DNA of 64,000 nucleotides from Cyanobacteriota bacterium (GTDB taxonomy: Bacteria; Cyanobacteriota; Vampirovibrionia; Vampirovibrionales; Vampirovibrionaceae): NCBI GenBank assembly GCA_019751815.1, contig JAIEMW010000004.1:725933-789932 (forward strand). The letters run 5' to 3'. The translations under genes and the position numbers were made by a program. This document shows positions 1 to 64,000 of the stretch, in pieces; position 1 is the first letter of the stretch; each line of letters opens with the position of its first letter. Under the pieces are notes generated by a model that was given only the letters and a program-made list of their open reading frames with translations, was not told where the DNA came from and ran no database searches.

Positions 1-348
1 CATCCACTCTGTCATCGCGGCGAGTTGCTGATCGCCCAGCGGAGAGACAAAACTGGGCCCGATCCGAACCACATCCAAAGGGGATACCATCAGCATCTGG
101 GATTTTTCACCGGTTTTTTCTGGCGGTAATAATATGAGAGGATGACGCCAAATGGTAACGGGGAGACCAATTTGGGTGAGCGTATCATGCCAGGCTTTAT
201 ACCCGGAAGGTTTTACATTAAATACCGTTGGGTTGGCTAATTGCTCCTGGACTGTTTCCCCCCGCTTCAGCAACAGCAAGCCCAATACGGCCAGTACGAT
301 ACAGAGCAAGCATGCGAAAAACAGAATCCAGAACTGCCGCGTACTCAT
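1..348 (-). CDS. DUF4350 membrane-anchored protein (3' end off the left edge)
   Basis: Only the first 116 codons lie in the window, and they stay open to the left edge. Residues about 6-27 are a hydrophobic membrane anchor (FWILFFACLL and onward). After it come a PSGYKAWHDTL segment and a short stretch ending in LLPPEKT, the arrangement seen at the start of DUF4350 proteins. Proteins of that family usually sit beside DUF4129, DUF58 and MoxR-type AAA ATPase genes, and their biochemical role is not established. The ATG overlaps the stop of the upstream DUF4129 gene as ATGA (345-348), so the two are probably translationally coupled. Family assignment is from pattern and context, since most of the protein is missing. 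Confidence 0.7.
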   Translation of the reverse strand, partial: MSTRQFWILFFACLLCIVLAVLGLLLLKRGETVQEQLANPTVFNVKPSGYKAWHDTLTQIGLPVTIWRHPLILLPPEKTGEKSQMLMVSPLDVVRIGPSFVSPLGDQQLAAMTEWM

Positions 349-1145
349 TCTGGGCTACTCGCTCTGCTTCTAAGGGCCACAGCCGCTTGTTCTGCGCTGA
401 CTGTCAAGCGGTTGTATTCAGCAAGAGATTCTTCGTAACGCGGACCCGATCCCAGAACCCCCCCGTAACGGACTTCTTCAAAGGGTCGGGCAATGGCGGC
501 AAATTGTGTTGCCAGTAAGGTATTTTCTTGGACGGCAAGCAAGCTCAAACGGGTTTGGTACTCAGCATTGGTTCGGTTGGTCTCAAAGGCAATCAGTTGG
601 TGCTCATCTAGTAAGCACAGCGTGGATAAAAATAGTTGGCGAATGGCACCAGAGAAGTCCTGAAGTGATGCCGCCTCACATGCTGCCTGAAAATGAAACC
701 TGGCACTGATCAGCAAACTGCCGTCTGCAGTTTCTTTCATCAACACAGCCGTCCCCAGATTTTTTCGCTGCGTACGCTGCCATCGCTGAAACAATTGATA
801 GCCAATGTAAATGACAAGTAAGCCCACCAGAACACCCAAAGCAATCGTGGCATAAGTCATCAGCTGGAGCAGTTGCTCTTGTGACGGTGCTCGGGTCCCC
901 TTTGGTAGAAACCCACCAAATTGCCTCAAAAAGCCTTCCAGTGCTCGGAGCGAAACCTGAAGGAAGTTATCCAATGCCTTTTGATAATAAGGAGAGAGTT
1001 GTTCGAGGAGGTTATCCAGCCAACTTTTTTGGTTGGGGGCTGGAAACTCGTTGGACTGTTGCAAACGAAGGAGCATGTCGTGAATATCGACAGGAGCATC
1101 TGGAATATAGGGCTGTGTTTGACTGGGCATTGAAAGACAGGCCAC
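345..1145 (-). CDS. DUF4129 domain membrane protein
   Basis: 266 residues. The N-terminal ~90 residues are hydrophilic and probably extracytoplasmic. One strong membrane segment follows at about 97-117 (ATIALGVLVGLLVIYIGYQL), then a cytoplasmic domain containing the DUF4129 pattern: a basic patch, an alanine-rich helix with DFSGAIRQLFLSTL, the NRTNAEYQTRL segment and PFEEVRYGG. DUF4129 is found alone or at the C-terminus of transglutaminase-like membrane proteins, next to MoxR/DUF58/DUF4350 genes. The function is unknown; a role in envelope protein maturation is only a guess. An internal ATG 15 bases downstream (MPSQTQ) is an alternative start. It is divergent from def, with under 100 bp between the two starts. 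Confidence 0.75.
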   Translation of the reverse strand: MACLSMPSQTQPYIPDAPVDIHDMLLRLQQSNEFPAPNQKSWLDNLLEQLSPYYQKALDNFLQVSLRALEGFLRQFGGFLPKGTRAPSQEQLLQLMTYATIALGVLVGLLVIYIGYQLFQRWQRTQRKNLGTAVLMKETADGSLLISARFHFQAACEAASLQDFSGAIRQLFLSTLCLLDEHQLIAFETNRTNAEYQTRLSLLAVQENTLLATQFAAIARPFEEVRYGGVLGSGPRYEESLAEYNRLTVSAEQAAVALRSRASSPE

Positions 1146-1242
1146 CAGCGTGAATTTTTAGGACATGAATCCATTTAAAATCGGTTATAATTTCCAGTAT
1201 AGACGAAGCAAAGACGAAATAAACCCAGAGGAAATCAGACCC

Positions 1243-1806
1243 GTGTCCGTACTCAAGGTCATCAATTATGGCGATGACGTGCTTCGCCAGCCCACAGAAA
1301 AAGTCCACAAGGTGTCGGCCAAAATTCAAAAGTTGGTCAACGATATGTTTGACACGATGTACGCCTACAACGGGGTCGGTTTGGCCGCCCCACAGGTGGG
1401 GGTGCTCAAGAAGATATTTGTTCTGGACTGCTCCACAGATGATGACCCGATGCCGCAAATGGTATTTATTAACCCGGTTATCATCAAAAAATCGGGCGCT
1501 ATACTCAGCCGAGAAGGTTGTCTCAGCTTTCCCAATGTGTTTACCGATGTGAAACGCTACGCTGATGTGACTGTCCGCTATATGGATATGAAAGGCAAGA
1601 TGCGGGAAATGACAGCAACAGAGGGTTCTCTGCTCTGTCGTGCTATCCAGCATGAGTACGATCACACCGAAGGGATTCTCTTCGTGGATCATGTGGTGGA
1701 CCGTTTTACGACCGATAATTTGCTCCACGAGAATCAACTGCCGCCAATCGACGCCAACCGGATTCTCAGCGAACCCGATCTCGATAACGTTCTCATGATG
1801 ATTTAG
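1243..1806 (+). CDS. def: peptide deformylase
   Basis: Removes the formyl group from the N-terminal methionine of new proteins, using a bound metal ion. All three family motifs are present: GVGLAAPQ at residues 44-51, EGCLS at 91-95 (metal-ligand Cys) and HEYDH at 137-141 (metal-ligand His residues and catalytic Glu). I chose the GTG start at 1243 because the protein then begins MSVLKVINYG as in family members, and AGAGGA lies about 10 bases upstream. An in-frame ATG at 1165 would add 26 unconserved residues. The 187-residue length is typical. It is followed 21 bases later by fmt, the enzyme that adds the formyl group to initiator tRNA, the classical def-fmt pairing. Confidence 0.96.
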   Translation: MSVLKVINYGDDVLRQPTEKVHKVSAKIQKLVNDMFDTMYAYNGVGLAAPQVGVLKKIFVLDCSTDDDPMPQMVFINPVIIKKSGAILSREGCLSFPNVFTDVKRYADVTVRYMDMKGKMREMTATEGSLLCRAIQHEYDHTEGILFVDHVVDRFTTDNLLHENQLPPIDANRILSEPDLDNVLMMI

Positions 1807-1827
1807 GGTGAGAATTGAGTCCTGGCA

Positions 1828-2826
1828 ATGACAGCACCCAAAATTCGCACCGTTTTTATGGGGACCCCCAGTTTTTCCGTACCAGCACTACAGGCTTTAC
1901 TGGGAGATCCTCGCTTTGACGTTTTGGGGGTGTTGACGCAACCAGACCGACCCTCCGGCAGAGGACAAAAGCGACAACCCTCTCCTGTGAAACAAACGGC
2001 TGAGCAGTCTGCATTGACTATTTGGCAGCCTGTTTCTTTGAGAAAAGATACGGAGTGTCTTGCTTGGATTCGATCTGTAACCCCTGATGTCTTTGTGACC
2101 ATTGCTTTTGGTCAAATTTTATCTCAAGAGGTCTTGGATATTCCTCGTCTGGGCACGGTCAATGTCCATGCCTCATTATTGCCGAGATGGCGCGGGGCCA
2201 ATCCAATCCAATGGGCCATTAAATCTGGAGATGCAACAACAGGGCTCACCACGATGCTAACCGATATTGGGGTGGATACTGGGGCGATGTTGCTTCGATG
2301 GGAAACCCCGATTCAGCCCGAAGACAGAGGCGACTCGCTGGCTCATCGACTGGCTCAGGCAGCAGGTCCCCTGTTGATAGACACACTCGTGGGGCTGTCT
2401 GCAGGCACAGTGTCTCCCCAGCCCCAGGATGCGTCGCTTGCAACCCATGCCCCCAAGGCAAAGAAAGAAGAGGCACTTCTCGACTGGCAGCAGCCTGCAA
2501 CAATACTGGCACAAATTATTCGAGCCCAACAGCCTTGGCCGGGAGCGGTTTTACCCTGGAGTGATGCCACACAGATTAAAATTCTGTCTGCCGTGGCCTT
2601 AAGTCCAGAACAGCAAGAAACACTGGCGTCCTTGAAGCAGCCTACGCTCCCAAAATCTCCCGGGGAGATATTGGGAGTGCTAAAAACGACAGACATTGCC
2701 GGAGTGTGTGTCCAAACAGGAGACGGTATTATTCTCTTAAGAGAGGTGCAACCACCCGGAAAGAAGGCAATGCCCGCCTTAGATTGGTTTCGGGGCTTAA
2801 ACACTGGCCATGAGATTTTGCGATGA
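1828..2826 (+). CDS. fmt: methionyl-tRNA formyltransferase
   Basis: Formylates Met-tRNA(fMet) with 10-formyltetrahydrofolate. The N-terminal Rossmann-like domain starts with VFMGTPSFSVPALQAL, has the substrate loop GRGQKRQPSPVKQ at about residues 45-57, and carries the family signature NVHASLLPRWRGANPIQ near residues 110-126, which includes the catalytic His of the HASLLP motif. The C-terminal ~120 residues form the tRNA-binding domain. The length of 332 is slightly above the usual ~315. It lies between def and rsmB in an apparent three-gene translation operon. Confidence 0.96.
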   Translation: MTAPKIRTVFMGTPSFSVPALQALLGDPRFDVLGVLTQPDRPSGRGQKRQPSPVKQTAEQSALTIWQPVSLRKDTECLAWIRSVTPDVFVTIAFGQILSQEVLDIPRLGTVNVHASLLPRWRGANPIQWAIKSGDATTGLTTMLTDIGVDTGAMLLRWETPIQPEDRGDSLAHRLAQAAGPLLIDTLVGLSAGTVSPQPQDASLATHAPKAKKEEALLDWQQPATILAQIIRAQQPWPGAVLPWSDATQIKILSAVALSPEQQETLASLKQPTLPKSPGEILGVLKTTDIAGVCVQTGDGIILLREVQPPGKKAMPALDWFRGLNTGHEILR

Positions 2827-2839
2827 GAGAGTTACACAC

Positions 2840-4204
2840 GTGAGAGAGTTGCATATTCGCTGCGATACCCCAAGGCATGCAGCCTTTGAGGTCTTGAATC
2901 AATTAGACCATGCTTTCTCTCACCGTGGAGACGGTCTGGGTGCTATCCGCCGGCTGAATGTTCACCAATTGATGGGGTCGCTTTGGGTCCGAGGCACCGC
3001 CGCGGGATGGTCGGATCAAGACCGGGTCTTGTTTCACCAGATTTGTGATGGGGTGGTCCGCTTTTGGCACCCGCTCAACTGGATTTTGGATGTGATGAGT
3101 CATCATCCCCTTGATAAACTTCAGCCAGAGGTGCGGACATTGACACGAATGGGCCTGTACCAGTTGTATTACTTAAACCGGGTGCCAGACTACGCCGCAG
3201 TGGATACCACGATGAAAGTGGCGATGGATTTTAATCTCACCTCTCCAGCCAGAAGTTTTATCCATGGGGTTTTACGTCGTTTTCAAGGACAGGAAGAATC
3301 GCACCGCTTCCCTTGGCCAGATTCAAAGTCTGAAGAATCTGTGATGATCAAGACAGGGTGGCCTGTCTGGCTATTAAAATACTGTGAAACAATTTACGGG
3401 GTGGAGAATACCCATGCCATGGCGATGGCGTCTGTCTCTCCGCCGCCGATGTCGGTTCGGGTTAATCTGTTGTGCCGCAGTATCGATGAATATAAACTGC
3501 TGTTAGATGGGGAAAAGATTGAATATAAACAGCCGGACCCAGAGACCCTACCAGAGGTGTTGATTCTCAAAAATTACAGCGGTCCTGTGGTCAACCTCCC
3601 TGGTTTCCCGGATGGTTGTGTCTATATTCAAGATGTGAATTCCGCGTGGGTTTCTGCGGTTGTGAATCCCCAGTCCCAAGAACGGATTCTCGATTTTTGT
3701 GCCGCTCCTGGGTCTAAAACCACTCATATGGCAGCCAAAATGATGAATCAAGGTGAGATTGTAGCCTATGAAGTCGTGCATGATCGCCGCCAGCACCTGG
3801 AAGAAAATATTGAACGTCTCCGGATTGCCAATATAACGATTCCCCATACAGAGCCTTCTGTGGAAAGCTGGGGACTGTTTGATGCCGTTTTGGTGGATGC
3901 CCCGTGTACGGGCCTGGGGACAGTCAGAAAAAATCCAGATATCTTACTGAAACTCTCTCAGACGGAGTTTTACCGGATGCATGCTGAACAAGTAGATATT
4001 CTTGAGCAGGCTTCTGCCTTTGTCCGCCCTGGAGGCCGGCTTATCTACAGTACGTGTAGTCTGTCTCCAGAAGAAAATCAGAAGACAACGCAGGCCTTTC
4101 TAGAATGTCACCCTGAGGAATACCGTCTTGCCTTTGAAGAACAGCGACTGATTACCGCTGAGCAAGACGGGTTTTATATTGCAGTGCTGCCAAAAGCAGA
4201 GTAG
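2840..4204 (+). CDS. rsmB: 16S rRNA (cytosine-967-C5)-methyltransferase RsmB
   Basis: Two-domain rRNA m5C methyltransferase. The N-terminal ~150 residues are NusB-like and helical. The C-terminal SAM-dependent domain has FCAAPGSKTTHMA (SAM binding), DAPCTGLGTVRKNPDI with the Cys that releases product, and IYSTCSLSPEEN with the catalytic Cys. I prefer the GTG at 2840 (protein starting MRELHIRCDTPRHAAFEVL, close to family N-termini). An in-frame ATG at 2810 would overlap the end of fmt by 17 bases. It ends 11 bases before the convergent yidC stop. Confidence 0.93.
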   Translation: MRELHIRCDTPRHAAFEVLNQLDHAFSHRGDGLGAIRRLNVHQLMGSLWVRGTAAGWSDQDRVLFHQICDGVVRFWHPLNWILDVMSHHPLDKLQPEVRTLTRMGLYQLYYLNRVPDYAAVDTTMKVAMDFNLTSPARSFIHGVLRRFQGQEESHRFPWPDSKSEESVMIKTGWPVWLLKYCETIYGVENTHAMAMASVSPPPMSVRVNLLCRSIDEYKLLLDGEKIEYKQPDPETLPEVLILKNYSGPVVNLPGFPDGCVYIQDVNSAWVSAVVNPQSQERILDFCAAPGSKTTHMAAKMMNQGEIVAYEVVHDRRQHLEENIERLRIANITIPHTEPSVESWGLFDAVLVDAPCTGLGTVRKNPDILLKLSQTEFYRMHAEQVDILEQASAFVRPGGRLIYSTCSLSPEENQKTTQAFLECHPEEYRLAFEEQRLITAEQDGFYIAVLPKAE

Positions 4205-4215
4205 CGAAAAAGCAG

Positions 4216-5298
4216 CTATTGCTTGGAGATAATATCAACCACCTGTTGATCAGGTCGCTGATCCGGTTTATTACTGCTTTTTTTATGCTCTGACCAGAAG
4301 ACCCACGCCGTTTGAATAAACATCAAGACCATGGTGAGCACCAAGTAGAGCATCACACCGGCTGGAATGGGGATAAAGAAGATCATCACCACAAAGACCA
4401 GAGGCATCAGTTTCATCATCTGGGCCTGTGAGTTATTCCCGTCAGCAGCAGCTGGAGGCGGACTGACACGTTGCATCAGCTGCTGATATAAAAAGGAGAT
4501 GATAGCGTAGATAATCAGCAGTATAAGCGTGTCTTGATGAAATTGGTTTTTACCAATAGCACTGGGAAACGAGGCTGTAAGCCTGCCAGGGGCTGGAGTA
4601 AAGCTAACGTTTTCAATTTCACGGGTGCCCTGATTGATAATAGGAACCTCTGCTTTTTCAATGAGCGTCTCGTAATCGGGAGAGAAACCCAACTCTTGGA
4701 TGCTGAGATCAAACGTGATGGGGCTGCCCGGTATCAAAGGAGTAGGACGCGTCGTGAGGACTTTATTGACATCCCCAATATGCTGCTCAATCACTTGATG
4801 GTTCTTTTTAAGGGTAATCACAGCAGTTTTACCCGTAGAAAATTTGTCTTCTTTGATGATGTCGAAAGTCCCGTTCATTGGTTCCCCGCCATGACTTTGC
4901 ATGGTGTGGTAGAGCCTGTCAATAAAGAGGAAATGCTCACTGCCAGAGAGTGCCAGAAATTCCGGGCTACTCAGTGCCCCGTAGAGTCCAATAAAAATAG
5001 GGATCTGAACCAAAATAGGGAGACAGCCCGCAAAGGGATTAAATTGATGCTCTTGATAGAACTGCATCATGGCAGCCTGCATTTTTTGGGGGTTATCCTT
5101 GTGCTGGTCCTGGAGTTTTTTGAGCTTGGGTTGCAGCTCTTGCATTTTTTTCATAGAGCGGGTTTGCGATGAGTTGAGAGGCCACAAGAGCACTCGCAGT
5201 AGGATGGTAATCGCAATAATCGCTAAGGCGTAGCTTCCCAGTTGGGCGTGCAAAAGTTTTAGAATTTCCAACATAGCTTGGTTGATGATATCAAACAC
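4216..5298 (-). CDS. yidC: YidC/Oxa1/Alb3 membrane protein insertase with large loop insert
   Basis: Inserts proteins into the inner membrane alone or with SecYEG. The first helix (about residues 22-41) carries the conserved groove Arg in TILLRVLLWPL, followed by the cytoplasmic coiled region (SMKKMQELQPKLKKLQ), a second helix with GCLPILVQIPIFIGLYGALS, and the later helices at about 257-277 and 297-333. The large periplasmic P1 domain of proteobacterial YidC is absent. Instead about 130 residues (126-256) are inserted in the normally short loop between the second and third conserved helices; cyanobacterial YidC proteins, as I recall them, carry an insert at the same place. The GTG start at 5298 has AAGGAG about 12 bases upstream. 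It ends the rpmH-rnpA-yidD-yidC operon. Confidence 0.95.
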   Translation of the reverse strand: MFDIINQAMLEILKLLHAQLGSYALAIIAITILLRVLLWPLNSSQTRSMKKMQELQPKLKKLQDQHKDNPQKMQAAMMQFYQEHQFNPFAGCLPILVQIPIFIGLYGALSSPEFLALSGSEHFLFIDRLYHTMQSHGGEPMNGTFDIIKEDKFSTGKTAVITLKKNHQVIEQHIGDVNKVLTTRPTPLIPGSPITFDLSIQELGFSPDYETLIEKAEVPIINQGTREIENVSFTPAPGRLTASFPSAIGKNQFHQDTLILLIIYAIISFLYQQLMQRVSPPPAAADGNNSQAQMMKLMPLVFVVMIFFIPIPAGVMLYLVLTMVLMFIQTAWVFWSEHKKSSNKPDQRPDQQVVDIISKQ

Positions 5299-5313
5299 GT
5301 CAGGGGCAACTCC

Positions 5314-5616
5314 TTATTTCGAGAAGACGATGTGAGGGGGGGGATCGGGAACTGGGTCAAGACCGCCGGGGGAAAAGGGGTGACATCTTAAGATCCTGGT
5401 GGCTCCTAGCCATCCACCAACTACCAGTCCATGGGATTGAAGGGCTCCGGCCACATAATGAGAACAACTGGGGTGGTAGCGGCATACTTTCGGGAGCCAT
5501 CCGGTGCTCACTTGATATACCTTGATAAGCCCAAGGCCGAAAGCAAGAACACTATCACGAAGACGGTGGATACAGAATAAGATGAAAGGGATGGGTGGCA
5601 TCAGATATAAAACCAT
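5314..5616 (-). CDS. yidD: membrane protein insertion efficiency factor YidD
   Basis: Small membrane-associated protein that assists YidC-dependent insertion. The core is the family signature [19 protein letters not shown] at about residues 46-64, followed by [19 protein letters not shown] and DPVPDPP. All the conserved Cys and Pro residues are present. At 100 residues it is slightly longer than the usual ~70-85, owing to a hydrophobic N-terminus ([13 protein letters not shown]). It lies 9 bases after rnpA and 15 bases before yidC, the conserved order in most bacteria. Confidence 0.95.
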
Positions 5617-5625
5617 AAAACAGGA

Positions 5626-5973
5626 CTAACTCGGGGTTTGCAGTACTTTGGCCATTTGTTGAAATGCGCTATTCAGTGCTTCAAAAGACCAGTTGGCGGC
5701 TGCTTGGCGGGCAATAATGACGGTTGTTTGCCAGTGAGCTGAGGGTAACAAATAGGCCCGGCTCAGTGCTCTCAAGCGCCGTTTGATTTTATTTCGACGG
5801 GTGGCCCTTTTCTCAACTTTTTTACTGACAATAAAGCCAATTCTCACCGCAGCTTGGGGTGATTTTGCGGGCAGGGCATACACCACAAAAGCCGGACAGC
5901 TAAACAAACGTTGTTCTGCCAAGGTCTGCTCAAAAAGCAAAGCTGATTTGAGTCGGTGGCGTTGAGCAAGCAC
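5626..5973 (-). CDS. rnpA: ribonuclease P protein component
   Basis: Protein subunit of RNase P, which binds the pre-tRNA 5' leader and supports the catalytic RNA. The sequence has the typical N-terminal RLKSALLFEQ segment, the RIGFIVSKKVEKRATRR region and the RNR signature in RRNKIKRRLRALSR (about residues 60-72). The start codon is GTG at 5973. The 115-residue length is typical. It follows rpmH by 49 bases and precedes yidD by 9, as in most bacterial origin regions. Confidence 0.95.
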   Translation of the reverse strand: MLAQRHRLKSALLFEQTLAEQRLFSCPAFVVYALPAKSPQAAVRIGFIVSKKVEKRATRRNKIKRRLRALSRAYLLPSAHWQTTVIIARQAAANWSFEALNSAFQQMAKVLQTPS

Positions 5974-6022
5974 GGAAGTCAGTAATTTCTAGCGTCTACA
6001 AATTCTTGCTACTAGCAAAAAA

Positions 6023-6163
6023 TTAGAGGCTGATCGCTATTTGATGTCTGCCTTTGGCACGACGACGGCTGAGAGTTTTGCGTCCGCCAACTGTCTTCAT
6101 CCGGGTACGGAACCCGCTGACACGTTGTCGTTTTCTCTTGGTGCCTTCTAATGTGCGTTTCAT
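6023..6163 (-). CDS. rpmH: 50S ribosomal protein L34
   Basis: A 46-codon, strongly basic gene. It reads [20 protein letters not shown] then [20 protein letters not shown], matching the bL34 pattern (KRTxxx, GFRxRMxTxxGRxxLxxRRAKGR). The N-terminus ([14 protein letters not shown]) is close to the L34 variant common in cyanobacteria. An AGGAG lies about 12 bases upstream of the ATG. It is the first gene of the minus-strand operon that faces dnaA. Confidence 0.97.
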
Positions 6164-6647
6164 GTTGGAAAATCGCTCCTGATTGGGGTTTTCATTGAGA
6201 ACCCTGGTGATGATGCTATAGCTATGCGGGAATCACACCTATATATATCTGGGCTCGTTATTTTCCCAAAGACTGACATGAGATGCAAGTGGTATTTCAT
6301 TGTTCGGATTTGTAAAAAAAGTGCAAAAAAAATTAATGTAAAACCTTTGAAATGCAATGCATGCTTTTTCCTGACCCTATGTTATTCTCAATTTCTCAAC
6401 CCCGATAGAGAGTTCTTGTCTCCCACGGTGTGTTCTTCAGTCGGTATCTTTGGTGTCCGTGACGTGTGTCATGGTAATCTTCTGTTGCTTATACCGGCAT
6501 TTATCCAGAGGCAAGCTCCAGAAGAGTAGTACTTGAGTCTAGGGGTTTTCGTCGATTTGGTCGTTTTTAAACGCTCTCTAAACCCAACAGGGTTTGTATT
6601 GCCCTGTTATTTTTTTGGATTTTTATTTTGTTTAGTTTGAGAAGCCC
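6164..6647 (+). other. rpmH-dnaA spacer, candidate replication origin and divergent promoters
   Basis: This 484-bp stretch separates the divergent rpmH and dnaA genes and holds no convincing gene. It has AT-rich tracts at about 6300-6350 and 6580-6640, and one DnaA-box-like 9-mer, TTATCCAGA at 6501-6509, one base off the consensus TTATCCACA. Many bacteria carry oriC next to dnaA in this gene neighbourhood, so an origin is possible. I do not see the expected cluster of perfect boxes, which keeps the call weak. It must in any case contain promoters for both flanking operons. Confidence 0.3.
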
Positions 6648-8228
6648 ATGCCTGTTGAAATGACACGAAATCCTTCTTCCAGCAATCAATCAGCTAATAA
6701 TCCGGCAGTCAATAATCTGGGTGACCCTTCTCAGCCCCGTCAGCCTCTTATGACATGGGTTTCCGTGAGTAGGACTCATGGCGTGCTCGATACTGAGCAG
6801 GCTTGGACACAGCTGTGCGATCGTTTGGCACTGGTGTTGAGTGTCCCCCAATTTAAAACCTGGATAGCCCCGCTAAGATGTATAGATTGGTCATCTGAAT
6901 GTTTGACACTTCAGGCAGAAAGCTCTTTTTCTCGTGATTGGGTCTTGAAAAATTACCAGACAGTTATTTTAGCAGAAGCCAAAGCCTTAACAGACACGTT
7001 TTTACGAGAGATTACGCGTTTGGAAATTACAGTATCCAGCGAAAAACCCAGCGAAAGTCTCTCTGTCTTAGAGAATGAGACTGTTTCTGTAGAGACCTCA
7101 GGCCCCCTCAGCCGTGTGCCTGATTTTGTGCCCGATCTTATCTCTGATTCTTTACAACCTGTTAATCCCTCTCAGTCTTCATGTTGGACCCCGCGATCGG
7201 CCAAAAGTCAGCTTAATCCACGCTACACATTTGAACATTGTGTTGTGGGTCAGCATAACCGGTTTTGTCATGCGGCTGCGCTTGCGGTTGCAGAAGCCCC
7301 GGCCCAAAACTACAATCCATTTTTTATTTATGGGGGTGTTGGCCTGGGAAAAACACACCTGATGCAAGCCATTGGTCATTATATCCTGCGGCACCGACCC
7401 AATTGTTCGGTTCGGTATGTCACTGCAGAGCAATTTACCAATGATTTAATCCAAGCCATTGGTAAAAAGGCACTCCCACCCTTTCGTGAACGCTACCGTG
7501 ATGCGGATGTCCTGATTATTGACGATGTTCAATTTCTTGAAGGCAAAGAACGCACCCAAGAAGAGATGTTCCATACCTTCAATACATTGCATCAGGCGGG
7601 AAAGCAAATTATTCTCTCCAGTGACCGCTCTCCCTCCCTGTTGATGGGCTTAGAAGACCGCCTGAAAAGTCGCTTTGCCTGGGGATTAATTGCCGATATC
7701 CAGGCCCCAGATTTAGAGACCCGAGTGGCTATTTTAAAAGGCAAGGCAGAAAGAGATAAACTCAACGTCCCAAACCCAGTGCTGCACTTTGTTGCCGAGA
7801 TGCATCCCAGTAATGTTCGAGAATTAGAAGGGGCGCTCAATAAAGTAGCTGCCTTTAGTATGCTCACTGGGGTTCCTTTGGATGTGGCAACAGCACAACA
7901 AGTCCTGGGCATGAGAGTCGATCCCAAACAACTCTCTTACGAATCCTTAATAACGGGTGTGGCCCGCTATTTTCATCTCACATGGGCTGATTTAACCGGC
8001 CCATCTCGTTCCAAAGACGTGTCTTACGCCCGGCAAGTGGCAATTTATATCTTGCGTACACTGACAGAAGCCAGCTTTCCCAAAATTGGTGAGATGTTGG
8101 GCGGTCGGAAACACACCACCATCTTGTACGCCTATGAAAAAATTAGAGAAGAAATGCTGCTCAAGCCCACCTTACAAACCCAGATTCAAGAGTTGACCGT
8201 GAGAATTCGCCAAGGTCACCTGGGTTAA
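6648..8228 (+). CDS. dnaA: chromosomal replication initiator protein DnaA
   Basis: AAA+ initiator of chromosome replication. Domain I is at about residues 40-110 (AWTQLCDRLALVLSVPQFKTW), and a long low-complexity domain II follows to about 195. Domain III has Walker A GGVGLGKT near 229-236 and Walker B VLIIDDVQF near 288. Domain IV has the DNA-binding helix-turn-helix and signature GGRKHTTILYAYEKI near 485. The length of 526 exceeds the usual ~450 because of the N-terminal extension and domain II. A later start at MTWVSVSRTHG (about residue 35) is possible, since no strong ribosome binding site marks 6648. Confidence 0.97.
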   Translation: MPVEMTRNPSSSNQSANNPAVNNLGDPSQPRQPLMTWVSVSRTHGVLDTEQAWTQLCDRLALVLSVPQFKTWIAPLRCIDWSSECLTLQAESSFSRDWVLKNYQTVILAEAKALTDTFLREITRLEITVSSEKPSESLSVLENETVSVETSGPLSRVPDFVPDLISDSLQPVNPSQSSCWTPRSAKSQLNPRYTFEHCVVGQHNRFCHAAALAVAEAPAQNYNPFFIYGGVGLGKTHLMQAIGHYILRHRPNCSVRYVTAEQFTNDLIQAIGKKALPPFRERYRDADVLIIDDVQFLEGKERTQEEMFHTFNTLHQAGKQIILSSDRSPSLLMGLEDRLKSRFAWGLIADIQAPDLETRVAILKGKAERDKLNVPNPVLHFVAEMHPSNVRELEGALNKVAAFSMLTGVPLDVATAQQVLGMRVDPKQLSYESLITGVARYFHLTWADLTGPSRSKDVSYARQVAIYILRTLTEASFPKIGEMLGGRKHTTILYAYEKIREEMLLKPTLQTQIQELTVRIRQGHLG

Positions 8229-8250
8229 AACACCTTATTGCGTGTGTTTT
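8227..8250. terminator. weak AT-rich bidirectional hairpin between dnaA and the PLP enzyme
   Basis: AAAACAC (8227-8233) pairs with GTGTTTT (8244-8250) in the 22-bp gap between two convergent genes. The T-rich right arm could serve as a U-tract on the plus strand. The stem is AT-rich, so efficiency would be modest. Confidence 0.4.
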
Positions 8251-9501
8251 CTATATATTTTCGGCAACGTGTAAGAGTGCCAGTCTCGTATGTGCGTAGT
8301 TGAGACCGCCTTGGAGAAAGACCGTGTAAGGCGGGCGCAAGGGCCCATCGGCAGATAGCTCAATGGTGGCCCCTTCAATAAAAGTACCCCCTGCCATCAC
8401 TACCTGGCTTTCGTAGCCAGGAACCTGATCCGGCACAGGGGAGACGTAGGCATGAACCGGACTCTTTTGCTGGAGTGCCGTGCAAAATTGGATTAAGCGC
8501 TCAGGAGTCTCCAGATGAATCAACTGAATAATATCACTGCGGGGCGCTTGCCAAGACGGGCTCACCTGTAAGCCAAGGTCAGAAAACAATTTTGCGGCAA
8601 ACTGCATTCCTTTAACGGCTTCTTTGACAATCATGGGCGCCATAAAGAGGCCTTGTAGAATCGTCCGGGTGAGATCGAACGTATAACCCCCTTCAGGGCC
8701 AATCCCCGGGCAGGTGAGTGCTTCGGATGCTGCTTGTACGGCCCATTTTCTACCCGCAATATAACCACCTGTTGGGACGATACCCCCGCCAGGATTTTTG
8801 ATCAGAGAGCCTGCGATCAGATCGGCACCAACCATAGTGGGCTCTGTGGCCTCGGTAAATTCCCCGTAGCAGTTGTCCACCATCACCGTTGCTTCTGGGT
8901 TGATGTCTTTGACGCACTGGCAAAGTGCGGAAATTTGCGCAATGGTTAAACTGGGCCGCTCGCTGCTGTAGCCGCGAGAACGTTGAATGAAAAAGACGCT
9001 GGCTTGCTTGAGAATGTCTGGATCGAGTTGAGAAAAATCCAGCCCCGATGTATGACTTGGGCTGGAAGAAAACACGTTTAGCTCGTGATAATGGACCCCT
9101 TGCTGAATGAGGGACTGTGAACTGTGACCTCGAAGCCCAATCACTTCTTCTAGAGTATCGTAGGGGTGCCCAGTTAAACTCACCAAATGATTCCCGGGTT
9201 TAAGCAGTCCACGCAGTGCGGTGGCAATGGCGTGGGTTCCAGAGACAATCTGAGGGCGAACAATGGCTGCTTCGGCTTGTAGCGATTGAGCAAACACTTT
9301 GTCCATCACTTCCCGGCCGAGATCGTCATGCCCGTAACCACTGACGGAGAAGAAATGTTCTTCGCCGACTTTATGTTCAATAAAGGCGTTCAAGATTCTC
9401 TTGGTTGTTTGATGACAAACAGCTTCAGTGGCAGCCCAGACAGAGTCTTGAAGCTGGCTTTCTATCAACGCAGGCAATATGGGGTTGGTCAGTTTTTGCA
9501 T
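8251..9501 (-). CDS. methionine gamma-lyase-like PLP enzyme ('aluminium resistance protein' family)
   Basis: 416-residue PLP-dependent enzyme of the Met_gamma_lyase family often labelled aluminium resistance protein, common in Firmicutes and Cyanobacteria. Diagnostic segments are FSVSGYGHDDLGREVMDKVF, the RPQIVSGTHAIATAL active-site loop, TVMVDNCYGEFTE (the Asp that contacts the PLP ring), and GSLIKNPGGGIVPTGGYIAG with the PLP-binding Lys. The cellular substrate is not settled; a C-S lyase acting on a sulfur amino acid is the usual suggestion. It is transcribed alone behind a terminator (9545-9579). Confidence 0.9.
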   Translation of the reverse strand: MQKLTNPILPALIESQLQDSVWAATEAVCHQTTKRILNAFIEHKVGEEHFFSVSGYGHDDLGREVMDKVFAQSLQAEAAIVRPQIVSGTHAIATALRGLLKPGNHLVSLTGHPYDTLEEVIGLRGHSSQSLIQQGVHYHELNVFSSSPSHTSGLDFSQLDPDILKQASVFFIQRSRGYSSERPSLTIAQISALCQCVKDINPEATVMVDNCYGEFTEATEPTMVGADLIAGSLIKNPGGGIVPTGGYIAGRKWAVQAASEALTCPGIGPEGGYTFDLTRTILQGLFMAPMIVKEAVKGMQFAAKLFSDLGLQVSPSWQAPRSDIIQLIHLETPERLIQFCTALQQKSPVHAYVSPVPDQVPGYESQVVMAGGTFIEGATIELSADGPLRPPYTVFLQGGLNYAHTRLALLHVAENI

Positions 9502-9544
9502 AGGGGAGAAACTATACTAGAAAGGTCCCCTAAAAAAAACCGCC

Positions 9545-9579
9545 AAATAAAAACGCGCCAGCCGTAACCGGGGCGCGTT
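9545..9579 (-). terminator. rho-independent terminator of the small gene at 9628-9783
   Basis: On the minus strand AACGCGCC (from 9579) pairs with GGCGCGTT (to 9552) around a 12-base loop. It runs directly into TTTTTATTT and, a little later, a second T-run. It stands between the small basic gene and the following PLP enzyme gene. Confidence 0.85.
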
Positions 9580-9627
9580 GCTTTGTATTGCTTGCTACAA
9601 ATTCTATAAGATGCAGGAGTGTCTTTG

Positions 9628-9783
9628 TTATTTGACACTGACCAATTTGGGGATAACACCCAGCTCACGCTGCAGTGTTTTGGCTTTTCCGTAGGCAAGA
9701 TTTCGGCGTTTTTCTGCGCCTTTAACAACAAAATGCACTGCGAATGCAGTATTTCGGTTTGCGACACGTTGTTTTGCAGTCAT
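9628..9783 (-). CDS. small basic protein, unknown function
   Basis: 51 codons from ATG 9783, reading MTAKQRVANRNTAFAVHFVV and then a Lys/Arg-rich half ending in LGVIPKLVSVK. The ORF extends upstream to 9810, but GGAGA sits about 11 bases before 9783, so I chose the shorter form. The strongest support is that the frame ends about 50 bases before a good minus-strand terminator, giving a self-contained monocistronic unit. The high positive charge suggests nucleic-acid or ribosome association; I recognise no family. Confidence 0.5.
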   Translation of the reverse strand: MTAKQRVANRNTAFAVHFVVKGAEKRRNLAYGKAKTLQRELGVIPKLVSVK

Positions 9784-10025
9784 ACGAGTTAAAGTCTCCA
9801 CTCTCATCAAATCGTTTGTGCTTACGTGTTGTTGCTATCGGCCTTGCTCCAATAAAGCTTTAGGAAAACCCAAAAATCCCTCCAAATGGATTAATATTTG
9901 TTTACGTCTGGGGCCACCGTGCTACAACGGACGGGGGAGTGTCAAGGATGTTGGCGTTTGCTTGAAACCGCTGCGAGATTTCGTTTTAATTGAATGTGAA
10001 TTGCCACAAATGGGGATTTCTTCTC

Positions 10026-10133
10026 ATGGATTTTTTTCGTAACGCGTCTCGCTGGATTGCTTTGTTGATGGTGTTGGCCTTTGTCGCATCGTCTTTGTTC
10101 TTTTTGCTGCCGCTTTTGGGAGGCGCTCAGTAA
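10026..10133 (+). CDS. 35-residue single-span membrane peptide
   Basis: A short frame reading MDFFRNASRWIALLMVLAFV, then a hydrophobic SSLFFLLPLLGG end. It has a positively charged N-terminus and a ~25-residue hydrophobic core, so a single membrane helix or an uncleaved signal anchor. Its TAA (10131-10133) is immediately followed by the ATG of the M23 peptidase at 10134, which suggests translational coupling. A weak GGGGA lies about 10 bases upstream of its ATG. The position suggests a partner of the peptidase or a small regulatory membrane peptide. Function unknown. Confidence 0.55.
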   Translation: MDFFRNASRWIALLMVLAFVASSLFFLLPLLGGAQ

Positions 10134-11351
10134 ATGTTGCAAAGCCGAGCCAGAAAGAGATTAGTGAGGATTCTGCTAATCTTGGTTTCTATCCTGACCC
10201 TAACGTTGCCAGTTGTTTCGCTGGCGTGGGAAGGCCAAGATACTCGCCAATACCAGGTAAACCAAAACCCTCCTGTTCAACTGCACCAACTACGGCGTCA
10301 AAAACAATCTTTGGAGCAACAAGCCCAAGAGGTGCGTGAAAAAAAACTGCAAACCCTGAAGCAGGCCAAGCACATCACCACCGTGATCGTGAAAAATCAA
10401 AAACGGCTGGACGTCGCCCAACGAACCTTGGTGTTTCAAGAAAGCCGTCTCGTTCAGACCCGGGTCAAAATGGATTACCTCGGGGACAAACTGACCCGTA
10501 CGCTTCAGGAGTCTTATCAACTCTCCCGAGATGCGGGTGTTCGTCTCAAAAAACTCTATATGGGAGAACGTCTCAGCTTTATGCAGATGGTGCTAGATGC
10601 CAACGATGTGACTGCCCTGTTGGACCGTTTATATTACAAGCAAAAGCTGGTCGCTCAAGATAAAACACTTCTGTCTCGATTGCGTCTTAAAACCCATGAA
10701 ATCGCCTTGCAGAAAAGACAGCTGTCGTTTCAAAAAGAGCAAATCGGGGACACCATTGATCAAATTGAGACAGTCAAAACCCAAATAGCCGACCGTATTG
10801 ACGCGGACCGGGAATTACGGCAAAAGTACGAGAGAGACGCTCAAGCTTACGAAGATGCGGAAAAAGAGCTACTGGCTGAATCTTCTGCCATCCGACAACA
10901 GATATTGCGGTTATTCCCTGCCAGAAGTCAATCAGGTATCCGTATTCACGGCAGTACGGGTATATTTGCTTGGCCCTTAGTCGGATCGATTCGCTCGGGG
11001 TTTGGTTACCGGCTTCACCCGGTTCACCGCCGTCGTTTGATGCATACAGGGCTGGATATTTCCCGAGGCTCTGGAACCCCAATTCGGGCAGCCGATGGGG
11101 GGGATGTGATATACGCTGGCTGGCGCGGGGGCTACGGAAAAGTGGTGATGATCAATCACGGCTTTAAAAACGGCACCAATTTGGTCACTTTGTACGGACA
11201 TATGTCAGGCTGGGCAGTATCCGGTGGGCAAAGTGTCACCAAAGGACAAGTGGTTGGCTATGTCGGGTCTACCGGACTTTCTACCGGGCCTCACTTGCAC
11301 TTTGAGATTCGTGAAAATGGTTCCCCTGTCGACCCATTGAAGTATCTATAA
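10134..11351 (+). CDS. secreted coiled-coil LytM/M23 murein hydrolase (EnvC/NlpD-like)
   Basis: 405 residues. A signal peptide at about 1-32 (LLILVSILTLTLPVVSLAW) is followed by a long Gln/Lys-rich coiled coil at about 45-255. A C-terminal LytM domain spans about 280-405. The zinc site appears complete: GFGYRLHPVHRRRLMHTGLD supplies the first His and Asp near residues 304-308, and HLHFE supplies the second pair near 387-389, so this could be an active peptidoglycan endopeptidase rather than a degenerate EnvC-type activator. The coiled-coil plus LytM layout is that of cell-division proteins controlled by FtsEX, but no ftsEX is nearby. It starts directly after the 35-residue membrane peptide. 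Confidence 0.9.
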   Translation: MLQSRARKRLVRILLILVSILTLTLPVVSLAWEGQDTRQYQVNQNPPVQLHQLRRQKQSLEQQAQEVREKKLQTLKQAKHITTVIVKNQKRLDVAQRTLVFQESRLVQTRVKMDYLGDKLTRTLQESYQLSRDAGVRLKKLYMGERLSFMQMVLDANDVTALLDRLYYKQKLVAQDKTLLSRLRLKTHEIALQKRQLSFQKEQIGDTIDQIETVKTQIADRIDADRELRQKYERDAQAYEDAEKELLAESSAIRQQILRLFPARSQSGIRIHGSTGIFAWPLVGSIRSGFGYRLHPVHRRRLMHTGLDISRGSGTPIRAADGGDVIYAGWRGGYGKVVMINHGFKNGTNLVTLYGHMSGWAVSGGQSVTKGQVVGYVGSTGLSTGPHLHFEIRENGSPVDPLKYL

Positions 11352-11521
11352 ACGCCTATTGATTAATTTCTGCTATGATTGAGCCTAGATAAAGAAGATG
11401 TAAAGATCCCTGGGTGCGTACCAATCTCATCGGACAATTTTGCGCCGGAACTTTTTTTATCCCATTCAGGTCTTTATGCCTTTCTTTCTCACCGACTTTT
11501 TAGAAGCACTGACTCTTAAAA

Positions 11522-13780
11522 ATGGTGGCTTGGTTGTTGAAGCGTCCCCCTCTTTTTTTCAGCATATTCTTTTCTGCGGCTCTCTTGGCTTGCTCTGGTC
11601 TGAGCTGGGGGGCTGAAAATACGACGATGGGGGTGACTGCTGGAGATGAGCCCGTTTCTCCAGAACCCATTTTGCAAGACCCTAGTGATGTGAATCCAAT
11701 TTTTACACAGCCTGGGTTCCAGCCTGATTCAGCGGGCGTAAAATCATCCCCCAAAGACGCCTTAGAAGCCAAAGCGGTCCTGGTCGATATCGTCAGTGAC
11801 AAGCTGGAATACGATAAAGCGGTGAATCTATATACTGCTACCGGCACGGTCCATGTGGTTATCTCTGAACAGAACTCCGAGTTAATCGCGGACAAGGTGA
11901 TTTATGACCCTTCTAAAGAGTTTATGATCGCCAAAGGCAATGTGATTATTGACAAGCGCGGACAAAAAACCTATGGCACGTACGCCAAAATTGATCTCAC
12001 CCGGAAATCTGCCCTGATTGATGATGCGGTCACGTTGGTCAACAAGGTACGGGTTAAGGCCCGCAAAGCCTTTGTCGATCCGGACTTTGTTCAGTTAGAG
12101 AACGGGAAACTGGTGATTCGCCAGGCAGATTTTGCTGGGAATTCGGCAAACGCCTCATCATTGAGTGGACTGAGCAAGCCCACCCTAAAACAGAAACTGT
12201 CGACAAGTACGGCAAAACCGAAAATTAAATCCGGCTTTCAGTTAGGTAAGCCGATTGATCCCACAACCTTATTAGAGCCCAGTTTGGGCGATCTCGCTAG
12301 TTCAGTCCATTTCCCCCTAGATTCGGCTGAGGCCCAAGCGACCAGCACTCCCCAAAGCATTATTGGGTCGGACGCCCCCGACTTTCAATCTGACTTAGAG
12401 GCTACGGCCAAAGGAGATGGAACCGGAACGGGTAATAATTTCCGGATTTTGGCCAAGCAGGTGGATGTGGTGCAAGGTACGGACCGTTTTAATGAAATTA
12501 ATATCCGCACGCCTGATCTTTACTATAAGCAGCACAAGCTCTTCCCCTTGCCTGATCAAAAATTCGGGCAAGATAAAAATACGGACAGTCTGTACAATAT
12601 GGGGCCACCGATTGGTAGCAACCCTGACTTGGGTGGATTTTATGGCGGGCCAAGTGTCAGTTTCCGTTTGGGAGAAGGTGTGGCTAGAATTTCACCTTTG
12701 CTCAGTCTGGGCGGCGGTGGTCGGCGCTTTCGATCCCGTCAGAGCTTTGAGAAAAAAGGTTTTGCGCCAGGTGTTGGTGGACTTATTCAGTACCAATCTT
12801 CCACCAGCCTATTGAATTTGGCCTACAACTCCCATATCAATCAGCCGCTGATTTATGCCGAGAAACGCTTTAATGAAAACCGTGATCGTATCCGTATCAC
12901 CTTAAATGATGATTATAACCAAGGGTTTTTTGGTTACGAGCGACCTTTCTGGTCTGCCCAAATTGCTGATTCTCGGGTATTGTCTGAGTTTGGTAATTTT
13001 CAACTGTCCACCTTCGCCAGCGCTGGGGTGCTGCATGATGAGTTTTACCCGACCAATACCCCAAAATTCTTTGTAAAGGCCCCCAAAAATGCCACCCCAG
13101 AAACCGCGGGCCGGATTCAATTGCAGGCGCAAATACGCAATCAAGAACCCCTCCTTCGTATTGGTGAACATTTTAACCTGGGTGCTGCTGCACAATTTGG
13201 ACTTTCGGGATATTCTACAGGCGATCTGCTCGGTATTGCCCGTGCAGGGCCCATTGCCAATTTACAGTTTAAAAAATGGCAATCCTCCACCGGGTATTTT
13301 GCCGCTGTTACCTCAGGACGCTCTCCCTTTGTGTTTGACCAATATTACCGAGGAAGTAGCTATGTGTTTTTGGGTAACACAGTGAAAGTCAATCAATACT
13401 TGACGGTGGGACTCCACCAGGATTTAAACCTGAACCGAAACAATGCCCGAAATGACTTACTCGTGGGTAACCAGTTTTTTGTGCTGTTTGGACCCAAAAA
13501 CATGAAATTTAACTTGGGCTATGATTTTATCCGACAACGGTCTTACTTCGGGATTAACTTCCCGGGTGACGGTGATACAACCGTGTTTTACGATCGGATG
13601 AAGATTTATCAACCTGTGCAGTATGATACCCCACCAAAACCTATTGGCGGTTCTGCAGTCAGTTCCTCGGTCAATTCTCCAGTGCCAGGGGCCAATGAAA
13701 GTTCCTTACCTAAATCTGCCGAGACTCCCTCTGGTGATGCGGATGTCTCGACCGGAGAAATAACAGGAATGCCAAATTAG
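11522..13780 (+). CDS. OstA/LptD-like outer-membrane assembly protein
   Basis: 752 residues with a signal peptide (LKRPPLFFSIFFSAALLAC, cleavage near residue 32). An OstA/LptA-type beta-jellyroll follows at about 80-165, seen in VDIVSDKLEYDKAVNLYTAT, KVIYDPSKEFMIAKGNV and KIDLTRKSALIDD. A long linker leads to a region of alternating polar and hydrophobic strands (about 360-700) that fits a beta-barrel. It resembles LptD, the LPS translocon, but has no Cys pairs for the LptD disulfides (the only Cys is in the signal peptide). It ends in a ~55-residue Ser/Pro-rich tail instead of a terminal aromatic strand. Outer-membrane lipid or LPS assembly is likely; strict LptD function is inferred. Confidence 0.75.
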   Translation: MVAWLLKRPPLFFSIFFSAALLACSGLSWGAENTTMGVTAGDEPVSPEPILQDPSDVNPIFTQPGFQPDSAGVKSSPKDALEAKAVLVDIVSDKLEYDKAVNLYTATGTVHVVISEQNSELIADKVIYDPSKEFMIAKGNVIIDKRGQKTYGTYAKIDLTRKSALIDDAVTLVNKVRVKARKAFVDPDFVQLENGKLVIRQADFAGNSANASSLSGLSKPTLKQKLSTSTAKPKIKSGFQLGKPIDPTTLLEPSLGDLASSVHFPLDSAEAQATSTPQSIIGSDAPDFQSDLEATAKGDGTGTGNNFRILAKQVDVVQGTDRFNEINIRTPDLYYKQHKLFPLPDQKFGQDKNTDSLYNMGPPIGSNPDLGGFYGGPSVSFRLGEGVARISPLLSLGGGGRRFRSRQSFEKKGFAPGVGGLIQYQSSTSLLNLAYNSHINQPLIYAEKRFNENRDRIRITLNDDYNQGFFGYERPFWSAQIADSRVLSEFGNFQLSTFASAGVLHDEFYPTNTPKFFVKAPKNATPETAGRIQLQAQIRNQEPLLRIGEHFNLGAAAQFGLSGYSTGDLLGIARAGPIANLQFKKWQSSTGYFAAVTSGRSPFVFDQYYRGSSYVFLGNTVKVNQYLTVGLHQDLNLNRNNARNDLLVGNQFFVLFGPKNMKFNLGYDFIRQRSYFGINFPGDGDTTVFYDRMKIYQPVQYDTPPKPIGGSAVSSSVNSPVPGANESSLPKSAETPSGDADVSTGEITGMPN

Positions 13781-13881
13781 TAAACGCGCCAATCAATTTT
13801 ATTTGGACTTTCGGTTTTGTTGCACTAGCATAAGATATGCATTCATTCTGCCAGTAATGAAAAAAAGGAAACAGTGATTCT

Positions 13882-14868
13882 ATGCCGTTGCGCGATTGGT
13901 TTGCTTCTCGAAAAAGCAATACGGATAAATTAGATGCTTCACTGAGTAATCAAAAAATCAGTGACGATGAGCTTTGCAGATTGTGGACATTGTGTTTCCA
14001 ATGTCATGAGCAGTTACCGACCAAAGACTTTACCCAAAACGCCAAGGTATGCCCTAAGTGCGATTATCACTTTCGAATTGGCGCTTGGGAGCGAATTGCT
14101 CAGTTAACCGGGCAAGAAGAGTATTTTCAAGAACATGGTCGTTGCGAATCGCAGTGGTTTCAAGAGCTTTTTGGGAATCTTACCTCTGCTGATCCGCTGG
14201 GTTTTGAAGATACACAAGCGTATCGTTCTAGAATTGAGGATGCGCGTAAAAAATCAAAGCTCAATGAGGCCATTGTTACGGGTGAAGCTGTTCTGGGAAG
14301 CCACCGTGTGGCCTTGGGTGTGATGGATTTTAGTTATCTGGGCGGTAGCATGGGCAGTGTCGTTGGCGAAAAAGTGACACGCCTGATTGAATACGCCCTG
14401 GAAAATAGGCTTCCCTTGGTCTTATTCTCCTCCTCAGGCGGAGCAAGAATGCAGGAAGGTACGTTTTCGCTGATGCAAATGGTGAAAACGGGTGCCGCGC
14501 TGGCGCGTCTCCACGAAGCTGGGCTGCTATTTATCTCAGTTTTGACTGAACCCACCTTCGGGGGGGTGACCGCTAGTTACGGCACTTTGGGCGATATTAT
14601 TATTGCCGAAGAAGGCGCCAGAATCGGCTTTGCTGGTCGCCGTGTGATTGAGCAAACCATTCGCCAAAAGCTGCCGGCGGACTTCCAGACTGCAGGCTAT
14701 CTCTTGAAATACGGTCAGTTAGATATGGTCGTGCGCCGACCGTCTCTGAGAGGGACTTTGATTGAGCTGCTTCGGCTCCATCAGCCCTACCAAACATCAC
14801 ACATTGCCCAAAATCAAAAAATCACCGGTGCCAAAAAGGCTCCTAAAGTGAAGGCAGCGACTTCTTAA
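13882..14868 (+). CDS. accD: acetyl-CoA carboxylase carboxyltransferase subunit beta
   Basis: Carries the N-terminal zinc finger of AccD (C38xxC41 and C57xxC60, in CFQCHEQLP and CPKCDYHF) and the carboxyltransferase core with VVGEKVTRLIEYAL, LVLFSSSGGARMQEG and PTFGGVTASYGTLGD. It transfers carboxyl from biotin-BCCP to acetyl-CoA together with AccA. The 328 residues include a C-terminal Lys-rich extension. AGGAAACAG lies about 12 bases before the ATG. accA follows after 22 bases, so the two carboxyltransferase subunits are produced together. Confidence 0.97.
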   Translation: MPLRDWFASRKSNTDKLDASLSNQKISDDELCRLWTLCFQCHEQLPTKDFTQNAKVCPKCDYHFRIGAWERIAQLTGQEEYFQEHGRCESQWFQELFGNLTSADPLGFEDTQAYRSRIEDARKKSKLNEAIVTGEAVLGSHRVALGVMDFSYLGGSMGSVVGEKVTRLIEYALENRLPLVLFSSSGGARMQEGTFSLMQMVKTGAALARLHEAGLLFISVLTEPTFGGVTASYGTLGDIIIAEEGARIGFAGRRVIEQTIRQKLPADFQTAGYLLKYGQLDMVVRRPSLRGTLIELLRLHQPYQTSHIAQNQKITGAKKAPKVKAATS

Positions 14869-14890
14869 CAGGAATGCGAGATTTTCACCG

Positions 14891-15853
14891 ATGTCGATTC
14901 AACCCCTAGAATTTGAAAAACCCCTCTTTGCAATGAAGGACAAAATTAATGAGCTGGAGCAGATGAGCCAATCGATGAACGTTAGTTTAGAAGGTGAGAT
15001 TGAACGCTTGAAGACTCAGGCCGATGAAGTACAGATTAAGCTGTACCGTACTCTGACACCAGCACAGCGTTTGCAGATAGCAAGGCATCCTCAGCGACCG
15101 AGCTGTTTGGATTTAATCCAAATGCTATCACCTGACGTATGGTTTGAGCTGCACGGTGACCGCTGCGGCACAGATGATCGCGCAATTATTGGCGGGATCA
15201 TGGAGATAGAAGGTCGTCCCTGGATGGTGCTGGGTACACAAAAGGGCAAAAATATGAAAGAAAACCTGGTCCATAATTTTGGTATGGCCAACCCAGAAGG
15301 CTATCGTAAGGCGCTGCGTCTGTTTCAACATGCCGAAAAGTTTAATATGCCGATTCTGACTCTGATTGATACTCCTGGTGCCTACCCTGGGATGGATGGA
15401 GAACAACACGGCATTGGACAAGCGATCGCGATGAATATTCGCGAAATGGCTCGGATGCATGTCCCCATTATTTCTGTGGTGATGGGAGAGGCCAGTTCTG
15501 GAGGCGCCCTTGGGATTGGGGTTGCAAATAAAATATACTTACTGGAACATGCACTCTATACCGTGATTTCACCCGAAGGTTGTGCTTCTATTCTTTGGCG
15601 CAGTGCAGAATATGCTTCTCGTGCCGCTGAAGCCCTCAAAATTACCTCTCATGACTTACTGGAGTTTGGGATTATTGACGGGGTGATTGAAGAACCGACT
15701 GGGGGTGCTCATTATGACCCGAATCTTTGTGCCGAACGGGTGAAAGAAACCGTCTTGCTCGGCCTGGAATCAGTGACAAGTTTGGGTGGCTCAGCCGAAT
15801 GGATTCAACAACGTTACGATAAGTACCGAGGCATTGGGGCCTTTTGCGAATAA
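14891..15853 (+). CDS. accA: acetyl-CoA carboxylase carboxyltransferase subunit alpha
   Basis: 320 residues of the AccA family. It starts with the family-typical LEFEKPLFAMKDKINELEQM helix and continues with RPSCLDLIQMLSPDVWFELH, GDRCGTDDRAIIGGI, the oxyanion region LTLIDTPGAYPGMDGEQHG, and GEASSGGALGIGVANKIYLL. It forms the alpha2-beta2 carboxyltransferase with AccD and commits carbon to fatty acid synthesis. No terminator is obvious directly downstream. Confidence 0.97.
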   Translation: MSIQPLEFEKPLFAMKDKINELEQMSQSMNVSLEGEIERLKTQADEVQIKLYRTLTPAQRLQIARHPQRPSCLDLIQMLSPDVWFELHGDRCGTDDRAIIGGIMEIEGRPWMVLGTQKGKNMKENLVHNFGMANPEGYRKALRLFQHAEKFNMPILTLIDTPGAYPGMDGEQHGIGQAIAMNIREMARMHVPIISVVMGEASSGGALGIGVANKIYLLEHALYTVISPEGCASILWRSAEYASRAAEALKITSHDLLEFGIIDGVIEEPTGGAHYDPNLCAERVKETVLLGLESVTSLGGSAEWIQQRYDKYRGIGAFCE

Positions 15854-15870
15854 CCTCTTTTGTGGTAAAT

Positions 15871-15886
15871 TGTAACAAAATGTAAC
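15871..15886 (+). promoter_or_regulatory. tandem TGTAAC motif downstream of accA
   Basis: TGTAAC occurs at 15871-15876 and again at 15881-15886, an exact 10-base repeat spacing (one helical turn), in the 213-bp gap before the gene at 16067. Direct repeats at helical spacing are typical binding sites of OmpR/PhoB-type response regulators. The regulator is unknown. The rest of this gap shows nothing recognisable. Confidence 0.3.
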
Positions 15887-16066
15887 GAATCTGCTGAATC
15901 CATCATGTCGACTAGCATCAATTTTTTTCTCCGTGCGTCTAAGCCAATGTTAGAAGTGATGTGAATTTCAACCCCAATCGAGTGATTCTGATTATCGTGT
16001 TGATAACACCGTATTAGTGATTAAGAGTACTGCCACAAATACCAATCGTTGTGGTGATGAGGAATA

Positions 16067-16360
16067 ATGAAACAAATGACTACCGAAATGAAAACTTTGC
16101 ATACCTTTGGCGATATTACAACGCTGGATGAGTATGAGTTAGTTGCCGATCGCTTCCAAGAAGGTTTTGAAGCCTTTGTGCAAGAAAAACTGATGGAAGC
16201 CACTAAAGACGTCGTTGCGCAAGAGTGGGGACACCCCTCCTTTGCTGCCAATGAGGACTTTATGCAGTCAGTGATTGATCGTGTTGACCGTTCAGCCTTG
16301 CTGGAAAAGCGCTTTGTCTTCGTATCGCTGAATCCTGCATACTTGGCCCATCTGAACTAA
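16067..16360 (+). CDS. conserved-looking hypothetical protein, 97 residues
   Basis: Acidic, probably mostly helical soluble protein (LVADRFQEGFEAFVQEKLME; FMQSVIDRVDRSALLEKRFV) with no signal peptide or membrane segment. GAGGAATA just before the ATG is a plausible ribosome binding site. The gene is followed by a strong terminator at 16400-16430, giving a clear one-gene unit, which supports it being real. I recognise no family and assign no function. Confidence 0.65.
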   Translation: MKQMTTEMKTLHTFGDITTLDEYELVADRFQEGFEAFVQEKLMEATKDVVAQEWGHPSFAANEDFMQSVIDRVDRSALLEKRFVFVSLNPAYLAHLN

Positions 16361-16399
16361 ACGGTTTTACTGAGTCTGTTTTACTGAGTCTTTCAACAA

Positions 16400-16430
16400 A
16401 AAACCCTGACGCTGCGTGTCAGGGTTTTTT
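16400..16430 (+). terminator. rho-independent terminator after the 97-residue gene
   Basis: AACCCTGAC (16402-16410) pairs with GTCAGGGTT (16418-16426) around GCTGCGT and runs into a T-tract to 16430. An A-tract on the other side means it could also act on the minus strand. Confidence 0.88.
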
Positions 16431-16446
16431 GTCTTATAACTAGGGC

Positions 16447-17214
16447 ATGGTAAATTCACACGCGACAGAACACAGTGCCCCCGTTCAAGAGGTATTTTCC
16501 TCCATTCAAGGCGAAGGGCTTTATGCCGGGCACCGGCAAATTTTTGTGCGCTTTGCCCACTGCCATCTTCATTGTGCTTATTGTGACACGCCAATGACAA
16601 GTGCCAGTGGTCAATGTGAGGTTGAGACACCGCCTGGATCGAATCAGCGGGTTTTGTACGAAAATCCGGTTTCGATTGAAACACTCTTAGAAATTATTCA
16701 TGAGCTGCGGCTATACGGTGCGCCTCATAGTATTAGCTTTACTGGGGGAGAACCGTTGCTCTATCACCGGTTTTTATCTGCACTCCTTCCCCGAATTCAG
16801 CCGGTATTACCCACCTATATAGAGACCAGTGGTACACAGCCAGAATTACTAAAGCCAGTCCTCCCGTTTGTCTCCATTATGGCCATGGATATTAAGTTCC
16901 CTTCTGCCACAGGGGAGGCTTCTTTGTTCGAAGCCCACCGGGAATTTTACGAGCTGACCCGCCTTCATCGTGAGACAGGGCTGTTTATTAAGCTGGTTGT
17001 TGGCCCGAATGCTCTGGAAGCAGAATGGCAGGCGGTGGAAAAGATTGTGAGTGATCCTGCAACTCCCATTTTTATTCAACCTGTGACGGACTTAGTGAGC
17101 CGGCAAGTGACGGTGAGTGCGTCCGATCTCCTGCGGTACCAAGAACGATTGAGTCGGCACTTTGAGCATGTGCGCGTGTTGCCGCAGACCCATAAAATGC
17201 TAGCCGTGCTTTAA
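16447..17214 (+). CDS. queE: 7-carboxy-7-deazaguanine synthase (radical SAM)
   Basis: Converts carboxytetrahydropterin to 7-carboxy-7-deazaguanine, a step of queuosine synthesis. It has the FSSIQGEGLYAGHRQIFVRF N-terminus and the radical SAM cluster C39xxxC43xxC46 (in CHLHCAYC). SFTGGEPLLY (GGE motif) and MDIKFPS follow. The length of 255 is in the normal range. The ATG lies only 16 bases after the upstream terminator, and TATAAC at 16435-16440 could be a -10 giving an almost leaderless mRNA. The queuosine pathway enzyme tgt is at 37693-38874. Confidence 0.93.
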   Translation: MVNSHATEHSAPVQEVFSSIQGEGLYAGHRQIFVRFAHCHLHCAYCDTPMTSASGQCEVETPPGSNQRVLYENPVSIETLLEIIHELRLYGAPHSISFTGGEPLLYHRFLSALLPRIQPVLPTYIETSGTQPELLKPVLPFVSIMAMDIKFPSATGEASLFEAHREFYELTRLHRETGLFIKLVVGPNALEAEWQAVEKIVSDPATPIFIQPVTDLVSRQVTVSASDLLRYQERLSRHFEHVRVLPQTHKMLAVL

Positions 17215-17236
17215 GTTATGAGTGCTTGGTCAACAC

Positions 17237-18565
17237 TTAGGCGCTAAAGCTCAGACGCTTTCTGGGTGTGCCAGATTGTCCGTTTTGCTGGCCTTGCTGA
17301 GGGTTGCCCTGACCAAACTGGCCGTTTGAAAATTGACCGCCGGAAAAACCGGAACCTGTTTGTGCTGAACCTGAAAAGGGTAAGCTGCCTCCAGCACTGG
17401 CAAAGGGGTTCTCCCCACCACCTGTAAAGCTGCCGCCAAATCGGGCTGAGAAACGGGTGGCGCTGCGTCCTTTTTTGTCTGTGACTGAGGCGCTAATGGT
17501 TGCTTGTGGTTTTCCGTCAGACATCATCCCGGTCCCCGTTTCTGCTGAGGTTTTGGGAACTTTGGTTTGAACGTCTGCAAAAGGGACCCGACCGTCCCCT
17601 ATGGGAATGGCACGTTGACTGAGATTGAAGATGCCTGGTTGCGCAGCTTGCTGCGATACAGCAGCTTGTGCAGAAGCGTTAACCGGTGTGATCACCACTC
17701 CACGGTTGATGGCTACCAGGGCGGCTTGTTCCGGATTAATTTCTGCATAGGCCCCAGAAAGGCTCTTGGCTTCTCTGGGCGGCTGGAGTTGTAAAAGACG
17801 TTGTTGCAGCTTGTTGGGATCGAGCTGGCTAATATCCAGGCGGGGCAAGGGGTTTTTCGTCTGAATTCCGTTGACCAGCGACGTGTTAATTTGATTCAGT
17901 GGATTTGTCGTGTCTATTCCCAACTTTGTATTACCACCGCCTGCCTGTATGTCTAAGCGGGTTCCTACATTACTACTGGCAGAAGATTGGAAGCGAAACG
18001 GGAAGGGTACTACATTGGCAGTGTTAATATTTTGACCCGTGGGTACCCCAAAACTGCTTTGCGTGGAGGCCCCCAGTTGTGTACTAAAGGTGCCATCAGC
18101 ATTTTTGGTGACAAGCTCACTAAGACCACCCCGAAAGGTGATTCGAAACTGATCTTGGGCAAAGAGATCGTTGATCTGGGCTTGGACAGACCGGAGCCAA
18201 TCATTTTGGAAGGCAGCAGGTATACTCGGCACATTTCCATTTGCATCCGGCACACCCATTACTTGGATGCCAGAAGCCCCGTTTAGATTGATACCAAGCG
18301 GACGGTCAAAGTAATTTTGCTCTGGAGAGAGAGAACTCACCACACGGTTGGTTCTAAAGTCTACCCCGTAGGCTGTGTCGTAGTTTGCTTGTGTGGGAAT
18401 TGTATTGACTTGCAGGGGAATCGGCGAAACCGTGGTGAAGCTGCTGTCAGACGTGAGCGCATTGGGTCCGGAGACCCCGCCAAAGCCAGCCGAAAATTGC
18501 CGCTGAGTATTCTGATTCAGGCGGTAAATCTGGTTGGTCAGCTGGTTAATGCGTCCGATCGACAT
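17237..18565 (-). CDS. low-complexity hypothetical protein
   Basis: 442 residues with no signal peptide, membrane helix or Cys motif that I can see. The N-terminus (MSIGRINQLTNQIYRLNQNT) is Asn/Gln-rich and amphipathic. The middle is rich in Asn, Thr, Ser, Val and Pro (e.g. FRITFRGGLSELVTKNADGT). The C-terminal ~80 residues are Gly/Ser/Gln/Phe-rich (QFGQGNPQQGQQNGQSG) and end in a basic RKRLSF. The composition suggests an exported or structural protein, possibly sent out without a Sec signal. It is convergent with queE and divergent from the glycosidase-like gene. Function unknown. Confidence 0.75.
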   Translation of the reverse strand: MSIGRINQLTNQIYRLNQNTQRQFSAGFGGVSGPNALTSDSSFTTVSPIPLQVNTIPTQANYDTAYGVDFRTNRVVSSLSPEQNYFDRPLGINLNGASGIQVMGVPDANGNVPSIPAAFQNDWLRSVQAQINDLFAQDQFRITFRGGLSELVTKNADGTFSTQLGASTQSSFGVPTGQNINTANVVPFPFRFQSSASSNVGTRLDIQAGGGNTKLGIDTTNPLNQINTSLVNGIQTKNPLPRLDISQLDPNKLQQRLLQLQPPREAKSLSGAYAEINPEQAALVAINRGVVITPVNASAQAAVSQQAAQPGIFNLSQRAIPIGDGRVPFADVQTKVPKTSAETGTGMMSDGKPQATISASVTDKKGRSATRFSARFGGSFTGGGENPFASAGGSLPFSGSAQTGSGFSGGQFSNGQFGQGNPQQGQQNGQSGTPRKRLSFSA

Positions 18566-18669
18566 AAAGGGTTATCTTCTCTCTTCAAGTCACATTCCTT
18601 ATGAAAAGTTATCGTGGGGCCGGGGGCTTTCTTGAATAATCTGTGGCGTTTGGCTGAGTTTGCAACATT

Positions 18670-18690
18670 CAGTTACAAGAGCAGTTACAA
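18670..18690 (-). repeat. direct repeat CAGTTACAA upstream of the glycosidase-like gene
   Basis: CAGTTACAA occurs at 18670-18678 and 18682-18690 in the divergent intergenic region. Read on the minus strand each copy contains TGTAAC, the same hexamer paired at 15871. It may be a regulator-binding site, but could be chance. Confidence 0.3.
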
Positions 18691-18785
18691 CATTGAGTGA
18701 CATCGAGTTGATTCCTCGTTTGGCTATTGCACAGTTCCATTAAATCCGCTTGAATAAGGGCATTACTGAGAGAAGGAAGACCCTG

Positions 18786-21092
18786 ATGCCAAGACGCCTG
18801 ATGCCCAGTCGCGTTTTCTCTGCGATCGCAATCCTCTTATGCACAGTGTTGCTGGTGCAGATGTCATTTGCTGGTGAGCCGGCCCAGAAGCCTTACAGTG
18901 TGATTACCGCGAACGCTTCCTTAAGTATTGATGCCAAAGATATTGTTCGTGGGGGCAATAGCACAGTGTTGTACACTCCAGATTATGGTCCGTCAACACA
19001 TACCAACCCCTATGGTGTCGAAGTCGTTGCGGTGCAAGACGATACACGGGCAGCAGCGCCTTCACCATGGCAATCTGTGTATAAAGTAACCCAGGTGAAC
19101 GCGATTTGGGACTGCGAAAAAAGGCATCAGATAGACCGTTGCGGGAACAGTACAATCCCAGACAACGGTGTGGTCCTCTCTGCTTCGGGGGATGCAAGGA
19201 CTGCCCTGTTAAAAGAGCTGACTGTCGGCCAAACCTTTGAGCTAAAAAGGCAATGGTTTACTCAATCCAGTTATCCGCTTTCAGTGAGTGATCCTAGTCC
19301 AGACAACAATCCAACTGCGTCTGGTTTTCCAGGCTACCGAGGCTCTCAGCAACTGGTTTTGTACGATACGGCCTACGGCAAACCGCGAACTGGCACCAAT
19401 GAATTTGGCTTTGAAGTGACCGTAGTAGACGGGGTGGTCGTGGATCAAGAAGCGGCAGATTCCTTGATTCCGCCTAAAGGCATTGCCGCCAATAGCTTTG
19501 TACTGAGTGGACACGGAAAAGCCAGAGATTGGCTGATAGCAAACGCCCCGATTGGTGCCAGAGTTGATATTACGCCTGAAAAATCAATTAAAAGTCAGGT
19601 GGATATCTGGACCTATCGTTATCAACTGGCGCGTCGGGTGGAGGCCAGCCAATGCCAAATGAGCACCCCGGTGTGCAAGGATATCTCTCTGATTCAAGAC
19701 CAGATTGGGGAACTGCAGAAAAACGGGCAGTTGGAGGCCGCAGCTGAAGTGGCTGATAAGGCCCTTGAAAAGCTGAACCGTTACCTATGGTCAACATACC
19801 CAGCTTTTTCACCTACTGCAATTAGGGCCGCTTGGCACCGTCCGGTCGAACAATCTGCTGAACAAGTGGGCCGCACACTTGATACGCTCAAGCGCAGCGG
19901 CATTAATACGGTTTTTTTGGAAACAGTGTTTCATGGGTACACCATTTTTCCTTCAGACACCTATGAGCACTATCAACTGCCTGTGCAAAACCCTGTGTTT
20001 AAAGTATTCCAGTCGGATAAAAAAGCACCTGATAAAAAGCTTGCAGCCGACCCCTTATCTGTTTGGGTGTCCCAAGCCCATAAACGCGGCATGAGTCTAC
20101 ACGCATGGTTCCAGGTCTACTACGTGGGGAATAAGGGGCTTCCTGGGGCTCCAGGGCCTATTTTAAGTCGCTACCCCCAATGGGCCAATGTCCAATATAG
20201 TGCATTGCCCTTTCCCGCTGTGCCAGAATCCACCTCTGACAAAAGCACGGATTCTCTCAAAAAAACGGAGACAGCCCCTGCCGCCCCGGTAGATCTTTCT
20301 AAAGCAATTCCCTTGACTGCCACCCTGCCAGTGAAGCCTTCCACAGTGGAGAGTGGCTCTTATTTTTTAGATCCGGCCAATCCAGAAGTGAAGAGCTTTT
20401 TGCTGAGTTTGGTGGATGAAATGGTGACAAAGTACCCAGAAATGGACGGCATTCAACTAGATTACATTAGGTATCCAGCAAGCTTTCCGCCCGATCGCTT
20501 TAGCTATTTGAAGACCACTTGGGGCTATAGCGCTGGGGCAAGATCGGCGTTTATTTCGGCCACAGGTTTTGACCCGGTGAGTTTTGATAAGGCAGGGATT
20601 AAAGATGCCCAAAAAGCACTTTGGGACTTGTGGATTCAATACAAAACCGATCAGGTGACGCAATTTGTGCAGGCCGCCTCTCAGGTAATCCACAGTAAAG
20701 CCCCCCAAATGAAACGGTCCGCCGCGATTTTTCCTGCCCTCGAAGAGTCATTGGTGAAAAAGCATCAGGACTGGAGTCGTTGGTGTCAGCAAGGCTGGCT
20801 GGACTTTTTGGCGCCTATGACACTGACGAGCGCCAGTAAGGTGGTTTCTGAAGATACCCAACGAGTGGTGAAACTGTCTGGCGTCCCTGTTATTTCGGGG
20901 GTGTTTGGGCCTTTTAACAACAATTCGGCAGAACAAGTCCTGGATCAAATTGAAGCGGCCCGAGCGGCTGGGGCCAGTGGATTTTCTTTATTCGATACGG
21001 CACACTTTACCGGACGTTTAACCCGGGCTTTGGAAGTATCTCAGAGTCAAAAAGGGAAAACCCATAGTACAGGCCTAAACAGAGCCTGGTGA
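18786..21092 (+). CDS. secreted family-10-like glycosyl hydrolase (GHL10) with duplicated N-terminal domain
   Basis: 768 residues from ATG 18786, which has AAGGAAG about 7 bases upstream; an upstream TTG at 18750 is less likely. A signal peptide ends near residue 33 (SAIAILLCTVLLVQMSFA). Two related N-terminal modules follow: STVLYTPDYG...NPYGVEVV...SASGDARTALL and LVLYDTAYG...NEFGFEVT...SGHGKARDWL. The C-terminal half is a TIM-barrel of the GHL10 type (IRAAWHRP, NTVFLETVFHG, GMSLHAWFQVYYVG, YFLDPANPEV, GIQLDYIRYP). Such proteins are thought to act on cell-wall or capsular glycans. Substrate unknown. Confidence 0.85.
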   Translation: MPRRLMPSRVFSAIAILLCTVLLVQMSFAGEPAQKPYSVITANASLSIDAKDIVRGGNSTVLYTPDYGPSTHTNPYGVEVVAVQDDTRAAAPSPWQSVYKVTQVNAIWDCEKRHQIDRCGNSTIPDNGVVLSASGDARTALLKELTVGQTFELKRQWFTQSSYPLSVSDPSPDNNPTASGFPGYRGSQQLVLYDTAYGKPRTGTNEFGFEVTVVDGVVVDQEAADSLIPPKGIAANSFVLSGHGKARDWLIANAPIGARVDITPEKSIKSQVDIWTYRYQLARRVEASQCQMSTPVCKDISLIQDQIGELQKNGQLEAAAEVADKALEKLNRYLWSTYPAFSPTAIRAAWHRPVEQSAEQVGRTLDTLKRSGINTVFLETVFHGYTIFPSDTYEHYQLPVQNPVFKVFQSDKKAPDKKLAADPLSVWVSQAHKRGMSLHAWFQVYYVGNKGLPGAPGPILSRYPQWANVQYSALPFPAVPESTSDKSTDSLKKTETAPAAPVDLSKAIPLTATLPVKPSTVESGSYFLDPANPEVKSFLLSLVDEMVTKYPEMDGIQLDYIRYPASFPPDRFSYLKTTWGYSAGARSAFISATGFDPVSFDKAGIKDAQKALWDLWIQYKTDQVTQFVQAASQVIHSKAPQMKRSAAIFPALEESLVKKHQDWSRWCQQGWLDFLAPMTLTSASKVVSEDTQRVVKLSGVPVISGVFGPFNNNSAEQVLDQIEAARAAGASGFSLFDTAHFTGRLTRALEVSQSQKGKTHSTGLNRAW

Positions 21093-21236
21093 GGGTCCTT
21101 GTGTAACAAAGCTAACATGAAGTTGTTTTAACAAAGACTTCCCAGAGGCATGGCCCTCTTTTTATAATAAAACTCGCCAGCCCACTTTTTGAGCTCACTT
21201 TTTTGAAGATGGGACAAAGGCTAGAGAGTTAACATT

Positions 21237-21623
21237 TTGAGTTATCACCACTGTCGTTGGTATGATCCATACCCGCGTCTGGTGTTTGCCCTGAAATTGC
21301 TGTTTTTTGCACCCAGGGCGCAGCAACAGGCAGTTGTCGCGGATTTATTGGGTCTGTTGATAGGACAGCTCGGGACTGAGCCTGAGCTGAATCCAGGCCG
21401 TTCTTCTCAAACTGCAACTCGGTCCAAGAAAATTGGGTCACGTTGGTACGATCAGATAGAGAATGCGACCGATTGGATGGGGTTGTTAGCCGCAAGTCCT
21501 GAATCCTTGAAACTCATGACGGCAGATTGGTTACTCGATGCGGTGTGCCTCAACATGAGTCCCCGTCATGATCTCAGCGTCTTAGAAGCGCCCAATGACA
21601 GGCCTCTCAACCGATCCGCATGA
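21237..21623 (+). CDS. hypothetical protein, 128 residues
   Basis: Starts with TTG at 21237 and reads MSYHHCRWYDPYPRLVFALK, then a hydrophobic/amphipathic stretch LLFFAPRAQQQAVVADLLGL. A second conserved-looking half carries WYDQIENATDWMGLLAASPE and ADWLLDAVCLNMS. It has no clear signal peptide. Composition and the Trp-rich helical pattern look like real protein, but there is no family recognition. It follows the glycosidase gene by about 145 bases. Confidence 0.5.
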   Translation: MSYHHCRWYDPYPRLVFALKLLFFAPRAQQQAVVADLLGLLIGQLGTEPELNPGRSSQTATRSKKIGSRWYDQIENATDWMGLLAASPESLKLMTADWLLDAVCLNMSPRHDLSVLEAPNDRPLNRSA

Positions 21624-21735
21624 TCGAGATGTAAAAATTTATTACATAAAACGGATTGATACGAGACAGATGTGTGAGTCGGATCATACAATATACTCAA
21701 ACTCTAACTCTCTATCCTTTGTGCCTTATGCTTGC

Positions 21736-21762
21736 GCCTGGTGCGGCAAAGGCCTTTTTTTT
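21736..21762 (+). terminator. possible terminator with T8 run
   Basis: GCCT and AGGC can pair to place a hairpin directly before a run of eight T residues, about 110 bases after the 128-residue gene. A second pairing, GGCAAA with TTTGCC across the T-run, competes with it. The stem is short, so the call is tentative. Confidence 0.35.
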
Positions 21763-21821
21763 GCCAAAATTACGCTGTGACAAGCCTCGTAGACCATGTC
21801 GTTTGGGGGTTAAAGCCGAAA

Positions 21822-23324
21822 TTAGTGTTTTGGCTTTAAGGTGGGAAACGCAATCACATCGCGGATGTTAGCGGAATTGGTCAGGAGCATAATCATGCGG
21901 TCCAGCCCAATGCCCAACCCTCCAGTCGGCGGAAGCCCGTATTCAAGGGCGGTTATATAATCTTCATCCATTTGATGCGCCTCATCATCTCCCGCTTCAC
22001 GGGCACGAAGTTGATCTTCAAAACGCTGACGCTGATCAAGGGGATCCGTTAATTCTGAAAAGGCGTTGGCCACCTCCCAACCATTGATCCGCGTCTCAAA
22101 ACGCTCGACGAGTCGGGGGTCGCTACGGTGGGTTTTGGCCAAAGGAGACACCTCTTTGGGGTAATCCAAAATGTGCACTGGCTGAATCAGGGTGTGCTCG
22201 ACTTTTTCTTCCAGGATTTTTTCTAAGACCAGCCCCCAGGTGTCGGTGGGTTTCACATGCACATGGACAGAAGCGGCGGCTTCTCGCGCTTCGGCATCGC
22301 TGTGGATAGTGGAAAAATCCAAGCCAGTCACTTCTAAAACGGCTTGTGTCATTGTTTTGCGCTGCCAAGGACGTTTTAAGGAGATGGTATTGTCGCCAAA
22401 GGTTATCGTGGTAGTGCCCAGGACTTTTTCAGCAATCGTCTCAAACAGTTCTTCGGTCAAATCCATCATCGTGTTGTAATCGGCGTAGGCTTGGTAAAGC
22501 TCAATCATCGTAAATTCTGGGTTGTGGCGAGGTGAGATGCCTTCGTTTCTGAAGTTTCGGTTGAGATCAAACACTTTTTCTGCCAAACCACCCACAACAA
22601 GGCGCTTCAGGTAAAGCTCCGGGGCAATTCTAAGGTATAAATCCATATCCAGTGTGTTGTGGTGGGTGACAAAGGGCCGCGCTGCAGCGCCGCCGGCAAT
22701 GGGTTGGAGAATGGGGGTTTCCACTTCCAAAAAGCCCTTGTCAAAGAGACTGCGTCTGAGTTCGCTGATGATTTTGCTTCGTGTTTGTAGTGTGGTGCGG
22801 GTTTCTTCGCTCATGATTAAATCGAGATAGCGCTGTCGATAGCGAACTTCGACATCGGTTAGCCCGTGGTATTTCTCTGGCAGTGGCAGCAAGGATTTGC
22901 CCAGAAGGTGAAACTGGGTCACTTTGATCGAAAGCTCTCCGCGGGGTGTTCGCCGGACAGTTCCTTCCGCCCCAATTAAATCCCCAATATCCAGCAGTTT
23001 AAGCTGTTCTTGCAATGTGTCACTCAGGTTTTCTTTGTGAGAGAAAAGTTGAATCTTTCCGGTGGGGTCCTGTAAATCAATAAACATCCCACTGTTACGG
23101 ATGGCCATAATGCGTCCGGCCACACTGACTGTATCGGATGTCTCCACACCGGCTTCAAGTGCTGCATAACGAGATTGAATCACGGCGTTGTCGTCTGATT
23201 TTTCATACGTGTAGGGGTATGGATTGACGCCCAATGCCTGCCACTGAGTTAATTTGTCAATGCGTGTTTGGCGAATGTGATGCTGAGAGCTAGATTCCGT
23301 CGATGGGGGTGTGGGAGTGTTCAT
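21822..23324 (-). CDS. lysS: lysyl-tRNA synthetase, class II
   Basis: 500 residues. The N-terminal OB-fold anticodon-binding domain is at about 60-170 (VAGRIMAIRNSGMFIDLQDP). The class II catalytic core has motif 1 (FLEVETPILQPIAGGAAARP), motif 2 (FRNEGISPRHNPEFTMIELY) and motif 3 (GLGIGLDRMIMLLTN) near the C-terminus. It charges tRNA(Lys). It is monocistronic on the minus strand and divergent from the KARI-like gene. Confidence 0.97.
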   Translation of the reverse strand: MNTPTPPSTESSSQHHIRQTRIDKLTQWQALGVNPYPYTYEKSDDNAVIQSRYAALEAGVETSDTVSVAGRIMAIRNSGMFIDLQDPTGKIQLFSHKENLSDTLQEQLKLLDIGDLIGAEGTVRRTPRGELSIKVTQFHLLGKSLLPLPEKYHGLTDVEVRYRQRYLDLIMSEETRTTLQTRSKIISELRRSLFDKGFLEVETPILQPIAGGAAARPFVTHHNTLDMDLYLRIAPELYLKRLVVGGLAEKVFDLNRNFRNEGISPRHNPEFTMIELYQAYADYNTMMDLTEELFETIAEKVLGTTTITFGDNTISLKRPWQRKTMTQAVLEVTGLDFSTIHSDAEAREAAASVHVHVKPTDTWGLVLEKILEEKVEHTLIQPVHILDYPKEVSPLAKTHRSDPRLVERFETRINGWEVANAFSELTDPLDQRQRFEDQLRAREAGDDEAHQMDEDYITALEYGLPPTGGLGIGLDRMIMLLTNSANIRDVIAFPTLKPKH

Positions 23325-23442
23325 AGGGCAAGATTTCCTGATGCAGACTCATTCTGAAAAAGTCGTGTCAAACATAGTAACATAGAGGGTAAAATATTGG
23401 GTAACCTTGTCGAGAGTCTAATAAAGAGAGCAAAATATCACG

Positions 23443-24408
23443 ATGCAACGCTATCTGGATGCCGATATTGATGCGACACCCCTTGCTGGAAAAACAATTG
23501 GCATTTTTGGTTATGGGAATCAAGCCTGTCCGCAAGCTTTAAACCTAAAAGACGGGGGATATTCTGTCGTGATTGGCTTAAGAACCGGAAGCCCTCATCG
23601 TGAAACTGCTGAGCAATCTGGATTTTCAGTGCTGGATATCCCCGAAGTTGTTAAGCAGGCTGATCTTTTAATGCTTCTTGTGCCAGATGATCAATGCGCC
23701 CCAGTGTATGATGCCCATATTCGGACTTCTGAAAAAACAGGGCTTGCCATTGGTTTTGCCCATGGACTCTGCCTGCAAGCCGGCTGGCTGAAGCCAGATC
23801 CGCGACATGATATCTTTCTGGTCGCGCCAAAAGGACAAGGCCGTGGCGTGCGCCAAAAATTTCAGGATGGCTCAGGTGTCCCCGGCTTGGTGGCTGTTCA
23901 TCAGGATGTTTCTGGCAACACTGAAGCCCTAGCAATGGCCTATGCAAAGGCGATTGGCTGTGCCCACACAGGGGTATTTCAGACGAGTGTGTCTGAAGAG
24001 ACGATTTCCGATCTGTTTTCTGAGCAGACCGTGCTGTGTGGGGGGCTCACCCGGTTGATTCGCATGGCTTATGAAACCCTGATAGAGGCGGGGTTTTCAG
24101 CACCTGTGGCGTATTTTGAGTGCTTGTACGAGGTCAAACTCATTGCCGATCTGATTCATGAAAAAGGAATTGCTGGGATGAGAGAGGGAATCAGTTCTGC
24201 AGCTTTGTTTGGGGATATTCATGAAGGAGATCGTGTGATAGACAGTCATGTGAGAGAAAATATGCGGCAAACACTGGCTCGGATTCAATCGGGCGAGTTT
24301 TTCCAGGCGTTTCAGGCAGAAATTGATAGTGGATTTCCCGAAGTGCGAGACGCAATGCTAAAAGATAGGGCCCATTCGATTGAACAGGCCCATCGGTTAT
24401 TACATTAG
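23443..24408 (+). CDS. ilvC: ketol-acid reductoisomerase-like protein (divergent class I)
   Basis: The 321-residue length and order match class I KARI, which makes the dihydroxy acids of valine and isoleucine synthesis. The metal ligands are kept: the Asp and Glu of SDLFSEQTVLCGG near 190 and 194, and two Glu of YFECLYEVKLIADLI near 226 and 230, plus the AHG motif. Two normally invariant segments differ. The nucleotide motif reads GYGNQACPQALNL (usually GYGSQGHAHALNL), and the substrate loop reads GISSAALFGD (usually SISNTAEYGD). No ilvB, ilvH or ilvD is adjacent. It could be a true but diverged IlvC or a paralogue with another substrate. Confidence 0.75.
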   Translation: MQRYLDADIDATPLAGKTIGIFGYGNQACPQALNLKDGGYSVVIGLRTGSPHRETAEQSGFSVLDIPEVVKQADLLMLLVPDDQCAPVYDAHIRTSEKTGLAIGFAHGLCLQAGWLKPDPRHDIFLVAPKGQGRGVRQKFQDGSGVPGLVAVHQDVSGNTEALAMAYAKAIGCAHTGVFQTSVSEETISDLFSEQTVLCGGLTRLIRMAYETLIEAGFSAPVAYFECLYEVKLIADLIHEKGIAGMREGISSAALFGDIHEGDRVIDSHVRENMRQTLARIQSGEFFQAFQAEIDSGFPEVRDAMLKDRAHSIEQAHRLLH

Positions 24409-24425
24409 CCAATTTAATTTGGCGT

Positions 24426-25367
24426 TTAAGCCGTCACTTTGGCTTTGAGCTTTTCCACGTTGCTGGCAACGTCTTGAATGGAGATTTCCAGCGCTTCTCG
24501 CTCGGCGGGGGTCAGTTTGATTTCGATAATCTGCTCGAGTCCGTTTTTACCGAGCTTGACGGGAACGCCCACATACAAGCCTTTCACCCCGTACTCTCCG
24601 TTTAAGTTCACAGAGCAGGGCAAGATGCGCTTTTTGTCTTTGGCAATGGATTCAATCATATCGATCACAGAGGCACTGGGAGCGTAGTAGGCGGAACCGG
24701 CTTTGAGATAAGCCACAATCTCAGCCCCTCCGTTACGGGTGCGGGTGATCAATTTTTCAAGCTGCTCTGCAGAGAGTAGCTCGGGCAAAGGGATGCCGGC
24801 AACGGTTGAAAAACGGGCCAGAGGCACCATGGTGTCGCCGTGTCCGCCCAAAACAAAGGCTTGAACATCTTGGACAGAAACGTCCAGAGCTTCTGCAATA
24901 AAGGTTCTGAAACGGGCAGAGTCTAAAACCCCGGCCATACCAATCACCCGGTTGCTGGGGAAGCCCGTTACTTGAAGTGCCACGTGGCACATGGCATCCA
25001 GCGGGTTGGAGACCACAATCACAATGGCGTTGGGGGCGTATTTTTTCACGTTTAAACACACATCGGTCATAATTTTGGCGTTGGTTTCGAGGAGATCATC
25101 ACGGCTCATACCGGGTTTTCTGGGAAGCCCCGCAGTAATCACCACGATGTCAGAATTTTCAATAATGTTGTACTGGGTACCCCCCACCAGTTGGGTGTCA
25201 TAACCGTACACAGGTCCGGATTGAAGGATATCCAAGGCTTTTCCTTCGGGGATCCCTTCTACCACGTCCACCAAGGCAACGTGCTTGGAGAGTTCTGCTT
25301 CGGCAACCCGTTGTGCCAACGTGGCACCAACATTGCCGGCTCCGATAACAGCGATTTTGTGTAGCAT
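24426..25367 (-). CDS. mdh: malate dehydrogenase
   Basis: NAD-dependent malate/oxaloacetate oxidoreductase of the LDH-like MDH group. It has the GAGNVGAT nucleotide motif at residues 9-16. [17 protein letters not shown] carries the Arg that favours malate over lactate. VVSNPLDAM and the catalytic His of [13 protein letters not shown] are also present. 313 residues is the usual length. AAGGAGACG about 11 bases before the ATG is a strong ribosome binding site. It converges on the KARI-like gene with a 17-bp gap. Confidence 0.96.
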
Positions 25368-25483
25368 ATGATCCGCGTCTCCTTATCTATATTACGGTTT
25401 TGCTCGCCAAGCTTAGCACAGTCATTGGGGTGAAAACCAGAGATTTTGATAGCCTGTTTCTTCCTCTATGTCACAATAAAGAT

Positions 25484-26620
25484 ATGCAAACAGAACGCTT
25501 ACTTGAGACCTTCCTGGCGATGGTGCAAATTGATAGCCCCAGTGGTGACGAGGGGGCTATGGCGGCGTACTTGATTGCGTGGGCAAAGAGGCTAGGGCTT
25601 GATTGGCATCAAGATGCCACAGGCAATGTGGTGGTCAATGTCCCCGGGTGTGAGTCGACTCACTCAGATTGCCTGGTTCTCTCGGGTCATATGGATGTGG
25701 TCCCGCCGTGCTCAGGGGTTAAGCCTGTCGTCACTGGCAGTGGCAGCGATCGTGTGATTCACTCCGATAACACAACAGTGTTGGGAGCCGATGATAAGGC
25801 GGGACTGGCGGTGATACTGGAGGCAGTGGAAACCGCGCTGGAAGAAAAATTAGCAAGACCGGCACTGAGATTGCTATTTACGGTGGAAGAAGAAACCTCA
25901 ATGGCCGGGGCCAGAGGATTGTCCGATGCAGATCTGGACGCGCAATTTGCGATCACATTTGATCACACCGGTCGACAAGGGGTGATTATTCATCAGGCAC
26001 CCAGCTACCGAAAGTTGCGCATTCAAGTTCCAGGGATTAGTGTGCATGCGGGGATTGCTCCAGAAAAAGGCATCAATGCCATTACACTTGCGGCCCGGAT
26101 GATTCATCAATTGCCCTGGGGGCGTCTGGATGCAGACACAACAGCCAATGTTGGCACTGTCCATGGCGGTAAGGCCACCAATATTGTGCCTGATGCTGTG
26201 GTGATAGAGGCTGAATTGCGCTCCCATAATATTCAGCGTCTGGATAGCTTGCAAAGCCAGGTCCTAGAAACAGTCCGTGATGTGATTCAAGAAGCCTTTA
26301 CCGGCAGAGATCTCCTGGAAAATCCCATTGAAATTACAGAAATTTTTACGGCCTATTCGATTGAACCCTCACACCCGGCACTGCACTTGTTGGAAAAAGC
26401 CATGAGAGTCGTTGGCGTTGAGCCGCAGCGTATTCGCAGCAATGGGGGCAGTGATAACAATATTTTCTTTCACCGAGGACTCCCCGGTGTGGTGCTAACT
26501 GCAGGGTATCAGGAGCCGCATTCGCTCAAAGAAAAAGTGGCATTGGCAGAACTGGAAACCGCGGTGAAAATGACCTGTCAGGTTTTTAGAGAGTTCTCTC
26601 AATCTCCTTTTGGTGCCTGA
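25484..26620 (+). CDS. M20-family metallopeptidase, peptidase T-like
   Basis: 378 residues from ATG 25484 (MQTERLLETFLAMVQIDSPS); an upstream in-frame start at 25400 would add 28 unconserved residues. The M20 di-zinc site is visible: LSGHMDVVPPC (His and Asp), LGADDKAGLAVI (bridging Asp), TVEEETSMAGARGL (general base and ligand Glu) and ITFDHTGRQG. The lid domain lies between, with GISVHAGIAPEKGINAI. It probably acts as a cytoplasmic aminopeptidase on di- or tripeptides. It is followed 14 bases later by a Nudix hydrolase gene. Confidence 0.9.
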   Translation: MQTERLLETFLAMVQIDSPSGDEGAMAAYLIAWAKRLGLDWHQDATGNVVVNVPGCESTHSDCLVLSGHMDVVPPCSGVKPVVTGSGSDRVIHSDNTTVLGADDKAGLAVILEAVETALEEKLARPALRLLFTVEEETSMAGARGLSDADLDAQFAITFDHTGRQGVIIHQAPSYRKLRIQVPGISVHAGIAPEKGINAITLAARMIHQLPWGRLDADTTANVGTVHGGKATNIVPDAVVIEAELRSHNIQRLDSLQSQVLETVRDVIQEAFTGRDLLENPIEITEIFTAYSIEPSHPALHLLEKAMRVVGVEPQRIRSNGGSDNNIFFHRGLPGVVLTAGYQEPHSLKEKVALAELETAVKMTCQVFREFSQSPFGA

Positions 26621-26634
26621 GTAAGGGAATCCGG

Positions 26635-27195
26635 ATGACTGAAACAATTCAAAACATTGAAACCCCCGTGTCTTCCGAGACGCTTTACCAAGGCCGGGTG
26701 ATTTCGCTGCGAAAAGATTTTGCCCGACTCCCCAGTGGACTAGAAGTACTGAGAGAAGTGGTGACACACCCTGGTGGGGCTGTGGTGTTTGCGACCTTGC
26801 CTGATGGAAAAGTCCTGTTTGTCGAGCAATACCGCTATGCATTGGGGCACTCTTTATTGGAGCTGCCTGCCGGAAAACTAGAGCCCAACGAGCCGCCCGC
26901 TCTGACTATCCGAAGAGAACTGCTTGAAGAAACGGGCTACCAAGCAGACAATTGGGAAGAGATGGGAGCTGTCTATACCTCTCCGGGGTTTTGTAACGAG
27001 AAAATTTGGCTCTACAAGGCCAGTGGTCTAACACCCGCTGAAACACTTTGTGTAAATGGAGATGGGGAGGAAGAAACCCTAAGGCTTCATCAGTTAAGTG
27101 TCTCTGAAATCAAAGAAAAAGTAAAAAACCATCAAATTATGGATGCAAAAACACTGTGCTTACTGGGGTTGTGTCTGCCAGAAGCTCTCAGTTAG
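26635..27195 (+). CDS. Nudix hydrolase, ADP-ribose pyrophosphatase type
   Basis: 186 residues with a perfect Nudix box starting GKLEPNEPPALTIRREL and continuing LEETGY (Gx5Ex7REUxEExGU). YQGRVISLRKDFARLPSG and FVEQYRYALGHSLLELPAGK are typical of ADP-ribose/NDP-sugar pyrophosphatases. It would recycle ADP-ribose to AMP and ribose 5-phosphate in the cytoplasm. It is probably co-transcribed with the M20 peptidase. Its exact substrate cannot be read from sequence. Confidence 0.92.
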   Translation: MTETIQNIETPVSSETLYQGRVISLRKDFARLPSGLEVLREVVTHPGGAVVFATLPDGKVLFVEQYRYALGHSLLELPAGKLEPNEPPALTIRRELLEETGYQADNWEEMGAVYTSPGFCNEKIWLYKASGLTPAETLCVNGDGEEETLRLHQLSVSEIKEKVKNHQIMDAKTLCLLGLCLPEALS

Positions 27196-27214
27196 AGATT
27201 TTTATAGAGCATTT

Positions 27215-27625
27215 TCAGGCGTTCTGGTTAAATTTTGTGGGCGTTTTGACACTAAATCCCTTTGAGAACCAAAGGACACCCCGAAAAATCATACTGGTGC
27301 CAACGGCCAAGGGGACACCTGGGAGAAAGGCCCATAGTGGGGGAAAGGCAAGCCCCGCAACACCGGCAATTCCCGCAAAAATCCCTCCCCAGATGACATC
27401 TGAGAGAAACCCTTGTGTGTTGAGTCTGAAGAATTCGCGCAGCGCCCGAAATCCATTGCCCAGGCGGATGCGAAACGTCCCTTTTTTGTTATTTGTCGAA
27501 ATTTCGGGTTGTTGACTTGATGCCTCAGGCTCTTGAGCCGTAGCTTGTGGCGGTGTGGCCGCCTTGCTTCTGGCAGAAAATTTGGGGGTATAGGCAGGAG
27601 AAAAAGAGGAAATCGGACTTGGCAT
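27215..27625 (-). CDS. hypothetical two-helix membrane protein
   Basis: 136 residues. The N-terminal ~50 are polar and rich in Ser, Pro, Ala and Gln (low complexity). They are followed by a basic segment and two closely spaced hydrophobic stretches at about 78-110, with a GIAGVAGLAFPPLWAFLPG core and the signature PLAVGTSMIFRGVLW. It is probably an inner-membrane hairpin protein with its N-terminus in the cytoplasm. No family recognised. It converges on the Nudix gene. Confidence 0.65.
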   Translation of the reverse strand: MPSPISSFSPAYTPKFSARSKAATPPQATAQEPEASSQQPEISTNNKKGTFRIRLGNGFRALREFFRLNTQGFLSDVIWGGIFAGIAGVAGLAFPPLWAFLPGVPLAVGTSMIFRGVLWFSKGFSVKTPTKFNQNA

Positions 27626-27779
27626 TTCACGGTTCTTTCGTTAATGAAATAAAATTTGAAATTTTGGAATCATGAAAACAAAACCCTGGGCGCGGTTTTT
27701 TGTGCGCCTGATTTTTTTCTGAATTTGCTACAATGCCTAGGATGCGAGCTTGCGTGTCTTTAAGAGAGGTTTTTCAATC

Positions 27780-28514
27780 TTGTCACAGCCGAACCCCCGG
27801 ATATTTGTCGCGCTCGATGTCCCAACTGCTGAAGAGGCCCTGCAATTGGTCAGCTCGCTTCAGCACCTGCCGCTGCATTATAAGGTGGGCATGCAGTTGT
27901 TTTATCAAGAGGGGCTGCCTTTGGTGCAAGCCATCCAGGCCAAAACAGGTAAAACTGTGTTTGTTGACCTGAAACTGCACGATATTCCAACGACCGTTGC
28001 CAACGCAGCAGAGGTACTGCTGAAAAACGGGGTATGTTTCTTCAATTGCCACTGTATGGGGGGGCTTGAAATGATGCAGACCCTGGCTAAAAGAGTTCGC
28101 ACTGTCTCAGAATCCTTAACACTGCCAGAAAAACCCACGGTACTGGGGGTAACCGTATTAACCAGTATGGATGAAGCCGCGTTAAAGCGTGATCTTCAGG
28201 TGGGGCAAACGTCTGAGGACTATGTTGTGAGTCTGGCCAGGATGGCCCAAGATGCAGGGCTCTCAGGGGTCGTTTGCTCAGCCCGTGAGGTAGCGGCTTT
28301 GCGAGCAGCTTGCGGGAATGATTTTGTATTGCTAACACCGGGTATCCGGCTTGACAGTGGTGATCATCAAGATCAAAAACGGGTGATGACCCCGATACAA
28401 GCGCTTCAAAACGGGGCCAGTGATCTGGTGATTGGCCGCCCTATCACCCATGCGGCAGATCCTGTGCTGGCAGCAGAGGACATTATTGCTTCATTAGGGG
28501 CTATAGAGCTGTGA
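27780..28514 (+). CDS. pyrF: orotidine 5'-phosphate decarboxylase
   Basis: Last step of UMP synthesis. 244 residues from TTG 27780 (MSQPNPRIFVALDVPTAEEA), chosen because AGAGAGG lies about 9 bases upstream; an in-frame TTG at 27750 is less likely. The catalytic DLKLHDIPTTVANAA motif (DxKxxD), GVVCSAREVAAL, LLTPGIRL and the phosphate-binding DLVIGRPITHA are all present, as in the shorter bacterial PyrF group. The stop overlaps the GTG start of the downstream amidase gene. Confidence 0.95.
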   Translation: MSQPNPRIFVALDVPTAEEALQLVSSLQHLPLHYKVGMQLFYQEGLPLVQAIQAKTGKTVFVDLKLHDIPTTVANAAEVLLKNGVCFFNCHCMGGLEMMQTLAKRVRTVSESLTLPEKPTVLGVTVLTSMDEAALKRDLQVGQTSEDYVVSLARMAQDAGLSGVVCSAREVAALRAACGNDFVLLTPGIRLDSGDHQDQKRVMTPIQALQNGASDLVIGRPITHAADPVLAAEDIIASLGAIEL

Positions 28515-30436
28515 AAATACACTGTGTTTATCCTCTAACGGGCCATAAAACGGCGGAAACGCAGACCTTCGTGATGGGCTCCGTCTCTGATTGGCAACCA
28601 GAGATAACGCAGCTTTATGTGGAAAACCTACAAGCAGCCACAAAGCTCATAGTGCCCATTCAACATGGGTGTTTTTCATTCCCGGTCTCTCTGGTGCCAG
28701 GGACACAAATGCTGCGATTGACTGTGCCACAGGTAGCTGTCCAAGATAGAGTCGATATTGAGGTCTGTTGCCTGAGCCACCCAGTAGACTATTTTGAGAA
28801 TCTTGATCATGTTCTGGCGAGTTGGTCCCCACTGGGTCAGGTGAAAGTCATTCCCGACTATACAGTGACTTTTACAGGGTATATACCCGAGCGCTGGCTA
28901 GATGTAGAAGGCTCTCAGGAGCCAGTGAGGTTATCTTTTCAGGAAAAAAAAACTCAGGCAGACTGCGCCCGTGGTCCTGATCATGAATGTTTCATCCCCC
29001 TGAGGCCAGATAATAAGCATGGAGACAGGGATACCCGCCAAGCGGTGTTTGCCGAACTGCATCAAGTGGCCCCCGTTTTACCTCTACGGGGCTATTGTTT
29101 TACGCAGTATCAATTTCCGAAATCATCTGCGGGAAGGTCTTTTACCGTTTCATTGGCTTTTGCAGGGAGACATCATCCTCTTCCTTTAGTCATTGAGGTA
29201 CTTTCTGAGCCGATTTTGGGAGAATTAAGGGACGTAAATAACCCCGAGAGTAAAATTATTACCCGTTACGGACCAACAGAACAGGCTGCCCGTGCCTGCC
29301 CGCTATTGCCAGGTACGCTGGTGCGTGTGCCATTCTTTCATCAAAACCCAGTGTCCAATAATTTCTTGAAAGAAACAGCCTATTCGGCGATCTCTCCGCT
29401 TTATTGGGTGCCAACAGAGTCAATTGTTCCCCTTCAGACAGTGTGTCATTCTCTACGGGAGCCTATCTTGCTGAAACTGGTGACGATCGAGACCATGGCT
29501 TACCAGAAACATACCCCCAAAAAAGCCGACCGTGTGCGAGTGACGATCCCTCTCTTGAGACAGCCTCTGATCGGGGTTATTTCCAAACCGGGTGGCGTCC
29601 TTGAAATTACTTTATCTGGGGTGCAGCACGCCTGTGACTTTATTCATTTTAAGGACGATACTGTACTCGATGTCCTCTTAGATGCATCCTTGGCGGTGAG
29701 TCAAACCGATCAGGTCGTATTAAATCTCACGGTATCGACTTTGGCTGGTTTTGACTGGACCTACGAGAATGGTGAACTGTGTATCGATCTACAATTTTGG
29801 CCAGAGTCCATAAAAGACTTGCGGGTTTTAATTGACCCCGGACATGGCGGGGAAGAACCAGGGGGTATTTCGATGACGGGGGTACCGGAAAAAACTCTGA
29901 ATGCGCTCTGTGCGGGTTACTTGCATCAAGCCTTTAAAACCCTGGGCCTCAATGATGAGCAGATTCAATTCACGCGCAGCCCCCATGTAGACGCTACGGT
30001 CACTTTGACTGATAGAGCAAGGATTGCCAAAGAGACGAGGGCCCATGTGCTAGTTAGTCTGCACCATAATGCCTTGCCCGACGGACGAGATCCTCAACAA
30101 TATCGAGGAATCAGCACGTACTATTACCACCCCTTTTCACGACCATTGGCGCTGGGGCTGTATCACGCGCTGACGCAAGCTGCCAATAGCGATGTATCCA
30201 ACAATGCATTCAATCCTATGCCTGGCTTTGGGGTTTTATTTGATAGCCTTGCGATGACCCGAATCACCACAGCCCAAGCAGTGTTGGTGGAATTGGGTTT
30301 TATGACCCATCCCGAAGACTCAATGCTGATTTACGATCCTGCTCATCAGGCGCTGTTGATGAGTGCACTGGCAGAAGCGCTGGTCTCTGGTCCTGCAATA
30401 TCCCACCGGCACCATAGCAGCGGGTTTTTAGCCTGA
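28511..30436 (+). CDS. N-acetylmuramoyl-L-alanine amidase (Amidase_3) with long N-terminal region
   Basis: 641 residues. The C-terminal ~200 form a zinc amidase that cleaves the sugar-peptide bond of peptidoglycan. LIDPGHGGEEPGG supplies the first His, PEKTLNALCAGYL the second-ligand Glu, LVSLHHNALPDG the third-ligand His, and VLVELGFMTHPED the catalytic Glu. About 430 residues of mostly beta-type sequence precede it, partly AMIN-like. No signal peptide is visible from the GTG start (MKIHCVYPLTGHKTAETQTF), although the substrate is periplasmic. The start overlaps the pyrF stop as GTGA. Its last 91 bases are antisense to the end of purD. Confidence 0.88.
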   Translation: MKIHCVYPLTGHKTAETQTFVMGSVSDWQPEITQLYVENLQAATKLIVPIQHGCFSFPVSLVPGTQMLRLTVPQVAVQDRVDIEVCCLSHPVDYFENLDHVLASWSPLGQVKVIPDYTVTFTGYIPERWLDVEGSQEPVRLSFQEKKTQADCARGPDHECFIPLRPDNKHGDRDTRQAVFAELHQVAPVLPLRGYCFTQYQFPKSSAGRSFTVSLAFAGRHHPLPLVIEVLSEPILGELRDVNNPESKIITRYGPTEQAARACPLLPGTLVRVPFFHQNPVSNNFLKETAYSAISPLYWVPTESIVPLQTVCHSLREPILLKLVTIETMAYQKHTPKKADRVRVTIPLLRQPLIGVISKPGGVLEITLSGVQHACDFIHFKDDTVLDVLLDASLAVSQTDQVVLNLTVSTLAGFDWTYENGELCIDLQFWPESIKDLRVLIDPGHGGEEPGGISMTGVPEKTLNALCAGYLHQAFKTLGLNDEQIQFTRSPHVDATVTLTDRARIAKETRAHVLVSLHHNALPDGRDPQQYRGISTYYYHPFSRPLALGLYHALTQAANSDVSNNAFNPMPGFGVLFDSLAMTRITTAQAVLVELGFMTHPEDSMLIYDPAHQALLMSALAEALVSGPAISHRHHSSGFLA

Positions 30437-31662
30437 ACTTCTCTGACCAAATGGTAAGCCTGCTCTTGGGCGTTAGATTGGCTGCTGCCAAGCCCGGTAA
30501 TATTGAGAATGCGTCCTCCTGAAATGCTCGCTTGGCTGTGAGCGTTTAGCTTGCTACCCGCATGAAATAGAAAAGAATCCTCTGTTAGTGTATTCTCGAG
30601 CAAGAGCGGACTGCCTTGGGCCTTTGTGTCCAGAGTGCCTGGGTAACCCGGAGCGGCCAGGGTCACTGTCACTGCGTAGGTGTTTGTCGTAAACCATTCT
30701 TTTCTCCCGGTCTGTTGAGGTAAAGTCCCCTCAGCACAGGCATAAAGGAGTGGCAAGAGGTCAACACTCAGTAAGGGAATAATGACCTGGGTCTCGGGGT
30801 CTCCAAAGCGGGCATTAAATTCAATCACCCACGGTGATAGCGAATTATTTTTAGACTCAATCATCAGTCCAGCATAAAGAATTCCCCGGTAAGGGGTTCC
30901 TCTTGCCTTCATAGCTGCCATAATAGGTTGAAAAATCTTTTTCTCAATGTCTTGATACAGCGCCTCACTGGCCCAGTCCACAGGTGCATAAGCCCCCATA
31001 CCACCCGTGTTGGGGCCTTCATTGTTGTCATAAGCCCGTTTAAAATCTTGTGCAGCCAACAGGGGTATGGCTTTCTCGCCATCACAGAGGGCGAGAACAG
31101 AGAGTTCCTTACCCGCTAAAAAGCCTTCGATCACCACGTGTTTATGTGAACTAAGCATGGACAGGGCGACTTCTTTGGCAGTCTGGTAATCCGGAGTGAC
31201 GGTCACCCCTTTGCCAGCGGCTAGCCCGTCAGCCTTAATCACATAGGGTGAACCCAGCTTTTCCATTGCGCCGACAATCTCTGCCTCATTTTGGCATTGA
31301 AAATACGGGGCTGTGGGAACACCATGGCTAAACATCACCTCTTTGGCAAAGGCTTTGCTACTCTCTAGGCGAGCAGCTGCTTGTGTGGGTCCAAAAATGG
31401 GAAGTCTGGCTTTTTGAAATTGGTCCACAATCCCTAGTGATAGGGGTAGTTCCGGTCCCACAACAGTCAGTGCTATCTGTTCTCGACTGGCAAAGAGGAG
31501 TAGGCCCTCAATATCATCGACAGGAATATCGAGTCGCTGTCCGAGTCCCGCCATTCCCGCATTACCCGGGGCGATATAGAGTTCGGTAAGCTTGGGGCTT
31601 TTGGCCAAGGCCAGTGCCAGTGCATGCTCGCGACCACCACTACCAATTAAAAGCACTTTCAT
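30346..31662 (-). CDS. purD: phosphoribosylamine-glycine ligase
   Basis: ATP-grasp enzyme of purine synthesis that makes glycinamide ribonucleotide. It has the N-terminal MKVLLIGSGGREHALALALA, VGPELPLSLGIVD, the ATP-grasp segments SPYVIKADGLAAGKGVTVTP and GMGAYAPVDW, and EFNARFGDPETQVIIPLL. At 438 residues it is about 10-15 longer than usual; the extra C-terminal residues (WDIAGPETSASASALINSA) lie in the part that overlaps the convergent amidase gene. It is downstream of the P-loop kinase gene with a 91-base gap. Confidence 0.96.
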   Translation of the reverse strand: MKVLLIGSGGREHALALALAKSPKLTELYIAPGNAGMAGLGQRLDIPVDDIEGLLLFASREQIALTVVGPELPLSLGIVDQFQKARLPIFGPTQAAARLESSKAFAKEVMFSHGVPTAPYFQCQNEAEIVGAMEKLGSPYVIKADGLAAGKGVTVTPDYQTAKEVALSMLSSHKHVVIEGFLAGKELSVLALCDGEKAIPLLAAQDFKRAYDNNEGPNTGGMGAYAPVDWASEALYQDIEKKIFQPIMAAMKARGTPYRGILYAGLMIESKNNSLSPWVIEFNARFGDPETQVIIPLLSVDLLPLLYACAEGTLPQQTGRKEWFTTNTYAVTVTLAAPGYPGTLDTKAQGSPLLLENTLTEDSFLFHAGSKLNAHSQASISGGRILNITGLGSSQSNAQEQAYHLVREVQAKNPLLWCRWDIAGPETSASASALINSA

Positions 31663-31753
31663 CCAATTTGAATCCTATTTTTTAACTGGACACAGGCCCC
31701 AGCATAGCGCCGTTGCTGAGAGATTTCAAACAAGTCAACTGTAAAGAAGGGGG

Positions 31754-32320
31754 CTAAAAATGGGTGTCCCCAGAAGACCACTGCCTAAAAAAGTCTTGAG
31801 TAAGCCGATCAAAGTCTGCTCTGCTGCCGTTATTTTCCAGCACACAATCCCAGTCACTGTCTCTAATATCGTCTAAATCACATTCAGTCGGGTCATTCTC
31901 AGAAACAAGAAAACCACGAGTTTCTCTAACGCTTCGCTCTGCGTTGAGGCGAATACAGAAAGCACCGCGTTTTCTAAAGAAATGGTATTCATGTCGGAGC
32001 CTCATGTCAGAAACAATTGAGGGCACAGCGTCCTCTAACAGGGCGGTCAGCCAATAATTGGGATCTTGCGCTCTCCCCCAATCCCCCATTGCAATCAGGC
32101 CTGGGCGGTGGGTAGCCTTGTTCGTTTCTAGCGCTTCAAGACTCAGATCATGTGCTGCGGCATAGCGTCGCTTAATCGCACTGGCTATCGGTTTTTTTTG
32201 ATAGCCTGGAAACATCTGGCAGAGTAAGTCTGCCAAGACGTCTTTTCCAGAAAACTGTTTGCCGGAAATCGCAATAATGCGGGGCAAAGGGGAGGGATGT
32301 GGCGTTTCGGTTGGGTGCAT
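31754..32320 (-). CDS. P-loop kinase resembling animal-type phosphomevalonate kinase
   Basis: 188 residues with an N-terminal P-loop GKQFSGKD (20-27). The rest matches, in order, the landmarks I recall from animal phosphomevalonate kinase (PF04275 type): a YAAAHDLSLEAL segment, GDWGRAQDPNYWLTALL, VSDMRLRHEYHFFRKRGA, RSVRETRGF, and finally DPTECDLDDIRDSDWDCVLENNG. That fold belongs to the nucleoside monophosphate kinase group, so a dNMP or dephospho-CoA kinase role is also possible. No other mevalonate pathway gene is in the window. Function should be treated as unproven. Confidence 0.65.
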   Translation of the reverse strand: MHPTETPHPSPLPRIIAISGKQFSGKDVLADLLCQMFPGYQKKPIASAIKRRYAAAHDLSLEALETNKATHRPGLIAMGDWGRAQDPNYWLTALLEDAVPSIVSDMRLRHEYHFFRKRGAFCIRLNAERSVRETRGFLVSENDPTECDLDDIRDSDWDCVLENNGSRADFDRLTQDFFRQWSSGDTHF

Positions 32321-32349
32321 AAAACAGGCCTTTGTCTTGGGCTGGGACT

Positions 32350-32378
32350 TTAACGCTCGGATACTTTTAAGATATGAT
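32350..32378 (+). promoter_or_regulatory. possible promoter of the acyl-CoA dehydrogenase gene
   Basis: TATGAT at 32373-32378 is a good -10. The hexamer 17 bases before it (TTAACG) is only a fair -35. The position, 46 bases before the ATG and in the divergent gap with the kinase gene, is sensible. Confidence 0.3.
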
Positions 32379-32424
32379 AGCCGCTTGCCAATGGTTTCAC
32401 GAAAGGTTTTGCAGAAGGCTTTTT

Positions 32425-33567
32425 ATGTTTTTAACCGAAACACAGCTGGGCGTGCAGGCCCTGGCAAGGGAATTTGTTCAAAAAGACTTAAATCCTGTTC
32501 TGTCTGTTTTAGAAACAGGAGACTTAAATACATTAAAGGCCATGTGGCAGCGTATGGCGGATATTGGCCTGACAGGCCTGCCTTTTCCAGAAGAATACGG
32601 CGGGTCTGCGGTGGATAGTCTCTCTTATTTTTTGGTGTTAGAAGAAATCGCCAAGGCCTCTTCAGCTCTGGCGACCTCATTGTCTGTCCATGTGTCTCTG
32701 GGCGGTTTGCCGATTCTGTATTACGGCACTGACGATCAGAAAGCGCGTTATTTACCAGACGTTGTTCAGGCCAAAAAAATTGGCGCCTTTGCCTTGACTG
32801 AGCCCAATGCCGGGAGTGATGCGGGTAGCGGGCTGACGAAAGCAGAAAAAAACGGATCGGGCTATGTCTTAAACGGGAGTAAGCTCTTCATCACCAATGC
32901 ATTTATCGCCAGTTTCTTTGTCTCCACGGCTCGAACCAATCGTGAAATCTCAGGAGCCAAAGGCCTCACTGCTTTTCTGGTCGATACAGAAACACCAGGG
33001 CTCGTTATTCATGAAGGGGATGAAAAAATGGGCCTAAAAGGCTCTGACTGGGGAGAACTGACCTTTGAAGATTGTAAGGTGCCTGAGGCACAGCGTCTTT
33101 CTGAGGAAGGGGTGGGCTTTAAAATCTTTATGAAAAGCCTGGACATTGGCCGTATTAGTATTGGTGCCATTTCCTTGGGCGTCGCAGAAGCGTGTTTAGA
33201 TGCGTCGCTAGAGTACGCAAAACAACGATACCAGTTTGGTAAAACCTTGAGTGAATTCCAGGCCATCCAAATGAAGCTGGCCGATATGGCAATGCAGATT
33301 GAGGCAGCACGAAGCTTGGTTTATAGTGCGGCACGTCTTAAAGAGGCCGGACTCCCCTTTTCAAAAGAAGCCTCCATGGCCAAATGTTACGCATCAGAAA
33401 TGTGTAATGCCTGTGCCCGAGAAGCAGTCCAGATCTTTGGTGGTTACGGTTACACCAAAGACTTCCCCGTAGAACGGTATTTTCGGGATGCCCGAGTGAT
33501 GTCCTTATTTGAAGGGACCAGTCAGATCCAGAGAACTGTCATTGCCAAGCATTTGCTTAAGGGATAA
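32425..33567 (+). CDS. acyl-CoA dehydrogenase (short/medium-chain, Bcd-like)
   Basis: FAD enzyme that oxidises acyl-CoA to trans-2-enoyl-CoA. 380 residues from ATG 32425 (MFLTETQLGVQALAREFVQK), with AAGG about 8 bases upstream. Family signatures are FALTEPNAGSDAGSGLTKAE (FAD binding), YAKQRYQFGKTLSEFQAIQ and IFGGYGYTKDFPVERYFRDA. LFEGTSQIQRTVIAKHLL carries the catalytic Glu. The gene lies directly before pheS (6-base gap), an unusual pairing. Together with the thiolase and hydroxybutyryl-CoA dehydrogenase at 39221-41345 it suggests C4 or beta-oxidation metabolism. Confidence 0.93.
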   Translation: MFLTETQLGVQALAREFVQKDLNPVLSVLETGDLNTLKAMWQRMADIGLTGLPFPEEYGGSAVDSLSYFLVLEEIAKASSALATSLSVHVSLGGLPILYYGTDDQKARYLPDVVQAKKIGAFALTEPNAGSDAGSGLTKAEKNGSGYVLNGSKLFITNAFIASFFVSTARTNREISGAKGLTAFLVDTETPGLVIHEGDEKMGLKGSDWGELTFEDCKVPEAQRLSEEGVGFKIFMKSLDIGRISIGAISLGVAEACLDASLEYAKQRYQFGKTLSEFQAIQMKLADMAMQIEAARSLVYSAARLKEAGLPFSKEASMAKCYASEMCNACAREAVQIFGGYGYTKDFPVERYFRDARVMSLFEGTSQIQRTVIAKHLLKG

Positions 33568-33573
33568 GTATCT

Positions 33574-34647
33574 ATGACCTCAAACTCTTCGACGCAAACC
33601 ATGCAAGAGGCCTTAAGGCAGCTTGAAAGTGAGACTTTAACGGCTCTGGCAGCGCTTTCTGATGTTTTATCACTTGAAGAGCTGAGAGTCTCAGTACTGG
33701 GGCGGAAGGGCACGCTCACTCAGATTCTCAGAAGCTTAAAAGAGGTTCCTGCTGAAGAGCGTTCTGCTGTGGGTAGTATGGCAAATGGTATCCAGGACGG
33801 GCTGAATCAGGCGATTGATCAGAAAAAACAAAGTCTTCAGGCCTCCAAATGGCAGGCACAAATCACCACCGAAGCCTTGGATGTGACGATGCCAGGCCGT
33901 GTCCGGACTCCAGGAGTGCTGCATCCCCTGACCTTAGTGACAGAAGAAATCTGTGACATCTTCCGCCTGATGGGGTTTCATGTGATTGATGATACGCTGT
34001 GCCCAGAGGTGGAGACGGACTACTATAACTTTGAGGCCCTGAATTTTCCGGCGGATCACCCTGCCCGAGATATGCAGGACACGTTTTACACCCATGTGGG
34101 CCCGGAAGTTTTGCTCAGAAGCCAGACTTCCAATGCGCAAATTCGGCATATGGAGGCGCACCAACCCCCGGTTCAGGTGGTTGTGTCCGGACGGGTGTAT
34201 CGAAATGAAGAAGTCAGTAGCCGTAAAAATGTCCTCTTTCATCAGTTAGAAGGCCTTTGGGTAGATGAAAATGTTTCTATGGCCGACCTAAAAGGTGTTT
34301 TACACCGATTTGTGGCTTTGTTTTTTGGAGAAGAGAGACCCACACGGTTTCGTTCCAGCTATTTTCCTTTTACGGAGCCCAGTGCCGAGATGGACGTTCA
34401 GTGTATCCTGTGTACAGGGGCGGGATGCCGTACTTGCGGGCATCACGGCTGGTTAGAAATTCTGGGTGCCGGCATGGTTGACCCCAACGTGCTTCAAGGC
34501 GTGAAGATCGACCCCGAAAAATACGTGGGATTCGCCTTTGGGGTGGGTATTGAGCGGATGGCAATGCTGAAGTACGGTATTGATAATATTCGTGCTTTCT
34601 ATACCAATGATCAGCGCTTTTTAACCCAGTTTCGTGGCCTTTCGTAG
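33574..34647 (+). CDS. pheS: phenylalanyl-tRNA synthetase alpha subunit
   Basis: 357 residues. The N-terminal coiled coil (about 1-95, with the LEELRVSVLGRKGTLTQIL signature) precedes a class II catalytic domain. Motif 2 is in VVVSGRVYRNEEVSSRKNVL, followed by FRSSYFPFTEPSAEMDVQC, and motif 3 is GFAFGVGIERMAMLKYGIDN. A CxxC pair (CILCTGAGCRTCG) sits in the usual place. It forms the alpha2-beta2 enzyme with PheT, whose gene follows after about 20 bases. Confidence 0.97.
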   Translation: MTSNSSTQTMQEALRQLESETLTALAALSDVLSLEELRVSVLGRKGTLTQILRSLKEVPAEERSAVGSMANGIQDGLNQAIDQKKQSLQASKWQAQITTEALDVTMPGRVRTPGVLHPLTLVTEEICDIFRLMGFHVIDDTLCPEVETDYYNFEALNFPADHPARDMQDTFYTHVGPEVLLRSQTSNAQIRHMEAHQPPVQVVVSGRVYRNEEVSSRKNVLFHQLEGLWVDENVSMADLKGVLHRFVALFFGEERPTRFRSSYFPFTEPSAEMDVQCILCTGAGCRTCGHHGWLEILGAGMVDPNVLQGVKIDPEKYVGFAFGVGIERMAMLKYGIDNIRAFYTNDQRFLTQFRGLS

Positions 34648-34666
34648 CTAGAAAGAAGTATTGAAT

Positions 34667-37243
34667 ATGCGAGTTTCCTGGCAGTGGCTTCAACAATTCG
34701 TTAATCTAGAAGGGATTTCTCCAGAAGTTCTCTCTGAAAAGCTGACGGATTCTGGCTTGGAAGTTGAATCCATTACACATCAAGGCCCTCGTTTTCAGGG
34801 GGTGGTTTTGGCGCGTGTTCAGGCCGTCGACCCCCATCCCAATGCGGATAAACTTCGTTTGGTTACCGTCAAACTGGCCGAAAATTCTGAAATACAAGTG
34901 GTCTGTGGTGCTCCCAATGTTCGTATTAATACCTGGATTGCCTTTGCCCCTGTTGGTGCGCAAGTGCTTAGCCGAAAAACCGGTGAGTTGTTTACCTTAG
35001 AACCTGCCGTGATCCGAGGGGTGACCTCACAAGGGATGATTTGCTCTTTAGACGAGTTGGGCTTGGAAACACGCTACCCAAAAACAGAAGACGGGATCTG
35101 GATTCTGGATGAGCTAGAGGGTATTAATTCCTCTGTACTGGGGCATTCTCTGAAAGAGGTATTGGGGCTCGACGGCGATGTGATATTAGAAACCATGCCG
35201 ACGGCCAATCGCGGTGATTTGATGTGCATGGAAGGGATTGCCCGAGAAGTAGCCGCTCTCACTCAGCGAGAACTGTGCATCGCCGAAGATGATTTTTCCG
35301 TCTTACTCAACTTGCCCAACCGCCCCCCGTCATCCGCACCATTTGAGATTCAGCTGCAAGATGAGAGTGTTTGCCCCTTGTACTTGGGGATGTCAGTGAG
35401 TCATATCAAAATTCAGGATTCTCCTGCCTGGCTTCAACAACGGCTTGAAGCGGCCAATGTTCGTTCTATCAACAATGTGGTGGATATCACCAACTATGTG
35501 ATGCTGACTACGGGGCAACCGCTTCATGGCTTTGATGCCAATAGCCTGTTGAAGTTTGGTTCGCGCATCGGTGTTCGCAGGGCTAAAGACGGGGAGAAGA
35601 TGACCACCCTGGACGGGGTGGAAAGACCTCTATCACCCTTAAGTGTATTGATTACTGCGGGGGAAACGCCTGTGGCTTTGGCCGGGGTGATGGGCGGCGA
35701 AACCTCAGAAGTAGAAAATACCACGACAGATCTGTTTTTGGAGTCCGCCTACTTTCCTGCGGCCACTACTCGGCGAAGTGCCAAGAGTGTGGGGATCCGT
35801 ACAGAGGCCTCTGCGCGTTTTGAACGCGGCCTGTATCCCGCTGTGTGCTTACGGTCTTTAGTGTTGGCCAAGCAATTGCTGGAAGAGCTTGCGGGCGCCA
35901 AAGTAGAAGCCCTGATTACTAACCGTCCCTTGTCTGAGCTGATTTCGGAATTAAAGCAACCAGCCGAAAGACAACTCACCCTGCGTCTCTCTCGTCTTGA
36001 GCGAATCCTGGGAGTGTCGATCGATGCGGATGAGGTGAGTCGAGTGCTCACTCCGCTTGGATTTACTTGTTCGGGCGTGCAAAGTGGTACGGGCATGATT
36101 GAAGTACAGGTACCTGTTCATAGACAAAACGATGTGACCCGTGAGATAGACCTGATTGAGGAAGTGATAAGGGTTCTGGGCTTTGACCGTATCCCGTATC
36201 AACTCCCCAGCCAAGCCAGTTTTGCTGTCAAAACGCTACGTCAAACGGTACTGTCTCGTGTGCGGCAATCTTTAACGGCACAAGGCCTGAATGAAGTGTG
36301 GACCAATTCCTTGATTGGCGATGCACTTTTGGACAGAACGGGCTTCGCACTCAATCGGGATCAGCTGGTTTCGGTCAGTAACTCGCATTCGGTGGATCAT
36401 ACGTTTATGCGGCAGAGTCTCTTGCCCACTCTCATTGAAGTGGCCAAGTATAATCAAGGCCAAGGGGTGGACGATTGTTGGATTTTTGAGCTGGGCAAAA
36501 CGTATTTTAAATTGGGCAAGTCCAGCGCAAAGCAAACGGGTGTTTCAGAAAAATTGATGTTATCTGGGTTGCTACTGGGCTCAACACGCTCTGCAGAATG
36601 GCAAACAGAGAGGAAAGCACCCACGCCCCCCGACGCACCGGCAGATTTTTATGAGCTCAAAGGGGTGATTGAGACACTGTTAGCGTCTTTAGGCATATCT
36701 TTATCAGAAATTTCATTCCAAAATTTGACCGAAACGTCCTCACCTGTGTCTTCTGCCTCACATTCCGGTGTCTTTCATCCAGGTCGGGTGGCTCAATGTC
36801 AGTTGAATCAAAAATCTTGGGGTGTCTTTGGTGAACTCCATCCTCGATTGGTGGAAGCACTCAAACTGCGCCACCGTCCTTATCTCTTTGAGTTGGATAT
36901 GGAGTTTTTCTTAAAATATGCCAAACAGAATCAGGCCAAGACACGCGCTGTAAGACTGTCTGGCTACCCCTCTGTCAAGCGGGATATGGCCTTTTGGGTA
37001 AAACAAGGCTGCACCCATCAAGAAATCCTGCAGGTGATTTCACAGTTGAACGACCCGCTCATCCAGCATATTGAGCTATTTGATGAATTTCATGCCAATG
37101 CAAATTCGGATAGCCGGCGAAGCTTGGCTTACCGGGTCTTGCTACAGTCTTTTGAACAAACACTGACCGAGCCAGAGATCGACGCCAGCATGCAACGGCT
37201 TAGAGAGGCCTTAAAAACGAAATTGGCTGTTGAATTTCGCTAA
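34667..37243 (+). CDS. pheT: phenylalanyl-tRNA synthetase beta subunit
   Basis: 858 residues from ATG 34667 (MRVSWQWLQQFVNLEGISPE), with AAAGAAG about 9 bases upstream. Domains in order are an EMAP-like tRNA-binding domain (about 38-150: VVLARVQAVDPHPNADKLRL, VVCGAPNVR), the B3/B4 editing domain with NVVDITNYVMLTTGQPLHGF, the B5 domain (about 405-475), a degenerate class II core with FELGKTYF, and a C-terminal ferredoxin-like anticodon-binding domain (SGYPSVKRDMAFWV). Length is slightly above the usual ~800. Confidence 0.97.
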   Translation: MRVSWQWLQQFVNLEGISPEVLSEKLTDSGLEVESITHQGPRFQGVVLARVQAVDPHPNADKLRLVTVKLAENSEIQVVCGAPNVRINTWIAFAPVGAQVLSRKTGELFTLEPAVIRGVTSQGMICSLDELGLETRYPKTEDGIWILDELEGINSSVLGHSLKEVLGLDGDVILETMPTANRGDLMCMEGIAREVAALTQRELCIAEDDFSVLLNLPNRPPSSAPFEIQLQDESVCPLYLGMSVSHIKIQDSPAWLQQRLEAANVRSINNVVDITNYVMLTTGQPLHGFDANSLLKFGSRIGVRRAKDGEKMTTLDGVERPLSPLSVLITAGETPVALAGVMGGETSEVENTTTDLFLESAYFPAATTRRSAKSVGIRTEASARFERGLYPAVCLRSLVLAKQLLEELAGAKVEALITNRPLSELISELKQPAERQLTLRLSRLERILGVSIDADEVSRVLTPLGFTCSGVQSGTGMIEVQVPVHRQNDVTREIDLIEEVIRVLGFDRIPYQLPSQASFAVKTLRQTVLSRVRQSLTAQGLNEVWTNSLIGDALLDRTGFALNRDQLVSVSNSHSVDHTFMRQSLLPTLIEVAKYNQGQGVDDCWIFELGKTYFKLGKSSAKQTGVSEKLMLSGLLLGSTRSAEWQTERKAPTPPDAPADFYELKGVIETLLASLGISLSEISFQNLTETSSPVSSASHSGVFHPGRVAQCQLNQKSWGVFGELHPRLVEALKLRHRPYLFELDMEFFLKYAKQNQAKTRAVRLSGYPSVKRDMAFWVKQGCTHQEILQVISQLNDPLIQHIELFDEFHANANSDSRRSLAYRVLLQSFEQTLTEPEIDASMQRLREALKTKLAVEFR

Positions 37244-37269
37244 GCCAATGGGTTTGGGCTGAATTCGTC

Positions 37270-37506
37270 TTAATCGCTGACCCGAATGGGCACAGCCTGA
37301 GGGGCCTGAAAGCGAAACGTATCTCTAAGTTCTGGCACAGCAAGATGCTTGATAAAGTGCCGGATACTCCGGAACTCCTGTACTGCTTCTGAGCAGCGTA
37401 GCTGATCCTGTAAAAAGTAGCTTGACCCCCGGTAACGTCGCGAAAGTGTGCTGGGGTGCTCATATAAATGAGGATCCGCTAAATGAGAGTCTTGGGAATT
37501 GCTCAC
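37270..37506 (-). CDS. small hypothetical protein, 78 residues
   Basis: The GTG at 37506 is preceded by AGGAG about 10 bases upstream, a better start than the far upstream ATG at 37569. The protein begins MSNSQDSHLADPHLYEHPST and continues with Arg/Tyr/Phe-rich helical-looking sequence (AVQEFRSIRHFIKHLAVPEL). It is convergent with pheT and occupies most of the otherwise empty 450-bp gap before tgt. No family recognised. Confidence 0.5.
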   Translation of the reverse strand: MSNSQDSHLADPHLYEHPSTLSRRYRGSSYFLQDQLRCSEAVQEFRSIRHFIKHLAVPELRDTFRFQAPQAVPIRVSD

Positions 37507-37626
37507 TACTTGCTCACTCCTATTGTCATTAAAATTTTTTGCGCATAAATTTTGTGCATGAAAAACCATGCGTACCCAACTAATTGGATCAACGGTTTTT
37601 GTGAGGGAGTTGGTGCTAGTTTGTAA

Positions 37627-38874
<1,248 letters not shown>

Positions 38875-38915
38875 TAATAGGTTTCAACGACAAAGCAGCA
38901 TTTAGGACCAAGGGC

Positions 38916-39179
38916 ATGAACCCAGATACGGATCGAGACGAGCGCCGCCAGCAGGAAGTCGATCGTCGAACCAAAGAGCGTCAAGGAAAGTACGACCGCC
39001 GTAAGAACCGCTGTGTGCATTGTCGCTTTTTTGAGATGGATGCCGATTTCGCCGACGGTCCTGTGGGAGATTCTGTCGGGTTTTGCCATCAGCACGAGCG
39101 GCCCATGGCGGCCTACGCCTTTGTCTGTATCCTGTTTGAGGATACCCGGACTGGTGGAAATGCTGACGGTGAGAATTAA
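38916..39179 (+). CDS. small Cys-cluster protein, putative metal-binding
   Basis: 87 residues. The first ~33 are extremely charged (Arg/Asp/Glu/Lys). A compact module follows with CVHCRFFEMD, then GFCHQHE and a final Cys in YAFVCILFED. The pattern C-x2-C, C-x-x-H, C could bind zinc or an iron-sulfur cluster. The gene begins 41 bases after tgt on the same strand and may share its transcript. I recognise no named family. Confidence 0.6.
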   Translation: MNPDTDRDERRQQEVDRRTKERQGKYDRRKNRCVHCRFFEMDADFADGPVGDSVGFCHQHERPMAAYAFVCILFEDTRTGGNADGEN

Positions 39180-39220
39180 GTGTATGTTTAATCGTTTGTT
39201 TTGATGAAAGAGACCTCATT

Positions 39221-40405
39221 GTGACCACTCCTGTGTATATTGTCAGTGCGACCCGAACCCCCATTGCGGCATTTCTGGGCACGTTTAGTGATTTAAGTGC
39301 AGCAGAACTCGGTGCTGTAGCGATCCAGGCGGCCCTTGAACGAGCCGGCTTTCCTGCGGAAAAGCTGGATGAAGTGCTGATGGGCAATGTGATCTCAGCG
39401 GGGCAAGGCCAAGCCCCGGCCCGACAAGCAATGATCAAGGCGGGTATTCCGGTTTCTGTGGGCGCTACCACGATCAATAAAGTCTGTGGCTCTGGTCTCA
39501 AGGCAATTACGCTTGCAGCCACCACAATTCAGGCAGGACTCGCGAACACGTTTATTGCCGGGGGGATGGAGTCGATGAGCCAAGTCCCTTACTATGTTCA
39601 GCGGGCCAGAATGGGTTTCCGTATGGGACACCAGCAACTGATAGACGGCATGATTCATGACGGACTCTGGGATCCCTATAACAACTTCCATATGGGATCT
39701 GCCGGTGAACTATGCGCAAGTAAGTATCATTTTAGTCGCGAAGCCCAAGATGAATATGCTGCAACCAGTTATCGACGTGCGATTGCTGCGATTGAATCCG
39801 GTGCTTTTAAGGCAGAAATTGCTCCTGTGAGTGTGCCGCAAGGGAAGAAACCACCCATTGAGCTGAGCCAAGATGAGCAGCCCTATAAAGACAATATCGA
39901 TAAACTCCCTAGTCTGAGAGCGGCTTTTCAAAAGGAAAACGGCACGATTACCGCCGGAAATGCTTCTTCCATTAATGATGGAGCCGCCGCCCTTCTGGTG
40001 GTTTCAGAAGCCGCACTGAAAACCTATCAACTCCAACCGATTGCCAAAATACATGGCTTTGCAACCCATAGCCAAGAACCCGAGTGGTTTACCACAGCCC
40101 CTGTGGGTGCCATCCAAAAACTGTGTCAGCAACAAGGCATAACCCCTGCTGATATCGACCTGTTTGAAATTAACGAAGCCTTCTCAGTGGTTGCGATGGC
40201 GGCAATGCAGGAACTCAATATCCCGCATGAAAAGCTGAACGTCAATGGTGGTGCGGTTGCTTTGGGTCACCCTATTGGTGCTAGCGGTGCCCGTATTGTG
40301 GTCACGCTGATTCATGCCCTCAGAGCCGCAGGCAAAACCCGTGGCATCGTGGGCATCTGCAACGGCGGGGGAGAAGCGGTTGCAATGTTGGTGGAAACGG
40401 TTTAA
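39221..40405 (+). CDS. acetyl-CoA acetyltransferase (thiolase II)
   Basis: 394 residues beginning with GTG 39221. Thiolase signatures are INKVCGSGLKAITLAATTIQ (nucleophilic Cys near residue 88), GGMESMSQVPYYV, the NVNGGAVALGHPIGASGAR signature with the catalytic His, and GICNGGGEAVAM with the second catalytic Cys. The sequence is typical of biosynthetic acetoacetyl-CoA thiolases (AtoB/PhaA/ThlA). It is followed after 25 bases by 3-hydroxybutyryl-CoA dehydrogenase, the next enzyme in C4 chain formation. Confidence 0.95.
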   Translation: MTTPVYIVSATRTPIAAFLGTFSDLSAAELGAVAIQAALERAGFPAEKLDEVLMGNVISAGQGQAPARQAMIKAGIPVSVGATTINKVCGSGLKAITLAATTIQAGLANTFIAGGMESMSQVPYYVQRARMGFRMGHQQLIDGMIHDGLWDPYNNFHMGSAGELCASKYHFSREAQDEYAATSYRRAIAAIESGAFKAEIAPVSVPQGKKPPIELSQDEQPYKDNIDKLPSLRAAFQKENGTITAGNASSINDGAAALLVVSEAALKTYQLQPIAKIHGFATHSQEPEWFTTAPVGAIQKLCQQQGITPADIDLFEINEAFSVVAMAAMQELNIPHEKLNVNGGAVALGHPIGASGARIVVTLIHALRAAGKTRGIVGICNGGGEAVAMLVETV

Positions 40406-40430
40406 ACCGCAAATGAAAAAGGAAAATACT

Positions 40431-41345
40431 ATGGGTGCGTCACACACGCTTGAAAATAATACGGAAAAAGAGGCTGGGAAAGTGTTGGCCCCGTCGATTA
40501 AAACCATTGCCGTGATTGGTGCTGGCCAAATGGGCCATGGGATTGCCCAAGTGCTAGCCTATCAGGCCGCTCGCTCTGTGATTGTCCAGGATGTGAATCA
40601 GGAAGCCTTGGGTAAAGCGGCCAAAGGGATTGAGGCCAGCCTGAGTAAATTTGTGAGTAAGGACTTACTCACAGAAGTAGAGAAGACAGCAGTTTTATCC
40701 CGCATCTGTTTTGAGCCCAATTTGGCCTCACTCCCGCCCGTTGATTTAGTGGTGGAAGCCATTGTTGAGAATGAAACGGTCAAAAAATCGCTGTTTCAGA
40801 GTCTAGATGCTCAGATGCCACCCCATACCATTCTGGCCAGTAATACCTCCAGTATTTCTATCACCCGACTGGCTGCCGCCACCAAGCGGCCAGAACAGGT
40901 GGTTGGGATGCATTTTATGAATCCTGTCCCGTTAATGAAACTGGTGGAGCTGATTCGGGGAGCTCAAACCAGCGATACGACCTATGCCACGGTTCAACAG
41001 TTGGCAACGGCGGCGGGAAAAACCACGGTGGTCAGCCGTGATTTTCCCGGATTTATCTCCAACCGAGTGCTGATGCCGCTTTTGAACGAGGCTATCTTTG
41101 CGCTCTATGAAGGGGTGGCCTCGGCTGAAGACATTGATACCGTGATGAAATTGGGGATGAATCACCCAATGGGGCCGCTGACATTGGCTGATTTTATTGG
41201 CCTAGACACGGTTTTGGCTATCATGAATGTCCTGTATGAGGGCTTTGCTGACCCTCGCTTTCGCCCCTGTCCGCTGCTGAAACAATATGTGGATGCGGGT
41301 TATCTCGGTAAAAAATCAGGACGCGGCTTTTTCGTCTATGGCTAA
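40431..41345 (+). CDS. 3-hydroxybutyryl-CoA dehydrogenase
   Basis: 304 residues from ATG 40431, preceded by AAGGA at 8 bases. It has an N-terminal NAD fold (TIAVIGAGQMGHGIAQVLAY), the catalytic region with ILASNTSSISITRLAA and the active-site His of VVGMHFMNPVPLMKLVELI. PGFISNRVLMPLLNEAIFAL and the C-terminal domain GMNHPMGPLTLADFIGLDTV follow. It reduces acetoacetyl-CoA or oxidises hydroxybutyryl-CoA. Its last eight bases overlap the ATG of the nuclease gene. Confidence 0.95.
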   Translation: MGASHTLENNTEKEAGKVLAPSIKTIAVIGAGQMGHGIAQVLAYQAARSVIVQDVNQEALGKAAKGIEASLSKFVSKDLLTEVEKTAVLSRICFEPNLASLPPVDLVVEAIVENETVKKSLFQSLDAQMPPHTILASNTSSISITRLAAATKRPEQVVGMHFMNPVPLMKLVELIRGAQTSDTTYATVQQLATAAGKTTVVSRDFPGFISNRVLMPLLNEAIFALYEGVASAEDIDTVMKLGMNHPMGPLTLADFIGLDTVLAIMNVLYEGFADPRFRPCPLLKQYVDAGYLGKKSGRGFFVYG

Positions 41346-41913
41346 AGCCCTGATACTGCTTAGCTGGTTACTGCTGTGCTGGGCGGGGTTTCTGTTATCT
41401 CCGGGTTTTAGCCACCCCCCCGAAGAAAATAAGACACATACCGTTGAACTATCCTCTTGTCTTGCTTTTCAGGTATTTGACGGCGATACATTTGAGTGTG
41501 ATCTTAATCATGACGGAAAAATTCAGTCCCCCGAGGAGCACATTCGACTGCTGGGCCTCAATGCCCCGGAAATGCATTTTTCGGCCAAGCTGAAGCGGGC
41601 GGCCGGAAAAGAAGTGCCTGATTGGGCCTTCACCGAAGATGAATCTGGGGCAAAGGATGCATTGGACTTTCTGAAGTCTCAGGTGCTGCACAAAACTGTT
41701 TACTTGCAGTGGGATAAGCAGCGATTAGACCGTTACGGACGTTCCTTGGCCTTTGTCTATTTGACGCCTTCTGGGGAAGCGCCTTCCCTCAATCTGCAAC
41801 TGGTTCAAGCGGGGCTCGCTCGACCCTTATTTTTTCCGCCCAATTTTTTGTTTCAAGATGACATTGAGTCGGCCTATTTAAAGGCACTTCAAAGACCCGT
41901 TTCCCATAATTGA
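41338..41913 (+). CDS. secreted thermonuclease-like protein with embedded EF-hand loop
   Basis: 191 residues from ATG 41338, which overlaps the end of the preceding gene (ATGGCTAA). A signal peptide covers about 1-25. The SNase fold shows QVFDGDTF (Asp48, Asp50), IRLLGLNAPE (Arg70, Asn75, Glu78) and DRYGRSLAFVY (Arg135), matching staphylococcal nuclease Asp19/21, Arg35, Asp40, Glu43 and Arg87, except that Asp40 is Asn here. Between the first strands lies DLNHDGKIQSPE (55-66), a full EF-hand consensus loop not found in ordinary SNases. It is probably a calcium-dependent extracytoplasmic nuclease. It overlaps the convergent GNAT gene by 25 bases. Confidence 0.85.
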   Translation: MAKALILLSWLLLCWAGFLLSPGFSHPPEENKTHTVELSSCLAFQVFDGDTFECDLNHDGKIQSPEEHIRLLGLNAPEMHFSAKLKRAAGKEVPDWAFTEDESGAKDALDFLKSQVLHKTVYLQWDKQRLDRYGRSLAFVYLTPSGEAPSLNLQLVQAGLARPLFFPPNFLFQDDIESAYLKALQRPVSHN

Positions 41914-42377
41914 TAATGGCTTTTTTTAAAGCCCATCTGCTGGTAGACGGCTTGTGCCGCTATATTTTCTTTTTCAACATAGAGTCTAAGCCAAGCAAAT
42001 CCGTGTTGACGGGCATGGCCTTTCAGTTGTTTAAGTAATTCCCTCCAGATACCCCGGCCTCGGTACTGCGGCCAGACGTACACACTTTGAATCCAGCCGT
42101 ACCAGGTATTGTGCCAATCACTCCATTCCTGAGTCAGGAGGCACATACCGGTAATTTGACCGGTAATTTCAACTTCTTCTTCATCGACATTGACGGCAAC
42201 CCAGTAACGCCCGTGTGCAGGATGTTCTGCGTGGTCGTTGAGCACCCGGGTAATCCCTGCCAGCACTTGTTCATGGTTCAGTTCTCGCTGTTCTGTCTCC
42301 AGTGCCATTGCAAGCGCTCCTGCGAGCAATGCATCACGGTCTGCATAGACGGCAGGACGGACACGGAAGCGGCTCAT
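41889..42377 (-). CDS. GNAT-family N-acetyltransferase
   Basis: 162 residues with the acetyl-CoA-binding motif A, IQSVYVWPQYRGRGIWREL (RxxGxG), followed by LRLYVEKENIAAQAVYQQMG, the typical motif B with LYVexxNxxAxxxYxxxGF. The protein it modifies is unknown. The ATG overlaps the maf stop as ATGA, so it is the third gene of a tightly coupled rarA-maf-GNAT operon. Its 3' end overlaps the nuclease gene on the other strand. Confidence 0.9.
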   Translation of the reverse strand: MSRFRVRPAVYADRDALLAGALAMALETEQRELNHEQVLAGITRVLNDHAEHPAHGRYWVAVNVDEEEVEITGQITGMCLLTQEWSDWHNTWYGWIQSVYVWPQYRGRGIWRELLKQLKGHARQHGFAWLRLYVEKENIAAQAVYQQMGFKKSHYQLWETGL

Positions 42378-43003
42378 AATAGCGAGAGATCCCAGTGAGC
42401 AAGTAAGCTGTTGAGCAAAGAGAGAGGTAGACCCACGACATTGAAGTAGCAGCCTGAAATGCCACTGATGAGTAAGCTGCCTTTCCCCTGTATGGCATAG
42501 GCGCCCGCCTTGTCCATTGGCTCTTGGGTCTCTATATACTGGTTTATCTCCCTCTCTGTGAGGGCAACCATCGTCACAGCGGAAATACCCACAGCCGAGT
42601 GAACGGTGTTTTGGTGTATCACGCAGACCCCAGTGGCCACCTGGTGTGTGTTGCCTTGAAGCCTGTTCAGCATCGCAAAGGCGTCAGCTGTTGATGAGGG
42701 CTTGGATAGGGTTTTGCCGTTTATTTCCACCAAAGTATCTGCTGCAATCACCACAGGAGATACCGTGTGTGCCTCAGGTTGTAATTGTTGCCATACAGCG
42801 TGTGCTTTGTTGACGGCCAGTTGTTCCACAATTTCACTGGCAGTGATGTTGGGCTGTTCTGCCCGGGCAGTTTCCTCAATGGCGGCTTCGTCTACATTGG
42901 GAATCACCACTTCAAATTCCAGCCCCAGACTGTTCAAAAGTTCTCGGCGTCTGGGAGAGCCTGAGGCCAGAACCCAGTGTATATCCTGAGCATTATCAGA
43001 CAT
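42374..43003 (-). CDS. maf: Maf-like nucleoside triphosphate pyrophosphatase
   Basis: House-cleaning pyrophosphatase acting on non-canonical or pyrimidine NTPs. 209 residues from ATG 43003, which lies within the last bases of rarA (8-base overlap). Motifs are VLASGSPRRRELLNSLGLEF, VDEAAIEE, VIAADTLVEINGKTLSKP, TGVCVIHQNT and DKAGAYAIQGKGSLLISGI. The pattern is complete. Which nucleotide it prefers (dTTP/UTP or m7GTP type) is not decided here. Confidence 0.94.
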   Translation of the reverse strand: MSDNAQDIHWVLASGSPRRRELLNSLGLEFEVVIPNVDEAAIEETARAEQPNITASEIVEQLAVNKAHAVWQQLQPEAHTVSPVVIAADTLVEINGKTLSKPSSTADAFAMLNRLQGNTHQVATGVCVIHQNTVHSAVGISAVTMVALTEREINQYIETQEPMDKAGAYAIQGKGSLLISGISGCYFNVVGLPLSLLNSLLAHWDLSLL

Positions 43004-44255
43004 CAGCTTCCTCAAAGTAACGTGTGCCGGTGAGTTCAACAGGCAGAAAGTTCTGGACTGCTTCGGGACGATGATGCGTGTAGATATAGCCTTCCCCATG
43101 ACCATAGGCTTTGGCACCTTCGTAGTGGCTGTCTCTTAAATGGATGGGCACCGGAAAACTTTTGCCGTGCTGGGTGATATCGGCCAAGGCCTTATCAATG
43201 GCAATAATACTGTTATTCGACTTGGGCGCTTTGGCGACGTAAAGTGTGGCCTCAGCCAAGGGAATCCGAGCTTCAGGCATGCCCAGACGTTCCACTGCCG
43301 AAAAAGTGGCTTCTGCTATTACAAGCGCCATTGGGTCAGCCAGCCCCACATCTTCACTGGCTGTCACCAGTAATCGTCGGGCAATAAAGCGAGGATCTTC
43401 CCCTCCAGAGAGCATTTTTGCCAGCCAATAAATGGCCGCATCAGGGTCAGAGCCTCTCAGGCTTTTTTGGTAGGCAGAGGCGTGATCGTAATGCGCATCG
43501 CCATCTCGGTCATAGCTCAAGCGGTTCTGTTGCGCGAGCTGCTCAAGGAAACCAACCTCTAAAATGTTGCTTGGGGCACATTTACTGGCTGTTTCTAGTA
43601 AATTCAACGCGCTTCGCCCGTCTCCATTAGCGTAACGAACCAGAAAAGCCAGAGCCTCAGGGGTCACCTCCAAGGGGCGCTGGGTTTTTTGAATGTGCTG
43701 CACACCCCGTTCCAGCAGGCCTTGGATCTGTTCAGTATTGAGCGCCTCAAACCGCACCAGTAAGAGCCGAGACAGGAGCGCGGGAATCACTTGAAAAGAA
43801 GGATTCTCTGTCGTTGCCCCAATCAGCGTGATGCTGCCTTTCTCTACCCACGGTAGGATGGCATCTTGCTGGGTCTTGCTATAGCGGTGAATCTCGTCTA
43901 TAAACACCACGGTGGGTTTTCCCGTGAATGATAAATTTTCTTCAGCCTGCTGCACTGCTTCTCGCAGCTCTTTAATGCCAGAGTTAACCGCTGAGAGCTC
44001 AATGAAGCCTGCATCGGCTTGTCCTGCAATAATTCTGGCCAGTGTGGTCTTGCCCACTCCGGGAGGGCCCCAAAAGATCAGAGAGGTGGTCTGCTTTGAG
44101 GCTAACAGGTGTCGTAGGGGTTTGCCTTGGCCTACCACATTGAGTTGACCGAGAAAATCATCCAGGGTTTTAGGACGAAGGGTCTCGGCCAGTGGCGTCA
44201 CTCGATTCTGAGTCGCCAGCATTGAAAGCAAGGGCTGATCTGCGGGTGGTTTCAT
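42996..44255 (-). CDS. rarA: replication-associated recombination protein A (AAA+ ATPase)
   Basis: Clamp-loader-like AAA+ protein (MgsA/WRNIP1 family) acting at stalled forks. 419 residues from ATG 44255; an in-frame GTG at 44318 would add 21. It has PLAETLRPKTLDDFLGQLNV at the N-terminus, Walker A IFWGPPGVGKTTLARI, Walker B VVFIDEIHRYSKTQQDAIL, sensor 1 ITLIGATTENPSF and the RarA-specific tetramerisation part with MLSGGEDPRFIARRLL. The sequence KAYGHGEGYIYTHH near the C-terminus is also typical. First gene of the rarA-maf-GNAT operon. Confidence 0.95.
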   Translation of the reverse strand: MKPPADQPLLSMLATQNRVTPLAETLRPKTLDDFLGQLNVVGQGKPLRHLLASKQTTSLIFWGPPGVGKTTLARIIAGQADAGFIELSAVNSGIKELREAVQQAEENLSFTGKPTVVFIDEIHRYSKTQQDAILPWVEKGSITLIGATTENPSFQVIPALLSRLLLVRFEALNTEQIQGLLERGVQHIQKTQRPLEVTPEALAFLVRYANGDGRSALNLLETASKCAPSNILEVGFLEQLAQQNRLSYDRDGDAHYDHASAYQKSLRGSDPDAAIYWLAKMLSGGEDPRFIARRLLVTASEDVGLADPMALVIAEATFSAVERLGMPEARIPLAEATLYVAKAPKSNNSIIAIDKALADITQHGKSFPVPIHLRDSHYEGAKAYGHGEGYIYTHHRPEAVQNFLPVELTGTRYFEEADV

Positions 44256-44428
44256 CAGAGTGATATTCTGACCTGAACGCACTGGCTTTGTAAACAATTC
44301 CTTGCCGAAGCTTGCCACGGGCCGATGGGTTGTGAATTTCGCGTTACAATAAAGCTAGGCCTTCTGGGCGCTGTTTGACCGAGAGTGACTGCAGAGAGGG
44401 GCGTGTAAATCGCCTTGTGACCCCCTTC

Positions 44429-46405
44429 ATGATGAGACTCATCCCGCTAAAATTATCACAAGACGGCCAATTTGAAGTGGGCCTGCATACCGAATTGTCG
44501 GTGAGCCCTGGTCATATTTGGATGCTGCGCGGAGATGATGACAGTTTTCCCGTCTACGCAAAAGTACTGGCGATGGTACGGCTTAAAAAGTCCCATAAAT
44601 ACCGCGTTCGTTTACAGGCATTAAAAGGGGTTCCTCGTTTTTCTTTGAACCGGGCCGAATACTTGGATGAAACTGCTGTCCGCAGTGAACTGAGCGATTT
44701 ATTAAATCCGATAGAATGTCCCTGGCTGGTTCAAGGCAAATTAATGGGTGAATTAATGCACCTGGATACCCTCACCCTGATTCATGGTTCAGCCCACGGC
44801 AGCTCGATGGACATTCTGCAAGTGGGGCTCACCTCATTGATAGAGTCATTGCCGGAATCTCAGAAAGTACTGATTGTTGATCCTCACGGTGTCTTTCCTT
44901 TAGGAGAGCATGACAAGCATATGCGGCTTTCTATCCAGCAATTGGGGGTACACCGTTTCTTAGGACTCTTAGAACCCCTGCTGCCTTCGGGTTTGGTCAC
45001 TGAGGTTTTAAGCTTGCTGGGCTCGCGTATCCCAATGACACCTGATTTTATCCCCTTTCGTCATTTACTTCAGCACGACTTATATGAAGGAAATCCATCT
45101 CAGGCCGTCTTACTCCATTTGCTCCACCGGCTTTATGAGGATCAGTTATTTGCAGATCAACCAGAGCAAGTGGTTTCTGTTCAAAACTCGATGAAAGAAC
45201 TCACTCAAGGCGGGGCTCGTATTTTGTCTCTGGCGCATATTCCTGAGTATTGGCGGGCACCTGTTTACACACTGCTGCTAGAAGAGATATTGACGTGCGA
45301 CGATCCGATGGTATTCCCTGTATTACTCTCACCTGAAGTGTATGTGGATGATTTTAGGCGGCAAGTGATTCGTGCCGGAGAAAAAGGGCTGAACCTTTTG
45401 GTGGCAACCAGTGCCCATCCCCTACAAGCAGAAGTCACCTGGCTGTTCCAAGAATCGGATAACTCAGTGCAAGTCGCGCTGGATGGGTATCAAGGCGATC
45501 TTAAAATGGTTGTGGAAGGGGCGATGACCCTTGGTTTCCCCTTGACTTGCTACTTTAGAGAAGGTCCAGACGGGATTCAGCAAGAAGAGATTCAACAAGA
45601 TGAGATTCAGCAAGAAGAAAGCCAATACCAAGAGATTGAAAACTACCATGTCATGGCCCCCTTTGCTTCAGAAGGGGTGATGAGCCAAGCCCTCATGCCT
45701 GAGCTTGTTGTGCAAGACCCTCTAAAGCCTGAAGAAAATGCAACTTCAATCGAGCTGACCCCTTATCAGGACTTCTTCGATGAGGCGGAAGCCACGATGC
45801 CGCCTGAGCCTGGTCCTAGCACTGAGTTGCCAGAGATTCCGCCTTTGATAACACGCCCCCCTGACGGCTTTTCGGACAGTACAAGTATGAGACAAGCGGA
45901 TCTGGTTGATACTAGTTTTGATGAAGACGAGTTTGAATTTGACTTTGGAGAATTCGCCGAAGAAAGCCCCGAAGTTCCAGAAGAGCCTTTCATGCCTCAG
46001 CCTTTGATTGAAATGCCCTCTGAGTCGTTACAGGCACCCAGTATGGCGATGTCCGAGTTGTATCAGCCTATGGAAACGATGGCGGAAAGCATGGAATATA
46101 ACCCAGAACCAGAGAGGCCCGACATCTATCAACCTGAAGCCACGTCTGATGAGACCGGCTATCCGCAGATTCCTATAGAGAATTCTCCGGAAGAATTACC
46201 CCCTATCTATCCTGTGCTGGATGCTAGCTCAGGGTCCAAAAATCTTGGTTTTCAAGTGGGTGACCGGGTTATCCACGAAAAATACGGTGACGGTGTTGTC
46301 GAGCGCCTTCTGCCGATGGACGGGCGTCTGACCCTGAAGGTGCTGTTTACCTCAGTCGGTAAGCGCTTGATGGATGCTGATGCTCCCGGATTAAACCGCC
46401 AGTAA
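44429..46405 (+). CDS. degenerate HerA-like ATPase fold fused to UvrD/PcrA-type C-terminal tail
   Basis: About 658 residues from ATG 44429; GTG 44417 and TTG 44375 are alternative starts, and no ribosome binding site decides. Domains in order: a beta-rich N-terminus; a nucleotide-fold-like region with LTLIHGSAHGSSMDILQVGL, where the P-loop Lys is lost, and VLIVDPHGVF, the DPHG form of the HerA Walker B strand. Next come a three-fold IQQ[ED]E repeat, ~190 acidic Pro/Glu-rich residues, and finally VGDRVIHEKYGDGVVERLL with LKVLFTSVGKRLM. That last ~50-residue module matches the Tudor-like tail by which UvrD/PcrA helicases bind RNA polymerase. ATPase activity looks unlikely. Confidence 0.7.
   Translation: MMRLIPLKLSQDGQFEVGLHTELSVSPGHIWMLRGDDDSFPVYAKVLAMVRLKKSHKYRVRLQALKGVPRFSLNRAEYLDETAVRSELSDLLNPIECPWLVQGKLMGELMHLDTLTLIHGSAHGSSMDILQVGLTSLIESLPESQKVLIVDPHGVFPLGEHDKHMRLSIQQLGVHRFLGLLEPLLPSGLVTEVLSLLGSRIPMTPDFIPFRHLLQHDLYEGNPSQAVLLHLLHRLYEDQLFADQPEQVVSVQNSMKELTQGGARILSLAHIPEYWRAPVYTLLLEEILTCDDPMVFPVLLSPEVYVDDFRRQVIRAGEKGLNLLVATSAHPLQAEVTWLFQESDNSVQVALDGYQGDLKMVVEGAMTLGFPLTCYFREGPDGIQQEEIQQDEIQQEESQYQEIENYHVMAPFASEGVMSQALMPELVVQDPLKPEENATSIELTPYQDFFDEAEATMPPEPGPSTELPEIPPLITRPPDGFSDSTSMRQADLVDTSFDEDEFEFDFGEFAEESPEVPEEPFMPQPLIEMPSESLQAPSMAMSELYQPMETMAESMEYNPEPERPDIYQPEATSDETGYPQIPIENSPEELPPIYPVLDASSGSKNLGFQVGDRVIHEKYGDGVVERLLPMDGRLTLKVLFTSVGKRLMDADAPGLNRQ
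45575..45619 (+). repeat. three 15-bp coding repeats
   Basis: ATTCAGCAAGAAGAG and two near-identical copies follow each other, encoding IQQEE IQQDE IQQEE. They mark the junction between the globular N-terminal part and the acidic linker of the host gene, and may vary in number between strains. Confidence 0.85.
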
Positions 46406-46408
46406 ATA

Positions 46409-47155
46409 TTACTGAAGCGCTTGAAAAAAACGCTGTAAACACCAATATTTTGGTGTGTTGGGCGATAAACAAACAGCCAACTCAATCATTTTATCTGACT
46501 CTGGATGGTTATTCAGTGTATTGGCCAGTGTAAGTATGCTTTTTCGGTACATTAACTCAGTGGCAGCCTCATTTTGGCTGAGAGGGGAGCCGTTCAGAAA
46601 GAAGCCCTGTAATGCTTTATCAATCGCCGCTAGGGCCTTGTGTAAATGACCGGCTTCTAGAGATTGAAGGGCTGACTGATAGGACTCCATAAAGGGTCGG
46701 TCTTTAAGTGAAATGGCTCCAACCGGTTGCGTTCTGCGGTGAGCACGCTCGTCCAGTTCTTCATTACACAGTGCTTTTAGCTCTGAAAGACCTGGGTATT
46801 GCGGTGTTTTATCTTCTGCCCATTCAATCCACTTGAGTGACAGACGGGGCATATCTCGCAATAGAGAAAAACACGCTAGCTGCATAGCAATTTGGCTTTG
46901 CTGTTCCGGTAGAGGAGCCAAATCCAGGGCTTTTTGCAGGGCCGCACAAGTGCCAGAAAGGTCTCCTTTCTCCAAGGCCACTGCCGCTCGGTGTTGAAAA
47001 AAACCATAAGACGGGTCAATGCGGTCTGGATTTTCTCCATAGAGTGTTTCCAGCCAGCGATGAAGACCAGGATTTCTTTTTGGGCTGGAAATATGGCCAA
47101 AATGTAGACTGCCAAATTGGAGACTCTTGTGCCCCAAACGGTAAAAATTCATCAC
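46409..47155 (-). CDS. TPR-like repeat protein
   Basis: 248 residues of helical repeats. Recognisable TPR-type units include GFFQHRAAVALEKGDLSGTC with ALQKALDLAP, and YQSALQSLEAGHLHKALAAI with DKALQG. No signal peptide or membrane helix. Probably a protein-protein interaction scaffold in the cytoplasm; partners unknown. Its stop is 3 bases from the stop of the convergent HerA-like gene. Confidence 0.65.
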   Translation of the reverse strand: MMNFYRLGHKSLQFGSLHFGHISSPKRNPGLHRWLETLYGENPDRIDPSYGFFQHRAAVALEKGDLSGTCAALQKALDLAPLPEQQSQIAMQLACFSLLRDMPRLSLKWIEWAEDKTPQYPGLSELKALCNEELDERAHRRTQPVGAISLKDRPFMESYQSALQSLEAGHLHKALAAIDKALQGFFLNGSPLSQNEAATELMYRKSILTLANTLNNHPESDKMIELAVCLSPNTPKYWCLQRFFQALQ

Positions 47156-47316
47156 AAAAGACCCATCACAGATTATTTCCCCTCAAAAATGACTATGGAC
47201 ACTTTATCACAAGGGCTCACCATCGTTAACCATAAAATAGAAGCGATTGCCGAAACCCTGTGTGATCGAGATAATAAAGGACACGCTGAATAAGAATAGG
47301 ACTTGTGTGACTCGTT

Positions 47317-50238
47317 ATGACCGCTTCTCCTCAATCGACAAGCCCCCTCAACTACAAAGACACCCTCAATCTTCCTCAGACAGAGTTTAAAATGAAGGCC
47401 GGTGCTGCCACACGCGAGCCTGAAATTGAAACGTTCTGGGACGAGCAAGCCGTTTATCAACAGGCAATGGCTAATAATAGAAATAACCCTCGTTTTCTTT
47501 TGCACGACGGGCCGCCGTATCTCAGTTCTGACAAGATCCATATTGGTACGGCCCTTAACAAGATTTTAAAAGACATTGTGACTCGCTATAAAACACAACG
47601 AGGCTACTACTCACCCTATGTTCCTGGTTATGATGGACACGGACTCCCTATTGAAAATGCCGTGGTCAAGTCTATCAAAGGGGGACGGGATGCGGTTACT
47701 CCGGCAGAACTGCGCCATCAATGCCGAGAGTTCGCGCTGAAGAATTTAAAGGGCCAAGAAGCCAATTTTAAGCGTCTGGGTGTTTGGGGGCACTGGGAAA
47801 AACCCTATATCACCATTGATGGGACGTTTGAGGCCAGACAAATTGAGCTCTTTTGGACCATGTTCCAGGACGGTCATGTGTATAAGGGGCTGAAACCGGT
47901 TTACTGGTGTACCAGCTGCGAAACGGCCTTGGCTGATGCTGAAGTGGAGTACGGGGATCACACCAGTCCCAGTGTATACGTCGCGTTTACGCTCAACCCA
48001 GCCTCTCAGCATAAAGCCAGTGAGTTGTTTTCTCCTGGTGTAACGTTGCCTCCAATTGCCTTAGTTATCTGGACCACTACTCCTTGGACACTGCCGGCCA
48101 ATCTGGCACTGGCCGTCAATCCAGATCTGGAATATGTGCTGATTCAGCCCGAAGCGCAATCCAACTCTCAGCATTGCTTGGTGGTGGCAGCAGCGCTCTT
48201 GGAAGCCTTTGCCAGTGAAACCGGTCTGGCACGATTTAAAGAGTTGGGTCGTTGTCGCGGGGAACAACTGGCAGACTTGCGTGCCCAGCATCCTTTTATC
48301 GCAAGGGAATCTGTGGTCTTAACCGGGGATCATGTCACCACTGAAGCCGGTACCGGTGTGGTGCATACGGCACCCGGCCATGGGATGGAAGATTACCTCG
48401 TGTGCCAGGCTTACGACCGCGCCCATCCAGAAGCACCGCTTGGGATTTTGTCTCCATTAAACGCGAAAGGTGTGTTTACAGCCTCAGAAAATCTTGAATC
48501 CCGGCTGATAGGACAACCCCACTTCAAGGCTAACGCTGTGGTGATTGAGATTCTCCGCGAGAATCACGCCTTATTGGCCGAAAAATCCATTCAGCACAGT
48601 TATCCACACTGCTGGCGGTGTCATCATCCGGTGATTTACCGGGCAACAGACCAGTGGTTTATTGGAATTGAGCGGATTCGAGCAGAGGCGCTTTCTGCGA
48701 TTTCAGGTGTTGATTGGGTCCCTGCCCGAGGTGAAGCACGAATCACCAGTATGGTAGAGGGACGTGGAGACTGGTGTATCAGTCGTCAGCGAGTCTGGGG
48801 TGTGCCTATTCCCGTTTTTTACCGCCGAGATACCCGAGAAGTGGTGATCAATCAGGCAATTATCTCGCACCTGTCCGCACTGTTTGCAAAGTATACCTCG
48901 GATATCTGGTGGTCCTGGTCTCCAGAAAAACTATTGGAGGGCCTCCCAACAGCAGAAATTGGGACTGCACCTGAAAATCTTATTCCTGAGATGGACATTA
49001 TGGATGTTTGGTTTGACAGTGGGGTGACCCACACCGCCGTGGTGCAAGCCAGACGTGATGAGTTGGGAGAACTTCCAGTCGAACTGTATCTGGAAGGCTC
49101 CGATCAGCACCGCGGTTGGTTCCAATCCGCACTGTTAACCAGTGTGATGGTGAACGGAAAGGCGCCCTACAAAACGGTGGTGACTCATGGCTTTGTTCTG
49201 GATCAAGACGGCCGCAAGATGAGCAAAAGCCTGGGGAATTTTGTGGAACCCCAAAGTATTATTCAAGAATACGGGGCAGATGTTCTCCGCTTATGGGTGG
49301 CCAGTGTCGATTACGGCAATGATGTCCGGATTGGCAAGGCCATTATTGCCCAACTGGTAGAAGTTTATAAAAAAATCCGTAATACGGTGCGCTATTTGAT
49401 GGGGAATCTCTACGATTTTGACCCCAAAGCTGACAGTGTTGCCTACGAGGAGCTTACCCCACTGGATCAGTATATTCTTCACCGGTTTTCTGTGGTGATA
49501 GATACCCTCACAGAGGCGTTTGATGCCTATGAATTCTATCGATATTATCAAGTCCTGCAAAACTTCTGCGTGGTAGAGCTTTCGAGCCTCTACTTTGATG
49601 TGGCCAAGGATATTTTGTACACCCACAGGCGTGATAGCAAGACCCGTCGACAGGTTCAAACAGTACTTTATGTCCTGCTGAGTCACTTGGTACCACTGCT
49701 AGTGCCTGTAACTCCCCATTTGGCTGAGGATATCTGGCTGAATTTACCAGAAAAACACCGTTGGACAGAATTCACCAGTGCCATGTTGCTGCCGTGGCCA
49801 AAAATTCCTGATGCTTATCGAAATACACCACTGGCAGGGTCTATGGGCAAGCTTTTGGCCGTGAAGGAAGCCGTGAATGTTTCTCTGGAGGCTTTCCGCG
49901 TTCAGGATCAGGCGATTAAATCTTCTCTAGAGGCGGCTGTGGTGTTTGAGTCTTCTTTGCAGGACGAATTGCTCGGTAACGGGATGACCGAAAAGACGTT
50001 GGCACAATTGTTGATGGTCTCTTCTGTTGCTTGGGCGCCTGGTGTGTCAGAAACGGGTGCATCGCGTCCTGTGGTGGACGGGCACAACAGTCAAAAACCC
50101 TTGGGATGGGTGACTCAGGCCTCTGGCGGCAAGTGTGAGCGCTGTTGGAAATACACGGCAGAAGTGGGGACCGCCGAAGTGGAGACCTCGGATCAGCATC
50201 CCACGCTGTGTGCGGACTGTCATCACGCGGTTAATTAG
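47317..50238 (+). CDS. ileS: isoleucyl-tRNA synthetase
   Basis: 973-residue class I synthetase. The HIGH motif is in DGPPYLSSDKIHIGTALNKI, the editing domain has the VIWTTTPWTLPANLALAV and GTGVVHTAPGHGMEDY motifs, and the KMSKS loop is DGRKMSKSLGN. The C-terminal zinc finger has GKCERCWKYTAEVG and a CADC pair. Domain order and length match the bacterial type of IleS that carries the C-terminal zinc motif. No T-box-like leader was recognised in the 160 bases upstream. Confidence 0.97.
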   Translation: MTASPQSTSPLNYKDTLNLPQTEFKMKAGAATREPEIETFWDEQAVYQQAMANNRNNPRFLLHDGPPYLSSDKIHIGTALNKILKDIVTRYKTQRGYYSPYVPGYDGHGLPIENAVVKSIKGGRDAVTPAELRHQCREFALKNLKGQEANFKRLGVWGHWEKPYITIDGTFEARQIELFWTMFQDGHVYKGLKPVYWCTSCETALADAEVEYGDHTSPSVYVAFTLNPASQHKASELFSPGVTLPPIALVIWTTTPWTLPANLALAVNPDLEYVLIQPEAQSNSQHCLVVAAALLEAFASETGLARFKELGRCRGEQLADLRAQHPFIARESVVLTGDHVTTEAGTGVVHTAPGHGMEDYLVCQAYDRAHPEAPLGILSPLNAKGVFTASENLESRLIGQPHFKANAVVIEILRENHALLAEKSIQHSYPHCWRCHHPVIYRATDQWFIGIERIRAEALSAISGVDWVPARGEARITSMVEGRGDWCISRQRVWGVPIPVFYRRDTREVVINQAIISHLSALFAKYTSDIWWSWSPEKLLEGLPTAEIGTAPENLIPEMDIMDVWFDSGVTHTAVVQARRDELGELPVELYLEGSDQHRGWFQSALLTSVMVNGKAPYKTVVTHGFVLDQDGRKMSKSLGNFVEPQSIIQEYGADVLRLWVASVDYGNDVRIGKAIIAQLVEVYKKIRNTVRYLMGNLYDFDPKADSVAYEELTPLDQYILHRFSVVIDTLTEAFDAYEFYRYYQVLQNFCVVELSSLYFDVAKDILYTHRRDSKTRRQVQTVLYVLLSHLVPLLVPVTPHLAEDIWLNLPEKHRWTEFTSAMLLPWPKIPDAYRNTPLAGSMGKLLAVKEAVNVSLEAFRVQDQAIKSSLEAAVVFESSLQDELLGNGMTEKTLAQLLMVSSVAWAPGVSETGASRPVVDGHNSQKPLGWVTQASGGKCERCWKYTAEVGTAEVETSDQHPTLCADCHHAVN

Positions 50239-50287
50239 TTCTCTGTTTTTCAGATAGGGGACCCCTTTAAATGAAGTATGTTTATCT

Positions 50288-50320
50288 AGACATGTCTGCG
50301 GTAAAATGGCCCCACATGTG
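50288..50320 (+). promoter_or_regulatory. two ACATGT-centred palindromes upstream of the bufferin-like operon
   Basis: AGACATGTCT (50288-50297, perfect 10-bp palindrome) and CACATGTG (50313-50320, perfect 8-bp palindrome) have centres 24 bases apart. A possible -10, TAAAAT (50302-50307), lies between them. Paired palindromes around a promoter suggest an operator for a dimeric regulator. The regulator is not in the window. Confidence 0.35.
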
Positions 50321-50336
50321 TTGGTGAGACATTTAC

Positions 50337-50468
50337 ATGATTGATTCGGAACAGTTTGTTTTCTTCGGAGTCTATGCAACTGAACTGAATCAGATTGTAC
50401 TGGTCTTGACCGCCATGTCGGGGTGGTATCAATTGAGGCAGTCACCCTGTAAAACCCTTAATTATTAA
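50337..50468 (+). CDS. possible 43-residue leader ORF before the bufferin-like gene
   Basis: ATG at 50337 with GGTGAG 8 bases upstream. It starts MIDSEQFVFFGVYATELNQI, continues hydrophobic (VLVLTAMSGW) and ends at TAA 50468, 23 bases before the peptide gene. It has no clear signal peptide. It could be a real small peptide, a leader ORF or chance. The rest of the 253-bp gap holds the palindromes described at 50288. Confidence 0.3.
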   Translation: MIDSEQFVFFGVYATELNQIVLVLTAMSGWYQLRQSPCKTLNY

Positions 50469-50491
50469 TGAAATTGGAGAAATAAACTCTC

Positions 50492-50809
50492 ATGAAATAC
50501 ACCAAAATGTTATCTACTCTTGCTATCACTGTTGGTCTTTCTGCTGGTCTTCAAGCTGCTCAAGCCGCTTCTGTCGACAATGGTTTGTTCCAATTGTCCG
50601 AAGTGTCCAACAACGGTGCTTTGATTGCCGAAGGCAAAGATCATAAATGTGGTAAAGACCATAAATGTGGCAAAGAAAAAGGCCATAAATGTGGCAAAGA
50701 CCACAAATGTGGCAAAGAAAAAGGCGACCACAAATGTGGTAAAGACCACAAAGACGGTGCTGACAAATGTGGCGCCGACATGTGCGGTTCTGAAAAAAAA
50801 GCCAACTAA
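50492..50809 (+). CDS. bufA: bufferin/HvfA-like RiPP precursor with HKCG repeats
   Basis: 105 residues. A Sec signal peptide (1-26, MKYTKMLSTLAITVGLSAGL, cleavage near AQAA-S) is followed by a leader-like stretch FQLSEVSNNGALIAEGK that resembles the F-x-x-x-E-L-S-x-G-Y/A-x-x-A-E-G-K part of HvfA/bufferin precursors. The C-terminal half is a metal-ligand-rich core with seven Cys (53, 59, 67, 73, 82, 93, 98) and six His, mostly as HKCGK[D/E]. In known systems an MNIO enzyme with a DUF2063 partner converts the Cys of such repeats into metal-binding heterocycles; both partners follow immediately. A strong hairpin lies just after the stop. Likely periplasmic metal scavenger; the metal (copper is the usual ligand) is inferred. 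Confidence 0.8.
   Translation: MKYTKMLSTLAITVGLSAGLQAAQAASVDNGLFQLSEVSNNGALIAEGKDHKCGKDHKCGKEKGHKCGKDHKCGKEKGDHKCGKDHKDGADKCGADMCGSEKKAN
50642..50728 (+). repeat. tandem 42-bp repeat in the precursor core
   Basis: The 14-residue unit HKCGKDHKCGKEKG is encoded at 50642-50683 and again at 50684-50725, with an added Asp codon. A partial third unit starts at 50729. The copies differ only at silent positions, indicating recent tandem duplication of the core peptide. Confidence 0.92.
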
Positions 50810-50813
50810 TTAA

Positions 50814-50833
50814 AGCGGGAAGCAGTTCCCGCT
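50814..50833 (+). promoter_or_regulatory. intergenic hairpin between precursor and MNIO genes
   Basis: AGCGGGAA (50814-50821) pairs perfectly with TTCCCGCT (50826-50833) around a GCAG tetraloop, 5 bases after the precursor stop. No T-run follows, so it looks like a 3'-end stabiliser or partial terminator. It would make peptide mRNA more abundant than enzyme mRNA, as is common in RiPP operons. Confidence 0.7.
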
Positions 50834-50871
50834 GATTTAGTACTTGAGAAATAATAGGGCGTCTTTCGCAA

Positions 50872-51783
50872 ATGAAACCCAAGTCATCCCAACCAAAAGA
50901 GGATCTCCCTGGTTTTTCCAGAGCCCCTTCTTTGGTGGGTTGCCCCACACTGGGTGTCGGTTTCGGCTTAAGACGTCCTTTATTTCAAGAAACCATGGCG
51001 CACACTCAGCTGATAGACTGGTTAGAGATTACGCCAGAAAACTATATGGGCAAGGGAGGCAAAGCGCTTCGTCAGCTAGAAGAGGCGATGTCTCGTTTTC
51101 CCTTGGTCAGTCATGGGGTTAGCTTGTCTATAGGCAGTACAGATCCTTGGGACGAGCAGTATCTTTCTCAGCTAGAGAGATTATTTGAGCATGTAAATCC
51201 ACCGTGGTTTAGTGACCATCTGTGCTTTAGTGGCATTAACTGGAATTATTTCAACGATTTGATTCCCTTGTTGCGCACACCTGATGTGGTGAACCACGTT
51301 GTAGACCGTATTTGCTTTCTACAAGACCGCTTTCAGCGCCCAGTATTGATTGAAAACGCCTCTTTTTACCTGGAATACCCAGAAAATAAGCTCAGTGACA
51401 GCGAATTTCATGCCCAAATATTAGAAAAAGCCGATTGTGGGCTTTTGCTAGATGTGAATAATGTCTTTGTGAATAGTCAAAATCACGGCTTTGACCCCAT
51501 TGCTTACTTAAACGACCTGCCTTTGAACCGGGTGGTGCAAATCCATACGGCCGGGCATCACATATACCCCGAAGGTCGGATTGACACACACGGCAACCCT
51601 GTGTGCGCTGAAGTGTGGGATTTATTAGACTATACCCTGAGTGTCACCCGTCCCTGTGGGGTGATGCTAGAGCGGGATTTATATATCCCAGAATTTGATG
51701 AGCTCCGGCCAGAATTGGAGAAGATTCGCACTCTGTGGGAGAAGCATTACGCTACAGAACAAAAGGCTTTGGTGAGCCGATGA
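50872..51783 (+). CDS. bufB: DUF692 multinuclear non-heme iron oxidase (MNIO)
   Basis: 303-residue TIM-barrel enzyme of the MNIO family, which uses two or three iron ions and oxygen to modify Cys (or other residues) of peptide precursors. The metal-site motifs are all kept: SHGVSLSIGS near residue 80, FSDHLCFSG near 116, VLIENAS near 160, LLLDVNNVFVN near 194, VQIHTAGHH near 223, DTHGNPV near 238 and VMLERD near 264. An N-terminal ~25-residue extension precedes GVGFGLRRPLF, where most members begin. It lies 62 bases after the precursor and overlaps the partner gene as ATGA, so it should act on the peptide encoded at 50492. Confidence 0.93.
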   Translation: MKPKSSQPKEDLPGFSRAPSLVGCPTLGVGFGLRRPLFQETMAHTQLIDWLEITPENYMGKGGKALRQLEEAMSRFPLVSHGVSLSIGSTDPWDEQYLSQLERLFEHVNPPWFSDHLCFSGINWNYFNDLIPLLRTPDVVNHVVDRICFLQDRFQRPVLIENASFYLEYPENKLSDSEFHAQILEKADCGLLLDVNNVFVNSQNHGFDPIAYLNDLPLNRVVQIHTAGHHIYPEGRIDTHGNPVCAEVWDLLDYTLSVTRPCGVMLERDLYIPEFDELRPELEKIRTLWEKHYATEQKALVSR

Positions 51784-52778
51784 GCCCTGTAAAGACTGAA
51801 CAAATCCCTGTTTTGCCTTTGGAACAGCATCAACGCATTCTTGGCGAGCTGCTTTTAGAACGCGGTGGTGAGGATGTTTTAACCACAGAGACCAACTGGC
51901 AGGCCTATTGTCAGCGGCAATCTCCTGAGATTCAATCGATATTAACAGGCTATGACAGAGAGCGCTTAAAGCTCTACGAAGAGCTGATTCTCAACAGTGT
52001 CCAAGACACGATGGAGGGGATGTTTCCCTACACCCAAAAATTGTTGGGTTCGGCCTGGTTTGCCCTGGCGGAAAAATACCGTCGGGATTATCCCAACCCC
52101 TCCTTTCAGTTGTTTCGCGCAGTGGCTGAATTTCCTCGTTTTTTGCAGACCCCCGATCGCTTACCAGAGTCACTCAAGCCTATCTGGGAGCAATGCCCGT
52201 ATCTCAGTGAACTGGCTCGTTATGAGTGGCTGGAAGTGGATGTGTTAAACGCACCAGATCCGGTTGTTCCACTTCATACTGAGCCTGGTGTCCCCTCCAG
52301 TACCGAAAATTTTGGGGCCTGGGCACCGGTATGGAATCCCGTGATGCATTTTGCCCGTTTTAAATACCCTATTTTATCTATTATTGAACAGCTAGAGCTG
52401 GATACAGAGACATGTGATGAAAACGGACATGGGCTTGTTACTGCGTCAGGTATTAAAGCCGAAGATATCGATTATGAGACAAAGCAGCCGATTGAGGTCC
52501 TGATTTATCGAGACCCTGAGTCTGAACAGGCCCGGTTTTTTCAGCTCAATCCCATGACAGCAGCCCTTGTGGGTATTTGGCTAACCCCTAATGAAACACT
52601 AGAAAGCAAAGCTCTAGAAAAGTATCCCAGCTATCTCTCTGGGCTTCTTGCGTTGAAGCAGACTCACTTGCAGCTTGCCTCTATTCCTCAAGAAACACTG
52701 TTAACTGAAGCCCAACGGTTCTTTCAGCAGTGTATTCAAGAACACATTTTGGTCGGATCCCGTCCGGTGGGAGTGTGA
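51780..52778 (+). CDS. bufC: DUF2063 family RiPP partner protein (BufC/HvfC-like)
   Basis: 332 residues from ATG 51780, which overlaps the MNIO stop by four bases; translation is coupled. The N-terminal domain (about 30-130) has RLKLYEELILNSVQDTMEGM, FPYTQKLLGSAWFALAEKY and PSFQLFRAVAEFPRFLQ, the typical DUF2063 DNA-binding-like helical region. A C-terminal domain with NPVMHFARFKYPILSIIEQ and VLIYRDPESEQARFFQLNP follows, as in HvfC. Such proteins bind the precursor leader and present it to the MNIO. About 100 AT-rich bases without a recognisable feature separate it from the YceI gene. Confidence 0.88.
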   Translation: MSPVKTEQIPVLPLEQHQRILGELLLERGGEDVLTTETNWQAYCQRQSPEIQSILTGYDRERLKLYEELILNSVQDTMEGMFPYTQKLLGSAWFALAEKYRRDYPNPSFQLFRAVAEFPRFLQTPDRLPESLKPIWEQCPYLSELARYEWLEVDVLNAPDPVVPLHTEPGVPSSTENFGAWAPVWNPVMHFARFKYPILSIIEQLELDTETCDENGHGLVTASGIKAEDIDYETKQPIEVLIYRDPESEQARFFQLNPMTAALVGIWLTPNETLESKALEKYPSYLSGLLALKQTHLQLASIPQETLLTEAQRFFQQCIQEHILVGSRPVGV

Positions 52779-52882
52779 CCAGTCAATAGTTCTTTCAATT
52801 TTTCTTTCTTTTTAATTTTTCCTGGTGTTGTTTGTTGTTGTTCACTTAATTCGTTTAAATTTAAATAGGAGTCCATACTACT

Positions 52883-53563
52883 ATGCGTTTTCCCGTTTCT
52901 CAAAACTCACTTACCAAGGCCTTTGCCTTTTTCGGCTTTTTGGCTTTGCTCAATGCACAGCAGGCCAGTCAAGCTGCAGAGCGTTGCTACTATATTGACG
53001 ATCCCTCTAATCGGGATAACGTTACTTTTACCTCTGATGCGCCTGTGGAAGTGGTTAACGGGCATACCACTCAGATTAAAGGCAAAGTCTGCCTGGATTC
53101 TAGCTTTCAATTTGATGCCAAACACCCTTTCTCTGTTTCCTTTGATGTGGATCTCAACAGCATTGATACCGGGATTCCCCTGCGCAATCAGCATTTGAGA
53201 GAAAACTTTCTCCAAACAGACAAATTCCCCAAAGCCATCTTTAGAGCGACCAGTGTGAAATTGAGCAAAAAGCCTCCCTTCAAAGCTGGGGAAGTAGTCA
53301 CTGTGACGGCCAATGGTCAATTTACGGTTCACGGTAAAACACAACCCAAATCCATTGTGGTGAAGGTTACAAACTTGCCGGAATCTGAGTCTACTCGTCA
53401 CCGCTTTAGCTCAGGCGATTTGATCCGGGTGAAGGCCACTTTCCCAGTGGAGCTTCAAAAATACAACATCGAGCGACCCACTGCCCTGTTTTACAAGCTG
53501 GCCGATACGGTCTTTGTAACAGTGGATGCAATTGGCACTTCTGATAAGGACGCCTTGAAGTAA
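52883..53563 (+). CDS. secreted YceI-family lipocalin-like protein
   Basis: 226 residues with a signal peptide (about 1-32, AFAFFGFLALLNAQQASQA) and AGGAG about 12 bases before the ATG. The mature part fits the YceI beta-barrel: VTFTSDAPVEVVNGHTTQIK, FSVSFDVDLNSIDTGIPLRN, LRENFLQTDKFPKAIFRATS (the HLRs-DFLdxxkyPxxxFxs signature) and GQFTVHGKTQPKSIVVKV. YceI proteins bind isoprenoid-like or other hydrophobic ligands in the periplasm. Two Cys in the mature N-terminus could form a disulfide. It lies on the same strand 104 bases after the bufferin-like genes and before their first terminator, so it may be part of that operon. Confidence 0.88.
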   Translation: MRFPVSQNSLTKAFAFFGFLALLNAQQASQAAERCYYIDDPSNRDNVTFTSDAPVEVVNGHTTQIKGKVCLDSSFQFDAKHPFSVSFDVDLNSIDTGIPLRNQHLRENFLQTDKFPKAIFRATSVKLSKKPPFKAGEVVTVTANGQFTVHGKTQPKSIVVKVTNLPESESTRHRFSSGDLIRVKATFPVELQKYNIERPTALFYKLADTVFVTVDAIGTSDKDALK

Positions 53564-53580
53564 GCATTAATAAACACTCA

Positions 53581-53611
53581 AAAGCCCCGGTTAATTTTTA
53601 ACCGGGGCTTT
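53581..53611. terminator. bidirectional terminator-like hairpin between yceI-like gene and secG
   Basis: AAAGCCCCGGTTAA (53581-53594) pairs perfectly with TTAACCGGGGCTTT (53598-53611) around TTT. The 14-bp stem sits between two convergent genes. The T-run after it is short, so it relies on the strong stem with T residues in its own arm. Confidence 0.8.
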
Positions 53612-53634
53612 GTGATCTAGAAATAGAGTCCGAA

Positions 53635-53862
53635 TTAGAAATAGTACCCAAGCACAAAGGAGACAATAAAGAAGACAATGGCCACTTGAGTGGTTACTTT
53701 ATTGAGAGCGGTTTCGGCCCCTTTTTGGCTGGAAAAAAGCTGTGCAGCACCGCCTATACCACCCATCCCGTCACTTTTTGGCGAGTGCAGGAGGACCAGT
53801 ACGATAAAAATCACCGCGGATGCGGCTTGCAGAATCTGTAGCGCTAATTTGAGCATTTCCAT
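53635..53862 (-). CDS. secG: preprotein translocase subunit SecG
   Basis: 75 residues from ATG 53862 (MEMLKLALQILQAASAVIFI), preceded by a weak GGGAT. Two membrane helices flank the SecG signature SPKSDGMGGIGGAAQLFSSQ, followed by GAETALNKVTTQVAIVFFI. Part of the SecYEG export channel. Longer in-frame starts up to 53940 add polar residues not typical of the family. Confidence 0.93.
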   Translation of the reverse strand: MEMLKLALQILQAASAVIFIVLVLLHSPKSDGMGGIGGAAQLFSSQKGAETALNKVTTQVAIVFFIVSFVLGYYF

Positions 53863-53996
53863 GGTGAAAATCCCTATGCTAGATGAGTTGTATTTAAGCA
53901 TGAAGGGAGTACCGAGGAAATAGAAACCCTTTATTCTCAACCCCAGTTCCAGTAGGATAGAATCACTTAGAGGTGAGTATTCTAAAGGTCACGTCC

Positions 53997-54728
53997 ATGC
54001 AGAAACGGTTTCCACTGAAACGGCTTTCTCGCAGTGCTATCATAGCACTGTTGCTACTGGTCAGTTGCTTTGCTCTTCTGCCAGAGCTTCTTCAGCCAAA
54101 GGCTTTGGGTGAAGTGCGTCGTAGCCGTCTGAGTCAGCTGATTCAGGAAAAGCCAACGCTTTACTTGCCGTCTCGGCTTTTAATCGGCGTCGATAACCGG
54201 ATTGTGGTCCGTGCCGCTGCAGGGAGTCAAGTGCGCCTGTATCTTTCTCCTGGCAACAGTGGATTTCGCTCCCCGGATGGTCAGATTCTCCAGGTGAGTG
54301 AAGAGCATCAGGCATTGGATGGAACGATTCCAGAGAACGGGGTGTTGCAGTTACAAGTCCCCGTACCCAACGAGGACGATTTGATTGGACGAGATGTCTA
54401 TCTAGATGCTGTGACTTGGCAAAATCCAGACTATTCGGATCTCAAGCGGATGGAATGGGTTGATGCAACGGGTCGAAGAGCGACAGACAATAAAATTTCC
54501 ATTGCCAAAACCGTCGATCCCAAACGCGGGGCGAATGTGATTCCTTCACTGCCTGGACTGCCGAGTAACGCTCTGCAGCAATTGGGTACAGTGGTTGATG
54601 CAGAAACCTCTGGGGATGCCCGTAAAAAAGAACTGGTTGACCCGAATGGGTCTCGAGATGCCCGGTTTTTTATGGATCAGAACAGCTTTATCCAGCGGCC
54701 TGGTGCTTTAAGCCCGAGCTTAAAATAA
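53997..54728 (+). CDS. secreted hypothetical protein
   Basis: 243 residues from ATG 53997, with AAAGG about 9 bases upstream; GTG 53973 is an alternative. The signal peptide or anchor is residues about 12-33 (SAIIALLLLVSCFALLPELL). The exported part starts with VRRSRLSQLIQEKPTLYLPS, has a beta-rich centre (IGVDNRIVVRAAAGSQVRLY) and a low-complexity end. No family recognised. It converges on the putative protease gene with a 3-base gap. Confidence 0.65.
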   Translation: MQKRFPLKRLSRSAIIALLLLVSCFALLPELLQPKALGEVRRSRLSQLIQEKPTLYLPSRLLIGVDNRIVVRAAAGSQVRLYLSPGNSGFRSPDGQILQVSEEHQALDGTIPENGVLQLQVPVPNEDDLIGRDVYLDAVTWQNPDYSDLKRMEWVDATGRRATDNKISIAKTVDPKRGANVIPSLPGLPSNALQQLGTVVDAETSGDARKKELVDPNGSRDARFFMDQNSFIQRPGALSPSLK

Positions 54729-54731
54729 ACC

Positions 54732-56504
54732 CTAAGCCGCTTGCCGGCCAGGATAGTACCCCTGAGGATATGTTGGATAATAAGCCGGTGGGTAGTAGGC
54801 TTGGGTCCAATAAGCCGCTTGCCCAGGATAAGTTTGCCCAATAGAGAGCGGGAAGGGGTAATTGGCAGCAGGATACTGTGCTTGGCTCGGTTCTGGGTTG
54901 GTAGTAGGAGCAGACACGGTTTCTGTAACACTTGCAGGAGTAAATGCATCCGCAGGCAGAGGGTCTTTGCTCTGTTGTAACGGGGCGAAGTGGGCTCTGT
55001 CTTCATCGGTTGGGGTGAAGTAGCCGGGAATCTGCTCAATTTCAGTGTTTATCTGGTCAGCCAATTTGTACGGCATCCCCGCATGATGAATCCGTGGGAT
55101 CAATTCTCTGGCCGAGCGAATCACGGGCTCGGGGATATTGTCATCACTGTCTACCACGACAAACTTTACTTCACCGTCTTTTTTATCCACAAAGGCACTG
55201 GTCACCGTGATTTCATGCCCACCAATGATTTGCCCTGAAGCATCGGTTTCTGTGATGCCAATAATCACAAATTCACCCATTTTTAGGGCGTTAATCAGGT
55301 CGGAAGTGGTTTGTTCAAAGGTTCTGGTATAGCCGTAGAGGTAGGATTGACCTTCTTCTTCTGGTTTTGGATTGGCTTTTCCGGCAACTACTTGGTAGGT
55401 GACAGAAATAACCCCACCGTTGTCTTTAATAATCGATTCCATCAGGGTTTTTTCAGGCTCGGTGAGGCCTTTACTTTGAATACTGGGGTTGTTGGCGTCA
55501 CGGAAATCTGTTGCTGGGTCGTAGGTTCGTCGAGTCACCAAAAAAGTGAGCGCGGATTGATAGGCTGTCTCAATACCTGTGCGGGTATTTCTGGTTTTAT
55601 TGGCACTAATGGCTCGAATATACCCTGCTGTGGGAAGGTCTACTTTTATTTGTACCGTGTCAGGACCGGTCAGGGAGTATTTAATCTGATTCTCTTTGAG
55701 AACGGTCTCAGCCTGGCTGGGATCGTGAGGAGAAATTTCGTGAAAGGTGCTGGCTTCAAAAAATGCCCGCAGGGGACTGGTCAGTTCCACAAGCTGCCTG
55801 CTGAGTTCAGCGGGGTTTTTATCCGCCATATAGTACATTACACTGGAGGCCACACAAGTGGCGCTGTTATTGACGTTTAAGTCATTCCAGGAAATGGGTT
55901 GCGTGGGGGCAAACTCGTTGGCCCGGTTGAGCAGGCTGTGGTTATTGCGAGTGGCCAGAATGTCTTTGGCGGCTTTTTCGCTCAGTGTGCCAAATTTTTG
56001 GGTGATGGTGTATGGTTTGTTGAGAATCCGGACGAGGTCATTGAGTGTGGTATCTGGGTCAAACCCTCTGGCACGTGGGGTGGTGATAAGCGCATGCAAA
56101 TAATACAGCGTCGAATGGCCCGTCTCTGTACTGAGATTGGTGAGTGCCCCAGACTTTAACAGGGTATGCAGGTGGCGCCGACCTTCGAGAGTAAGACGTT
56201 TGGAGACCGCATGAAACATTTTGAGCCGTTGAAAGAGGGTTTCTCTGCTGTCTTGCGTGCCAATGGCAAGAAAACGGGACAGTCGACGGGTGGAAAACGG
56301 GTGCAGTAGCAGCATTTTAAGCCGATCACCAGCAGTCTCTTCAATCACGGCAGGCTTGAGACGGCGTTGTTCAAATTGGTCAAACACTCTTGGCTGGATG
56401 GCAGGCTGATAGACTGCGGCAGAAGCCTGTGGCTGGTTGCCAGAAAATAGGTGTGGGTGATTGTGTTGAGAGAGACCTGATACGCCCACGGTGGCTCCTG
56501 TCAT
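54732..56504 (-). CDS. putative papain-like cysteine protease with Tyr/Pro-rich tail
   Basis: 590 residues, no signal peptide. A possible catalytic triad is visible: Cys in LNVNNSATCVASSVMYYM (about residue 217), His in GQIIGGHEITVTSAFV (about 430) and Asp in KFVVVDSDDN soon after. Cys at the start of a helix, His beginning a beta-strand and Asp on the next strand is the papain/C39/transglutaminase order. About 200 residues precede the Cys. The last ~80 residues are Pro/Tyr/Gln-rich (AYYPPAYYPTYPQGYYPG). It could be an effector-like or cell-surface enzyme, but this is inference from three short motifs and there is no family match I can name. Confidence 0.55.
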   Translation of the reverse strand: MTGATVGVSGLSQHNHPHLFSGNQPQASAAVYQPAIQPRVFDQFEQRRLKPAVIEETAGDRLKMLLLHPFSTRRLSRFLAIGTQDSRETLFQRLKMFHAVSKRLTLEGRRHLHTLLKSGALTNLSTETGHSTLYYLHALITTPRARGFDPDTTLNDLVRILNKPYTITQKFGTLSEKAAKDILATRNNHSLLNRANEFAPTQPISWNDLNVNNSATCVASSVMYYMADKNPAELSRQLVELTSPLRAFFEASTFHEISPHDPSQAETVLKENQIKYSLTGPDTVQIKVDLPTAGYIRAISANKTRNTRTGIETAYQSALTFLVTRRTYDPATDFRDANNPSIQSKGLTEPEKTLMESIIKDNGGVISVTYQVVAGKANPKPEEEGQSYLYGYTRTFEQTTSDLINALKMGEFVIIGITETDASGQIIGGHEITVTSAFVDKKDGEVKFVVVDSDDNIPEPVIRSARELIPRIHHAGMPYKLADQINTEIEQIPGYFTPTDEDRAHFAPLQQSKDPLPADAFTPASVTETVSAPTTNPEPSQAQYPAANYPFPLSIGQTYPGQAAYWTQAYYPPAYYPTYPQGYYPGRQAA

Positions 56505-56640
56505 GATACTTCCTGTGTGTGATTTAAATGCGATTTCAACTCAAGCGTCTGGATTATAAAAACCACTGAGCCCATTTTGTTGCGGGTTTGGTTGCGGGTT
56601 TGTTTGTTGACCATGGGGCAACGTGTAACGAAATCGAATT

Positions 56641-57303
56641 TTATGAGTCCAGTTTTGTGTTTTCGGCCTGAATTTGCAAGGTATTCAGGCGCTCTTGGAC
56701 CAGCTGTGTGAGTGCTTCTAAATCACTCTGGGGGGAAACAGGGATGAGTTCCCCAATGTGAACCACCAGTTTGGGGTATTTCTTATTTTTTCTGGGAACC
56801 CAGGCAATACCAATGGGCAAGATGGGTTTGTTGCAGGTTTTTGCCATAAAGGCCACCCCTTTTTTGGGCTGATGAACCTGCCCGTCTTTGGAGCGGGTGC
56901 CTTCAGGAAAGATGCCGAGAAGCCAATCACCGGATTCTAAAACCACTTTAGACGTTCGAATGGTGGCCATCTCCAACTTGTCTCGGTTGACGGAAAATGC
57001 CCCAACCAGTCGGTAGCCAATGCCTTTGAGCCATGGCGTGAAAAGCTCTTTTTTGGACATATAAGCAACCGGACGGCACGTAGCCGAAGAGACAATGGGA
57101 GGATCGAAAGTAGAACTATGCGTTGCCGCCACAATATAGGAGCCAAAAGACCTGGGAGGCAGGTTGTTTTTGCCTGTGATAACGATTTGGTTTTTGAAAA
57201 AAAAGGAAATGTAGTAAGACCAAGCCACAAAGCGGTGAAAGCATTGACTGAATAGGCCCAGGTTGGCTGGTGTCAGTTTGGCAAAATTTGTGTCTTTAAA
57301 CAT
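56641..57303 (-). CDS. plsC: 1-acyl-sn-glycerol-3-phosphate acyltransferase
   Basis: 220 residues from ATG 57303 (MFKDTNFAKLTPANLGLFSQ); an upstream start at 57411 would run into aroA. Acyltransferase motif I HSSTFD (HxxxxD), motif II GAFSVNRDKLE, motif III FPEGTRSKDG and motif IV (PILPIGIAWVP) are present. Makes phosphatidic acid from lysophosphatidic acid at the inner membrane. It lies 25 bases after aroA on the same strand. Confidence 0.92.
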   Translation of the reverse strand: MFKDTNFAKLTPANLGLFSQCFHRFVAWSYYISFFFKNQIVITGKNNLPPRSFGSYIVAATHSSTFDPPIVSSATCRPVAYMSKKELFTPWLKGIGYRLVGAFSVNRDKLEMATIRTSKVVLESGDWLLGIFPEGTRSKDGQVHQPKKGVAFMAKTCNKPILPIGIAWVPRKNKKYPKLVVHIGELIPVSPQSDLEALTQLVQERLNTLQIQAENTKLDS

Positions 57304-57328
57304 AGCAAGTCTTATTTTAGCCCAGTTT

Positions 57329-58747
57329 CTAGCCCAGTCGAATGGCCTGCAGTTGCTGCCAGGTGGTCCAAAAATTTGGATAAGAAACAGCCACAGACTC
57401 CGGTGCTTCAATCGACCAAAGACTTCCAGGATCCACGATCAGGTTTAACACGGCAAGCGCCATCACGATTCGATGATCACCCCCGGTTTTTATTGGCTGG
57501 AGAGGATGCATGTGGGAAACAGGACCTGAAGAATGGGCATTTATTTGCACCCCATCGGGTCGCTCAATCACCGGGTAGCCCAGTTGTTTTAAAGCATCAC
57601 ATAGAACATGCAGACGGTCCGATTCTTTCACCCGAAGTTCTGCGGCCCCTTGCAGCTCAAAGGCCTCTGGCCTGGTAACCGCAGCGGCAATCAGCACAGG
57701 GAGCTCATCAATCAAGCTAGCAATACCCAGACTGGCTATACTGTTTATCCCGGTGTCACTCGTTTTGAGTGTGCCAGCCTGCACTCGAATACTACCGACA
57801 GGCTCGCCGTGATAATCATCCGTTTGCGTCACAGTGCAAAGTGCGCCCCAGGATTTCAACACGTCTAAAAAACCGATTCTTGTTGGATTAAGCCCAATGC
57901 CAGAGATTGTCAAATCACTGCCAGGAATACAGGCTGAGGCGGTGAGCCAAAAACTGGCCGAAGAAGGATCTCCGGGGACTTGGAAATGCTGTTTAGGGGC
58001 TTGGGCCCGCCAGTGTCGATTGGGCAATACCGTAATGGTTTTTTTATCTGTGCTGACTGTAAGTGGAGCATCAAGAGCGCACAAGAGCCTCTCTGTATGG
58101 TCTCGACTCTGTGTGGGCTCTATAATGAGAGTAGGGCCTGTTCCGCTGAAGAGTCCAGCAAAAATGATCGCGGATTTGACCTGTGCAGAGGAAATGGGCA
58201 AGGTGTAATTGATTTCGTTTAGGGCGCTAGAGAGCGCTGGCTGAATGGTAAGGGGGGCTGTGATTTTTCCAGGGGAAGATTCAGACTGAGTCCCTGTGAT
58301 ACGGGCCCCCATTTGGCTGAGCGGGGTGATAATTCTTTCCATCGGACGGGTTTGCAGAGAGTCATCACCGGTAAAGCGAATCTGTTGAGTATTGTTGCTT
58401 AAGACGTCTGAGCACAGCAGGCCAGAGAGAAGCCTCATGGTGGTGCCTGAATTTTGGGCGTTTAAGACCAGCGTTTCCCCAGACTGAAGGCGGGTATTCT
58501 GCTCAGGCTTGATAAGGGGGCTCAATTTATGATTATTCCCTTGAGAGTTGGCTTGTATCGTTATCCCCAAATGTTCCAGGCAGTCGATAGTGGCCATCAC
58601 ATCGGCGCTGGCCAGCAGCCCGTCTATCTCGCTGGGTTTTTGCAATAGGCTGGCCACCATCAGCACCCTGTGGCTGATAGATTTATCCCCAGGGATCATC
58701 AGAGGCTGTTTGAGGAGGTGATTGGTTAATGGATTCTTCGTGCTCAT
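57329..58747 (-). CDS. aroA: 3-phosphoshikimate 1-carboxyvinyltransferase (EPSP synthase)
   Basis: Sixth step of the shikimate pathway. The N-terminal PEP/S3P site is MIPGDKSISHRVLMVASLLQ, followed by LNAQNSGTTMRLLSGLL, RFTGDDSLQTRPMERIITPL and SAQVKSAIIFAGLFS. The C-terminal part has VPGDPSSASFWLTASACIPG and ELRVKESDRLHVLCDAL. At 472 residues it is 30-40 longer than usual, owing to small insertions near residues 82-100 and 150-170. The N-terminal active-site region resembles Ala/Gly variants only in part, so no class is assigned. Confidence 0.95.
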   Translation of the reverse strand: MSTKNPLTNHLLKQPLMIPGDKSISHRVLMVASLLQKPSEIDGLLASADVMATIDCLEHLGITIQANSQGNNHKLSPLIKPEQNTRLQSGETLVLNAQNSGTTMRLLSGLLCSDVLSNNTQQIRFTGDDSLQTRPMERIITPLSQMGARITGTQSESSPGKITAPLTIQPALSSALNEINYTLPISSAQVKSAIIFAGLFSGTGPTLIIEPTQSRDHTERLLCALDAPLTVSTDKKTITVLPNRHWRAQAPKQHFQVPGDPSSASFWLTASACIPGSDLTISGIGLNPTRIGFLDVLKSWGALCTVTQTDDYHGEPVGSIRVQAGTLKTSDTGINSIASLGIASLIDELPVLIAAAVTRPEAFELQGAAELRVKESDRLHVLCDALKQLGYPVIERPDGVQINAHSSGPVSHMHPLQPIKTGGDHRIVMALAVLNLIVDPGSLWSIEAPESVAVSYPNFWTTWQQLQAIRLG

Positions 58748-58873
58748 GAGAGTTATAGGGTAACACGCCCAAAACAGGTCGTCTCAGTGCCAGAAAGGGC
58801 CTCAAAAGAATTGACTTACAATAAGGGAGATACGGACCCAGCAGAAAATGGGTGGTTAAAAAATAGGTGAATC

Positions 58874-60382
58874 ATGACCATGTCGGTTCAAGACAACATA
58901 GACTGGGTGGCAGTCCCTCAGACGGAATCGTATTTGTCCCAATACTTGCTTTCTGCGATGTTTCCAATGGGTTTAGGGGTACAAGTAGGCCAAAATCGTC
59001 CGTCTTTTGATATTCTGTTTGACGGGATTTTTATTGTGTTGTGCCCCGATCGGTTGGCGGTTCAGCGGCATCTGGCGACCCTTTCTCGCTATACGGAGAT
59101 GAAAGATAAAGATGAACGCTTTCCTGCGATTCAAGTGTACCGCCTTGACGGGCATCAGCCGCCACATCAGGAAAGGGCTTTATTACAGAATTTACAAGAG
59201 AATCCATCCAGGCAGAATGGGCAAAACGGACGGACACTTGTATTTACGACGTTTCAGAAATTTAAATCCATCCAATTTGTCGATTTTTTGGCTCATGTGG
59301 TTGCTCGTGGGGCGGTGGCCAAGTTGGTGATTGAAGATGCCCATTTGCTGATTCCAGAATCTCCCCTAACAGTCTATGATTTGGCAGTAAGCGATCAAGA
59401 AAATAACCTTCAAAAGGCCTTGATGGAAGTGCTTCGGAGTCTAAAAACCTTACCACCGACCTTGCTGTTAACCCCCCCGCTTCCGGCTGAAGTGGCGGAA
59501 AATCTGAGAGAGTCGTTTCGCTTACCTATCTTAAAGACTAGAGAATTGGCACTGTCTGCTTGGGCCTACCCACAGGTTATGGGGTTTACAAGTGAGCAAG
59601 CCAAAAAAGCCCAATTAATCGAATTTTTATCGGATGAGAGTGTGTCTTGCTTTGTTTTACTCACTTCTTCCAGGAAACGGGCCTCTATGTTGGCTGACTG
59701 GCTTAAAGAACAGGATTTTTTGAAATCCGGCTCGCAAAAAAGGCAAGTGATTCGGCTGAATCCAGCCGAGGATGAGGCGACAGAGCTTTTGTCCATGTCT
59801 CAGTTGGAGGCTTGTCTGGATCAAGGAGAGCCGTGTGTGGTTGTTTCAGGCCCTCAGCTGATTCGGTTTTATTCAGAAATGTCTTCAGCTTCTGGTGTAG
59901 GTTCTGGTTCTGGATTTGAATCGCGAAATTTGATTTTTTGGGATTCGCCCCAAAGCCTTTGGCAGCTAGGTATATGGACTTACCAGCCAGAGCGTTCCGC
60001 TTGGGGCAATGTTTATATCTTCCATAGCAGAGAAGATTTTCAGCGAATCCAGAATATGTGGTTATTTCGCCTATCCCACCAGAAAGGGATATTGCCAGAA
60101 GTGCAAAACAGGCTTCAGGCTATAAGGCACTGGATATTGGACAGTCAATGTCATACAAAATCCCTGGCCTTATATTTTTTGGGTAGGTTTGAGTCTGAAT
60201 CGGGAGTGATTGAAGAGTCTGTTGGTTTCTGTTGTGAGTGTTCGGGGTGTTTTCGACGAGACAGATTACAGAAGAGAGGTACAGCCCTCTCAGGTCAGCG
60301 CCAAAACACGCGCCAAAACACTCGCCAAAACACTCGTTGGATGGAAGGATGGCGTTATGTTCTGCGCCACTTTATTTATTAA
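58874..60382 (+). CDS. RecQ-like protein lacking ATPase motifs (pseudo-helicase)
   Basis: 502 residues that follow the RecQ layout but miss its catalytic residues. There is no Walker A where a PTGGGKS loop is expected (the region reads ILFDGIFIVLCPDRLAVQRH). Motif II is KLVIEDAHLLI instead of DEAH. The second RecA-like domain has FVLLTSSRKRASMLADWL and ends in NLIFWDSPQSLWQLGIWTYQ, where RecQ carries the GRAGRDG arginine-finger motif. The zinc region is recognisable: CHTKSLALYFLGRFESE then FCCECSGCF. A QNTR repeat and a basic end follow. It may bind DNA without unwinding it. Confidence 0.6.
   Translation: MTMSVQDNIDWVAVPQTESYLSQYLLSAMFPMGLGVQVGQNRPSFDILFDGIFIVLCPDRLAVQRHLATLSRYTEMKDKDERFPAIQVYRLDGHQPPHQERALLQNLQENPSRQNGQNGRTLVFTTFQKFKSIQFVDFLAHVVARGAVAKLVIEDAHLLIPESPLTVYDLAVSDQENNLQKALMEVLRSLKTLPPTLLLTPPLPAEVAENLRESFRLPILKTRELALSAWAYPQVMGFTSEQAKKAQLIEFLSDESVSCFVLLTSSRKRASMLADWLKEQDFLKSGSQKRQVIRLNPAEDEATELLSMSQLEACLDQGEPCVVVSGPQLIRFYSEMSSASGVGSGSGFESRNLIFWDSPQSLWQLGIWTYQPERSAWGNVYIFHSREDFQRIQNMWLFRLSHQKGILPEVQNRLQAIRHWILDSQCHTKSLALYFLGRFESESGVIEESVGFCCECSGCFRRDRLQKRGTALSGQRQNTRQNTRQNTRWMEGWRYVLRHFIY
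60302..60337 (+). repeat. three 12-bp coding repeats (QNTR)
   Basis: CAAAACACGCGC and two near-copies (CAAAACACTCGC, CAAAACACTCGT) encode QNTR three times at the basic C-terminus of the RecQ-like protein. Confidence 0.9.
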
Positions 60383-60385
60383 TAT

Positions 60386-60414
60386 ACCTGCTACAGGTGT
60401 TATCACGATATAAT
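60386..60414 (+). promoter_or_regulatory. motA promoter region with inverted repeat
   Basis: A perfect -10, TATAAT, lies at 60409-60414, 50 bases before the motA GTG. Where the -35 would be expected there is an inverted repeat, ACCTG-CTA-CAGGT (60386-60398), rather than a good -35 hexamer, so an activator or operator is possible. The overlapping CGATATAA also resembles a flagellar sigma-28 -10, but no matching -35 is clear. Confidence 0.4.
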
Positions 60415-60463
60415 GGGAGGCACTGACCACTCAGTCGTGATTAATTGAGAGAGCTAAATTCAC

Positions 60464-61243
60464 GTGGATATATTTTCGCTTATTGGAGCAGCCCTGGGGC
60501 TTTTTGCTGTTCTTGGAGGAGCCCTCCTGGAAGGCTTGGGACTCAATGCTATTGTCCAACCTACCGCCTTTATTATCGTAATGGGGGGTACTGCTGGTGC
60601 TGTGCTTCTTAGTCACCCGGGGAACGAACTTTCAGACTGTGTAAAATATCTACCTGGGGTGTTTTTGCCGCCCAAAGAAAATATGAAAGAGATTATTGAG
60701 TCTCTGGTCAATCTGGCGTTGAAAGCCAGAAAAGAAGGGATCTTAGCCCTTCAGGGAGATATTCGGGACTTGAGTGACCCGTTTTTAAAGAAAGGCTTGG
60801 AGCTGATGACGGACGGGACTGATCCGGATCTCCTTCGAGACCTATTAGAAACCGAATTGAGAATGTTTGAGGAAGAAATTGGCCATAGTGCTAAAGTATT
60901 TGAGTCTGCCGGTGGTTTTTCCCCGACGGTGGGTATCTTGGGTGCTGTTTTGGGCCTCATTCACGTTATGGAAAACCTAAACGACCCTGCCAAACTGGGT
61001 TCTGGTATCGCCGTTGCCTTTGTTGCCACTGTGTACGGGGTGGGCTTTGCCAACCTGATTGCCCTACCGCTGGCCAACAAAATTAAATTTAAAGGGAAGG
61101 GCTCGATTTTGGCCCGAGAAATGATGATTGAAGGGATTCTGTCGATTCAGGCAGGGGAAAGCCCTAACTTTATTCGTGAAAAGCTGAAGGTCTTCCTCAG
61201 TGGCAAGGATGCCAAAGAAGCTCAAGCTGAAGTGGCAGAATAA
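60464..61243 (+). CDS. motA: flagellar motor stator protein MotA
   Basis: 259 residues, GTG start at 60464. Four membrane helices: two at the N-terminus (SLIGAALGLFAVLGGALLEG; AFIIVMGGTAGAVLLSHPG) and two near 150-205 with the conserved Pro in GGFSPTVGILGAVLGLIHVM, and AVAFVATVYGVGFANLIALP. The cytoplasmic loop between them has the charged helices that touch the rotor. It forms the MotA5B2 stator with MotB, whose gene follows after 27 bases. Confidence 0.95.
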   Translation: MDIFSLIGAALGLFAVLGGALLEGLGLNAIVQPTAFIIVMGGTAGAVLLSHPGNELSDCVKYLPGVFLPPKENMKEIIESLVNLALKARKEGILALQGDIRDLSDPFLKKGLELMTDGTDPDLLRDLLETELRMFEEEIGHSAKVFESAGGFSPTVGILGAVLGLIHVMENLNDPAKLGSGIAVAFVATVYGVGFANLIALPLANKIKFKGKGSILAREMMIEGILSIQAGESPNFIREKLKVFLSGKDAKEAQAEVAE

Positions 61244-61270
61244 TAATCCCCTTTTAGACAGGACGCACCC

Positions 61271-62464
61271 ATGGGGAAAAAGCACAAACACCCAGAACAT
61301 GAAAACCTTGAACGCTGGCTGGTTTCCTATGCGGACTTTATCACTCTGCTGTTTGCCACATTTACTGCTTTGTACGCCATTGCCAGTGCTGATCTGGCCA
61401 AAATGGAGAACGTGGCAGAAGCCATTAGCCAAGGCTTTGAGGAACAGAGCTTAATGCATGGGATTAAGTCCATTTTGCAGGGGAAATCGCCTCCAGCAGA
61501 TAATCCCAATCCCATCGCTTCAGAAAAAGGCAAGGGAAAAGGTGTGATGTCCTACGAGAGCTTGACATATATGCCTGGCGAGCTCAAAGACGTTGATAAA
61601 TCCCTGAAAGAGCTGAAGCAAGAGGCGCAAGAGATTAATCAGGCCATTGACCAAAACGCACAGCAGAAAACACAGAAGCCAGAAAGTATTGATGGAGAAG
61701 ACCATAAGCCTGGTTCTGGCAAAGCAGGCGATAAAGAAGACGGCCCCAGTGGAGGCGTGGAAGTCTCTGTCCAAGAACGCGGTATTAAAGTCAGTATCGA
61801 CAGTAGCCTGCTCTTTAATTCGGGCAGTGCGGCGATTAAACCGCAAGCGATTAGTCCTTTGGATAAAATTGCCAGCCGGTTGGAGCGCTTCTCAGGAAAT
61901 CATATTATTCAAGTCGAAGGGCATACGGATAATCTGCCAATTTTTACAGCGATTTATCCCTCTAACTGGGAACTTTCCACCGCAAGGGCCTGTAGCGTGG
62001 TTCGATTTTTTATTAAGCGACACTCATTTTCACCAGAAACAATGACAGCCACAGGTTATGGCGATAGTCGTGCACTGGAAACCAATGAAACCCTCGAAGG
62101 ACGCCAAAAAAACCGACGTATTGATATTATTGTCCTCAGTAAAACGGTGGGTAATAAGTCAGACCCCAATGTACAAAAAGCCAATGAGCAGTCTGTCTTA
62201 AAACATAAGCCCTATATTCGGATTGACAAGGCCGTTTTAAATCCTGGAGAGCAACCCACTATTATTCAATCGGGCGGTAGCCTCTTGCCATCCCCCACCA
62301 GTACAAATGCATTGGATGACTTAAAACAAAAGACTACCAATAAGCCAACAGTCAAGCCAACGATTATTCCCGGGAAGCCAGATATCACGGGCGCCAATGC
62401 CGGAAAGCCCGGTGCCTCTGGAAAGCATGTTTTGGTGATCCCGGCAGTCAGAGATAAGCATTAA
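61271..62464 (+). CDS. motB: flagellar motor stator protein MotB
   Basis: 397 residues. The single membrane helix at about 18-40 carries the proton-accepting Asp22 in SYADFITLLFATFTALYAIA. A ~120-residue Lys/Glu/Gln-rich linker follows, then an OmpA-like peptidoglycan-binding domain at about 165-295 (SLLFNSGSAAIKPQAISPLD; IIQVEGHTDNLP; NWELSTARACSVVRFFI; NRRIDIIVLS). The C-terminal ~95 residues are a Pro/Thr/Lys-rich extension beyond the usual ~310. It anchors the stator to the cell wall. Confidence 0.95.
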   Translation: MGKKHKHPEHENLERWLVSYADFITLLFATFTALYAIASADLAKMENVAEAISQGFEEQSLMHGIKSILQGKSPPADNPNPIASEKGKGKGVMSYESLTYMPGELKDVDKSLKELKQEAQEINQAIDQNAQQKTQKPESIDGEDHKPGSGKAGDKEDGPSGGVEVSVQERGIKVSIDSSLLFNSGSAAIKPQAISPLDKIASRLERFSGNHIIQVEGHTDNLPIFTAIYPSNWELSTARACSVVRFFIKRHSFSPETMTATGYGDSRALETNETLEGRQKNRRIDIIVLSKTVGNKSDPNVQKANEQSVLKHKPYIRIDKAVLNPGEQPTIIQSGGSLLPSPTSTNALDDLKQKTTNKPTVKPTIIPGKPDITGANAGKPGASGKHVLVIPAVRDKH

Positions 62465-62470
62465 GCCCAA

Positions 62471-64000
62471 CTAGTTCGGGCTGAGTGAACCCGCGGCGTC
62501 TTCCTCTTGTTGTTTGGCACGGGCCTTTAGGCTTTTTTCTTGCTCTTTTTGGGCTATTCTCTCGAGTTTCTGAAAGCGCTTGGCAAAGCTTTCCGCTTCC
62601 AGAAGACGCGGATTTAAAATAGTCGCTTGCTGATAGGCGTAGAAGGCATTGGCTTTTTGCTTGAGCTGTTCATACGTGTCCCCAATGCGAATCAAAGGAA
62701 TATCCCACTGGGCATATATCTGCTGGGCTTGTTGGTATTTTTCCAGTGCGGACTGAAATTGTTTGCCAGAGAACAGTTGATTTCCCTCTTGCACACGGGT
62801 GTTGGCCAGGGTGATTTTTCGTTGTATTTGCTTGAGACCTGTCTGGAGTGGTACCAAATGCCCAAGTTGATAGCCTCGCTGGTACATTGCTTGTGATGCT
62901 ATCAGTTCTTGATCCAGCAGGAGACGGTCACCAATTCTCAGATAGCCTTTTGCACTTTCTCCGTCCACTGCATCGAGTCTTTGATGGGCTTGGGGAAACT
63001 TTCCTAAGAGAAAGAGAGCCTCTCCGGCAGCCAAATCGTTTTTGCTCTCACTCAGTGAAGTCAAGGCTTCCATCAGGGCCGGTGTTTTAGGACTGTTGGC
63101 CAGTGAAAGTTTGATCCGGTCCATGGCCAGTAGCGGATCTAAATTACTGTTATTCCCTGTCGCTACATCAAAAATCTGCAGGTCGATAGCACACTCTTTA
63201 ACGTTGAGTGTTTGATTGAATGCTGCCAGATAGTGGGCTGTGGCCAAGCCGTGAAGCGCATCGGGTAAATCGCTCTGTATTCTCAATGCCCGTCGTAATT
63301 GCGGTAGGGCTCTTGGGGTATCCTCACTGCGAAGAGAATCCCAAGCAGAATCGACCATTGCAGTTAGTATTTCAGGTCGTTGTGAGGCGGCTTTACGGTA
63401 AAAGGCAATGCTTTTGTCATCTTGATTACTTCGCTCGTAAAGTGTGGCAAGTTTAAGCACAATGGGGGTGTTATCAGGAAAGCTTTGGTTCAGTTTGTAG
63501 TAATAAGTGATTGCCTCAGAGAGCTGTCCCATCTTCTCGTAGAGTGAAGCAATCCATTGATCTCTGACAGGACTCCGGCCAAAGTCTCTATTTTCTGATT
63601 CTTTGGCATAATAGAGGGCTTTATCGGGTTGATCTGCGATTCCCAAAAGTTTGGAGAGGAGAAAATAACTTTCTGTATTCTCTCCATCAAGCTCCACTGC
63701 TTGTAAAATGGTATCTTTAGCCCTGGGGTAGTCTTTTACAGTGATATAAAACTGGGTGAGCCCCTGCAATGCGGGCACAAATTTGGGGTTGATAGCCAAG
63801 GCTTTGTTTAAATTGCGCTCAGCAGAAACCCGGTCGTCTTGCTCCAGCTGCCAAAGAGCCCAGAATGTTAGTGTTTTTGGGCTTTCAGGGGCCAGAGGAA
63901 GCGCCTGGGTGAAGAGGTCTTGAATATGTCTTTCCATAGAAGGGTTTGGGTGAAAGGGGTTTTTGCTCCACAGGTGGTAAAGGTGGGCTAGTTCTGCAAT
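62471..64000 (-). CDS. TPR-repeat protein (5' end off the right edge)
   Basis: The reading frame is open from the right edge; a possible internal ATG at 63937 is not clearly the start, because the 21 codons before it (AELAHLYHLWSKNP...) also look like TPR sequence. At least ten TPR-like helical repeats are visible, e.g. NLNKALAINPKFVPALQGL, AKDTILQAVELDGENTESYF and ALEKYQQAQQIYAQWDIPLI. The last ~50 residues are a charged coiled coil (FAKRFQKLERIAQKEQEKSL). No membrane helix in the visible part. Likely an assembly scaffold. It converges on motB with a 6-base gap. Confidence 0.75.
   Translation of the reverse strand: MAELAHLYHLWSKNPFHPNPSMERHIQDLFTQALPLAPESPKTLTFWALWQLEQDDRVSAERNLNKALAINPKFVPALQGLTQFYITVKDYPRAKDTILQAVELDGENTESYFLLSKLLGIADQPDKALYYAKESENRDFGRSPVRDQWIASLYEKMGQLSEAITYYYKLNQSFPDNTPIVLKLATLYERSNQDDKSIAFYRKAASQRPEILTAMVDSAWDSLRSEDTPRALPQLRRALRIQSDLPDALHGLATAHYLAAFNQTLNVKECAIDLQIFDVATGNNSNLDPLLAMDRIKLSLANSPKTPALMEALTSLSESKNDLAAGEALFLLGKFPQAHQRLDAVDGESAKGYLRIGDRLLLDQELIASQAMYQRGYQLGHLVPLQTGLKQIQRKITLANTRVQEGNQLFSGKQFQSALEKYQQAQQIYAQWDIPLIRIGDTYEQLKQKANAFYAYQQATILNPRLLEAESFAKRFQKLERIAQKEQEKSLKARAKQQEEDAAGSLSPN

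Follow-up and report, generated by a model that had tools for sequence, protein, structure and literature searches.

A probable bufferin-type RiPP operon with a linked YceI-fold protein in the family of Vampirovibrio chlorellavorus

What kind of peptide system is encoded by a four-gene operon in the family of Vampirovibrio chlorellavorus (Cyanobacteriota), and does the secreted YceI-fold protein encoded at its end belong to that system? The operon lies on contig 2 of a 2.6-Mb genome, in a window of 64,000 nucleotides, by which we mean the whole stretch of DNA that was analyzed. Vampirovibrio is an alga-killing bacterium, that is, an algal predator. On the basis of gene identities, folds, conserved residues, a conserved gene block and the linkage of YceI to the precursor, all read from the sequences, we consider it probable that this is a bufferin/captophorin-type RiPP operon that yields a copper-buffering thiooxazole peptide and encodes a lipocalin-like partner for it in the periplasm.

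Gene order and conservation of the operon

The operon spans positions 50492–53563 of the window, in the order precursor, MNIO, DUF2063 and YceI. The upstream neighbor, ileS, ends at 50238, and the downstream neighbor, secG, is convergent with the YceI gene. The features are as follows:

50492..50809, + strand: RiPP precursor of 105 aa; signal peptide at about residues 1–25, leader LFQLSEVSNNGALIAEG, core with five HKCG, one DKCG and one DMCG
50814..50834, + strand: hairpin in the precursor–MNIO gap; intergenic fold of -17.0 kcal/mol
50872..51783, + strand: MNIO (MbnB/TglH/ChrH family; BufB/HvfB-like); PF05114, E=1.6e-93, 313 bits
51780..52778, + strand: DUF2063/PME1-type partner of 332 aa with a leader-binding RRE domain; PF09836, E=3.3e-10; HvfC model, E=1.5e-23
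52883..53563, + strand: secreted YceI-fold (lipocalin-like) protein of the precursor-linked subfamily; PF04264, E=2.9e-22
53579..53615, strand not assigned: intergenic hairpin, probably a bidirectional terminator common to the YceI gene and secG; -24.2 kcal/mol, z=-7.0

The four genes and the strong terminator, which had been proposed from the sequence alone, were all recovered at the places given for them (Pfam and NCBIfam profiles for the genes, a hairpin z score of -7 for the terminator). PF05114, PF09836 and PF04264 were all matched, and the precursor showed no DUF2282 match. The MNIO and DUF2063 genes overlap by ATGA. In the gap between the DUF2063 and YceI genes, which is 104 nt in the window and 25–56 nt in relatives, no terminator-like or sigma70-like site was found on the + strand of the window. 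An RNA family search of the operon region returned no match, and no copper gene was found in the operon. The hairpin within 53570–53620 is near-perfect. Hairpins were also present at the equivalent precursor–MNIO site of two relatives, G292 (-37.1 kcal/mol; L044, 4911–5017) and G294 (-23.7 kcal/mol; L048, 5335–5405), where both are followed by T runs and are terminator-like. The precursor–MNIO hairpins are possibly attenuators that keep the precursor in excess over the enzyme.

The relatives and phylum-sample records that we surveyed were Cyanobacteriota (Vampirovibrionales, Obscuribacterales and 'Melainabacteria'). Nine out of ten genomes of the window's family carry one MNIO, and in seven of these nine (the window, G292, G293, G296, G297, G299 and G300) the block of precursor, MNIO, DUF2063 and YceI is present in that order. 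A chance open reading frame was ruled out by conservation in the family. In G292 the block has a different genomic setting, following an obg-like gene, and the downstream flank of G293 differs. In G294 and G295, which belong to sister genera, a DoxX gene lies upstream of the precursor and YceI occurs nowhere in the genome. The window operon has no DoxX-like gene (HvfX), and its absence, already pointed out in the sequence-only reading, extends to the YceI-bearing lineage; DoxX itself does occur in these two sister genomes. We found no locus with both YceI and DoxX, with too few DoxX loci for mutual exclusion to reach significance. The DoxX genes of the sister genera, the precursor–MNIO hairpin and the conserved leader of the precursor had gone unmentioned in the sequence-only reading. 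In the tenth genome, G298 (L138, 7486–8599), the precursor, MNIO and DUF2063 genes are gone and YceI is kept between ileS and secG; YceI can accordingly be of use independently of these three genes.

A YceI subfamily found beside the peptide gene

The YceI domain of the window protein scored 80.1 bits against PF04264 (cut-off 23.7), and its structure model matched E. coli YceI best (1y0g, E=8.5e-12), and also BcnA and BcnB (5ixh and 5ixg). The first survey was an MNIO-based scan of genome contigs that was not selected for YceI and gave 80 loci. In these data, the YceI gene comes after DUF2063 in Vampirovibrionaceae and in Obscuribacterales/'Melainabacteria'; in Myxococcota it comes before the precursor. 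When the positions of all YceI and MNIO genes were compared in 39 of these genomes, 25 YceI genes proved to be no more than 5 kb from an MNIO; in each case the two genes shared a strand, and the Pfam score of the YceI was < 100 bits. None of the 65 canonical YceIs (>= 100 bits) in the same 39 genomes was that close to an MNIO. A profile built from the linked YceIs (A5) gave 232–320 bits for the linked proteins, a set that includes the profile's own rows, versus at most 104 bits for the others.

Later searches with this profile were not conditioned on MNIO and covered 292 Cyanobacteriota, 53 Obscuribacterales, 195 Myxococcota and 399 Pseudomonadota genomes. Among the Cyanobacteriota, only the window and one further genome, G096, exceeded 200 bits (next best, 146). 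In G096, an orphan EAKCGEGKCG precursor precedes YceI, at a distance of about 25 kb from the MNIO–DUF2063 pair. All YceI matches in Obscuribacterales (19/19) lie behind MNIO–DUF2063. The Myxococcota yielded 28 matches > 250 bits, of which 24 have an MNIO within 1.5 kb, three lie directly before an orphan precursor and one is at a contig end; all readable members are accordingly linked (27/27), with two of the three gene-order elements changed. No match to the subfamily was found at 1e-40 in Pseudomonadota, a phylum that offers no positive control of its own for a profile that does find the gene elsewhere. Altogether, 54 of the 55 subfamily members with readable surroundings adjoin an MNIO cluster or a precursor (7/8 in the family, 19/19, 27/27 and G096); these cases are not independent and come from three or four lineages, with two arrangements of the genes. 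In the three orphan cases of Myxococcota (L228, L232 and L235), the precursor is of the lipoprotein type (...SSCKGAESTCKG...KGAEGKCGEGSCGKK), and there is no MNIO in the following 1.5 kb. With G096, four YceIs thus adjoin an orphan precursor without an adjacent MNIO, which argues that YceI tracks the peptide.

By profile score, the window protein is a member of a distinct, precursor-linked YceI subfamily. In both of two trees the linked YceIs fell into one clade, with support of 84/87 (one unlinked long-branch row inside) and 65/33; this modest support led us to reject a claim of one well-supported clade, and the gap in profile scores is clearer. Mere synteny with ileS and secG was also ruled out, by the flanks of G292 and G293 and by the Obscuribacterales and Myxococcota.

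In a rather unlikely alternative, the RiPP part is as described and YceI is an independent envelope-stress lipocalin that shares only regulation with it, neither meeting the peptide nor mattering for it. The retention of ileS–YceI–secG in G298, the 104-nt gap to DUF2063 in the window and the isoprenoids that the fold normally binds (PMC9113575) would all suit such a protein. However, an independent lipocalin sits poorly with the adjacency seen in nearly every readable member in two gene orders, with the four YceIs beside orphan precursors and with the complete lack of linkage of canonical YceIs in the same genomes. The secreted YceI is therefore probably an overlooked part of the metal-peptide system, as judged from its gene's staying with the peptide gene in distant bacterial groups. 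What had been suggested as a possible accessory is now strongly supported by the 54/55 linkage in two gene orders. More tentatively, the subfamily might be dedicated to the mature, metal-binding form of the RiPP as its partner (a carrier, a membrane link or a redox partner), filling in Cyanobacteriota and Myxococcota the position that DoxX occupies in Pseudomonadota; we are somewhat inclined to doubt so specific a role, which would make it a lipocalin–RiPP metal-handling module not previously described.

The precursor and its putative modifying enzymes

The window precursor contains 7 Cys, 6 His and 19 Lys, and its signal peptide was judged by eye. The Cys residues are at positions 53, 59, 67, 73, 82, 93 and 98 (spacings of 6, 8, 6, 9, 11 and 5). 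A secreted His/Cys-rich peptide gene lies directly before the MNIO in all nine MNIO-bearing genomes of the family, the opposite of what the sequence-only reading had named as counter-evidence, namely homologous peptides mostly without an adjacent MNIO.

After the signal peptide, the precursor leaders in the YceI group share LF[QG]-x-[STN]-E-[VF], and at that place most of the proteobacterial EGKCG precursors (from the Solimonas aquatica order) carry F[QK]xx[DEQ][LI]. We built a leader profile from the signal-plus-leader regions of the proteobacterial EGKCG precursors only, with the core excluded. Of 892 ORFs, the seven best-scoring were precursors of the window's family and that of L070 (E 2.5e-4 to 0.13); the window precursor itself matched weakly (E=0.88, rank 10), yet it was the best ORF of its 64 kb. 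For single sequences, ungapped scoring of the leaders against shuffles gave only a weak signal, and this profile test took its place.

The repeated EGKCG motifs of the known precursors (two per 17-residue repeat) are absent from the window precursor, which has HKCG, DKCG and DMCG instead. Its core repeat, DHKCGK, thus departs from EGKCG and retains Lys-Cys-Gly. The different core repeat that had been noticed is real, but HKCG is not unique to this lineage; two proteobacterial precursors (L185 and L190) also have it, which makes it a variant and not a novel motif. In a published substrate scan of FonBC, D is accepted at position 1 and position 2 is permissive (PMC13097082), and DHKCG, in which K-C-G is kept, fits this tolerated pattern. 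The number of Cys differs widely among the family precursors, and the V. chlorellavorus precursor has 4 Cys and few KCG motifs, which indicates that the core and the dose vary.

Other forms of precursor were observed elsewhere. Three 'Melainabacteria' loci (L078, L079 and L080) have very short candidate precursors without a signal peptide before MNIO and DUF2063, such as MPIFQITEIFHDCKQKAKETNCGEETCGGDG (31 aa). Seven Obscuribacterales clusters (L062, L064, L066, L068, L069, L071 and L073) have two precursors each: a peptide with GKEGSCKGKE repeats immediately precedes the MNIO, and upstream of it lies another, secreted peptide (ACGKGSCGxDEKGA). In Phycisphaerae (L097 and L115), lipoprotein-type precursors with DKKCGG repeats precede the MNIO.

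The MNIO was closest to the NCBIfam models BufB (297.7 bits, cut-off 310) and HvfB (270.4 bits, cut-off 360), both scores being below the curated cut-offs, and its relative in the PDB is 3bww (E=2.9e-50). In HvfB, N175, D242 and H244 are needed for activity (PMC13419390). Their equivalents, mapped by motif, are N197, D238 and H240, which are invariant in the family, and the MNIO retains the iron-site residues. The DUF2063 protein matched PF09836 above the cut-off and did not reach the cut-off of HvfC (83.9 bits, cut-off 142). At E <= 0.001, its structure model (pLDDT 83) matched only TglHI (8hi7, E=1e-5, and 8hci) and NGO1945 (3dee, E=3e-4). In other Cyanobacteriota (L026, L027, L029 and L032), the gene before the MNIO encodes a larger Cys-containing protein of the membrane type, and the gene after it encodes a partner-like protein of 180–200 aa, which is possibly of the TIGR04222 kind. 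Some MNIOs lie in unusually long open frames (L028, 4480–6478, with a Buf2-like precursor before the gene; 600–860 aa in G306, G307, G313, G316 and G318), and these are perhaps fusions to the partner.

MNIOs catalyze several types of reaction. It is unlikely that this MNIO makes a modification other than 5-thiooxazole, or that its product has a role other than copper buffering, be it for a different metal (such as zinc or nickel) or for a different end (such as an oxidant sink). In favor of such a reading, the core is His-rich and unlike EGKCG, and both enzymes fall below the curated HvfB, BufB and HvfC cut-offs. Nevertheless, both the closest models and the closest solved structure point to a BufB/HvfB-like enzyme paired with PME1, the K-C-G context is retained, and the characterized PME1-dependent cases install thiooxazoles (PMC13097082). 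That the peptide is an unmodified metallothionein-like protein, its neighboring MNIO acting elsewhere or decaying, is highly improbable: a His/Lys/Cys core could bind metal alone and the Cys number varies widely, but the precursor directly precedes the MNIO in 9/9 genomes, the leaders appear related to proteobacterial ones (by profile, with the window precursor itself at E=0.88) and the enzyme residues are intact. For the MNIO–DUF2063 RiPP system of the bufferin/Hvf type in a non-proteobacterial lineage, as initially proposed, the profile, fold, leader and neighborhood tests agree.

Proposed mechanism and comparison with known systems

In the thiooxazole copper-buffering reading, the precursor would be made in the cytoplasm, where the DUF2063 partner would bind the leader (LFQLSEVSNNG...) and activate the MNIO. 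The MNIO would then oxidize six Cys in K-C-G motifs, and perhaps a seventh in M-C-G, yielding 5-thiooxazoles, after which the Sec signal would export the peptide to the periplasm. There, the thiooxazole thiolates, aided by His, could bind excess Cu(I) or another soft metal. YceI would be exported separately and act with the finished peptide, either by carrying an isoprenoid, such as a quinone, which would quench lipid peroxidation driven by the metal, or by binding the peptide directly. A quinone-loaded lipocalin beside a copper-binding peptide is plausible because copper promotes lipid peroxidation. Proteins of the YceI fold often contain a bound isoprenoid, for example ubiquinone-8, and BcnA, for which such a role has been proposed, protects against lipid peroxyl radicals (PMC9113575). 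Leader binding, thiooxazole formation, Sec export and periplasmic metal sequestration are here modeled on HvfABC, the bufferins and FonABC (PMC12452194, PMC13097082, PMC13419390); from these relatives we infer the modification and the metal, and we likewise infer the role of YceI.

The MNIO–DUF2063 RiPP class is already known; the novelty lies in this lineage and its variant cores and, most of all, in a YceI partner that recurs. The main texts of two published MNIO landscape surveys make no mention of YceI, Cyanobacteria or Myxococcota, although their supplements may list such loci, and our literature search found no paper joining MNIO/DUF692 or bufferins with YceI. The range of copper-linked RiPPs would thereby come to include forms with other core repeats in Myxococcota and in non-photosynthetic Cyanobacteriota, among them the family to which an algal predator belongs. 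The YceI protein, soluble and with a known fold, accompanies the peptide gene in two phyla, also at loci lacking an adjacent MNIO, and so opens the periplasmic step to experiment.

Among known systems, the Buf_EGKCG/oxazolin group (HvfABC(X) of Haemophilus influenzae, fontiphorin FonABC and gonophorin; PMC12452194, PMC13097082, PMC13419390) has the same gene order, with a Sec-secreted Cys-repeat precursor, an MNIO and a DUF2063/RRE partner, and shares the Lys-Cys-Gly core sites and apparently the F-Q-x-x-[DE]-[LVI] leader after the signal. The window operon differs from this group in its DHKCGK core with irregular Cys spacing, compared with EGKCG pairs in 17-residue repeats, in lacking DoxX, in its added YceI gene and in its occurrence in Cyanobacteriota rather than Pseudomonadota. 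It resembles the bufferins Buf1 (DUF2282) and Buf2 in its A-B-C gene order and in an MNIO nearest the BufB model; however, its precursor has neither the DUF2282 match of Buf1 nor the CxGxNxCKG-type layout of Buf2, which was found in L139–L141. The BcnA/BcnB–LcoA peroxidation-defence system of Burkholderia (PMC9113575) also has a secreted YceI-fold protein, to which the fold matches 5ixh and 5ixg correspond. Unlike that system, the window operon has no cytochrome b561 gene noted in it, and its YceI belongs to a distinct subfamily linked to a RiPP precursor.
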